Below are positions 1-36,393 of a DNA stretch of 36,393 bases, piece after piece. The notes under the pieces were generated by a model that had not been told where the DNA came from, did no database searches, and saw only the letters and a list, made by a program, of their open reading frames with translations. The stretch lies in the IMG/VR virus record IMGVR_UViG_3300047297_000069, positions 1 to 36,393 of that record. One strand, given 5' to 3'. The stretch comes from a virus. The position numbers and the translations under genes were made by a program. Positions within the stretch are counted from its first letter, which is position 1. Every line of letters begins with the position of its first letter.

Positions 1-141
1 CAAGCCGGCCGAGCCAAATGCGCAAGACGAGTTGGCCATCAAGATCCTGAACGATCTGCGTGAAAACGGCACGGCCACGGTCAACGAGATGGCCAGCGCC
101 ATCGATCATCCGATGTTCAGCGTGATAGCCAAGATGCAGGA
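1..141. repeat. Terminal redundancy, left copy
   Basis: Bases 1-141 recur at 36253-36393 with one difference: base 127 is A here and base 36379 is G. The first 126 bases are identical. The two ends join one open reading frame, so the contig represents a circular or circularly permuted molecule. The short overlap looks more like an assembly overlap than a biological terminal repeat, but the sequence cannot settle that. Confidence 0.95.
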
Positions 142-220
142 AATGGCTCGCGGCGGCATGCTGGTCCGGCGCACGATGTATGCCATCAACGAGGCAGACT
201 TTGAGAGGGTTGACGAATGA
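1..220 (+). CDS. Cold-shock/OB-like plus HTH protein (C-terminal part, split by contig ends)
   Basis: This is the C-terminal portion of the gene that begins at 36041; the reading frame starts at base 2 here. Joined, the protein is 143 residues. This half carries a predicted winged-helix/HTH-like segment (NDLRENGTATVNEMASAI followed by a second helix and a basic wing, LVRR). The ATA codon at 125-127 gives Ile where the right-end copy has ATG (Met). It ends in an ATGA overlap with the next gene, so the two are probably translated together. A single-stranded nucleic-acid or transcription role is inferred from fold only. Confidence 0.75.
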   Translation, partial: KPAEPNAQDELAIKILNDLRENGTATVNEMASAIDHPMFSVIAKMQEMARGGMLVRRTMYAINEADFERVDE

Positions 221-378
221 GTAAGTGGCACGAACTGGACGGCAACATGCGGGCCGCCGATGGTCACTATGATGGCTGCGAGAAGATCTGCCCATGGTGC
301 GGCGGTGAGGTCAGCCTGTCCAATGGCAGTTGGACTTGCCAAGATTGCGATTGGTCGGCGGAAGAAAAGGATGAGTAA
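217..378 (+). CDS. Small zinc-ribbon protein, 53 aa
   Basis: This 53-residue protein starts at the ATG of an ATGA overlap with the upstream gene. It contains two CxxC knuckles, CPWC at residues 25-28 and CQDC at 41-44, which together form a classic zinc ribbon. An extra Cys lies at residue 21. The C-terminus is acidic. Zinc ribbons of this size are common in phage early regions and usually bind nucleic acid or a host protein, but no specific function can be assigned. The 2-base gap to the next gene supports a real operon member. Confidence 0.75.
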   Translation: MSKWHELDGNMRAADGHYDGCEKICPWCGGEVSLSNGSWTCQDCDWSAEEKDE

Positions 379-380
379 CA

Positions 381-620
381 ATGAGCGGCGGTGTTCACAC
401 AACCCGCAAGGATGACGAATATGTGCTGCATTTGGTCAAGCTGCGCATGCAGCAGCCGGCGGCAGACATCGCCAGATCTTTTGGCGTGAAAAGCGAACGG
501 GTGCGCACGATCTGCAACCGGGTTTTGGTGGATGACATCCGGGCCAGCGTGAAGGACGGCGTGGAGACGCCTGAGCAAGTTTTGTCGCAGTATTGGCAGC
601 CCCAGTGGTTCGGCCAGTGA
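381..620 (+). CDS. Small HTH DNA-binding protein, 79 aa
   Basis: Residues of about 15-50 form a predicted helix-turn-helix: QQPAADIARSFGVKSERV has the typical A-x-x-F-G-V turn followed by a basic recognition helix. It may control the early block or act as a DNA-binding adaptor. The start codon lies two bases after the zinc-ribbon gene, and an AAAGGA ribosome site lies inside the end of that gene. The tail of the protein (QYWQPQWFGQ) is aromatic and has no recognised role. The HTH assignment is by pattern only. Confidence 0.7.
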   Translation: MSGGVHTTRKDDEYVLHLVKLRMQQPAADIARSFGVKSERVRTICNRVLVDDIRASVKDGVETPEQVLSQYWQPQWFGQ

Positions 621-639
621 TCTATAAGAGGAAAGCAAA

Positions 640-1029
640 ATGATCATCACCACAGCAGCAGCCGCCTGTTTGGCATTGAATGTTTACTGGGAAGCACGCG
701 GCGAGGATCCTGACGCCCAGCGCATGATTGCCGAGGTTGTCATGGAACGCGTCAACAGCGGAGAATACCCCAACGATGTCTGCGAGGTTGTCTGGCAGGA
801 CAAGCAATTTAGTTGGACACACGATGGCAAAAGCGACAAACCGAAAGACGTTGTGGCATGGCTCTACGCCCAAATTGTGGCAAACGAGGTGCTGTTATAT
901 GGTGGTGAGTTCCGGACTGGGGCGACCCACTACCACACCCGCGACTGCGAACCCTACTGGGCTGACGATCTCCAAATGGTCGGGATGTACGGCAACCACA
1001 TCTTTTATAAAGAAAAGGCGAAGAAATGA
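640..1029 (+). CDS. SleB-like cell wall hydrolase (Hydrolase_2)
   Basis: The 129-residue protein matches the SleB/CwlJ cell-wall hydrolase family: LALNVYWEARGE near the N-terminus with the EARGE signature at residues 18-22, then QRMIAEVVMERV, DVCEVVWQ and KQFSW. In this family the Glu of EARGE is the expected catalytic residue for peptidoglycan cleavage (family knowledge). It covers essentially the catalytic domain only. The N-terminus is mildly hydrophobic but has no clear signal peptide. AGAGGAAAG precedes the ATG at good spacing. It sits in the early rightward block, far from the main lysis cassette at 19-20 kb. That may mean a second lysin, or a hydrolase used at another stage. Confidence 0.88.
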   Translation: MIITTAAAACLALNVYWEARGEDPDAQRMIAEVVMERVNSGEYPNDVCEVVWQDKQFSWTHDGKSDKPKDVVAWLYAQIVANEVLLYGGEFRTGATHYHTRDCEPYWADDLQMVGMYGNHIFYKEKAKK

Positions 1030-1220
1030 CCTGCCCGCCCTGTAATCACGACTGCAGCGAAGGGAGGAACTGCGCATGGGCAAAGCATCAGACGCACTCA
1101 GGGCCGCAGGATACAGACGCATCCCTGCATGGTGGGCCACCGACGAGCAAATCGCGCTGGTGGAATACATGGTCAAACAAAATGGCCCAGATATTAACCG
1201 AATTAGGGCCGAGGCTCTAG
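1026..1220 (+). CDS. Possible Cys-rich overlapping mini-gene, 64 aa
   Basis: The frame opens at the ATG of an ATGA overlap with the hydrolase stop and begins MTCPPCNHDCSEGRNCA. The C-N-H-D-C-x-x-G-R-x-C pattern resembles short Cys-rich peptides I recall from many phages. From base 1076 it overlaps a second plausible gene in another frame, and its C-terminal two-thirds look like ordinary out-of-frame sequence. Either a short Cys-rich peptide is made from this start, or the N-terminal motif is the remains of a truncated gene. Confidence 0.4.
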   Translation: MTCPPCNHDCSEGRNCAWAKHQTHSGPQDTDASLHGGPPTSKSRWWNTWSNKMAQILTELGPRL

Positions 1221-1273
1221 GCATAGACGAAATCGACGCCGCATGGCGGCAGCATGAGGAAATGGAAAAATGA
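1076..1273 (+). CDS. Hypothetical small protein, 65 aa
   Basis: The start is fixed by a strong ribosome site, AAGGGAGGAACTGCGC before ATG. The protein (GYRRIPAWWATDEQIALVEYMVKQ then a helical segment) looks like a small helical, possibly HTH-like protein: WATDEQI...ARNxP-type segments occur in phage DNA-binding proteins, but I do not recognise a family. The stop overlaps the next start (ATGA). Its frame overlaps the Cys-rich mini-ORF that starts at 1026; the better ribosome site favours this one. Confidence 0.65.
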   Translation: MGKASDALRAAGYRRIPAWWATDEQIALVEYMVKQNGPDINRIRAEALGIDEIDAAWRQHEEMEK

Positions 1274-1611
1274 AGGTAAAGATTCGCGGCGAGGTTTACG
1301 AAACGGTGCGCGATGCCGCCAAGGCGTTCAACGTATCTACCAGCTACATATACGACGCCATCGAGCGTGGCCGGGAAGATGTCGTCGGCATGGGAATAGG
1401 CCGCAAGAAAGATGGCAAATACAACGGCAATGAGGTTGTGTTGCACGGCGTAACCTTCCCAAGCATGACGGCGGCCAGCTTAAGCTTGGGGTTCAATCGG
1501 CATTACATCCGCAGTGCAAGTCGAACTAACAGCAAAGTGTCGGCCGAACGCATCAGGATGGCCGTGTTCAAATATATTTCGAAAATGGAGACGCAAACCA
1601 ATGACAATTGA
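1270..1611 (+). CDS. NUMOD1-like repeat DNA-binding protein, 113 aa
   Basis: Two copies of a short motif are visible. The first is VKIRGEVYETVRDAAKAF with NVSTSYIYDAI. The second is VVLHGVTFPSMTAASLSL with GFNRHYIRSA. Each has the shape of a NUMOD1-type repeat: a beta pair with a G-x-x-[FY] turn, then a helix-turn-helix. NUMOD1 normally guides homing endonucleases to DNA (family knowledge), but no nuclease domain is present. The gene overlaps its neighbours at both ends and lies directly before thyX. It resembles the C-terminal part of the product at 2359-2685. A free-standing DNA-binding role is inferred. Confidence 0.7.
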   Translation: MKVKIRGEVYETVRDAAKAFNVSTSYIYDAIERGREDVVGMGIGRKKDGKYNGNEVVLHGVTFPSMTAASLSLGFNRHYIRSASRTNSKVSAERIRMAVFKYISKMETQTNDN

Positions 1612-2359
1612 GGCAAAGATCGTGGCCCACAGCAGCCACCCCGGATGCCCGGATCTCATCACGGTGCAGGCGCGTTACCCGCGCTTTATTCACAGCGAGG
1701 TGATGACGCACCGGGCATTTAGCCGTTCTGCCAGCAGCAGCCGTGCCGTGCCGATCATACGGATGATTGACGATGTTATGCGTGATCTGGCAATGCCTGT
1801 CGAATGGGGCAGCAACCAGCCGGGTATGCAGGCCGGCGAGGAAGTACAGCAAGCAGAAGCGGCTAAAGAAATCTGGCTTGAGGCAATGGGCGACGCCGTT
1901 TATTGGGCTTGTAGGTTGGATGAACTAGGCCTGCACAAGCAGATCGTCAACCGTGTTCTGGAGCCGTTCAGCCACATCAGCATAGTCATCACGGCCACCG
2001 ATTGGCAAAACTTCTTCGACCTGCGCTGCCACCCTGCCGCCGATCCGACGATGCGGGCGCTGGCCGAGGCGATGCGCGATGCCATAGGTAATTCAACCGC
2101 ATTACCTTTGGACGCCGGCCATTGGCATCGCCCTTACGGCGGCAACCTATCTGAGAGCGCCGCACGCTGCGCTAGAGTGAGTTATCTGCGGCACGATGGG
2201 TCAGCGCCTAGCAACGCCGATGACATGCGGCTGGCGGCTCTCCTACGCGATGAGAAGCATATGTCGCCGTTCGAGCATCAGGCGATGCCGACGCCGGGGC
2301 AGCGCAACGCAAACCTGTCGGGCTGGCGGTCGCAGCGTGTTCTGTTGGAGATCGGCTGA
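1601..2359 (+). CDS. thyX: FAD-dependent thymidylate synthase ThyX
   Basis: ThyX makes dTMP from dUMP with FAD, NADPH and methylene-tetrahydrofolate. The 252-residue product carries the ThyX motif at residues 36-46 as THR-AFSRSAS-S, a variant of RHRX7S whose first Arg is Thr. The same layout, HRxFSRxxSSSR, is one I recall from phage ThyX proteins. Further matches are NRVLEPFSHISIVITATDW and NFFDLRCHPAADPTMR, aligned to the family's LR...AQPEIR segment. I chose the ATG at 1601 (MTIEAKIVAHS), preceded by GGAG. The longer frame from 1514 would overlap the upstream gene by about 100 bases. The stop overlaps the next start (TGATG). Confidence 0.92.
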   Translation: MTIEAKIVAHSSHPGCPDLITVQARYPRFIHSEVMTHRAFSRSASSSRAVPIIRMIDDVMRDLAMPVEWGSNQPGMQAGEEVQQAEAAKEIWLEAMGDAVYWACRLDELGLHKQIVNRVLEPFSHISIVITATDWQNFFDLRCHPAADPTMRALAEAMRDAIGNSTALPLDAGHWHRPYGGNLSESAARCARVSYLRHDGSAPSNADDMRLAALLRDEKHMSPFEHQAMPTPGQRNANLSGWRSQRVLLEIG

Positions 2360-2685
2360 TGCGCATCAAAACTGTGTCGGTTTACGACAAGAGCAAGATA
2401 GCCGCCGGCATGGAAGGCTGCGACAAGATCTCACTGCCGGCGGCCCCGTGGGAGAATGCGGACTACGCCAGAGCCGCGAAGGTTAACGAGTACTCTGGCC
2501 GATATAGGGGATCGGTGAGGATCTTGGGCGTGCTTTACCCCAACGCGAGCAAGGCCGCCGGCAAGCTTCGGCTGAACCGCAACAACCTTATCGCTGCCAT
2601 CAAGGATGACCGGCTGGATGCTTTCATCAAGGATGTGCAGGCCGAGGAACTGGCAGGCACACGGCCTTTCAAAACGCTAACCTGA
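2359..2685 (+). CDS. NUMOD1-like DNA-binding protein, 108 aa
   Basis: The C-terminal half contains one NUMOD1-like unit, VRILGVLYPNASKAAGKL then RLNRNNLIAAIKDDRLD, which parallels the repeats in the product at 1270-1611. The N-terminal 50 residues are unrecognised. The gene starts at TGATG with the thyX stop, so translation is probably coupled. It is the last rightward gene before the convergent junction with the leftward tail genes. No nuclease motif is visible. A role in DNA binding is inferred from the repeat only. Confidence 0.65.
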   Translation: MRIKTVSVYDKSKIAAGMEGCDKISLPAAPWENADYARAAKVNEYSGRYRGSVRILGVLYPNASKAAGKLRLNRNNLIAAIKDDRLDAFIKDVQAEELAGTRPFKTLT

Positions 2686-2695
2686 GTTAATCCGG

Positions 2696-2742
2696 CCAGC
2701 GACGTGTCAACGGGTTCAGGATTCCGTTGGCGCGTCGTCTGG
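2696..2742 (+). terminator. Hairpin at the convergent junction
   Basis: An 18-pair stem (2696-2713 with 2724-2742, one bulged T, loop 2714-2723) lies between the rightward early block and the leftward adhesin locus. Two pairs are G-U when read rightward and become A-C mismatches when read leftward. The structure is therefore stronger in the rightward RNA. Only a weak T-rich stretch (CTGCTCTTTC) follows. It probably ends the early rightward transcript; the missing T-run lowers confidence. Confidence 0.55.
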
Positions 2743-2756
2743 CTGCTCTTTCACGG

Positions 2757-3062
2757 TCAGGGCCAAGGCGTCCCAGTAGCTGTGACGGGGTTCTTTTGCA
2801 GTTCGATCTGCTCGGCCAGAGACGCCTCGGTGGCATCCTTGTCAACGCCGCTTGCCCAGACCCAGCCCAGCACTTCTGCCTCGGTCAAGTCAGCGTAAGG
2901 CACAAAGTCAGGAGAAGCAGGGTCAGGCGTGAATGACGTGGTGCTGTAGGCTGACGCGCTGTAGTCGCCATCAACCGAAACGACCTGCCAATGGGCAGTG
3001 TAGACAGCGCCGTCTGACAGGCTGCGGTCAAGTTGCGAGATGGTCCAAGTGGTGGTGATCAT
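2757..3062 (-). CDS. Small virion-associated protein, DUF7936-like, 101 aa
   Basis: The start chosen is the ATG at 3062 (MITTTWTISQ), preceded by AAGGGAG; the longer frame from 3176 would overlap the fibre gene. The protein has a beta-rich N-terminal half and the segment FVPYADLTEAEVLGWVWA, followed by EQIELQKNPV and a C-terminal PWP. I recall this pattern from a small protein found beside tail-fibre genes of marine phages (annotated DUF7936); the family name is from memory. Position at the end of the adhesin locus fits a tail or fibre accessory. Confidence 0.7.
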   Translation of the reverse strand: MITTTWTISQLDRSLSDGAVYTAHWQVVSVDGDYSASAYSTTSFTPDPASPDFVPYADLTEAEVLGWVWASGVDKDATEASLAEQIELQKNPVTATGTPWP

Positions 3063-3075
3063 TCTTTTGTCTCCC

Positions 3076-3630
3076 TTAGACAGATGTAATGGTTTGCCAG
3101 CCAGCGCCCGTGTTGACGCAAAGTTTTCCCAGCGTGGTGTCGAAGACGACCAAGCCAGCCACGTTTGCAATGGCATTCTTCTGGGTGGTTGTCATGTTTG
3201 GGAAGCGGACGCCCTTGGTCGTGCTTTGGGCGTCTACAATGGCTGCGGCGTTCGGTGAAACGGTTCCAATGCCAACGTTGCCAACTGAGTCAATACGCGC
3301 ACGCTCCGCACCATTTACATCAAACGCCATTACATAGTTATTGCCACCACCTTGAACGCTGCCATAGGAAGTGATTGTACCTGTGACCACGGTTCCAGCA
3401 CTGTCTGTAAACTCTAGGCGCTTAAAGTTTCCAACTGTGCTGCCGCCAGTGCTGATACGCACAACTGCGTTAGTGAACGCGGCAGTTTGAACTTGTAGCT
3501 TTTGCCCCGGAGAACTAGTCCCAATCCCTACGTTTGCACCGCTGACTGTGAACGCATCAGTCACAGCGAGAGAAGAATTTAGCTTGGTGCGGACATCAAA
3601 GCCGCTTTCGCCGTTAGAGATGCTCGTCAT
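3076..3630 (-). CDS. Tail fibre protein with VGIGT repeats, 184 aa
   Basis: The sequence contains two VGIGT repeats (ANVGIGTSSP near residue 33 and GNVGIGTVSPNAAAIVD near residue 116), typical of trimeric phage fibres and adhesin stalks. It ends VFDTTLGKLCVNTGAGWQTI, a common fibre C-terminal segment. It has no chaperone or enzymatic motif. It is placed four bases after the large adhesin gene, with which it probably forms the receptor-binding apparatus. The exact receptor cannot be inferred. Confidence 0.75.
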   Translation of the reverse strand: MTSISNGESGFDVRTKLNSSLAVTDAFTVSGANVGIGTSSPGQKLQVQTAAFTNAVVRISTGGSTVGNFKRLEFTDSAGTVVTGTITSYGSVQGGGNNYVMAFDVNGAERARIDSVGNVGIGTVSPNAAAIVDAQSTTKGVRFPNMTTTQKNAIANVAGLVVFDTTLGKLCVNTGAGWQTITSV

Positions 3631-3633
3631 TCG

Positions 3634-5460
3634 TTATACTCCATCATTCCATGCTGCGGTATCGTACCATTGGCCGTCATCATACCATATTCCTTGGGTC
3701 AATATCCACGTCATTGCTCCCGTTTTGCCGTTGACCCACGCCTCAGTGGATGTGATCTGCCCATCTGTCAGGTTAGCCCCGAAGCGCACGATCAGGCTGT
3801 AGAGGCGACCGTTGAATGGCACTGAAGTTCCCGCACGGCGACCAATGTAAAGTGGGTATGCGAGGTAGTTGCCTGTGCCTTGATCGACTGTAACTCTAGA
3901 AGCCTCTGCGCCATTTACGCGCAAAACGCTTAGGTCGCCAGAGATGTCGCTCGTGCCAGAGATGACACTGCTTACGGGCGCAACAAATATGTTTCCTGTT
4001 GACGGGGTACTCCCCGTGAGTGTTCCCCTTGAAGCAAAACGATAGTTGTTTGTGTTGAGCGGAGCTTGCAGGTTAAATGAGCCAATGTTTGAAGCTGATG
4101 AAGTACTAAACTCGGCAAGTATGCTATTGACGCTACTGGAAAGCATTCTTAAACCAGCGAACACTTGCACCTTGTCGATGGCTGGAGTGATCGTATTCGT
4201 GACCATGCCGTCATCCACGCCGTCGAATTGCAGATACTGCTCAGACTGAACCCCAGCCTCGGTGACTTCGTATTGCGAGACAACCTTCTGGTAGGCGGTG
4301 GCGGTGGAGCCTACTTCAAACTGGGGCTGCGTAAGGGTGATACTACAAGTCCCAGCAACGCCGACAGTAATACCAAGTCCAAGTCGCAAACCAACGGTTC
4401 CTGACGTGGTGCAAACATAGCTGGCTGTCCTTCGTCCAGTTGACGGATTGGTAACAGCGGTTGTTGTGCCGATTGCAGTTCCTGACACAATGCTTATTGC
4501 TACGGTGCCCGCTCCCGAAACAGCAACAACGTCAGCAGAAAGAGAATATGTGTTTCCAGCAACAACATTGGCTGATTGGTTGTAGACTATGCGTTGCCCA
4601 ACAGTTGCGTCAAACTTAATTGCTTGCGCGCCCTCTGCATCTAACCCGCCAGAAAGACTTGTTGATCCAGTTCCCAAAAAGAATCCCCAGCCAGTAGGCG
4701 CAGTTCCGGGGGTTCCAGCAACAGCATCAGACCAGCTTGAGTAGGTCAGCAGGTTGCGCGTCCCCGTGATGGGGTTGATCCCGTAGGTAGGACGCTGCGT
4801 GGATGTGGCTTGCGTGGCGTGGTTGCCAGCGATTTCGCGGACGGAGGTAACGGTGAAACCCGAAGTTCCAACAACGGGAGCGTTCGTAATTGTAAAGAAA
4901 CCACCTGCTGGAACGACAAAGCCATCAAACGATTGCCCAGAAGTCAGTGTTTGGAGAACTGCGGTGGATACGTCACCTGCCCGAATAGAGATATTCCCGC
5001 TAGTGCAAGTCACGCGAATTTTGTAGTTGCTGGTGCTGTTTAGAGACGACCACCTGACAGAAGACTGGTTGCTGGCATCCACGCGGGAAACTGTGCCAAC
5101 GCCAGTGCTTGTGCTGTAGGTCGCCGCAGTGGCAGTTCCGACCAGAGCGGCAGCACCAGAACTTACCAACTCCGCCCCAAGCACCAGCCCCTGAGACTTA
5201 TCCAGCATCAGGCCAACGGTCTGCCCCGGAGCCGTCACAGGCGTGGTCCCTGCGTTGTCTTGGAATAGGGTAGTCAAGTCAGATGGGTCGTACCATACGC
5301 CGGGTTCGGCAGCCGCAAAAAGCGGACTAATCATAAAGCTGTCGATCTTTGCGATGCCGCTCGCAAAAATCCATTGCTTGCTGAAGTCCTGCTTTGCTAA
5401 CTGGATGTTGTAGCGCGGTTGGTAATAGCGATGGTTCGGCGTGTTCAGTTCGTCGGCCAT
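3634..5460 (-). CDS. Large adhesin/tail protein with carbohydrate-binding-like modules, 608 aa
   Basis: Residues 54-95 contain GVWYDPSDLTTLFQD...GLMLDKSQG, a segment I recall from many phage tail and structural proteins. Residues of about 234-390 start RNLLTYSS and have the look of a CBM4/9-type jelly roll. Residues of about 408-580 start YLQFDGVDDGM and resemble a LamG/concanavalin-like lectin domain. The C-terminus is Trp-rich (GIWYDDGQWYDTAAWN). No catalytic motif is seen, so binding rather than depolymerase activity is inferred. It is followed closely by the fibre gene and preceded by two small virion genes. Confidence 0.75.
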   Translation of the reverse strand: MADELNTPNHRYYQPRYNIQLAKQDFSKQWIFASGIAKIDSFMISPLFAAAEPGVWYDPSDLTTLFQDNAGTTPVTAPGQTVGLMLDKSQGLVLGAELVSSGAAALVGTATAATYSTSTGVGTVSRVDASNQSSVRWSSLNSTSNYKIRVTCTSGNISIRAGDVSTAVLQTLTSGQSFDGFVVPAGGFFTITNAPVVGTSGFTVTSVREIAGNHATQATSTQRPTYGINPITGTRNLLTYSSWSDAVAGTPGTAPTGWGFFLGTGSTSLSGGLDAEGAQAIKFDATVGQRIVYNQSANVVAGNTYSLSADVVAVSGAGTVAISIVSGTAIGTTTAVTNPSTGRRTASYVCTTSGTVGLRLGLGITVGVAGTCSITLTQPQFEVGSTATAYQKVVSQYEVTEAGVQSEQYLQFDGVDDGMVTNTITPAIDKVQVFAGLRMLSSSVNSILAEFSTSSASNIGSFNLQAPLNTNNYRFASRGTLTGSTPSTGNIFVAPVSSVISGTSDISGDLSVLRVNGAEASRVTVDQGTGNYLAYPLYIGRRAGTSVPFNGRLYSLIVRFGANLTDGQITSTEAWVNGKTGAMTWILTQGIWYDDGQWYDTAAWNDGV

Positions 5461-5461
5461 G

Positions 5462-5749
5462 TTAGAATCCCTTCACACGCAGCTTGGCAAAGTCGCCGTC
5501 CAGCAGCTTCTTCTTAACGTATAGAGCAAATCCTTGCGTCCCGATAGCTTCGCCACATTCGGCTGACCATTGTTCGGCCACAACCAACGGGATCCGGCCG
5601 GCAAGGCGGAACTTGGCTTCACCGTGCGCACTGGGCGCGAAGGTTGCCAGACGGGCGTTGTCATCAAGCAGGCTTTGGACATCCTGATGGCGGTTAATGA
5701 TGACCTTGCCATCCTGCTCAATAATCGTCTGCTTGATGTCGTAGGTCAT
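5462..5749 (-). CDS. Hypothetical virion-region protein, 95 aa
   Basis: The start ATG at 5749 overlaps the preceding stop by one base (TAATG). The protein has the segment AGRIPLVVAEQWSAECG followed by IGTQGFALYVKKKLLDGDFAKLRVKGF, which I recall from podovirus capsid-region proteins of unknown function. The adhesin gene lies one base downstream. A virion or head accessory role is inferred from position only. Confidence 0.65.
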   Translation of the reverse strand: MTYDIKQTIIEQDGKVIINRHQDVQSLLDDNARLATFAPSAHGEAKFRLAGRIPLVVAEQWSAECGEAIGTQGFALYVKKKLLDGDFAKLRVKGF

Positions 5750-5934
5750 TAGACAGCCTCTGCAGCCTCGGTGGCCTCAGAACGCGCACGGCGACGCGGT
5801 GCATCGACGGCAACGGCAAAGCCTGCTGCGATTAGAATCTGGCCTTCCTCGTCGCTGGTTTCGACCTCTGCGTCGATGTCGTGCGGCTGGGCGTTGACCC
5901 AAGGCTGACGGGCGGTGGTAATCTTGATCTTCAT
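5749..5934 (-). CDS. Small basic/acidic protein after capsid gene, 61 aa
   Basis: I chose the second of two nearby ATGs (5934, MKIKITTARQPW) because AGGGGA then lies at proper spacing; the ATG six bases upstream touches that site. The N-terminal half is ordinary, with an acidic patch (AEVETSDEEGQILIAAGFAV). The C-terminus alternates Arg and Glu/Ala (RRRARSEATEAAEAV). Similar small proteins follow capsid genes in other phages, but the function is unknown. Confidence 0.6.
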   Translation of the reverse strand: MKIKITTARQPWVNAQPHDIDAEVETSDEEGQILIAAGFAVAVDAPRRRARSEATEAAEAV

Positions 5935-5955
5935 GTGCATTCCCCTGCGAAGTGG

Positions 5956-5983
5956 TGGTGACGCCACCGTAGCAGCGTCACCA
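5956..5983 (-). terminator. Hairpin downstream of the capsid gene
   Basis: A perfect 9-base-pair stem (5956-5964 with 5975-5983, TGGTGACGC/GCGTCACCA) with a 10-base loop lies 10 bases after the major capsid stop. There is no T-run, so it may be a partial terminator or an mRNA-stabilising 3' structure that raises capsid expression relative to downstream genes. Confidence 0.5.
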
Positions 5984-5992
5984 GATGTTAGA

Positions 5993-6979
5993 TTAGAGTG
6001 CGCCGTTAATGTCGGCAATGACGCCGTGGGCCTTCTGGGTGTCAACCTGCAGGCCATATTCGACGGCGATCAGGCGACGCTCAGAGTGGCCGGTGCGGGC
6101 CAGCGGCTTTTGCGACACGTTCGACAAGTAGGCAACGCGGGCGTAGTTCGGGTCAAGCACGAACACGTCGCGGGCTGCCACGGTGCGGGTTTCCAAGAAA
6201 CGCGACGGAACGATTTGCAGCGTGCCGAAGTCGGAAACGTAGATGTCGATGGCCGCCGACAAAGTCTTCGTCGCGGTCATGTCTTGATACTTGGTGGCCG
6301 AGCCGGTGAAGGTCGAAGAAATCTTCTGCTTCACGGCCGAGCCGCACAGGACGATGGTAGGCTCCGCGCCGTTGTTCCAAGCCGATGCGATAACGGTCTG
6401 CAACATAGCCTCGGTCAAGGCGCGTGCAGTGCCGTCGGTGGCAGCAGCGTTGGGATAGCCAGCGGTCGTGCCAGACAGAGTGCCGTTCGCGCCGCCAGAG
6501 CCACGCGACACGTTCGAGGTCAGGAACGCAGGCAGACCAGCGGTGGCACGGGCGGTCGAGGTCGAACCGGCCGACGCTGCGATGTTCGACAGCAGCATCA
6601 GTTCCATGTCGCGCTTCAGTTCTTTCAACTTGAAGGCGATCTGCTTGGCCAGCGTCTGGGCGTCGGCTGCACCGTTCACGGCGTCGGCAGTGTCGGAAAC
6701 TTCGACCACCTTGTCCGAGATCTGGGTGTAGTTCGACAGACGGACGGCGTTGGTGGGCGCGTCGTTGCCGGGGGCAGCTTCACCTTCAACCACACGGTTG
6801 GCGGCGGGCGATGCCAGATCAACAACGGGCCATTCGAAGTAGGTGTTGGACACCGACTTGCGGCCGATAGCCGACATGAACGGGGTGTCCATGGGCGAGA
6901 TGGAGATCATGGCATCTTGCAGATCTTCACGGATCGTGGTGACGCCATAGGTCTGTTGGGTATTCGAGTTCACGGCCAT
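5993..6979 (-). CDS. Major capsid protein, SU10-type (DUF5309-like)
   Basis: The 328-residue product has the N-terminal signature of the SU10-type HK97-fold capsid family: DLQDAMISISPMDTPFMSAIGRK at about residues 20-41, then FEWPVVDLA and EGEAAP. Later come DKVVEVSDTADAVN and, near the C-terminus, RDVFVLDPNYARVAYL. It forms the icosahedral shell. AGGAGC precedes the ATG. It directly follows the scaffold gene, the usual arrangement. Family membership is from pattern recognition. Confidence 0.9.
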   Translation of the reverse strand: MAVNSNTQQTYGVTTIREDLQDAMISISPMDTPFMSAIGRKSVSNTYFEWPVVDLASPAANRVVEGEAAPGNDAPTNAVRLSNYTQISDKVVEVSDTADAVNGAADAQTLAKQIAFKLKELKRDMELMLLSNIAASAGSTSTARATAGLPAFLTSNVSRGSGGANGTLSGTTAGYPNAAATDGTARALTEAMLQTVIASAWNNGAEPTIVLCGSAVKQKISSTFTGSATKYQDMTATKTLSAAIDIYVSDFGTLQIVPSRFLETRTVAARDVFVLDPNYARVAYLSNVSQKPLARTGHSERRLIAVEYGLQVDTQKAHGVIADINGAL

Positions 6980-7001
6980 TTTGGCAGCTCCTAGATTGGG
7001 T

Positions 7002-7988
7002 TTAACTCAGGAGGAAACGAGCAACATCGTCCACGCTTCCTGTGCGCTTCATCTGCACCTTAGCCTTGTCAGCAGTCACATTCTTTGATGCTTGTGCGGC
7101 AGGTTTAGCGCCCGGCTTAATCACCGGCGTGCGCTGTTGCTGCTGTGCCTGCTTCTCGACGGCGGCCTTGCCAGATACGATGCGGCGATATTGTGCTGCA
7201 TCGTGCAAGACACGCAGCAAGCGGTGATCGGCCACTTGCTCTAGTTCGTCGATCCCAAACCCGTAAACCTCAGTGCCGGCCTTGATCAGATCCTGCTTTA
7301 CCTTTGCCGCCGTTTCGGGCTTGGCTAGGGCTGGAATGGCGCGAGCGAGTTGCTGTTGCTGTTCCGCAAGGAAAGAGCGGTGGGCCTGTACTCTGGCTTC
7401 GGCATCACGGGCTTCCAGTTCCTGCCGCAAGGCTTGGGATTGCTGGTAGCCGGCAAGTTCCTTGTCATATTTGACGCGGGCCTCAAGATAGCCGATGGGG
7501 TCTGTGGATAGCAGTTGTTCGCTTGGCATCGTCGGCGGTCGCATAGGGATTTGCCCAGACTGAGCCGCCTGAAAGACTTGTGCCAACTGTTGGCGTTCGG
7601 CTTGCAGGGCTTGAAAAACTGCCGTCGTCTCTTGGCGAGCCGATGCAACTTCCTTCATGCCCTTTTGGATGTATGCTTGCCCCGAATAGCCCCGGAGTAA
7701 CTCGTTTAGGGGAACCTGCTGGTCGCGCCCGTCAACCTTTACGGTGAACAGTTGCTCAGTCGGTTCGTCCTCTTCGGTTTCCGTTTCGCTTTCGTCTGCG
7801 CTTTCATCCGAATCCGCATCCGCCTCTACGGCTTCCGCGTCGTCACCATCGTCTTGGCTTTGTGCGTCATCCTGTTCGGACTGCGCCAAGTCTTCGGTTT
7901 CTTCCTCTTTGACCTTTTCGGCCGGCATCTCAATAAGGCTGGCCGCTACGGCGTCAATGCTTCCGTCGTTTGCAGTCGTGTCAGACAC
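7002..7988 (-). CDS. Scaffolding protein
   Basis: The product is strongly acidic over residues of about 20-80 (long Asp/Glu/Ser/Gln tract). This is followed by LFTVKVDGRDQQVPLNELLRGYSGQAYIQKGM, a segment typical of phage scaffolds. A long helical, Gln-rich coiled coil covers about 110-290, and the C-terminus is basic. It should guide capsid assembly and then leave. I placed the start at the GTG at 7988 (VSDTTANDGS), just after AAGGGAAAGG and overlapping the upstream stop by 8 bases. An upstream start at 8018 would add 10 residues and is possible. Confidence 0.85.
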   Translation of the reverse strand: MSDTTANDGSIDAVAASLIEMPAEKVKEEETEDLAQSEQDDAQSQDDGDDAEAVEADADSDESADESETETEEDEPTEQLFTVKVDGRDQQVPLNELLRGYSGQAYIQKGMKEVASARQETTAVFQALQAERQQLAQVFQAAQSGQIPMRPPTMPSEQLLSTDPIGYLEARVKYDKELAGYQQSQALRQELEARDAEARVQAHRSFLAEQQQQLARAIPALAKPETAAKVKQDLIKAGTEVYGFGIDELEQVADHRLLRVLHDAAQYRRIVSGKAAVEKQAQQQQRTPVIKPGAKPAAQASKNVTADKAKVQMKRTGSVDDVARFLLS

Positions 7989-8229
7989 GGTGCTGCCCTT
8001 TCCCTTGGCGATGATCAAACATCTTGCCGTCGATCACGATAGAGGCAATCTGATCTTTCAACGCGTTTAACGCACGGACCATCCGATGCGCCTCAGTCAA
8101 CTGTTCAGGGCTGCACGTATCACTGGTAAAAACCCTGATCTGTGCATCTTGTAACACATCAAACGCCTCTTTGAGAAGGGGATCCTCCAAAAGCAACTTT
8201 GCCCGCTGTGCGCGTTGGGTCACATCCAT
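7981..8229 (-). CDS. Hypothetical small protein between portal and scaffold, 82 aa
   Basis: A mostly helical protein (RAQRAKLLLEDPLLKEAFDVLQDAQIRVF...HRMVRALNALKDQIAS). I recall proteins of this pattern in the same position, between portal and scaffold, in other phages; no role is established that I know. Its ATG overlaps the last base of the portal stop, so it is translated in the head operon. A minor head or assembly role is inferred from position. Confidence 0.7.
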   Translation of the reverse strand: MDVTQRAQRAKLLLEDPLLKEAFDVLQDAQIRVFTSDTCSPEQLTEAHRMVRALNALKDQIASIVIDGKMFDHRQGKGQHRV

Positions 8230-10523
8230 CAGATGCCACCCATCATGTTAGGCTGCTGCGGCTGCTGCTGTACCTGATTCTGTACAGGCTGAACGGGTTG
8301 CGTGGCAGCCTGTTGGGCCTTGATGGCCGCCGTATCCAAGGCGATGCCATACTTGCCGGCGATCTGCGCCATGGCGATCTCCATGTCCTGCACCATGCGA
8401 TCACGTTGCAGATCGTCGGCCATCTTGGCCTTGTAGAAATCAAGCTGGATGCGCTGCTGGTCCGACGCGATCTTGGCCTGCGCCTTGATCGTTTCGGCCT
8501 GCACCATGGCCTGTGCCGGATCACCCTGCTGGGGCTGCTGCGGGCCAGCCTGTTGCGGCTGTTCGGCGGCTGCGGGTTGCTGCGGCAGGAAGTAGCGATC
8601 CACGTTGCGGATGCCGTTGACGGCGGTCAGATCGGCCAGCGTGTTGCGCAACTGCGGCAACCCGGACAGCGGATTTGCCGGCCCGTAGGTTTGGATGGCC
8701 TGCAGTTGAAGTTGCAGGATCTGGCCCAGCATGGCCGTCTTTTGCTCTTCGCGGCCCGTGCCTAGACCCACGTTCACTTCGCAGTCTAGATCGGCATCCC
8801 ACACACGGGGATCCATGGCCACATAGTTGCCGTTGATCCGCAGCATCTCGGCCTTGGTCGAATGCGTGGCCATCAGGCGCAGGATTTGGCCGAATAGGCG
8901 GCGCATGCCGGTATAGGCAAGGTTGGCCACCATGACTTCAACTTGGCCCGCAGCGGCGCTTACGGTGGCTGTGACGGCCGCCTTGGTGGTCGACTGCAGT
9001 GCGTCAGGATCTAGGCCCATGCTGGCCCGCGTCACGCCGGTCTTCATCTCCACCATCTGGTCAACGTAGGCCAGCGCAGGCAAGGTCTGGCCGGCGACGA
9101 AGGGAACGGACAAATCGCGCAGCATACCGGGCTGGCTGACGCGCACGATGCCGCCGATCTCGTTGTTCAACAGGTCATCAATTTCGACCTGACCTTTGAC
9201 AGCTTCAATCCGAGGATTGTTGGTCATCTGGACGTTGTCCAAGATCCCACGGATGATTGCCGTTGCCGCGTCCTGATCCTGCTCAATGATCTCAACCAAG
9301 CTGCGGCCGAAATAGGTGTGCGGCTCAGGATCAACGTGCCAACCGGCGAACGGGTGGTCGTCTACAGGCTCATAGGTCAGCATCTTGTAGGCCGAGCCGC
9401 CCAAGATAAACTTGTGCAAGATCGGCGTCCCCGTGCCGTCGATGTCGATCCGCATGTAAGCCTCGGTGATCGTCACCTGCTTCATGGCCGGATCGGCGGC
9501 ATTCTCGGTTTCGTCCCGATTAATGGGATAACGGCGACGTTCTTGGTCTTCCTCGTCGCGGGTGTCGATGGCAGCCACGCTGTCTAGGTCCAGCACAAGG
9601 CTTTCATCAATGCCCATGGCGATGACATCGCCGGCACGCAGTTCGGTGCGGTGGCCGATCACATAGTAATCGGTATCGGATCGAGCGTTGCGGTCGATGA
9701 AGAAATCTTCCGGCGGGATTGTTTCGATGCACATCTTGCCGGTCGGGTTGCGACGGATGACCCGCACGTCGTGCAGTTGCGGCAACGGGTCAGGCATCTG
9801 CGGCAGTTGCGACGGGTCGATCTGCTGGCCAGCGGCGGCGGCCTGTTGCGCCATTTGCTGGCCGGCGTCCACTTGCTGCTGGATGATGCTGATCGTCTCG
9901 TCGTCCGGCCGCATTTCTTCGGACAGGATCTCAACACCCGGCGACGCGACGATGGCCTGATACTGGGCGTCGTCCAGATCGGTAAACGAGAATATCTTGG
10001 CCTGATCGTATTCAGCCCAATACGCTTTGGTGTAGCCGGTGATGTTCACCAAGGCGTCGTGCGTGACATCGCGCAGGATTTGGAATCCGTTGCTTTGCCG
10101 GAACTTTGCCGCCGCGTAGGTGCTGGCCTGCTCCATAGAGGCAACATCTTCCGGCCCCTGCGGGATGAACTCGACCGGGCGTTCGGATGTCATAAACACG
10201 CGCTGGATCGACGGCTTAACGGCCCGCACCGTGTCGCGGCACTTGGTCGATACCATCGTGCTGCGGCCTTCTTCCTCGCCGATGTCAACTTCGCCATTGA
10301 AGTATCGCTGCGACTTCAACCGACGCTCGGCGATCTCGCTGCCGATAAAGCCGATGGCATCGTCAACAGCCTGCGACACGATGCCGCCGATCTCGTCTTC
10401 GGTCAGCGGCTTGAATGCGGTTTCAACTTCGGGAAGTTTAACCTCCCCGTTGAAGTCCGCCATGATCATGCTGATCTCAACGTCGGTGACAAGTTGCGGT
10501 TCGCTCATGTTGTTGACTGCCAT
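8229..10523 (-). CDS. Portal protein
   Basis: At 764 residues this matches the large portals of podoviruses. Supporting segments are FNGEVDIGEEEGRSTMVSTKC near residue 70, PPEDFFIDRNA near 270, EIIEQDQDAATAIIRGILDN near 410, and TGVTRASMGLDPDALQSTT near 500. The C-terminal 150 residues are Gln/Pro-rich and helical, as is common for portal barrels. It forms the dodecameric DNA gate at the capsid vertex and the docking site for terminase and the tail. AAGGAC precedes the ATG. It sits upstream of the small protein, scaffold and capsid genes. Confidence 0.9.
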   Translation of the reverse strand: MAVNNMSEPQLVTDVEISMIMADFNGEVKLPEVETAFKPLTEDEIGGIVSQAVDDAIGFIGSEIAERRLKSQRYFNGEVDIGEEEGRSTMVSTKCRDTVRAVKPSIQRVFMTSERPVEFIPQGPEDVASMEQASTYAAAKFRQSNGFQILRDVTHDALVNITGYTKAYWAEYDQAKIFSFTDLDDAQYQAIVASPGVEILSEEMRPDDETISIIQQQVDAGQQMAQQAAAAGQQIDPSQLPQMPDPLPQLHDVRVIRRNPTGKMCIETIPPEDFFIDRNARSDTDYYVIGHRTELRAGDVIAMGIDESLVLDLDSVAAIDTRDEEDQERRRYPINRDETENAADPAMKQVTITEAYMRIDIDGTGTPILHKFILGGSAYKMLTYEPVDDHPFAGWHVDPEPHTYFGRSLVEIIEQDQDAATAIIRGILDNVQMTNNPRIEAVKGQVEIDDLLNNEIGGIVRVSQPGMLRDLSVPFVAGQTLPALAYVDQMVEMKTGVTRASMGLDPDALQSTTKAAVTATVSAAAGQVEVMVANLAYTGMRRLFGQILRLMATHSTKAEMLRINGNYVAMDPRVWDADLDCEVNVGLGTGREEQKTAMLGQILQLQLQAIQTYGPANPLSGLPQLRNTLADLTAVNGIRNVDRYFLPQQPAAAEQPQQAGPQQPQQGDPAQAMVQAETIKAQAKIASDQQRIQLDFYKAKMADDLQRDRMVQDMEIAMAQIAGKYGIALDTAAIKAQQAATQPVQPVQNQVQQQPQQPNMMGGI

Positions 10524-10532
10524 GATTAGTCC

Positions 10533-12773
10533 TTACTGCCCAAATTGCCGGGCTGTTTCACGTCCAGCCGTCGGTGCGGTTGAAGACGCCAGCGCGGTGG
10601 TCACCATTCTCGCCAGCATATCCGTTTGCGCGTCTGTTAGCTTCTGGCCTTGCATTGCAGCATCAAGCACGCGCAAGGCTGCCACCGCATCTGGACCTCG
10701 ACGCTGGGTCAACGCTTTGGCAAGATCCTGATAGACGCGTTGACGTTGCTGCACAGTAAACTCATCTGTGTACCCCGTCACGGCTTGAATAAGCTTTTTG
10801 GTGGTGTTTACCGGCTCGCCGCGCAATGCCTGACCGGCCATGCCCGGAGCAGTCATTTGCGCAATATCTTCCTGCGTTGCCTGACGTACAGCCGTTCGTG
10901 AGTTTACAGCCATCGCAGCCCGCGTTTCCGCAGCAACCCCAGCTTCGTCAAGCAGGCGGAAGATCTCGTCAGCCTGACCGCCCATGATGCGCTTGATCTT
11001 TTCGCGTGCATTGTCGCTGCCCATCTCACGCAAGGTTGCCAACGCCTGACGTGCGTCAAGGTTTGGGTCACTCGGAATGCGCTTAACGTCACCGACCACT
11101 TGATCAATGCGCGTGCGAAGGCCACGACGCGCAGCCTCAAGTTGCGCTTTCGACGGCGTCCTTCCAATTTCCAGCATGACATCTTCAACGCGGGTGTTTG
11201 GGCTAAGTAGCCTCTCGCCAAGTTCGAAGGCATTACGCTCTTGGATGGTATCGCCGCCAACCTTTAATGCCTGCGCATAGGTTCCCTGCGGGCCGCCGGT
11301 GGCTTCAACCAATGCGTCTCTGATGTCGTTAGCTTGGCGAGCGTATCGCAAGCTTTGCGATGTCTCTTTAGGCACAAGTCCTTCGGTGTTTCTAGCATTG
11401 CGTGAAAGCTGGTTGAGTGCTTTTTTCAATTCATCAATCTGCCTGACGTTCGGCATCTCAACAAATCTGATCAAGCCGTCAGGACCGATCTGCGCCATGA
11501 TCTGTTGGTTGACCATACCGCGATCAGCCATCTCAGCGTTGGCTTCCCTGATGGCCGCCATCATTACGTCAGGCTCAACGCGCTGCTGAATGATGGCTTC
11601 AATGTTTTGACCAGACGGCGCAGAGTAATCAATCGGCGTCTGGTATGCCTTGCCGTAAAGGTCTGACCTTTGCGTGGCCGTGTTTGCCATGATCTCGTTG
11701 ACGGCAGTCACCGGGCCTTCGGCTGGTTGGCCGAGCAACCTTGTAAGGCCAGTATCAAGCCGTTGCGCTGTTTCTGCCATGCGCTGGTCAATCGGCCCAC
11801 GAGCGGCGGCAGATCCAGACGGGCCAGAAGCCGCAACGGCGTCCAGCAATGCCTGCCCAGCCTGACCAGCGTCGGCCACCATGCCATCGTCGCCGGCTTT
11901 CATAAGGCGCTGAATGGCGGCCTGCATGTCGCCACCCATCTCAAAAGTGTTTTTGATGACGCGAGCCGCATTTGCCGAAATACCAAAGGTGGCGGCGATT
12001 GTTCCAATGTCGCTGGCTCGGAAAGTGGAAATTACATTCTTGATGCCAGCCTCAACATACGGGCCTGCAAGCCCAGTGATGCCGCCGACCGCGCCGCCAA
12101 ACGCCGCACCAGTTGCTGCGTTAGACAGTTGCTCTTGCGGCGTTGTGCCTTCGCCAGAGCCGTAGATGCCGCCTTCTGCAGCACCCAATCCCGTTCCAGC
12201 CAATGCTGCGCGAACGGCTTGCGTGATGCGTGGCCCTTGCCCAATAATAGCACCGCCCAAAGCCTGAACAGGCTTAAGCATGGCGATAGGAGCAGTTGCA
12301 ACTGCGCCACCAGCTAAGTTTAGCGCCATCGTTTCGCCCGGTCGCTGTGCCAACATAGCATCAGATAGTGCCTGCACGCCTGATGCTGCTTCAGGCCCAG
12401 CCACAGAGCCAGCCAATTCATCAAGGCGAGATCCAGCAAAAGGAACCCCGCGCACAAATTCAACTGCACGCGACGTAGATGGATACTGCTGGATCAATCC
12501 TTCTTGAATTGACCCTTTGGAAATGTCGCCACCCGTCATGCCGGCCAACGCATTGGCAACGGCGGTAGGATCGGTTGAACTGAATCCGGGGGAGACGACA
12601 TAACGCTGGCCGTTCGGACGCTCAAAGACGCGAGTGTCCCCAGAACGGTTTATGATGCGGGCAACGCTGGCAACATCAGTCGCCATTGCCTTTGCCTTTG
12701 CGTCTTCCGGGGTTGCCGCCCTGACCTCAAATGTTACGCCATCTTTGGTGACGGGATAAATCTTGTCTGCCAT
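10533..12773 (-). CDS. Large internal virion protein, 746 aa
   Basis: The N-terminus (YPVTKDGVTFEVRAATPEDAKAKA) is a short beta-rich unit. Residues of about 100-270 are rich in Gly/Ala with hydrophobic stretches such as ALGGAIIGQG and GAAFGGAVGGITGLAG. Stretches of this kind are typical of proteins ejected through the cell envelope with the DNA. The rest is helical. The gene overlaps the transglycosylase gene by one base and precedes the portal gene. I infer an ejection protein; no enzymatic motif is visible. Confidence 0.7.
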   Translation of the reverse strand: MADKIYPVTKDGVTFEVRAATPEDAKAKAMATDVASVARIINRSGDTRVFERPNGQRYVVSPGFSSTDPTAVANALAGMTGGDISKGSIQEGLIQQYPSTSRAVEFVRGVPFAGSRLDELAGSVAGPEAASGVQALSDAMLAQRPGETMALNLAGGAVATAPIAMLKPVQALGGAIIGQGPRITQAVRAALAGTGLGAAEGGIYGSGEGTTPQEQLSNAATGAAFGGAVGGITGLAGPYVEAGIKNVISTFRASDIGTIAATFGISANAARVIKNTFEMGGDMQAAIQRLMKAGDDGMVADAGQAGQALLDAVAASGPSGSAAARGPIDQRMAETAQRLDTGLTRLLGQPAEGPVTAVNEIMANTATQRSDLYGKAYQTPIDYSAPSGQNIEAIIQQRVEPDVMMAAIREANAEMADRGMVNQQIMAQIGPDGLIRFVEMPNVRQIDELKKALNQLSRNARNTEGLVPKETSQSLRYARQANDIRDALVEATGGPQGTYAQALKVGGDTIQERNAFELGERLLSPNTRVEDVMLEIGRTPSKAQLEAARRGLRTRIDQVVGDVKRIPSDPNLDARQALATLREMGSDNAREKIKRIMGGQADEIFRLLDEAGVAAETRAAMAVNSRTAVRQATQEDIAQMTAPGMAGQALRGEPVNTTKKLIQAVTGYTDEFTVQQRQRVYQDLAKALTQRRGPDAVAALRVLDAAMQGQKLTDAQTDMLARMVTTALASSTAPTAGRETARQFGQ

Positions 12774-14113
12774 CAGTACGGCTCCCCAACTTCGATCCCG
12801 CCATTTTCGGGGATGTTTTGCCCTTCAAGACGGCGTTTGCCACGTTCAATGATTGTGCGAAGTTCTTGCAGAGATGCCTTGAATGCTTCCTCGCTTTGAA
12901 CGCGCTGCAATCGAGCCACAGCGTTTAGTGCGGCCTGACCTTCGCGCTCGGTAATTGCACCGCCGCCTTTGAGAGATTGGAACGCTTGCAAGAATGCCTG
13001 ACCCTGCATCTGGTCAATCTTCGTCACAAGGTCAGTTGCCGCTTGAGTTACTGGCGGCAGACGGCCTTGGATCATCCCCGTAATAGCGCCCAAGTTGGGA
13101 TCCCCCATTACGCTGTCGATCAGCGAAAGCGAATCACCGGCAGCAGCGGCCAGCGACGCGTTCTGGTTTGCGACAATGTTTGCTTCGGTGGCAGCGGGGC
13201 CGCCGGGGATCAACCGCAGAACATTGTTGCCGTTTGCGTCTTTGACAACCTCATAGTTAGGCGGAACAGGGCCAATCACGGGCGCACCAGGCATGTTGAT
13301 ATTTGTGCCGCCGCCGCCAACCTTGGAGATCGTGCCATCAGGTTTTTCGCTGTACAAGCCTTCTTCAATGACAGCATTGGGATACCGTAAACGCAAAGTT
13401 GCGGCATCAACAACGCGACCCTTTTCTTCCGGCGCTTGCATGGCCGCAGCCACAGCTTCCTTCGGCGAGATCATGCCACCGGCGACAGCCTCGGCCAGAT
13501 CGGATCGACCCTTAGACACCAGCCATTGCGCCGTCTTATTCTGTGTCCGCGTATCTTCAAAACCGGCGATCTTGTTCGTCAGCATTTGCTGCACGCCGGC
13601 GTTCGGGGTTGACGCGAGGCTGCTCAAAACCAGCCCAAGCTTGGCCCGCTTTTCGGGGTCGGTGATGTAGCTAAGGATGCCCTTTTGCTGCGGCGGTTGT
13701 GCGTATTGGTCCACGGCTGGGCCTCCTTGCTGTGTGGTGTTCGGCTGCTGTGTTCCAAGAATGCGGCTCACATAGTCTTGCGTTTCTTTAAATGGCGGGA
13801 TGCCACCGTATTTCTTCACGTTACCCGGCCCAGCGTTGTAGGCAGCCAAGGCTAAGGCTTTGTCCCCGCCAAACGTGTCAAGCTGCTGCCGCAGATACTT
13901 CGCGCCGCCTTCAAGGTTTTGCAGCGGGTCGATCCGCAAAACCCCCATGTCGAGAGCCGTGCCGGGCATGAGTTGCGTCAAACCCAATGCACCCTTTTCG
14001 CTACCGGCGTTAGGGTTCCAATCGCTTTCCTGCTGGATCAGGCGAGCGAACAAGTCAGGGTCGATCCCATATTTCTGGGCGATCTCTGCTGCTGCGGCGC
14101 GGTAGTCAACCAT
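12773..14113 (-). CDS. Virion-associated lytic transglycosylase (SLT domain)
   Basis: Residues of about 6-118 form a soluble lytic transglycosylase domain. The catalytic Glu is E29 in [20 protein letters not shown], followed by [29 protein letters not shown] and QDYVSRIL, all family hallmarks. It cuts peptidoglycan glycan strands, which suits local wall penetration at infection. The C-terminal 300 residues are helical and Gly/Pro-containing, probably a virion anchor. The gene is clustered with other internal virion proteins, not with the lysis genes, so an entry function is favoured. GGGGAC precedes the ATG. Confidence 0.9.
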
Positions 14114-14126
14114 TGTCGTCCCCAGA

Positions 14127-14801
14127 TTAGAGTGCGAGCAGACCGCTCAAGATGTTTAGTGCGCCCGGATTGTTTCGGGTTGTCTGCGACGTTGTCTGCT
14201 GGCCCATGCTGGCCCCGCCAAGTGCGCTGATCAAGCCAGCCAGAGCGTTGTTCGGCGCACCAGTGAAGCCGCCGTATTGCGCCTTGATGGCGTCGATTAG
14301 GGCTTGGTTGGTTTGCTGCTGCGCTTGGCCTTGCGCGGTTTGCTGTGCGCCGATGGTGTTGCCGAAGTTGAACCCTTGCTGGGCCAAGGCTGAGTCAATG
14401 CCTTGCTGACCTTGTGCCGCCGACAGAGCCGTGTTGAACCCTTGCTGATTCAGGTTAGCAAAAGTGTTGGCCCCTTGCCGCGCAAAGGCTTCGTTGGTCA
14501 AAGCCTCGGCCACACCCTGACGGGATCCGCCGAATGCGTTGGCACGGGTGGCATTATATCCAATGTCGTTGGTCTGCATCTGGCGTTGGCGTTCCAGATC
14601 CTGCAGCGTGGTGGCCGTCACCATGCCCGTGTAAGGGTTCATAAACTGATTGATGTTAGGACCGGCCGCCGCTTGGTTGTAGAGATTGCTGGCCGTGTTG
14701 TAGACGTTCGGCGCGGCGCTGCCCGGTGCAACGGGTGTTGCCCCTGTGGCTACAGGCTGCGTCGGCTGGACCGCGCTACTCGGATTTGCTGAACCTGCCA
14801 T
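14127..14801 (-). CDS. Virion/ejection protein with AFGGSRQ motif, 224 aa
   Basis: A Gln/Ala/Asn-rich helical protein. [20 protein letters not shown] and [16 protein letters not shown] are a pattern I recall from structural proteins of podoviruses. The N-terminus is Pro/Ala-rich and the C-terminus Gly-rich. AAGGATAAG precedes the ATG. It lies with the transglycosylase and the 746-residue protein, so it is probably a third internal or tail-associated virion protein. No enzymatic motif is seen. Confidence 0.65.
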
Positions 14802-14818
14802 GACTTATCCTTGCTTGG

Positions 14819-15505
14819 TTAACGTGGGCGAGCAACGGGCCGATTGGCAGCCGTTGGTGCGCCTTGTGGGCTGATAGTGTTGCGGACGGCTCCGACCACG
14901 TTGCTCAACAGGCCGCCGTTAGAGTTCACACCGCCGGGGAGATACGACCCAACATTTGAGACAAGGCCAGAAAAGCTTCCGCTTGCACCCGGCCCGCCCA
15001 TAGGTTCGGCTGGGCCGTCATTTCCGGGGCCGCCGTCGCCACTGTTGATGCGATCCCAAAATTGTTGCTGCGGTGTCCGCGCAGGCATCCGAGGCTGCCC
15101 TGTGCCACTTGTTTGACCGCTCGTTGCGCCAGCCATCCGGCCAGTCACAGGGTCAATGAACTGCGACATGATGGCATCAAACTGTCCGGGGAATCGCGCC
15201 TTGAGTTCAGCCAAGGCGGCATCGTAGCCAGCGCCAGACGAATATGCACTCATGCCGTTGTAATCGGTGGCGGCAGGCATCCCGGCCATTGGGTCAACTG
15301 TCTGCAAACCGAACGCCGACGCGGCAGAGTTCGTCCCCGTCATGGCGGCGATCTGTGCCGGCGTCATGGCCGCAACGTCTGGCCCGTAGTAAGGCGTATA
15401 GCCGATCTGCGCGTTGCCCTGTGCTTGCTTGATCATGTCCTGTGCGGCAGACGAAAGCCACGCAGGAACCTTGACCGACGATGAAGTGTTGCTGCTGCCG
15501 CCCAT
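14819..15505 (-). CDS. Virion-associated protein, Gly/Ala/Ser-rich, 228 aa
   Basis: Low-complexity composition rich in Gly, Ala, Ser and Met. The segment VPAWLSSAAQDMIKQAQGNAQIGYTPYYGPDVAAMTPAQ near the N-terminus resembles what I recall from virion proteins encoded next to the AFGGSRQ protein in other phages. Its start overlaps the preceding stop (TAATG). The 60-residue C-terminal region is Gly/Pro-rich and probably flexible. The function is unknown; a minor structural role is inferred. Confidence 0.6.
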   Translation of the reverse strand: MGGSSNTSSSVKVPAWLSSAAQDMIKQAQGNAQIGYTPYYGPDVAAMTPAQIAAMTGTNSAASAFGLQTVDPMAGMPAATDYNGMSAYSSGAGYDAALAELKARFPGQFDAIMSQFIDPVTGRMAGATSGQTSGTGQPRMPARTPQQQFWDRINSGDGGPGNDGPAEPMGGPGASGSFSGLVSNVGSYLPGGVNSNGGLLSNVVGAVRNTISPQGAPTAANRPVARPR

Positions 15506-15861
15506 TATATCTTCCTCTCGAAGACAACCATCACCGGCTTAAACCCGTGACTGTCCAAAACCCGTTCCCACCCCTTGCGGCCATACAGCGTAACGCTTTC
15601 GCATCCCTGTGATCTCGCCCACTCGGTTAGGCTGTCTATTCCGCCAATGATCTCGTCAAGGTCACCACCAGCTAGAAAGACGTTGCACACCTTCTTTCTA
15701 GCATACTGGACGATCTCTGTCACGGCGGCAGAATTTTTAGCTGGCCACAACTGCATGATGCCGTCGTTGATGGCCTTTTCTACATCCTCAAATAGATGCG
15801 TGCCGCCGCTGTAAGCTAGGGCCGCCTCGATGTGCTTGCGGTTGGCTTCTATGATGTTCAT
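15505..15861 (-). CDS. Small GNAT-like protein, 118 aa
   Basis: The segment AGGDLDEIIGGIDSLTEWARSQGCESVTLYGRKGWERVLDSHGFKP resembles the second half of a GNAT acyltransferase fold: helix, beta strand (GCESVTLYGR), then a GF/GY-type end. Comparable proteins occur in podovirus tail regions. The acetyl-CoA-binding loop is not obvious, so activity is doubtful. The gene starts by ATGA coupling to the upstream gene. A structural or regulatory role is equally possible. Confidence 0.55.
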   Translation of the reverse strand: MNIIEANRKHIEAALAYSGGTHLFEDVEKAINDGIMQLWPAKNSAAVTEIVQYARKKVCNVFLAGGDLDEIIGGIDSLTEWARSQGCESVTLYGRKGWERVLDSHGFKPVMVVFERKI

Positions 15862-16517
15862 GCGCGGATTCGTGTAATGGCCAGCGTGACAGACGGCGCT
15901 GACGGTGCGTAGGCGGTGGCAGCGTGTGCTTCCAGAAATCCGTTTGTGCTATCCGTTGCCCACATCACATTCAAAACGTCATTGGCATTTAGATCAAAAA
16001 TTGCAGACCGCGACACGACAGTGGTTGCCCCGTTGTTGTGCAAGCTGGCAACAATGGTTGACCCATCCACGTTGACACCATTCAATCGCGGCCAGAACCT
16101 CATCTCAACTGCGCTGCCTGATGTGCTGGTGATTTGAGCAGTAAACGAAACAAGATAAAGCCCACCGTCTTGAAACGTGATTTCAGTTGCCGGCGAACCT
16201 GTCAAAGTGATTGCATCAGCAGTCACAAGATCAAGTGCGATCTTGTATGCCGTGTTGGCCGCAGCCGCCGTGATGTCCACATCCTGATTGAAAATGGCAG
16301 TGCCGTCGGATAACACAATCTGCCGCCAAGTGTTGTTCTTGCTCACGACGGGATAGCCGTTGGCCGGATCCCACAGCAAAATGCCGTCCTCGGTGGCCGA
16401 CGACGTTGCCGACTTGAACTGCAGGCGCGAGGCTGTCCGGCGCAGATAGGTCACGATATTCTGCGCCCAAAACTGCAGATTCTCGGTCACCGGCGGTGGG
16501 GTAAATCCTAAACTCAA
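15858..16517 (-). CDS. Tail protein with C1q/TNF-like jelly-roll domain, 219 aa
   Basis: Residues of about 85-219 look like a C1q/TNF-like beta sandwich: FQDGGLYLVSFTAQITS, MRFWPRLNGVNVDGST, and VVSRSAIFDLNANDVLNVMWA. Similar modules form trimeric heads of phage tail appendages. The N-terminal half is a helical base with LLWDPANGYPVVSKNNTWRQI. The start is a TTG at 16517 in a TTGA overlap with the upstream tail gene. It probably attaches to that gene's product. Confidence 0.65.
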   Translation of the reverse strand: MSLGFTPPPVTENLQFWAQNIVTYLRRTASRLQFKSATSSATEDGILLWDPANGYPVVSKNNTWRQIVLSDGTAIFNQDVDITAAAANTAYKIALDLVTADAITLTGSPATEITFQDGGLYLVSFTAQITSTSGSAVEMRFWPRLNGVNVDGSTIVASLHNNGATTVVSRSAIFDLNANDVLNVMWATDSTNGFLEAHAATAYAPSAPSVTLAITRIRA

Positions 16518-17989
16518 CGCAAGCCACCCGCCGTGCCGTCAACCCGCATGATGCCAACGCGCCAATCAGCAAGCCGTGCGCCGTCAACCCGCATCTTGAT
16601 CTGCCGCCCGGTGAACCGCACGCTGGTCGGGTTGGCCATCGTATACGGCCCGTAACTGCGTTCGACGTCGTTGGGGTAAAACTTCGTCTTGAATGTCGCC
16701 GTCACGTCGCCCTGCGTCAGTTCGTCTGGAATAAGCTTGGTGGCTGACAAAACATTGTCGCCCATGCCTAGGCTGATCGGCCCGCTTTCAACAAAGATGT
16801 CTGCGCCATCGACGGCCAGCCCGGTTTCGTGGTCATACGACTTGCCGTCAGACCCAAGCCAGATCGGGTTGCGGAACACGCCGCTGTCCATGCCGGTGGT
16901 CCGCACGATGCTACCGATAGCCCAATGGCGTTCCGCATAGTTGAATACGACATAGCTGTCGTTTTCGTTCGAATCTTCCGACGGATAAAACCACCATATC
17001 TCGTTGTATTTCTGGTTCGACACGCCGAAGATCTTGGAGACTTGCGCCGTGTTCATGTTGTTGAAAACGTAATCTGCCACGTCGCTCGGCACGTCCTGAA
17101 CGGATCCGCCGGCGTATAAGTGGATGCCGCGCTTGCCCATCCAGAACACGCCCTCGTCAACAGCCACCGCAGCCTTGCGAGAGATCACACCGCAAGAGGA
17201 ACCGACACGCTCGAACCCGTAAACATACGGCGGCCCCTGATAGGTTGCTGAATGCGCATCCTGATCGGTCAAGATCAAGGTTTGCCCACGCGTTTTGATG
17301 CCGAGCATGATCTGGCCGGATGTTTGCAACTCGATGTCGCCAGCCTCATTTGTGGTGAGAGGCGTCCAAGTGGTGTTGTCTTCGCGGTCGGACCATTGCA
17401 CCTTGCGAGGATTGCCGCCGGCCCCAAGCGCGAACAGGAAACGCTCGCCCGTCACAACCAGCGACTTGTTGTTGGTTGGTGCGCCGCTGATGGCGACCGC
17501 GTCGTTGGCTGGGTTCAAGGTCCATTCCAACAGCCTGCCATCGGCGTTGGAACAAGCCACAAGGTTTTGGCCCCAATTATCCAGCGCCCAAGTTGTTGCT
17601 TCCGAATAGTTGCCCTGATCGGCGCGGGCCGTACCATAGGCGTCAACACCATAAAACCCGCCGCTGTAGCCGGTATTGACGACGGCAGACAGGTTGCCAG
17701 AAACCAAAGCTGTGGGCGATATGTCGGTGACAGTTCCTGACGCGTTCACAGCTTTCAGAGCATTGTAAAAGCCGACGGCATAACGCTGGTCGCCGGAAAG
17801 ATCCTGCCAAGCCAATGATGCGCGTGGGGCAACAGATCCGACAGTGTCGCGCAACCGCCATCCGCCGACCGGCCGCATCGTGCCGTCGATCCAGCGCACA
17901 AGGTTGGCATCATACCAGCGGTTGCTGGCCTGATACTCTGTGCCGTTGCGGTAAATGCCCGGAGGCAACTGGATCGGGATTAGTGGCAT
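16514..17989 (-). CDS. Tail nozzle/hub-like protein (P22 gp10-like propeller)
   Basis: The N-terminus, PIQLPPGIYRNGTEYQASNRWYDANLVRWIDG, and the repeated beta-blades (GFYNALKAV, FLFALGAGGNPRKVQWSDR, TLILTDQDAHSATYQG) match the P22 gp10/T7 gp12-like tail-nozzle family pattern. Late segments (FWMGKRGIHLYAGG; IWWFYPS; FNYAERHWAIG) support a propeller. It would close the tail tube after packaging. A perfect AGGAGG ribosome site precedes the ATG. It is transcribed just after the metallophosphoesterase. Confidence 0.75.
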   Translation of the reverse strand: MPLIPIQLPPGIYRNGTEYQASNRWYDANLVRWIDGTMRPVGGWRLRDTVGSVAPRASLAWQDLSGDQRYAVGFYNALKAVNASGTVTDISPTALVSGNLSAVVNTGYSGGFYGVDAYGTARADQGNYSEATTWALDNWGQNLVACSNADGRLLEWTLNPANDAVAISGAPTNNKSLVVTGERFLFALGAGGNPRKVQWSDREDNTTWTPLTTNEAGDIELQTSGQIMLGIKTRGQTLILTDQDAHSATYQGPPYVYGFERVGSSCGVISRKAAVAVDEGVFWMGKRGIHLYAGGSVQDVPSDVADYVFNNMNTAQVSKIFGVSNQKYNEIWWFYPSEDSNENDSYVVFNYAERHWAIGSIVRTTGMDSGVFRNPIWLGSDGKSYDHETGLAVDGADIFVESGPISLGMGDNVLSATKLIPDELTQGDVTATFKTKFYPNDVERSYGPYTMANPTSVRFTGRQIKMRVDGARLADWRVGIMRVDGTAGGLR

Positions 17990-18034
17990 TTGGGCCTCCT
18001 GTCGGCCAGACTATACGACAGTTTTAGCATGGTG

Positions 18035-19156
18035 TCATCCTATGGCCGCCGTGTGCCGCATTACCTCGCCACGCTCGCGGTGAACGGTGATGCACTTCAT
18101 AGTGCTGCGGCCCGTGTAACCGAAGCCAGCCGCAGCGGCATCACGGGTGGTTATAGCCCGATGGCTTTCCCAGTATATCCCGCCGATGTCTTTGGCGCTG
18201 TCTTGGTGGATGTGGCCGGTGTCTATATAACGCCAATGCGTTCGGCCCCAGATCTGCGCGTGAACGTCGGCCACCTGCATGGCCAGCCGATCTGGCTTGG
18301 TCTTGTCGCCGTGGTGGGCCGTCAGCATGTTGCGGCCAAACTCCCAAACCCACAGCTTGGCTGGGTTGAAGTGTACAGTGACGCGATCATCTAGTTCGTA
18401 GCGCATCACCAAAGCGATGGCGAGCATATGGGTAAAGTCTGGATCGTGGTTGCCTGCCAGCACCACAACGTCGATCTGTTTGTGCTTGGCTTTGGCCGCC
18501 TCAATCAAGGCAACGTGCGATCTGACCGCAGCCATCGCCGCCTGCCCGAAGCGGCCATCCACGTCTAGGATGTGGCCGCTGGTCGGCGTCATGTTCTTGC
18601 TGTCATTCTGGTGGAGCGTGTCGCCGAGGTTTAAGATGATGGCGCGGTCGGTGTACGGCGCGGCATTGATCAACACCGCCGACGCGTCTGCCAGCCGTTT
18701 AGCGGCGATCTCAATGCTGTACTCTTCGCCGGCCTCTTCAGCCCATGCACGCATCCCGAAATGCACGTCAGCAATGATGTAACGCGGCAGCAGATCATGG
18801 GCCACATTGTCTGGCACAGGCACAGGCAAAGACGGCGGAACTGATCCCAAAGCCTCGCGGAACAGATCAGCCCATGATGTCAAATCATCTTGCGTGCTGT
18901 CAGACTTCCAGAACACCGAATCCCAAGATCCTGTTTCCTTGTTCTGAACCCGCCGCCACCCATGCTTGCCGGATTCAATCGACAGGCCGGTGTTCTCCAA
19001 GGCGGCAATGATACCAACGTCGGCATTTAGCCAAGCCTCGGCCACCGCGTAGGCATGGCGAACTGTTTTGGGATCTAGGCCCAACTGCCGAGCCGCAGCA
19101 CGCTTGCCGCCCAGCTTCTTAACCATGTCGTAGATTTCGCGCTGTCGAGGTGTCAT
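18035..19156 (-). CDS. HTH-metallophosphoesterase fusion, 373 aa
   Basis: Numbered from the ATG at 19156, an N-terminal HTH (MTPRQREIYDMV...AAARQLGLDPKTVR) is followed by a calcineurin-like phosphoesterase. Its metal ligands are visible: DVHFG 130-134, GDTLHQND 178-185, GNHD 235-238, HHGD 277-280 and GHIH 310-313. Such enzymes act on nucleic-acid or nucleotide phosphodiesters (family knowledge); the substrate here is unknown. I chose the ATG in an ATGA overlap with the o-spanin stop; a GTG nine bases upstream is the alternative. It stands between the lysis cassette and the tail nozzle gene. Confidence 0.88.
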   Translation of the reverse strand: MTPRQREIYDMVKKLGGKRAAARQLGLDPKTVRHAYAVAEAWLNADVGIIAALENTGLSIESGKHGWRRVQNKETGSWDSVFWKSDSTQDDLTSWADLFREALGSVPPSLPVPVPDNVAHDLLPRYIIADVHFGMRAWAEEAGEEYSIEIAAKRLADASAVLINAAPYTDRAIILNLGDTLHQNDSKNMTPTSGHILDVDGRFGQAAMAAVRSHVALIEAAKAKHKQIDVVVLAGNHDPDFTHMLAIALVMRYELDDRVTVHFNPAKLWVWEFGRNMLTAHHGDKTKPDRLAMQVADVHAQIWGRTHWRYIDTGHIHQDSAKDIGGIYWESHRAITTRDAAAAGFGYTGRSTMKCITVHRERGEVMRHTAAIG

Positions 19157-19374
19157 TGGCCACACCCGGCGTCGATCTGCTGAATCAGTAACGCGCCAGT
19201 GACCATCGAACGCGGGCCGCCATCCGCCACCAATGCCTGCGCATGTGATGTGCGGCTTTGCGCTGTGCCATCACAGATTGCTGCGTTGCTTGGCACGTTG
19301 CCGCAGCCACTCAGCGGCAGCATCACGGTCAGGCATAGGCCCAACCGTGTCGATCCTTTTGGAAGTTTCGGCAT
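19153..19374 (-). CDS. o-spanin (Rz1-like lipoprotein)
   Basis: This 73-residue protein starts at MPKLPKGSTRLGLCLTVML and has a lipobox, LPLSGC, so Cys 24 should be acylated and anchored in the outer membrane. The remaining ~50 residues are periplasmic. Its start lies inside the i-spanin gene in another frame (overlap of 104 bases), the classical Rz/Rz1 layout. Together the pair would fuse inner and outer membranes at the end of lysis. The frame is open further upstream to 19407; I chose the start that gives a proper signal sequence. Confidence 0.75.
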   Translation of the reverse strand: MPKLPKGSTRLGLCLTVMLPLSGCGNVPSNAAICDGTAQSRTSHAQALVADGGPRSMVTGALLIQQIDAGCGQ

Positions 19375-19486
19375 AGCCTTGCAACTCCTCGATCTTGGCA
19401 GCCTCACGCCCCGCAGCCCTGCCGCCGGCCCAAGCGGCCAGCAATGCCACCGCAGACCGCAGGAGAGAGGCTAGGAGTGCCATCAT
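19271..19486 (-). CDS. i-spanin (Rz-like)
   Basis: A 71-residue protein with one N-terminal transmembrane helix (ALLASLLRSAVALLAAWAGG) and a charged helical periplasmic part (AAKIEELQGYAETSKRIDTV...DAAAEWLRQRAKQ). It is very short for an Rz, but its topology and the overlapping lipoprotein gene fit. Two consecutive ATG codons overlap the holin stop; either may start translation. Confidence 0.75.
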   Translation of the reverse strand: MMALLASLLRSAVALLAAWAGGRAAGREAAKIEELQGYAETSKRIDTVGPMPDRDAAAEWLRQRAKQRSNL

Positions 19487-19650
19487 GCCTTGCGTTTGGC
19501 CAAGACAGACCAGACAGCAATCGCAATCGTGCCGACCGCGCCAGCCAGTGCTGCTGCCGTTTCGGCGTCGATGAATCCCTTGCCGACTAGAATGCCAAAT
19601 CCCGCTGCGGCGATGGTGCGGACGATGCCGCCGAGTTCAGTGGATGTCAT
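19483..19650 (-). CDS. Holin, 55 aa
   Basis: Starting from MTSTELGGIVRTIAAAG at 19650 (ATGA overlap with the endolysin stop), the protein has two hydrophobic stretches, IVRTIAAAGFGILVG and ALAGAVGTIAIAVWSVL. They are separated by a short charged turn (KGFIDAET), and the tail is basic (KRKA). This is the size and layout of a small phage holin that opens the inner membrane so the endolysin can reach the wall. A 5-residue longer start at 19665 is possible. Confidence 0.8.
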   Translation of the reverse strand: MTSTELGGIVRTIAAAGFGILVGKGFIDAETAAALAGAVGTIAIAVWSVLAKRKA

Positions 19651-20186
19651 CTGAATAGCCCCCAAAGTTTTGCCAATATGGCGTTGATGGTTGACGGCGT
19701 AGGCTTGGCTGTATAGTCAAGCGCGTGCATGTCGGCGCTGACAGGAGTTAGAAACAACTTGATCTCCGCCTCACGGCGATTGACCAGACCTTGGATCACC
19801 TCCCCCCCAGCTTTGTTCCACATGCGAAATGCGGCGGCAGCAGAATCTTTCCGGCCAGCGTTCAGTTCACGCAGGACGGTAGACTTGGCGAACGCGTTCG
19901 GCCCGATGTTATACGCCAGTGACACACAGGCCCCGAACTGGTTTGCGTTCACGTTGGTTGTGATGAGAGCATCCACCGTGGCGGCAAACTTATCGACGGC
20001 CTGCCGCAGCAACCCCTCGGCCCGGTCTTGCGTGATCGTCATGCCACGCGCCGGGCTGATGCCGACGCCCGCGCCTTCGGTGATCCCGTAGCCGATTGTC
20101 CAGACGCCGACGATGTCTTGGTAGGCCGCAAGCTTGCAGCCTTCGAACCGCTTGATCAGATCAATCGTGGCTTGGTTGACGCTCAC
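19647..20186 (-). CDS. Endolysin, GH24 lysozyme
   Basis: A 179-residue lysozyme of the T4/P22 type. The catalytic triad spacing E-8-D-5-T is exact: E15 (KRFEGCKLAAYQD), D24 and T30 in VGVWTIGYGIT. Other family marks are ACVSLAYNIGPNAF and MWNKAGGEVIQGLVNRREAE. It has no signal peptide, so export should depend on the adjacent holin. The start is a GTG overlapping the upstream stop (GTGA). The C-terminal 35 residues extend beyond the minimal domain. Confidence 0.93.
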   Translation of the reverse strand: MSVNQATIDLIKRFEGCKLAAYQDIVGVWTIGYGITEGAGVGISPARGMTITQDRAEGLLRQAVDKFAATVDALITTNVNANQFGACVSLAYNIGPNAFAKSTVLRELNAGRKDSAAAAFRMWNKAGGEVIQGLVNRREAEIKLFLTPVSADMHALDYTAKPTPSTINAILAKLWGLFR

Positions 20187-20428
20187 TTGCGCATTTCCTT
20201 TTGGATCTCGTCTAGCTTTTTCAGTACATCACTGAAGCCGTTCTTGATCTCTTTTAGTTCGCGGTCGTGACCTTCTTTTGTCAGATTGTATTCCGACTTC
20301 ATCACGGCGATCTCGGTCTGATGGCCTTGTGTCATCTTGTAATGCGCCCACATGAACCCGGTGAGAGGCAATACGGCGACCTGCAAGACAAGCTTGGCGA
20401 TCTCTAAAAGGTTTGCGTCTTGCTGCAT
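20183..20428 (-). CDS. Membrane protein with coiled coil, in lysis cassette, 81 aa
   Basis: One transmembrane helix (IAKLVLQVAVLPLTGFMWAHY, residues of about 10-30) is followed by a long charged coiled coil (EYNLTKEGHDRELKEIKNGFSDVLKKLDEIQKEM). The layout resembles XhlA-like lysis accessory proteins or an i-spanin. It begins six bases after the upstream gene and overlaps the endolysin start. It may be a second holin component, an anti-holin or another spanin. Confidence 0.7.
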   Translation of the reverse strand: MQQDANLLEIAKLVLQVAVLPLTGFMWAHYKMTQGHQTEIAVMKSEYNLTKEGHDRELKEIKNGFSDVLKKLDEIQKEMRK

Positions 20429-20433
20429 TGTGA

Positions 20434-20622
20434 TTACTCGCTTGGGTACGGAAAGCGGGATTTTATAGCCTCGACTACTGCAAGCCAGTCCCCCATCTCA
20501 GCTTCACCGCGCTGCGCTTTGAAAAACAACGGGTCTGCTTCTGAGCGGTAGGCTTCGGCGCGTGCGGCCTGTTGTTGCTCAAGGGTAGGGATCAGCTTGA
20601 TGGGGTCAATCTTGATAATCAT
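20434..20622 (-). CDS. Hypothetical small tail-region protein, 62 aa
   Basis: Contains SEADPLFFKAQRGEAEMGDWLAVVEAIKSRFPYP, a pattern I recall from short proteins encoded near phage tail fibres (R-x-x-A-D-P-L-[FY]-F-K...W-x-x-x-V-x-x-I-[KR]). It may be a tail or assembly accessory. Its ATG overlaps the upstream stop (ATGA). The function is unknown. Confidence 0.65.
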   Translation of the reverse strand: MIIKIDPIKLIPTLEQQQAARAEAYRSEADPLFFKAQRGEAEMGDWLAVVEAIKSRFPYPSE

Positions 20623-20888
20623 TGTGTTAACTCCGGCATGACAAAGGGTTTGTTAGAGCCGACACCATAGTCAGCGCCAACGCCATCCGTAAGATCAGCA
20701 CTGTCCACTGCCCAAGCATTGCGTTGTGTGCGATCAGATGGGATTTCTGATGCGTCAACGATCTTGAACGGTTTGCCAAAAGGCACATCCTTCCGCGCGA
20801 TCTGTTCAACCGTCAGCCCGCAATCAGGCGAGGGAACAATGACAGAAACACTGCCGTTGTCGTTAGTGTAGATAATACGATGGTGCAT
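20619..20888 (-). CDS. Hypothetical tail-region protein, 89 aa
   Basis: The segment PFKIVDASEIPSDRTQRNAWAVDSADLTDGVG resembles a small protein that I recall beside tail-fibre genes in many phages (I-V-D-x-x-E-I-P-x-D-R-x-x-R-N-A-W). AAAGGAC precedes the ATG. It lies between the fibre gene and the 62-residue protein and is coupled to the latter. No catalytic motif is seen. Confidence 0.65.
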   Translation of the reverse strand: MHHRIIYTNDNGSVSVIVPSPDCGLTVEQIARKDVPFGKPFKIVDASEIPSDRTQRNAWAVDSADLTDGVGADYGVGSNKPFVMPELTQ

Positions 20889-20900
20889 TTGGTAGTCCTT

Positions 20901-21767
20901 TCAGCGAAATATGGAGACAGATATTTCAAGAAAATCTGTTTGGTTACTAGATAAGTTACTTGCAGAAACAATCGTAAATGATGAAGTTCCCCTTGAAATT
21001 ACAAAAAAGCAACTCCTATTGCCGCTGCCGTTGCTGTTGTCTTCGCTTCCACTTATTGCATAACCATAGTTTGCATCCTGCATTGCCGTAGTAAAGTTTA
21101 CTGTGTAAGTACCTTCTGCATTGTCCGTAATGCTTGTCACATTTCCAGACCCACGAATTGCAACCGTGCCTGTCCCCTTAAAGTTGACCCAAGCGCGGCA
21201 GGCATAGATTGGCGCAGAGCCTGACGCATTCAGCGCAGCCTTTACTGGGGCAGAGTTAGCAAGGCCAATCCCTTGCGCAACCGTCAACGGCGTCATCAGC
21301 TTGTTAGCATCAGTTCCGGCTGCGGCTTCTGCTTGAGAGGCTAGGATAGGGGTCAGCGTGGGGTTGCCAGATACGCCGCTGCCGTTAGTCACAGTCAGCG
21401 ACGAGTTTCCCGTGATGGTACGTCCAGTGAACGTGTCGGCGGCGGTCTGAGTCAGCAGCCCGTTGGTGTTGTATGCGGCCAATGCAGTCAGTGTGGCATC
21501 CAGCCCCTGCTTGGCATTCAGTTGCGTTTGGATGGCCGATGTCACACCGTCGACGAAATTCAACTCGGCGGCCGTCGGGGTGACAGCCGTGCCGTCGATC
21601 TTCCACAAACCACCCTCAAGGTTCGGCTTGGCTTTCTGCGCACCCGTGCCGCCGAGCAGCGCGTCAACCGCATCCAGATCGGTGTTGATCTTGGTTCCCC
21701 AAGTGTCAGCAGACGCGCCGACTTCCGGCTTTGTCAGCGCAAAGTTTGTGGTGGTTGTATCTGCCAT
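20901..21767 (-). CDS. Tail fibre-like protein, 288 aa
   Basis: The N-terminus [19 protein letters not shown], followed by [13 protein letters not shown], is a hallmark of phage tail-fibre or structural proteins. The middle ([20 protein letters not shown]...) is a repetitive beta shaft. The C-terminal part, [19 protein letters not shown] followed by [20 protein letters not shown], is a widely shared fibre tip module. AAGGGT lies before the ATG. It follows the head-tail adaptor gene, so it may form a tail appendage separate from the adhesin locus at 2.7-5.5 kb. Confidence 0.8.
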
Positions 21768-21778
21768 CTGTCTACCCT

Positions 21779-22405
21779 TTACGGTGCGCCGCGACGCGTC
21801 TTCATCACCAACCCAGATCCGCCAAATTTAGCTTCGTCCGAAGTCGCGTTCAAATTGTCCATCGCCGCCTTATACAAGCTATCCCAGACAGCGATCTTGG
21901 CGTCGTCTTTTAGATACGGGGCCGAGTGGACCAGCGTGCCGTACAGGTAAGCGTCGGGGGCCTCGGTCAGCAGCCAGTTCGTCGTATTGCTGACGGAAAG
22001 AGCAGCCACGCGGCCATAGTACACCAAAGACGCGCTGTATGCTACATCAGGCGTCGGATACATCTCAAAGCTGCCGGCGGTCAGCGTGTAGTGCGTGGGC
22101 CGACCCGTCAGGTCATAACGGTCACCACGAAGCTGCAACATCTGCGCCGTGCTGATCGGCTCCACCGCGCTGGTCGATCCGTCCAAGATCTGCAACCTGA
22201 TCGGCTGCAAGTAATCCGCCGGGATGGTGACGTATTGCGTGGACAGCGTAATCGCGCTGCGGACCTCTTGCCGGAAGTGACGCAGATCCCGATCAATGCG
22301 GCTTTCGGCCAGACGGATGAACGTCGGGATAATCGCCGTCAGGTCGTCACGGTTCAGCGTGTCGGCTACGGCGGTTTGCAGTTCGGCATATGTGGCTAGG
22401 GTCAT
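21779..22405 (-). CDS. Head-tail adaptor protein (SU10/T7 gp11-like)
   Basis: The N-terminal helical part, [37 protein letters not shown], and the central [21 protein letters not shown] match the gp4/gp11-type adaptor family of short-tailed phages. The adaptor forms the ring that joins the portal to the tail nozzle. The start overlaps the upstream stop (ATGA). It is encoded far from the portal gene, which is unusual. Confidence 0.8.
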
Positions 22406-22599
22406 TTCTTACGTCCTTTGCCAGCCTGCGACAGCGCGATGGCCACGGCCTGCTTGCGGTTGGTAACCGTGGCGGCCTTCTTGGGACCTTTCGGATCTAC
22501 GCCGGCGTGCAGTGTGCCAGCTTTAAACTCGCCCATCACCTTGGCGATCTTGGCTGCGGCTTTGGTCGGTTTTTTCATTGGCGGCTTCCTTGGCTTCAT
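22402..22599 (-). CDS. Small basic protein, DUF6496-like, 65 aa
   Basis: A very basic protein with KVMGEFKAGTLHAG and [20 protein letters not shown], which matches the pattern of DUF6496 (I recall VMHEFKxGxLxSG...VxxRxQAIAIALSEAG). The charge suggests DNA binding in the virion, but no function is known. A start at 22578 (MKKPTKAAAKI) is equally possible and would reduce overlap with the neighbouring 43-residue frame. Confidence 0.7.
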   Translation of the reverse strand: MKPRKPPMKKPTKAAAKIAKVMGEFKAGTLHAGVDPKGPKKAATVTNRKQAVAIALSQAGKGRKK

Positions 22600-22654
22600 C
22601 AGATTTGCGTTTCTGATAGGCTTCTTTGTATTGTCGCATGTAATCTGTTGCCAT
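22523..22654 (-). CDS. Very small charged protein, 43 aa
   Basis: The frame runs from the ATG at 22654, which overlaps the preceding stop (TAATG), to a stop at 22523. It begins MATDYMRQYKEAYQKRKSDE and is a charged helix. It overlaps the DUF6496-like gene by 77 bases in another frame. The coupled start supports it, but the short length and overlap leave it uncertain. Confidence 0.45.
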   Translation of the reverse strand: MATDYMRQYKEAYQKRKSDEAKEAANEKTDQSRSQDRQGDGRV

Positions 22655-23718
22655 TACCTATACCCTAATTCCTTGAGTCTTGCATCAAGCATCTGCGTGG
22701 CCACATCCCAATCATTGGTCATCTTGCCGCCCAACCCCGGAGCAACCATAGGACCAAACATAGATGGGTTCCGAGCCATAAACACGAGATCAGGCCGTCC
22801 ACTGTTATACCCCTTATTTGCAGCCATAAACGCGTCGGCAACGTCATCGCCCCATCCAGAGCGAGCCACATCCTCTGAGAATGGCAAACGTGACACAGGC
22901 TCAAAACCAGCGCGGCCATACATGCCGGTCAATGCTGTATCAAAAGCGTTCAGCCAATTCCCGCCCTGATCCTCTGACCGTCGCATTACAGCGCCAGAGA
23001 AATCCTTGAATGGCGACCCTTTGGCCTTCACCACACTGGCAATTTCGCCGTCAGGCTTAACCACATATCCAGCATCACCTGCCGGCGTCATTGCCATGCG
23101 CATACCGGCGTAATCGTCTGGAGAGTATATGTCTACAGATCGGCCGACCGGGCCGTGCGTTGCCTGCGCAGCGGCCAGCCTATCAGCGAAATAAGATCTG
23201 GTGATGGGATGATCTGGAACGTCAACCATTCCTTCAATCAAACCTTTCACTGCAGGCTTTCCGGCTTTTCTCAAGTAAGCAACCGTAGGGATGGCGTCAA
23301 GCAAGCCCAATGCAACATTCGCTGCTGCGCCACCAGCGTTCCCAGCATTAGCATCAATCGCGCTGTCGGAAAAACTTGTCGCGGCACTTACGCCGGGGAT
23401 GAAGTCAAGAATCCCCATATTCCTTACGGCATTCTGATAGTCTTGCCTTTTGTACATTTCATCTGAAATCGCAGGATCCCGAAGCCACGACGGCGTGCGC
23501 ATCACAGGAATAGTTTCTGTCAGAAACTGTGCGATGTTTTCCTTGGCCGACATGGGCGGCCCTTGCTGAAGCTTTGCCGCATCTTCTTCGGTCCAAATCG
23601 GCCGCAAGACCCCGTCAAGCCGTTGCAACTCAGCGAGTTCAGCGTCGCGGATATTGCCGCTTTGATAAAGATCAAACAGCCGGCCGTAGGCGTATTCAAG
23701 TTGCTGGCGCTGGTCCAT
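22654..23718 (-). CDS. Virion/accessory protein with GNAT-like C-terminal domain, 354 aa
   Basis: The N-terminal 100 residues are helical (RQQLEYAYGRLFDLYQSGN...). A Gly/Ala-rich stretch (VSAATSFSD...NAGGAAANVALGLLDAIPTVAYLRKAG) resembles membrane-interacting parts of ejected proteins. The C-terminal ~130 residues contain AGYVVKPDGEIASVVKAKGS, GGNWLNAFDTALTGMYGRAGFEPVSRLPF and PDLVFMARN, which I recall as a GNAT-like domain found in phage and plasmid proteins. The start is taken at ATG 23718 (TGATG overlap); GTG at 23721 is an alternative. The target is unknown. Confidence 0.6.
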   Translation of the reverse strand: MDQRQQLEYAYGRLFDLYQSGNIRDAELAELQRLDGVLRPIWTEEDAAKLQQGPPMSAKENIAQFLTETIPVMRTPSWLRDPAISDEMYKRQDYQNAVRNMGILDFIPGVSAATSFSDSAIDANAGNAGGAAANVALGLLDAIPTVAYLRKAGKPAVKGLIEGMVDVPDHPITRSYFADRLAAAQATHGPVGRSVDIYSPDDYAGMRMAMTPAGDAGYVVKPDGEIASVVKAKGSPFKDFSGAVMRRSEDQGGNWLNAFDTALTGMYGRAGFEPVSRLPFSEDVARSGWGDDVADAFMAANKGYNSGRPDLVFMARNPSMFGPMVAPGLGGKMTNDWDVATQMLDARLKELGYR

Positions 23719-24926
23719 CACATGCCCTTTTGCGCTAGGTATGCCTCAATGTCGGATTGGCTCGGTTGCTCATCCTGACCAGCAAGCAAGCCAGCGCCGG
23801 CGACACTGGCCAAAGGGATGCGGCCTTGAAAGTACAGCCTTGCCACCGTCTCTTGCGGGATGCCGAGCAATTGCGCCGTCACGTTGATGCGGTCATTCAT
23901 CAAGCCGACAATGCTGCGAGATTGAGAACGCAGGCCAGTGTCTTGACCCAAGCCAAACCAACCAAGTGCCTGAGCCTCTGCCGGGGCGACATCAAGCTTG
24001 CCTGCCGTCCGCTCGTACAGATCGGCCATTGGGCCATATTCAACCTGAGATTCAACTCCGCCAGCCTTAGCAGTCTGCAAGCTGTCATTGATTGCGCTGT
24101 CCAGATCAATGGCGTTGATGCCGTCAGCCCGGTAAATATCGTATGCTGCTTGATTTTTGAAAAACTGTCTTGGGATCTGGCCCGGATACAACGAATCAAA
24201 AGCCAACAACGCGCCACGGTTAGCGTGCGTGTCGGCTGTGACGCCTTGCAGATTGCCCATTGTATTCTGGGCAAACGAACTGGGTTTTGGGTTCATGGCG
24301 AAGTTGCCGTAAGGCATGGATTCAAGACGCGCAGCCAATCCGGGGTGCGTGCCGGTGATCATGGCATAACCAACGTCATTGGCTGCACCCTCGCCGGCAA
24401 GACCAAGCACCGGCCGATCCAATGGCATACCCTCTGCCGCACGATACTGCAGCATGGTGGTGTTCAGCATGTTAGGCTCGGTCTGCGTGCGTGGTGACGT
24501 GCCACCGAAATAGGAAGCAAACCGCTTCATAAACGGATCTGGAGCGACACCAGCGTTTGACGCGGCTTCGTAGATCGGGCCGGTGTGATAGAAATACTGG
24601 TCTTGCGTTCCAAGACCCGGAACCATGCGACGTGCCAATTCGGTAGACAATTCGTCTTGTGCCTCAATGATCGGACCCATACGGCCGCTCAATGGCATCT
24701 TCGCGCCGCCGGAAAAGTCAGGCTGGTATTGGCGGAACGACTGCTGCGGCACAATGTCGAGCGTGCGCAGGTAGGCATCTGTTGTTTCAGGCATCAACTT
24801 GTCGCCGGTGGGCTGAATGCGTGCCGTGCGAGGCAGCGCCATCTGGTCGGCCTTCTTGCGGATGACAGTGCGGCCGAGATCTTCGCCTTCGCGCAAGATC
24901 AACTTCAGGATGTCCTCTATCGCCAT
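23718..24926 (-). CDS. Hypothetical virion/accessory protein, 402 aa
   Basis: Starting at MAIEDILKLILREGEDLG (ATG 24926, TGATG overlap with the terminase stop). Segments YFYHTGPIYEAASNAGVAPDPFMKRF, GGTSPRTQTEPNMLNT and VTADTHANRGALLAFDSL resemble a domain I recall from phage accessory proteins labelled DUF7178; that match is from memory and loose. The C-terminus has a hydrophobic stretch (IPLASVAGAGLLAG). It is followed by the GNAT-like gene and may be its partner, delivered with DNA. Confidence 0.55.
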   Translation of the reverse strand: MAIEDILKLILREGEDLGRTVIRKKADQMALPRTARIQPTGDKLMPETTDAYLRTLDIVPQQSFRQYQPDFSGGAKMPLSGRMGPIIEAQDELSTELARRMVPGLGTQDQYFYHTGPIYEAASNAGVAPDPFMKRFASYFGGTSPRTQTEPNMLNTTMLQYRAAEGMPLDRPVLGLAGEGAANDVGYAMITGTHPGLAARLESMPYGNFAMNPKPSSFAQNTMGNLQGVTADTHANRGALLAFDSLYPGQIPRQFFKNQAAYDIYRADGINAIDLDSAINDSLQTAKAGGVESQVEYGPMADLYERTAGKLDVAPAEAQALGWFGLGQDTGLRSQSRSIVGLMNDRINVTAQLLGIPQETVARLYFQGRIPLASVAGAGLLAGQDEQPSQSDIEAYLAQKGM

Positions 24927-26332
24927 CAAGCTATCCCCTTCAAGTTCCGCCGTATCGGCTTCGACCAATTACCCGTGGGCGAACCCAAAGATGTCGCGGC
25001 ATCCCCGGCGAAAGTAAGAAACACCGCGTCGGCCTTGTCGGGTGAACGCAACCCGCGCCGCCGCATGTCGTCCTTGCTCTCGGCCTTCATCTTGCCGCTG
25101 CTGCCGAAAGAATACCTGATCGAGGTCAATTCCGCAATGAGTTCGCCATCCGACGGCAGACGACTGCCCCGCGCCTCTAGCCAGCCGCGAAACCGAAAGA
25201 TCAATTCGGTGCGCAGATTGTTATAGGTCGCCCCAAACGCAGGAGCCTCGGAGACGTTCACAGCCCGCACAGGAAGGCCCAATTCACGCAGGCGGTCATG
25301 GACACCAGACCCAAGGCCGATCACGTCCACAAGGATCTCTGACGGCCTGTCCGCCGACATCAAACCATCGTACTGCGCCTTGACCCGACCGACAGTCTGC
25401 ATCAGGTCCAAACCCTTCCACGTCTCCACCTCGGTGATCACCGGGCCGACACGCTTGGCCAATGCCGATCGGTCGCTGCCGAACCGCGCCACGTCCAAAC
25501 CCCACACAGCCTTCGTGGTCGGCGATGCCACAACATCCCGACCCTTGGCAGCCTCGGCCAGATACAGCGGGATGATCGTGTCATCGTCGCCCAACGGGAA
25601 CTCACCCAGCACGCGGATCCGATACGCGTTGCTGTCTTCCCCGTAGCGGGTCTTCATTTCCTCGACGAACTCATCCGACACCCGGCTGCTCTCGACGCAC
25701 GACCAGTGCAAAGTATGCCAATGATCCGACAGCCGGTTGTGCGTCTCGTAGAACGTGCCAGACGAGCGTGTCGGGTTGCCGGCCAAAATCGTTATCGCGC
25801 TGTGGCCCGACATCGAGCCGCTGGCAGCCTCGAAGACCTGTTCCGGCACACCGCTGGCCTCGTCCACCACCAGCATCACGTTATCGCTATGCACCCCGGC
25901 CAACGCTTCGGGCTGCTCGGCCCGCGATGTCCTCGCCGAGATAAACGCTTCCGACGGCGCGGCCACCAATTCGACCCGGTCGGTCTTCACCTCGATCAAC
26001 CCCTGCAACGCCGGCGGCAGTTCGTTAATCCACCGCTTCAATTCCGCAAACAGAGCGTCGTACAACTGCGCACTGGTCGGCGCGGTCACCACCACCTTGC
26101 ACGGATACCGAAACAGCAAGAACCACAGCATCGACCAACTCAAGCTGGTAGACTTACCCGTGCCGTGGCCAGACCGCACCGACACCTTCCGCTCACCACC
26201 GCCGACGGCACGCAGCAAATCATCCTGATAGGCTTCCGGCACGGCACCGAGGATCTCACGCACGAACAACCCCGGACCCTCCGGCGTCATCCCGTAGCGG
26301 GCGATCATCTCCTCGAAAGGATTCTGCGTCAT
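24926..26332 (-). CDS. Terminase large subunit
   Basis: The ATPase has a Walker A at residues 54-61 (SGHGTGKS), Walker B with acidic pair D157-E158 (VMLVVDEAS), and a probable coupling segment (ILAGNPTRSSG). The RNase H-like nuclease has D280 (GLDVARFGSDRS), D336 (ILVDVIGLGSG) and the last acidic pair D432/D435 (SPDKADAVFLTF). It packages DNA through the portal and cuts it. The gene overlaps the upstream small gene by ATGA. The 468 residues are normal for the family. Confidence 0.95.
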   Translation of the reverse strand: MTQNPFEEMIARYGMTPEGPGLFVREILGAVPEAYQDDLLRAVGGGERKVSVRSGHGTGKSTSLSWSMLWFLLFRYPCKVVVTAPTSAQLYDALFAELKRWINELPPALQGLIEVKTDRVELVAAPSEAFISARTSRAEQPEALAGVHSDNVMLVVDEASGVPEQVFEAASGSMSGHSAITILAGNPTRSSGTFYETHNRLSDHWHTLHWSCVESSRVSDEFVEEMKTRYGEDSNAYRIRVLGEFPLGDDDTIIPLYLAEAAKGRDVVASPTTKAVWGLDVARFGSDRSALAKRVGPVITEVETWKGLDLMQTVGRVKAQYDGLMSADRPSEILVDVIGLGSGVHDRLRELGLPVRAVNVSEAPAFGATYNNLRTELIFRFRGWLEARGSRLPSDGELIAELTSIRYSFGSSGKMKAESKDDMRRRGLRSPDKADAVFLTFAGDAATSLGSPTGNWSKPIRRNLKGIA

Positions 26333-26562
26333 TCGTCCTCACCCATGATGGCGGCCAGCTTGGACATCTCAATGATCCACAAGGCGTCCTTGCGCGTCAT
26401 GTCGCCGGACGACGAAACGTACAGCTTGCCGTCGGGCGTATACCCCAACACCAGCACCGTACTCAGCCCACGCTCGCCCGCAGCCTCCAACACGCCGTCA
26501 ACCGTCATATACGGCTCGAACGGGTTGAACATATCCACCACGTTGCCGTCATTCTTCGCCAT
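26329..26562 (-). CDS. Hypothetical small protein between terminase genes, 77 aa
   Basis: Pattern: DMFNPFEPYMTVDGVLEAAGERGLSTVLVLGYTPDGKLYVSSSGD then a helix (DALWIIEMSKLAAIM). I recall similar 70-90-residue proteins in many phages, of unknown function. I chose the ATG at 26562 because GGGGGAG sits at good spacing; the ATG six bases upstream touches it. The gene overlaps both terminase subunits. Confidence 0.7.
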   Translation of the reverse strand: MAKNDGNVVDMFNPFEPYMTVDGVLEAAGERGLSTVLVLGYTPDGKLYVSSSGDMTRKDALWIIEMSKLAAIMGEDE

Positions 26563-27049
26563 CGTCATCTCCCCCTACCACCGTGACAGCCTCGGCCACC
26601 GCAGCCTCTATCGTTATGCCGCCGTCACGCCGCTTCTTCAAAGCATCCAAATGTAACTGGCCTATGTTGATTGTCACGTTCGGCGCGTTCGGATTGTGCC
26701 TGAACCTGTCAGGATTGTTCACCGACGCCATCCACTTGCGAACGTCGATCCGCTCTTTCGCCACCATCACCTGCTCGCGGCTGATCCCGTCAACCAACGC
26801 CATCCCGTCCGCGATCTGCAGCGATTCCTCGGCCAACTGATCCGCATACTCCCGCCGGCCGTCGTCGATCACCGCACGATACTCAGGCTGCGCATTCAAA
26901 TGCCGGCTCAGGTAAGTCCGCGAGCAGCCCAGCTTCACCGACAGGTCGGCAATCGTGCCACCGCCAGCGATATAATCCTGCAACCATTCCGGCCCGCCCA
27001 GATCCTCAATCTCGCCAAGTAAACGCTTCTTCAAAGCACGGCCAGCCAT
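26549..27049 (-). CDS. Terminase small subunit
   Basis: The 166-residue protein has an N-terminal HTH (GGTIADLSVKLGCSRTYLSRHL), then a helical oligomerisation segment with ESLQIADGM and EQVMVAKERIDVRKWMASVNNPDRF, a hallmark of small terminase subunits. The C-terminus is acidic. It should recognise the packaging site and recruit the large subunit. GGGAG precedes the ATG. It is the first gene of the late operon and lies next to an HNH nuclease gene. Confidence 0.85.
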   Translation of the reverse strand: MAGRALKKRLLGEIEDLGGPEWLQDYIAGGGTIADLSVKLGCSRTYLSRHLNAQPEYRAVIDDGRREYADQLAEESLQIADGMALVDGISREQVMVAKERIDVRKWMASVNNPDRFRHNPNAPNVTINIGQLHLDALKKRRDGGITIEAAVAEAVTVVGGDDDGEE

Positions 27050-27075
27050 TGTGTTCTCCCTAGGTTAGCTTGGGT

Positions 27076-27104
27076 TTTATGGGCGTTTTATAATTTTTTT
27101 TCAA
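27076..27104 (-). promoter_or_regulatory. Candidate sigma-70-like promoter for the terminase/late operon
   Basis: Read leftward, TTGAAA (27099-27104) and CATAAA (27076-27081) are spaced by 17 bases and lie in an A/T-rich stretch, unlike the GC-rich surroundings. The expected start of transcription, near 27069, lies about 20 bases before the TerS start. Five of six and four of six bases match the consensus boxes. Confidence 0.5.
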
Positions 27105-27120
27105 GCAGGTTGATGCTAGG

Positions 27121-27795
27121 TCATACATACCGCCAACCGGGCTGGCCGATCTGGCAGTAACGCGACACCGCACGGGGATGCAAACCCAAAACAGCCGCTG
27201 CCAGCGCCGCACTAGGAAAGTTGCCGTTAGGCGTCTGCACAGGCTTGGCACACGGGTGATTGCTGCGATCCCGTAGGTGATCCGCCGACCGCTTTCCCGT
27301 CCGCCCCTTAGCCCGCATGTCGGCCATGTTCTCCATATGCGTGCCGGATCTCAAATGGGCCGGATTGACGCAGGACGGATTGTCGCATGAGTGCATAACC
27401 ACCGCCGTCGCCACATCACCCGTCGCCAACGCGTGGGCCATCCGATGGGCCAACACCGTGTAGCCGCCGAGCGAGATCATGCCGTAGCCAGCCTTATTGC
27501 GCGTGCCGGTCCAAATATGGCAAGCATCCTTGCCACCGCTCGCGTCAACCTTGGCGCGAAACTTTGCGTTTAATTCGCTCGACCAGTTCGGCAGCAGCAA
27601 CATGACCCCAGCACCAGCAGACAACGCATTGCGTGCTGCGGTTGTCACACCCTTCACCTGTGCGCCCACGTTGGCATCATACTGCCGCTGATACTCTTGC
27701 CGCTGCTTGAGCCGACGTTCGCGCATGTAGCAGGCTTGGCACATGCCCCTGACGATGGCGACCTTGTCAGCATGATTTTTGCAGGAAGTGTCCAT
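27121..27795 (-). CDS. HNH endonuclease with NUMOD-like C-terminus, 224 aa
   Basis: Numbered from MDTSCKNHADK (ATG 27795, GGAG spaced six bases): a C...H...C-x-x-C segment at the N-terminus (residues of about 5-22) is a possible zinc knuckle. The HNH_3-type core follows: CHIWTGTRNKAGYG, AHRMAHAL, and HSCDNPSCVNPAHLRSG. The C-terminal 40 residues (NGNFPSAALAAAVLGLHPRAVSRYC) resemble the NUMOD1-like units in the early block. It could be a free-standing homing nuclease or an HNH partner of terminase, as known for some cos phages. The frame is open upstream to a TTG. Confidence 0.88.
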   Translation of the reverse strand: MDTSCKNHADKVAIVRGMCQACYMRERRLKQRQEYQRQYDANVGAQVKGVTTAARNALSAGAGVMLLLPNWSSELNAKFRAKVDASGGKDACHIWTGTRNKAGYGMISLGGYTVLAHRMAHALATGDVATAVVMHSCDNPSCVNPAHLRSGTHMENMADMRAKGRTGKRSADHLRDRSNHPCAKPVQTPNGNFPSAALAAAVLGLHPRAVSRYCQIGQPGWRYV

Positions 27796-28214
27796 GAGGT
27801 TCTCCAATGTTGTGCGCGTTATATAGTATGTGTGCGTTATGTGGACAATGGGTTCCCTGAATGTTAGAATTTTTTTTTATTCGGGTTGGCAGGATGTGTG
27901 AAGGGGAGCAGCAGCAGCCGCCCCGCCTTAACCCCCTATACCGGGGGGGTCACCTCGGTTCGCGTGCCATTCTGACGCCGCTGCCGTCTATATAACGCGT
28001 TCAATCTGCGAATGCCTATTCTGTCCAATGTCCGCCTCAACAATATCAATGACTTAGCCTATCTGCCACATTATGCCCCAATATCGTTAACTGACAGTGA
28101 ACACCAAGCCAGCAAAATGGGGTAACCAGCTACCACCAAGGCCGACCGAAGCCGGCCCCGGCTCGCCTATGCCCACGCGAGGCGACGTGTCCTCTGGGTT
28201 GGTCCAACCCCCGT
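27796..28214. other. Non-coding, structured 0.4-kb region
   Basis: No convincing reading frame is present. It contains a perfect 12-base inverted repeat (CGCGTTATATAG at 27815-27826; CTATATAACGCG at 27988-27999) and a G/C hairpin at 27931-27950 (ACCCCC/GGGGGT). Two further hairpins are a seven-pair stem with a UUCG tetraloop when read leftward (28140-28157) and a 7-bp palindrome at 28196-28210. The last lies just past the stop of the leftward gene at 28215. Candidates for its role are operon boundary, promoter region, packaging (cos/pac) site or a structured RNA. Confidence 0.6.
27820..27848 (-). promoter_or_regulatory. Candidate promoter for the HNH gene
   Basis: Read leftward: TTGTCC (27843-27848), a 17-base spacer, then TATATA (27820-27825). 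The start of the HNH gene lies 25 bases beyond the -10-like box. The -10 box sits inside one arm of the 12-base inverted repeat. The match is partial (four of six in each box), so this is only a candidate. Confidence 0.4.
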
Positions 28215-28439
28215 TCACCTCTTGACCGCCATGTATGCAAACACCCCGTCAACCTTACTCAACCGCTTTGTCACCAGCATCACAGCGTCAGCCCTGCTTG
28301 CCTGTGCGGCATCTTTGCGATGCACGCCACCACAATGCTGACCGACGTGATAGACGAGGCGATCCCCTTTCTCTGCATCATGCAGATTGATCCAAAACAT
28401 GCCCTGCTTTTCCTTCGTGATGTCGATCATCTTGCTCAT
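28215..28439 (-). CDS. Hypothetical protein, 74 aa
   Basis: The sequence AEKGDRLVYHVGQHCGGVHRKDAAQASRADAVMLVTKRLSKVDGVFAYMAVKR is a compact alpha/beta pattern that I recall from short phage proteins of unknown function. It starts in an ATGA overlap with the upstream gene (28439); MIDITK at 28430 is an alternative start. It is the last gene of the replication operon and is followed by a 7-bp palindrome. Confidence 0.65.
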   Translation of the reverse strand: MSKMIDITKEKQGMFWINLHDAEKGDRLVYHVGQHCGGVHRKDAAQASRADAVMLVTKRLSKVDGVFAYMAVKR

Positions 28440-29008
28440 TCGAACACATCTCCCAAGTCGTCATCTATGCTGTCATTCGTCGGCCGCCTGATGGCTGTGA
28501 TCTCAGCACCGGGGAAACTCTCTTTCACCTGTCGCACCAGATCGTTGCGATGGGCTGCTAAAGCTATGGCCACTTCGCGCATGTTGAACATCACCAACCC
28601 CTTGCGCTTGCGGTAAGCTGCCGGCCACTGCCTGCCATCCTCGATGATGCCGTAGGTCACGCCCTCGAACTCGTATTCCCAGATCGTCGGATCCGCTGGC
28701 TGATGGCCCGCTGCGGTGGCTTCCGCGTCCATCATAGCCAAACCACGCACACACACTTCGGCCCAGCCAGCCACCTTGCCAGCGTCCTTTGCATCCTCTG
28801 CGGCATACAGGCCCGCCACGGCTTTACCCCACTTGGCGAGCGTCTCCGGGCCTGTGAGACCCATCAGGCAGCCTATGCCCCACTTCTTGTCCATCTGCTC
28901 CATGGCACGGGTCAGCCCAGCCATCGCCACGTCGCACTTGATGTCATCTTGGCTGGCCTGCGGATGGATGACGCGGTCCGTCTTCTTGCTGTACTTCGGC
29001 GGCCTCAT
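28436..29008 (-). CDS. Hypothetical protein, 190 aa
   Basis: No family recognised. It has a basic N-terminus (MRPPKYSKKTDRVIHPQASQDD), a helical middle (GPETLAKWGKAVAGLYAAEDAKDAGKVAGWAEVCVRGLAMMDAEA) and a beta/helix region with WEYEFEGVTYGIIEDGRQWPAAYRK. The C-terminus is acidic. It is coupled to the methyltransferase gene (ATGA) and to the 74-residue gene, so it probably belongs to the same process. The function is unknown. Confidence 0.7.
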   Translation of the reverse strand: MRPPKYSKKTDRVIHPQASQDDIKCDVAMAGLTRAMEQMDKKWGIGCLMGLTGPETLAKWGKAVAGLYAAEDAKDAGKVAGWAEVCVRGLAMMDAEATAAGHQPADPTIWEYEFEGVTYGIIEDGRQWPAAYRKRKGLVMFNMREVAIALAAHRNDLVRQVKESFPGAEITAIRRPTNDSIDDDLGDVFE

Positions 29009-29604
29009 GTGACGATCAACCCTTGAATCGCATCATCAAACTTTCCTGCTTCGTCGCCAAACGCGGTCCACCCATTGCGGGTTTTACGTGAAAACAGATC
29101 AAGACGCTTTGCATTGGGCATAAGTTTCTCAGCAGCGGCATATGCCTCCTCTGGCTTTTCCGAATGCGCGCGACCAGAACCTGATCCGCCAAGTCCCATA
29201 ATCAGCGACCTAACATTTCGTTGGTTCTTTGGCTTTCCTTTGCGAGCAAGTATGATCGGCTCACCAGAGCAACGGAATCCATAACCAGTGCCAAACGCAA
29301 TCTTGCCTGTCTTGGTTAGCTTGCCCCAATAGCCAAGCGTGGAATACCGAAAGCCCCACGCAGGTAGGCACTCCAAAGCCAGCGGTAGGTTGGCCCCCGT
29401 AGCCCATAGCCACAGCAGGCAGTCGCTTGCTGCAACTTCACCCACAGGCAAAGACTTTATGACGTCCAGCGGCATGGTTTTGTAATGCGCCTGCGGTGAT
29501 TTATTCCCCCCTTTGGTACTGAATGTTGCGAAATGCCACGGCGGGTCTGCCATGATGAAATCCCATCCGCCATCAGTCTCTGGAATGTTGAAGGTGTTTG
29601 TCAT
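29005..29604 (-). CDS. MT-A70 family adenine-N6 methyltransferase
   Basis: The catalytic motif DPPW is at residues 20-23 (FIMADPPWHF). Further MT-A70 features are LLWLWATGANLPLALECLPAWGF, CSGEPIILARKG, and HSEKPEEAYAAAEKLMP followed by LDLFSRKTRNGW. The enzyme would transfer methyl groups to adenine N6, probably on phage DNA to evade host restriction (family knowledge, inferred here). No restriction partner gene is adjacent. It overlaps the deaminase stop (ATGA). Confidence 0.92.
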   Translation of the reverse strand: MTNTFNIPETDGGWDFIMADPPWHFATFSTKGGNKSPQAHYKTMPLDVIKSLPVGEVAASDCLLWLWATGANLPLALECLPAWGFRYSTLGYWGKLTKTGKIAFGTGYGFRCSGEPIILARKGKPKNQRNVRSLIMGLGGSGSGRAHSEKPEEAYAAAEKLMPNAKRLDLFSRKTRNGWTAFGDEAGKFDDAIQGLIVT

Positions 29605-30083
29605 GCTTGCTCATCCTTGGCCTGCACCGGGCCGCGAGCCTGATCCTGATATTTGCCTTGGTACGCTGCGGGCACGGCCAGCTTGCTGAACATGACCTGC
29701 GCGATGCCTGACCCTGCCTTGATGTGCAGCGGCTTTAGCCCGTGGTGAACCAGTTCGAGCGTGAGGTATCCCCTCCAACCCGGTTCGATCACCGTATTGA
29801 ACACGGCCAGCCCGCGCCTTGCCCACGTCGACTTGTCGTGGACCACGCCGACCAGATCGAACGGCATGTTGAATTCTTCTACCGCCGACGCCAGTGTGAA
29901 GCGGCCTTGCTTCCACTCGCCATCGACGCAGACGCCATGCTCACCAAAAAAAACATCTTGCTCAATTCGTATATCATAGCCCGCGAGTGATAGCCCGTGG
30001 CTGACCCCGTTAAATATATGCTTGCTCGTCAGCATATCTTTAATCGGCGCTGCCTTAATAAGTTCCTGCCCGTTGATGATCAT
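29601..30083 (-). CDS. dCTP deaminase/dUTPase family protein
   Basis: I chose the ATG at 30083 (MIINGQELIKAAP), preceded by GGGAG; upstream frame extension runs into repeat-rich DNA. The 160-residue protein has LSLAGYDIRIEQDV, the catalytic Glu region AVEEFNMP (aligned to TLESVTLP of E. coli Dcd; E69), KSTWARRGLAV at 84-94, and EPGWRGYLTLEL at 100-111, all conserved in the trimeric Dcd/dUTPase family. It would make dUMP, or dUTP, for thymidylate synthesis with ThyX. Whether it is a mono- or bifunctional deaminase, or a dUTPase, cannot be told. Confidence 0.85.
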   Translation of the reverse strand: MIINGQELIKAAPIKDMLTSKHIFNGVSHGLSLAGYDIRIEQDVFFGEHGVCVDGEWKQGRFTLASAVEEFNMPFDLVGVVHDKSTWARRGLAVFNTVIEPGWRGYLTLELVHHGLKPLHIKAGSGIAQVMFSKLAVPAAYQGKYQDQARGPVQAKDEQA

Positions 30084-30121
30084 ATTCCGCTCCCGTTTAG
30101 TTTGTTGCGATGAGTTTGATT

Positions 30122-30167
30122 CGTGCCGTCGATCCGGTCGGTCGCTCTGACCCGTGCCGTCGATCCG
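30122..30167. repeat. 15-base direct repeat
   Basis: CGTGCCGTCGATCCG occurs at 30122-30136 and again at 30153-30167, a spacing of 31 bases, about three helical turns. It lies close to the start of the deaminase gene. Confidence 0.8.
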
Positions 30168-30236
30168 CCCTGCTTGGTGTTGACCGTCGTCCGAGATCGT
30201 CTCCATTGGCCGGCGTTATCCTGCTGCTGTTCGCTA

Positions 30237-30338
30237 GGATTTCCCCTATTGCAAACTACCGGCTCGCTGACAGTCCGCCACAGGCGAGCGGCAGTGGCGG
30301 ACTCGTCCGCCGCAGGTAGTTTACTATAGGGGAAATCC
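30237..30338. repeat. 24-base near-perfect inverted repeat with inner hairpin
   Basis: The arms 30237-30260 and 30315-30338 are complementary at 21 of 24 positions; the three mismatches are central. Nested inside is a 10-base perfect inverted repeat (AGTCCGCCAC at 30272-30281; GTGGCGGACT at 30294-30303). The DNA could form a cruciform, and any RNA across it a long hairpin. Confidence 0.9.
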
Positions 30339-30406
30339 AGCAGCGGAAGATTTGTTTTTACCTGTTTTCCGCCACTGGTCCGCCACTGGAAAAACCCACT
30401 GGCGGA
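30274..30406. repeat. Iteron-like repeats of TCCGCCACTGG
   Basis: Two exact tandem copies lie at 30368-30378 and 30379-30389. Near copies are at 30274-30284 (10 of 11) and 30306-30316 (9 of 11). Inverted near copies are at 30291-30301 (10 of 11) and 30396-30406 (10 of 11). Such arrays often bind a replication initiator; here they lie immediately after the primase-helicase gene. Confidence 0.7.
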
Positions 30407-30408
30407 CG

Positions 30409-32730
30409 TCAAAACTGCTCTCCAACACGGCTAGTGGAACGCAGGCCCTTGCGGTCTTTGTACTGCCCGGACGACCGATAGGTGAACTCTTCCAGCAAGC
30501 CGTTTTCGATCCAATGCTTGATGATCCGTTTGGCCTGTGCGTCGTTCTTGGTGTGCTTGGCGATCTCGAACGGGAAGTTCGTTATAACAGATCCGGCGAA
30601 GCGTTCTTTGTCCTGCGGTCGGCTGCTATAATGCTCAACGCCGTCGTCCGTTAAAATACCGGCGTTGATTAAGCTTAGGATCTTGTTGACGGTCTTTTCG
30701 TCCATGCCCTCCCACTCGTCGGGGAGTGTGAACGGGATGCAGACGCCGACGTATTCCCCGTTGCCGATCTTGACCCCGATCATGCGGCGGTAGACGGACG
30801 CTGCGGCCGGCGGTGCGAGATTGGCCTTGCCGTCGTCTACCCTGAAGATGCCCTTGGCTTCGTCCAGCGGTATGCCCAGCTTGATGGCGTCGTCTTCGCT
30901 GATCTTGTTGACTACGCGGGCAGCCCTGACGGCTCCTATGAGTGCGCCGGCCCCTCTGACGCTGTCCACCGAGGCATCCTCTCCGTTGCCCTTGCGGATG
31001 TGGTGGACTAGGGCGATGCCGCAGCCAGCTTCGTCTGCCACGCGTCGGATCTCGGCCACGACGGCGTTCACCGCACCGTTGTCGTTCTCGTTCACGTTGT
31101 GCGCACCGACGAGCGGGTCGATGAAGATCATGCCGATGTCCCATTCTTTGATCTTGCGCACCATGTATTCGACCAAGGCGATGTTGGGGACGACCCCGTC
31201 GCGGGTTTGCGTGCCGAATTTCAGGCTGAAGTCTCGGCCCGCGCTGACAAACAGGCGCCCCTCGATGTCGTCCTGTGTGATGCCGTAGTGTTCCATTGCC
31301 GCTGTGATGCGGCGGTCAAGTTCCTCTAACGGATCTTCAAGGTTGATGATCCAGACGTTGGTGCGTTCGTGGACCTTTTCGCCGAGCAGTTCGCGCCCAG
31401 TGCAGATGCACAGCCCTTCCACGATCTGCAGGCTTGTCTTGCCTATGCCGCCGGCCGATGCCAACAGGCTGACGAATGAACGCAGGTAATGGTAGCCGTA
31501 GATCCATCGGCGCGGCGGGATGTTGTGGCCCATCTTCGCCTTGTACGGCATGGGCCACTCGGCTGCAGGTGACGGTGGCTCCTGCTCGCCCATGGGGATG
31601 TCGATGTAATCTTTTGTTGCGGGCTGATCCAATTGCTTGGGCGCAACGTAGTCGAAATCATCCAACGGGCCGACCGGGATGTCGGACGGCGGCGATGCGG
31701 AGATTGGCGGCTTAATCTCCGCACCGTAGGCCCGCACGGCGGCCTTAAAGTCGCCCTGATGTTCATAGTGCGCAAACAGGTCGAACGCGTCGCCGTAGCA
31801 GTATGCGTTGTCGCCCATTGATTTGGCCCTGCCGATGGCCGCAGCCGCATCAGATCCAGACAGGCTGACCCAGTGCGTGCCGAAGTTCTGCGTGGCGAAG
31901 CTGGCCGACGATTGGTAGCGCGATCTGTAATGGTCGGATGATCCGCGCCGCTCGTAACCGTATTTCAGCAATAGGTCGGCGATGCTGTGGGCCGCGTTGA
32001 ATGCGTCCACCGGGTTGGCATCGTCGGGATGCTGCAGGCGACGCTCGGCCCGCTGCTGTTCGCGGTGACGGCGGCCGATCTCTGCCTGCTCGTTGGCAAG
32101 GCGGCGCTGCTCTTCACGGCGTTCGACCTCTTGCATGATCGGGTTGCTGTCGGTCAGGAACACGTTGCGACCGCGAAGGATCTCGAAATCATAGAATTTT
32201 GGTTGGAGATCCGGCCCGCGCTTGTTCATGGGGATGTTCGGCAGATAGATCGGCTGACCGCAGCGGGCCAGCGCACCGTCGGGGACGATCCCGTGTTGGC
32301 GCAGCAGGTCGAAGAATGCGGATTGGATGTCCTCATATTCCGCCCCGGTGATCGGTGCAGCCAGAGGCAGCAAGGCCCGCCATTTGCGCGTCTCTTCGCT
32401 GGCCCCTGACGATGAGTAGACAATCATGCTGACATCGCCCAGCACGTCTCTGACGGCCTGTACGACCTCTTGCTTGCTTGGGTTGCCGATGTCGATGTCG
32501 ATGGCCAGCATGCGATACATGCCATGAACGCGCTGGGCGTCGTGGGATCTGCCGTCGTGGCCACGGTAGGTTGACGGGATGAAGAAATCTGCGTCGGCTT
32601 TGTCTTTGGCTTGCGGCTCTTTGACCCTGCGCACGATGTCCGGCCAAGAGATGCCGGGGTAAGTTTGGTCGGGCTGGTCGATCAGTGTGAAGTAGCTGCC
32701 GTGCGCCATCAGGAAACGGATGTCACTCAT
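30409..32730 (-). CDS. Primase-helicase (AEP-like primase plus RepA-like helicase), 773 aa
   Basis: N-terminal residues 1-190 look like an archaeo-eukaryotic-type primase: a D-x-D pair in LAIDIDIG (D78, D80) and VYSSSGASEETRKWRALLPL. Residues of about 250-336 resemble a primase zinc-free accessory domain (DAFDLFAHYEHQGDFKAAVRAYG). The C-terminal helicase has Walker A ASAGGIGKTS (424-433), NLEDPLEELDRR, Walker B IGMIFIDPL with D538, and VHHIRKG (575-581), the RepA-like pattern. It should unwind and prime phage DNA. The start lacks a clear ribosome site. It lies directly beside the iteron-like region. Confidence 0.88.
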   Translation of the reverse strand: MSDIRFLMAHGSYFTLIDQPDQTYPGISWPDIVRRVKEPQAKDKADADFFIPSTYRGHDGRSHDAQRVHGMYRMLAIDIDIGNPSKQEVVQAVRDVLGDVSMIVYSSSGASEETRKWRALLPLAAPITGAEYEDIQSAFFDLLRQHGIVPDGALARCGQPIYLPNIPMNKRGPDLQPKFYDFEILRGRNVFLTDSNPIMQEVERREEQRRLANEQAEIGRRHREQQRAERRLQHPDDANPVDAFNAAHSIADLLLKYGYERRGSSDHYRSRYQSSASFATQNFGTHWVSLSGSDAAAAIGRAKSMGDNAYCYGDAFDLFAHYEHQGDFKAAVRAYGAEIKPPISASPPSDIPVGPLDDFDYVAPKQLDQPATKDYIDIPMGEQEPPSPAAEWPMPYKAKMGHNIPPRRWIYGYHYLRSFVSLLASAGGIGKTSLQIVEGLCICTGRELLGEKVHERTNVWIINLEDPLEELDRRITAAMEHYGITQDDIEGRLFVSAGRDFSLKFGTQTRDGVVPNIALVEYMVRKIKEWDIGMIFIDPLVGAHNVNENDNGAVNAVVAEIRRVADEAGCGIALVHHIRKGNGEDASVDSVRGAGALIGAVRAARVVNKISEDDAIKLGIPLDEAKGIFRVDDGKANLAPPAAASVYRRMIGVKIGNGEYVGVCIPFTLPDEWEGMDEKTVNKILSLINAGILTDDGVEHYSSRPQDKERFAGSVITNFPFEIAKHTKNDAQAKRIIKHWIENGLLEEFTYRSSGQYKDRKGLRSTSRVGEQF

Positions 32731-32744
32731 GGCGGCACAAAGTG

Positions 32745-32773
32745 TTGTAGGGTTTGTATAGATGTTGTATATA
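32745..32773 (+). promoter_or_regulatory. Candidate rightward promoter for a small RNA
   Basis: TTGTAG (32745-32750), a 17-base spacer and TATATA (32768-32773) lie in an AT-rich patch between two leftward genes. They share the TTGT-N-N/17/TATATA form with the leftward candidate at 27820-27848. A terminator lies about 70 bases downstream. Confidence 0.4.
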
Positions 32774-32779
32774 CATGGT

Positions 32780-32849
32780 GCGAGGCGTTCTCCCTGCTCT
32801 GCGAGTGACTAGGCCCGGTTGGTTCCTCCCCCAACCGGGCCTCTTTTTT
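32780..32849 (+). ncRNA. Candidate small RNA, about 70 nt
   Basis: The segment between the rightward promoter candidate and the terminator contains no reading frame of note. It ends in a 12-bp hairpin whose loop is UUCCUCCC, which contains an anti-Shine-Dalgarno core (CCUCC). Alphaproteobacterial hairpin RNAs with CCUCCUCCC loops are known; this loop is shorter and only similar. The start is placed seven bases after the -10-like box. It is a prediction only. Confidence 0.4.
32811..32849 (+). terminator. Rho-independent terminator, rightward
   Basis: A perfect 12-base-pair GC-rich stem (AGGCCCGGTTGG at 32811-32822; CCAACCGGGCCT at 32831-32842) with an 8-base loop is followed by C and six T bases at 32844-32849. 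The T-run shows it acts rightward, although the flanking genes are leftward. Read leftward, no T-run follows the stem. Confidence 0.85.
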
Positions 32850-32851
32850 AG

Positions 32852-33508
32852 TTAAAACGGCAGGTCTGAATCAAAGTCATCGTTCCTTGGCTTTGCCTGT
32901 GCGGCGGCAGCCTTGGGCGTTTCGAACGGATCTTCCGCAGGCTTCTTAACTTCAACCGTGTCAAAGTCATCCATGCCGCCGTCGCCGTATTTGGCGTCGG
33001 TAACCTGCACAGCATCCAGCAGCAAGCTAATGCCGCCGTTGCCATCTGGATCCACCACAGCGACGGCCCAAGCGCGAACCGTGCCGACCGATCCGCCCCA
33101 GAAATCCAGCTTTTGGATGGGCTGCTTTGCGCCGTCGATCACTGTTGGGGCTTCGTTGCGGTCGCCGTTCTTCTTCGTGCCGTTCCGCTTGGCCGAGAAC
33201 TGCATCATGCCGGTGGGGTTGCCGTCCTTATCTTTGACGCGCTTGGCCCCGAAAACTGTTTTGAACTCAGGCATCTTGCTGTTGCGGCTGCGGCACTCAG
33301 CGTAGTGCGCCTTGAGTTCGGCCAGCAACGCTTTGCCGTCGGCCTCGGTCATGTCGAATGCCACCGACCAAGCGGCATTACTGGCCGTCGGTGCGCAGGG
33401 TTCGCTGCGCTGCGTGGCCGTGTTGAAGCGGTGCGTCTGATGCAGTTTCGGGAACTGCAGTGTGACGTTCTTAGCCAGCACTTTCTTGAAGTCGGAATTG
33501 TCTGCCAT
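32852..33508 (-). CDS. ssb: Single-stranded DNA-binding protein (DUF2815/gp2.5-like)
   Basis: The chosen start is MADNSDFKKV (33508), preceded by AAGGAG at ideal spacing. The 218-residue protein has an OB-like core: NVTLQFPKLHQ; EFKTVFGAKRVKDKDGNPTGMMQFSAKR; KLDFWGGSVGTVRAWAVAVVD; GISLLLDAVQV. It ends in the acidic tip DDFDSDLPF, like the D-x-D-D-I/L-P-F protein-docking tip of SSBs. It protects replicating single strands and would recruit partners such as the nearby exonuclease and primase-helicase. Confidence 0.85.
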   Translation of the reverse strand: MADNSDFKKVLAKNVTLQFPKLHQTHRFNTATQRSEPCAPTASNAAWSVAFDMTEADGKALLAELKAHYAECRSRNSKMPEFKTVFGAKRVKDKDGNPTGMMQFSAKRNGTKKNGDRNEAPTVIDGAKQPIQKLDFWGGSVGTVRAWAVAVVDPDGNGGISLLLDAVQVTDAKYGDGGMDDFDTVEVKKPAEDPFETPKAAAAQAKPRNDDFDSDLPF

Positions 33509-33530
33509 GGTGTTCTCCTTGGTAGCAGGT

Positions 33531-34334
33531 TTAGAAATCTGTAAAGACATCGTCTTCGGGAAGTTCGACTTGCCAACGTGGCAGGTCGATCACGTTACAC
33601 AAAGGCCAGCCGGTCTGATAGTCCTTAGCTGCCTCCGCGTTGGCGATTTTGTGCAGCGTCTCGGTGACCCTGAGATCAGCGGCTGCGATGTATTCGTCGG
33701 TCAGCTTGTGGATGCAGACGGCGTGCGGTGCGGCCTTTTCCACGCAGATGAAGTAAAACTCCAAGTCGCCGGCCCCGTGCAAGCGCATAACGCGGCGGTA
33801 GAATGATGCCTGCAGATCGTAGCCGTATTTGGCCACATCACGCGGGAACCCGTTCGGGCTGGCATCCTGCGTCGTTTTGATGTCGAACATGACGCCGGTG
33901 GCAGCGATGTAGCCGTCTGGTCTGCATTTGACTTTGACGCCCGTCTGCGGATCTGCGCCGAAGAAGCTGCCCTCAGCCACCAGATCAACCGCCTTGACGA
34001 ACAGGCTGGCCGCCGGATGCTCAAACACGGCAGCGGCCATGGCCTGTGCCAGATCAAAGTCGCTTTCCGTCAGCAACGTCTTGCCGTCCAGATCGGCGGC
34101 CAGCTTGGCCTCTGTCCACTTGTTGCCTCGGCGATCTTCCGGCCCGCGCAGGATCAAATCCTTTTCGGGTTCGAGCAGCATGGCATGAACCGCCGTGCCG
34201 AGGTCGAACGTCGGGCTGGATTTGTAGACCTTGTTCTTCCAATGCAGCAGAGACTTCAACGCGACGGCTTTGACATCGCTGCTGCTGATCTCCGGCCGGG
34301 CGTGGTAGGCTTCGTTGGTTAGGTCTAAGATCAT
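33531..34334 (-). CDS. RecE/exonuclease VIII-like PD-(D/E)XK nuclease
   Basis: Starting from MILDLTNEAYHA (34334, ATGA overlap with the upstream stop), 267 residues. The N-terminal EAYHARPEISSSDVKAV and DLGTAVHAMLLEPEKD are typical of the DUF3799/RecE exonuclease family. Active-site residues are E121 (LVAEGSFFG), D140 (CRPDGYI), and D151/K153 (MFDIKTT). It resects double-stranded DNA ends for recombination. No RecT-type annealing protein is seen, so the SSB may serve as partner. Confidence 0.88.
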   Translation of the reverse strand: MILDLTNEAYHARPEISSSDVKAVALKSLLHWKNKVYKSSPTFDLGTAVHAMLLEPEKDLILRGPEDRRGNKWTEAKLAADLDGKTLLTESDFDLAQAMAAAVFEHPAASLFVKAVDLVAEGSFFGADPQTGVKVKCRPDGYIAATGVMFDIKTTQDASPNGFPRDVAKYGYDLQASFYRRVMRLHGAGDLEFYFICVEKAAPHAVCIHKLTDEYIAAADLRVTETLHKIANAEAAKDYQTGWPLCNVIDLPRWQVELPEDDVFTDF

Positions 34335-34774
34335 TTCTTCCTCCATCCATACAGGGCAATCAGGGCTGCCTCGGCCCGTCCGTCGTCTTTTACCCTAGCC
34401 CACTGGTCCGAGGCGTCGGGGAAGTATTGGCTGGCCAACGCTCGGCTGGCATTCTTGTCGGTGGTCAGGTGCATGGATTTCTTCCAAGCAGACGGATCCA
34501 CCTCAAACGTTGGCACGCCGGCATAGAACAGGCACGCCTTGAGTTCGCCGTAAGCCACCGCGATGGTCACAGCGTTCTTGATGCCGATCATGCGGGGGAA
34601 GAACGGGCGTTCTAGCCACGCGCACTTGACGACGCCGATGTCGCTGATCAGTTGACGCTTGCCGTCGATGGTTCCCGGCATGTCGTATGTCTTCACCGAC
34701 AGCGCACCCTCGTAATCATCCATGACGGCGAAGGCTCCCTGCTTGCCGGGGTCGATGCCGATGATGCGGGTCAT
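34331..34774 (-). CDS. RuvC-like Holliday junction resolvase
   Basis: The 147-residue protein has the RNase H-like core of RuvC-type resolvases: D8 in RIIGIDPGKQGAFAV, a second acid in CAWLERPFF, and the C-terminal DDGRAEAALIALYGW helix with further acids. It would resolve four-way junctions and branched packaging substrates. Start at ATG 34774 (TGATG overlap); a GTG one codon upstream is possible. It lies next to the exonuclease and SSB genes. Confidence 0.87.
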   Translation of the reverse strand: MTRIIGIDPGKQGAFAVMDDYEGALSVKTYDMPGTIDGKRQLISDIGVVKCAWLERPFFPRMIGIKNAVTIAVAYGELKACLFYAGVPTFEVDPSAWKKSMHLTTDKNASRALASQYFPDASDQWARVKDDGRAEAALIALYGWRKK

Positions 34775-34980
34775 CACTCAGGCTCCCCGCGTGCATAGTC
34801 AATGGCGAATCTGACAGATCCACCTCTGTCACCAAACATTGGTGGACAGACTTGATACGATGTCACCGCGCCCTGTGCCGTGCGGCCAGATCCAAAGCGG
34901 TATTTGAACATTGTGTTCATCTCTTCGCCGTGGATTTCAACAAGGCCATCAATGATTTTTTTAAGTTCACCCAGCTTCAC
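34774..34980 (-). CDS. Hypothetical protein, 68 aa
   Basis: No family recognised. It has a helical N-terminus (LGELKKIIDGLVEIHGEEMNTMFKYRFG) and a beta-rich C-terminus (CPPMFGDRGGSVRFAIDYA). The start is a GTG in a GTGA overlap, and the stop overlaps the resolvase start, so it is translated within the recombination operon. It may be a small accessory protein. Confidence 0.6.
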   Translation of the reverse strand: MKLGELKKIIDGLVEIHGEEMNTMFKYRFGSGRTAQGAVTSYQVCPPMFGDRGGSVRFAIDYARGEPE

Positions 34981-35249
34981 TTTGATGCTCCCGATGCCAG
35001 CTCACCGCCGCAGGCCAGATAGCCGCAGCCGTCGATCCAGTTGTCTGCGTGGGCGACGCTGCTCTTGATGCGGGCCAGCTTCAGCAGCGTCATCATCACG
35101 GCAACGTCGGTAGCCGAAACGGCAACGTCGAGGTGCGCCGACCAGTATGCTGCGGTCAAGCCGAAGTTGCGTTCGGCCTCACCATGCGTGGCGGCCCGAT
35201 CCTTGGTGACATATTCTTTGGCCGTGTCCAGAATCTCAGCGCGTTGCAT
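34977..35249 (-). CDS. DUF6378-like protein, 90 aa
   Basis: The pattern RAEILDTAKEYVTKDRAATHGEAERNFGLTAAYWSAHLD, then TDVAVMMTLLKLARIKSS and DNWIDGCGYLACGGEL, matches DUF6378, a small helical phage family that I recall as resembling MazG-like folds. The function is not established. I chose the ATG at 35249, where GGAG has good spacing, over the ATG at 35264. Confidence 0.8.
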   Translation of the reverse strand: MQRAEILDTAKEYVTKDRAATHGEAERNFGLTAAYWSAHLDVAVSATDVAVMMTLLKLARIKSSVAHADNWIDGCGYLACGGELASGASK

Positions 35250-35418
35250 CTTTTGTCTCCACATAGCTTTTCAGCACGATGAGCGTGCCTTCCCTTGGTT
35301 CCTGCTGGCCGTTGAAGATCCGCCACATGGTCGAATAGCTTTTGCCGCAGTATTTAGCGGCGTCGGCGATCTTGGCCTTTGGTATCAATCGTTTCAGTTC
35401 GTCCACGGTGTAGATCAT
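35236..35418 (-). CDS. Cro-like HTH regulator, 60 aa
   Basis: Starting from MIYTVDELKRLIPKAKIAD (35418, AGGAG before it), the protein carries a compact HTH: AKIADAAKYCGKSYSTMWRIFNGQ. This is typical of small Cro/repressor proteins. It is the first leftward gene, directly opposite the rightward early block. It therefore probably controls the divergent promoter region at 35419-35565. A longer start at 35463 would invade that region and lacks a good ribosome site. Confidence 0.75.
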   Translation of the reverse strand: MIYTVDELKRLIPKAKIADAAKYCGKSYSTMWRIFNGQQEPREGTLIVLKSYVETKDATR

Positions 35419-35565
35419 GGGGTTCGCTCCTGTCGTGTGACCGACGACTAAGCGATAGCACATGGCCGGTCAATCAAAATTATTTGCGTCAACGCATCAT
35501 TTTGTGCTTGCGCGGTGTTGCGTGTCCGCATAACTTGGTTTCACGAACAAACAAAAGGAAACGAT
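35419..35565. promoter_or_regulatory. Divergent early control region
   Basis: This 147-base intergenic region separates the leftward Cro-like gene from the rightward block. It holds a palindrome, TGCGT-CA-ACGCA (35485-35496), as an operator candidate. A rightward promoter candidate is TTGCGC (35508-35513), 17 bases, TAACTT (35531-35536), with a weak -10. AAAAGGAAACGAT precedes the first rightward start. A leftward TTGACG overlaps the palindrome, but I found no clear matching -10 box. Confidence 0.5.
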
Positions 35566-35661
35566 ATGCGTGAATTTCTCGAAGATTTGATCGGCTGCTT
35601 GTGCCTGTTCGCCATGATCCCCAGCATCTTCTTCCTGCTGTACGGGTTCGGGTGGCAGTGA
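35566..35661 (+). CDS. Small membrane peptide, 31 aa
   Basis: A single hydrophobic helix (LIGCLCLFAMIPSIFFLLYG) with a short acidic N-terminus (MREFLED) and a GWQ end. AAAAGGAAACGAT before the ATG is a good ribosome site. The stop overlaps the next start (TGATG). It is the first gene of the rightward block. Short membrane peptides of this type are common in phage early regions; a possible effect on the host membrane is inferred. Confidence 0.7.
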   Translation: MREFLEDLIGCLCLFAMIPSIFFLLYGFGWQ

Positions 35662-35831
35662 TGGCGATCAAGCTTAACTGCAGCGACACGATTATGGTGC
35701 TGGTCGCCTTGAAGGTTTACCGGCACACCATCGCGGAGATCGGAACCGACAAAGACGAGTTGGACAACATTGACCGCGTTTATGCGTCTTACATGCGGTC
35801 GGCAAAAGCACTGATGCGGGTGGGGAAATAA
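35661..35831 (+). CDS. Hypothetical protein, 56 aa
   Basis: From MAIKLNCSDTIMVLVALKVYRHTIAE: a short helical protein with a charged middle (EIGTDKDELDNIDRVYASYMRSAKALMRVGK). The start is coupled to the membrane-peptide stop by TGATG. No family is recognised. It is followed by the next gene after one base. Confidence 0.6.
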   Translation: MAIKLNCSDTIMVLVALKVYRHTIAEIGTDKDELDNIDRVYASYMRSAKALMRVGK

Positions 35832-35832
35832 G

Positions 35833-36054
35833 ATGCCGACGTACAAGGAACTGACGGACGGCTACACGGCGGCAGATTGGGATTCCGTTATCCGCCTGCA
35901 CCAGAACGACATCGAGCAGCTACGGAGCCGCTACGGCGTCAACGCCAATATAGCGTGGGTAGGCGAGGAAATCGGCTACCTGCAACTGAAGATCCAACAA
36001 GCTGAACAGCGCAAGGCGGCTTTGTCCGCAGGGGAAAATAATGCAAACGTCTGA
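35833..36054 (+). CDS. Hypothetical helical protein, 73 aa
   Basis: A helical, coiled-coil-like protein (SVIRLHQNDIEQLRSRYG...EEIGYLQLKIQQAEQRKAALSAGE). GGGGAAATAAG precedes the ATG. It overlaps the next gene by 14 bases. The function is unknown. Heptad-like leucine and isoleucine positions suggest oligomerisation. Confidence 0.6.
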   Translation: MPTYKELTDGYTAADWDSVIRLHQNDIEQLRSRYGVNANIAWVGEEIGYLQLKIQQAEQRKAALSAGENNANV

Positions 36055-36393
36055 CATTATGATTATTAACCGGCTGGACACAGGCACAGCTTTCGCCACC
36101 ACAATCGTCGGCAATGAAAACGTCTTTATTCCCGGAAAGATCACGGCGCTGCTGAACGTGCAGATCGGCGAGCGTTATGAGGCTGTGCTGATCAAGAATA
36201 CCATCCTGCCGCACAAGACGCCTTGGATGGCTATCCGCCTCAATCGGATCAGCAAGCCGGCCGAGCCAAATGCGCAAGACGAGTTGGCCATCAAGATCCT
36301 GAACGATCTGCGTGAAAACGGCACGGCCACGGTCAACGAGATGGCCAGCGCCATCGATCATCCGATGTTCAGCGTGATGGCCAAGATGCAGGA
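36041..36393 (+). CDS. Cold-shock/OB-like plus HTH protein (N-terminal part, continues at base 1)
   Basis: The gene starts at ATG 36041 (MQTSDIMIINRLDTGTAFAT) inside the end of the previous gene, and continues at the left end of the window to base 220. Residues 8-70 resemble a CspA-like OB fold: GTAFATTIVGNENVFIPGKI; VQIGERYEAVLIKN; TPWMAIRLNRI. The HTH-like part follows. The combination suggests a nucleic-acid-binding regulator of early expression. The fold assignment is by pattern and needs checking. Confidence 0.7.
   Translation, partial: MQTSDIMIINRLDTGTAFATTIVGNENVFIPGKITALLNVQIGERYEAVLIKNTILPHKTPWMAIRLNRISKPAEPNAQDELAIKILNDLRENGTATVNEMASAIDHPMFSVMAKMQ
36253..36393. repeat. Terminal redundancy, right copy
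   Basis: Equivalent to bases 1-141, with G at 36379 in place of A at 127. Removing one copy leaves a circle of about 36,252 bases. Confidence 0.95.

Follow-up and report, generated by a model that had tools for sequence, protein, structure and literature searches.

The window analyzed here, a stretch of viral DNA of 36,393 nucleotides, carries a gene for a primase-helicase, with SSB, exonuclease and Holliday-resolvase genes upstream of it and a dCTP deaminase-like gene downstream, the start of which was inferred from alignment to the relative L001. The annotated genes around this locus are on the minus strand, and between the primase-helicase and dCTP deaminase-like genes lies a cluster of short repeated words, together with a large palindrome (Table 1). 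The dCTP deaminase-like gene is swapped for other genes in relatives that retain the array. An HNH endonuclease gene is found downstream of the replication genes, at 27121–27807. Elsewhere in the window, 34977–35264 matches DUF6378 (1.4e-29), and the phosphofructokinase label carried by the PHROGs for this region and by CRP811_7 is probably wrong.

Table 1. Features of the primase-helicase gene and of the word array behind it, in window positions.
Feature	Position	Strand	Basis or remark
dCTP deaminase-like downstream gene, neighbour outside the module	29601..30083	-	PHROG 1663, 2.4e-52
102-nt interrupted palindrome, inverted word copies inside	30237..30338		arms 30237-30263 / 30312-30338
Word copy CCTGTGGCGGA within hairpin	30274..30284	-	word search
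Word copy GCAGTGGCGGA within hairpin	30291..30301	+	word search
Looser sixth word copy within hairpin (TCCGCCGCAGG on +)	30306..30316	-	repeat search
A+T-richer spacer from tandem words to hairpin; possible opening site (putative role)	30339..30367		sequence
Word copy CCAGTGGCGGA, exact, in tandem with the next	30368..30378	-	word search
Word copy CCAGTGGCGGA, exact	30379..30389	-	word search
Word copy CCACTGGCGGA, inverted, closest to the stop codon	30396..30406	+	similarly placed in L001, L004, L124, L013
Primase-helicase gene, 773 aa	30409..32730	-	Pfam AAA_25, 8.5e-34
Predicted C-terminal winged helix codons (residues 676-773), proposed word-reading domain	30412..30705	-	AlphaFold2; joint exchange with array
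Predicted recognition helix codons (residues 730-742)	30505..30543	-	model; helix of Roseobacter-type homologue tracks word

The locus had been singled out as a candidate origin, described as a 325-base array (30084–30408) of iteron-like repeats with a long inverted repeat, and both the repeats and the inverted repeat proved to be real and non-random. Allowing at most one mismatch, the word CCAGTGGCGGA (= TCCGCCACTGG) occurs five times in the window, always within 30274–30406; shuffling the whole window gave a mean of 0.94 copies, and five were reached in 1 of 100 shuffles. When 555 overlapping 325-bp segments were scanned, five or more copies of any 10-mer were found only in those over the array region. 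The six copies or near copies originally described, two of them exact and in tandem, were all recovered, five within one mismatch and the sixth looser. The core module spans 30237–30408, with the primase-helicase stop codon immediately next to it, and it is this part of the predicted array that stands. The direct repeat at 30117–30167 lies outside it: 20-nt copies are present at 30117 and 30148, at the reported spacing of 31, but the duplication behind them is absent from L001 and L004. This repeat is therefore probably incidental, and was dropped as a part of the origin.

A coding constraint on the 30080–30412 frame would have spoken against an origin, but none was found, as the matching frame is closed by stops in L001, L004 and L124; judging from these alignments, the frame is not protein-coding and the array region is intergenic. 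GC skew, proposed as a check, supports the origin weakly if at all. Over the window, its cumulative minimum falls within the helicase gene, at 31173, and four complete CRP phage genomes show no skew mark or switch at the array; I therefore rejected it as independent evidence for the origin. Comparison of the array region DNA to plasmids and phages gave chance-level matches only.

The palindrome has 27-nt arms that are 89% complementary, and a nested inverted pair of 15 nt (30272–30286 / 30289–30303), thus recovering in longer form the 24-base inverted repeat (21 matching positions) and the nested 10-base one initially noticed. As a single strand it folds at −39 kcal/mol, versus −14.8 for shuffles (z −9.9). 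The palindromes of L001 and L004 are intact, and in L124 and L013 the structure is retained with compensated changes in the arms (fold z −6.1 and −5.6), so that the arms differ yet still pair, as GGATTTCCCCTA/TAGGGGAAATCC in the window and GCCAACCCTA/TAGGGTTGGC in L124. So strong a hairpin might act as RNA (a terminator, a processing site or a small RNA), with the repeats as its by-product. However, a terminator scan made no call on the minus strand and found one terminator-like site, at chance level, on the other strand, and an Rfam search gave no match. Furthermore, where the copies in the stem change, so do the tandem ones outside it, which RNA pairing does not require, and I consider a role as RNA very improbable.

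The primase-helicase combines, in one polypeptide, a primase-like N-terminus, an RSF1010 RepA-type helicase (∼residues 402–670) and a predicted C-terminal winged helix. RSF1010 RepA is its best PDB match both by sequence (1g8y, 1.3e-9 with the single sequence and 3.1e-18 with a profile) and by fold (1olo, Z 17.5, rmsd 3.4, 205 residues), in agreement with the RepA-like helicase of the original prediction. The helicase core belongs to the RSF1010 RepA type, with a RecA fold, rather than to the SF3 helicases found in pRN1; AAA_25 was the only Pfam match to the window protein, with no DUF927 or D5-type helicase of the kind seen in SaPI and Cch2. For the N-terminus, matches to PHROG primases are weak (1e-5 to 2e-9), no Pfam primase was matched, and a profile search of the PDB gave nothing convincing; the fold search was largely confined to the helicase part. 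Motif I of PrimPol-PV1 (hhhDhD) is present as LAIDID, with D78 and D80 invariant in 17 sequences, and D151 and R156 are invariant candidates for motifs II–IV, motif II (sxH, or its Q/Y variants) not being clear. Based on the weak profile matches and the DxD motif, this region is referred to as primase-like.

In the full-length AlphaFold2 model, the C-terminal block consists of helices 678–690, 705–717 and 730–742 and strands 746–752 and 759–765, with a pLDDT of about 80 over most of the block. This is the winged-helix pattern of three helices and then a beta hairpin; it is not confidently seen when the domain is folded alone (pLDDT 44), and that model was not used. In winged-helix proteins, the helix preceding the beta hairpin is the usual recognition helix. 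Pfam and PDB profile searches with the C-terminal domains gave nothing convincing and no matching solved structure.

Relatives were gathered by searching viral contigs with several family members, yielding more than 100 loci, and an array was scored where a ∼10-bp word occurred four or more times in a 230-bp window after the primase-helicase gene. This was the case for 91 of the 106 relatives with enough sequence, with the array right behind the stop codon in 79 and in a window starting 300–800 bp downstream in 12; in the sequences inspected, the downstream-shifted arrays are preceded by inserted genes. The other 15 have fewer than four copies, several of them three. Seven loci (L011, L016, L064 and L118–L121) were excluded from the 106, for a distant helicase, a shared primase part only, or a broken frame. 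Dinucleotide shuffles rarely gave more than two to three copies, and other windows of the same locus seldom matched.

The words themselves are diverse. That of the window, CCAGTGGCGGA, is shared with L001 and L004; CAGTGGCGCA is found in L013, L023 and L124, AGGTGGGGAAA in L003 and L015, TGTATAAA in CRP-821, CRP-831 and L063, ACTACAAA in CRP-811, CRP-823 and L046, and TGTCCTAAA in L051–L057. Further words exist, and lineages differ in word while several positions remain fixed. Among Roseobacter-type arrays, several sites hold similar offsets from the stop codon despite different words, and the hairpin core CCCTTTAGGG is constant among those aligned.

Several other arrangements were observed in the course of this survey. 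Genes lie between the primase-helicase and the array in L023–L031, L032 (where one is PAPS-reductase-like), L033 and L036. Small stand-alone proteins resembling the helicase C-terminal domain are encoded at L002:7337–7732 and by an ORF shortly past the helicase stop codon of L122; they lie past the helicase gene but ahead of the array, and give the impression of a duplicated reading domain. In the Microcystis phage Mae-Yong1326-1 (L131:3637–4170), an array of the word GACTGGCGCA lies behind a distant RepA-type helicase; this is just 27% identical, yet the array is accompanied by a near-perfect hairpin with 27-nt arms, and an exact 23-bp repeat is present in copies 359 bp apart. A Rhodobacteraceae contig (L016, after 8304) has GTCGAACCT repeats behind a helicase of a different type, sharing only the N-terminal primase part. 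No array was found behind the gene in Vibrio phage 1244, which matches the N-terminal part only, or in Rhizobium phage RHph_X2_26 (L011). Unrelated dense 10-mer repeats (CAGCACAGCG, CGCCTGGTCG), with up to 19 copies in 250 bp, occur ∼4 kb (L058) and ∼5 kb (L064) after the helicase match, and ∼2.6 kb after the helicase in L122.

Since the array lies between co-directional genes, in the window and in annotated relatives, it could be an operator through which the C-terminal domain regulates its own operon or the next gene, with replication starting elsewhere. Iteron binding is often autoregulatory as well. However, no sigma-70-like promoter was found in a scan of 29900–30600, and operators normally lie upstream of the gene they regulate. 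In addition, the array stays with the primase-helicase, from which it may be separated by inserted genes, and not with the next gene, which is a dCTP deaminase in some phages and hypothetical in others. I therefore regard an operator as unlikely.

The word follows the C-terminal domain of the protein. Across 51 non-redundant arrays, and with sequences that are mutually related, phages with similar C-termini tend to share a word once body identity is controlled for (partial r 0.21, 0 of 2000 permutations); with the C-terminus controlled for, body identity shows no such association (r 0.02, p 0.20). One relative, L124, illustrates this: its body is 83–88% identical to the clade of L002, L003, L015, L122 and L123, but its C-terminus is only 18–24% identical to that clade, versus 53–60% to the window, L001, L004, L013 and L023, and its word is that of L013. 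By these comparisons L124 is a chimera, its body apparently coming from one clade, and its C-terminus and word from another.

Comparison of four CRP genomes (CRP-811, CRP-821, CRP-823 and CRP-831) revealed a natural exchange. The structural, packaging and SSB proteins of CRP-823 are mostly 97–100% identical to those of CRP-821 and CRP-831; relative to CRP-821, the exceptions include the fibre, the exonuclease and small accessory genes. In the primase-helicase, however, the last 106 residues of CRP-823 are 70% identical to those of CRP-821, and the word is switched. Conversely, CRP-823 shares its word with CRP-811, with 98% identity over the last 106 residues, while the portal proteins are 52% identical. 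The word ACTACAAA occurs ten times in CRP-811 and ten times in CRP-823, always in the array, and once in CRP-821, outside the array. At the DNA level, CRP-823 and CRP-821 are 90–100% identical until 340 nt before the primase-helicase stop codon, 48–80% identical from there to about +200 nt, and again 85–98% identical over the 480 nt beyond. The difference is thus a ∼540-bp cassette with sharp borders, comprising the last ∼110 codons and the array, and this confinement indicates that the exchanged piece is the C-terminal domain plus the array. As shown by sequence comparison, the putative reading domain and its words form one cassette that recombines as a unit between phages, and the word of a cassette changes at all of its sites together.

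The same genomes bear on a further reading, in which the array serves packaging or recombination and has nothing to do with the primase-helicase. Short repeats can indeed serve for terminase or recombinase binding. Nevertheless, TerL and TerS are both 100% identical between CRP-823 and CRP-821 despite their different words, and the array follows the C-terminus of the primase-helicase; a site of this kind has hardly any probability.

The C-terminus adjoins the array, so a single crossover moves both, and exchange or correlation alone is therefore no proof of recognition. This objection is weakened, though not removed, by displaced arrays that keep their word type, and by a scan of alignment columns. 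In 33 Roseobacter-type proteins, the C-terminal 350 residues were scanned for association with the word after overall identity had been regressed out; the scan used no tree, and corrects only roughly for shared ancestry. Of the top 25 word-tracking columns, 20 are in the last 100 residues (p 3e-7). The strongest include residues 699, 702, 703, 706 and 707 of L046, which are spaced as one helix face and sit on the predicted recognition helix, preceding the beta hairpin.

Alternatively, a separate DNA-binding protein of phage or host could read the words and then recruit the primase-helicase, as RepC does in RSF1010, where three polypeptides are used (PMC4234260), and the relatives do have small HTH genes. 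However, the wHTH gene by the exonuclease is 98–99% identical across CRP phages with different words and, among CRP-811, CRP-821, CRP-823 and CRP-831, went undetected in CRP-811. Tracking of the word by another HTH protein (97/92/81%) is only weak. The best word-tracking columns are on the C-terminal helix of the primase-helicase, the sole protein scanned by column. A separate reader is thus quite improbable, and of the two kinds of reader first proposed, the primase-helicase or HTH proteins, the C-terminal winged helix of the former is the likely one.

Position, architecture, conservation and cassette exchange across ∼100 relatives together argue strongly for the candidate origin. The cluster of words and hairpin very probably marks the start of genome copying, and it is likely that 30237–30408 is a self-specified replication origin, with the C-terminal winged helix of the adjacent primase-helicase as its reader. 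Covariation and exchange suggest that this domain binds the iterons, the ∼11-bp words right behind its own gene. Several primase-helicase molecules would then gather on the words, leading to loading of the RepA-type helicase with no need for a separate initiator such as RSF1010 RepC. The duplex may open at the A+T-richer spacer or at the hairpin, and the primase-like N-terminus would place the first primer on the exposed single strand; the hairpin is perhaps used for priming, like the ssi sites of RSF1010 or the pRN1 stem-loop.

Parallels to each of these elements exist. In Staphylococcus, SaPI Rep and SCCmec Cch2 use their C-termini to recognize iterons downstream (PMC7581432); as proposed here, the C-terminal domain of an initiator helicase serves short iterons located just past its own gene, but these helicases are of the DUF927 or D5 type, whereas that of the window is of the RSF1010 RepA type and the element is a whole phage. 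The pRN1 stem-loop behind the primase-helicase gene is required for pRN1 replication, and both pRN1 ORF904 and Bordetella phage BIP-1 have a primase-helicase with a C-terminal winged helix and a ∼100-nt downstream stem-loop, the structure of which is kept despite sequence change (PMC4234260). The palindrome described above likewise keeps its pairing as its sequence changes; pRN1 and BIP-1 differ in having an SF3 helicase and no iterons, while words and stem-loop occur together here. In the PLE satellites of Vibrio cholerae, the initiator domain and the origin vary together, and only cognate pairs function (PMC8263062). There too the DNA-binding domain and iterons are exchanged as a module, but that domain is RepA_N, with no predicted helicase or primase, and two types are found rather than many words.

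The helicase itself has other relations. RSF1010 RepA/RepB′/RepC and oriV offer a RepA-type hexameric helicase, iterons and origin hairpins, but with three separate proteins, including a dedicated iteron binder, whereas the primase-like and helicase parts are fused here (PMC4434180, PMC4234260). Among the architectures of PrimQH and all3500 (PrimPol-PV1) is a primase joined to a RepA-type helicase, to which PrimQH adds a C-terminal winged helix, for which a role at the origin is a suggestion (PMC5862659). Primase motif II lacks the canonical His or Gln in the protein described here. Phage P4 alpha has a bacterial-type (Toprim) primase, and its helicase is of a different family from the RepA type. 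It is, as proposed here, a single polypeptide, with a winged helix on origin repeats, that unwinds and primes (PMC4234260).

SaPI, pRN1 and PLE show these elements singly; here they are joined, with iterons and stem-loop, in phages, and the relatives compared show that domain and word have been replaced jointly more than once. The best reading is that the origin would work like those of the SaPI Rep/ori, SCCmec Cch2, pRN1 and PLE replicons, with a RepA-type helicase. Tentatively, the locus may further be a hypervariable origin-recognition cassette, in which word and reading helix switch together to give mutually incompatible origins, the diversity being kept by selection from origin-targeting nucleases, satellites or competition in co-infection; I consider this possible but rather doubtful.

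These results point to a probable replication origin in this phage and in the isolated Roseobacter phages of the CRP-822 group; origins of replication, iterons and repeats did not come up when the main text of the group's paper (PMC12629253) was searched by term. They also provide a clean case of origin modules swapped between otherwise similar phages, and a natural series of many similarly placed pairs of word and recognition helix, from which the specificity code of the initiator domain can be derived. CRP-821 and CRP-823 share an isolation host, Roseobacter sp. FZCC0197, which makes the origin prediction directly testable.
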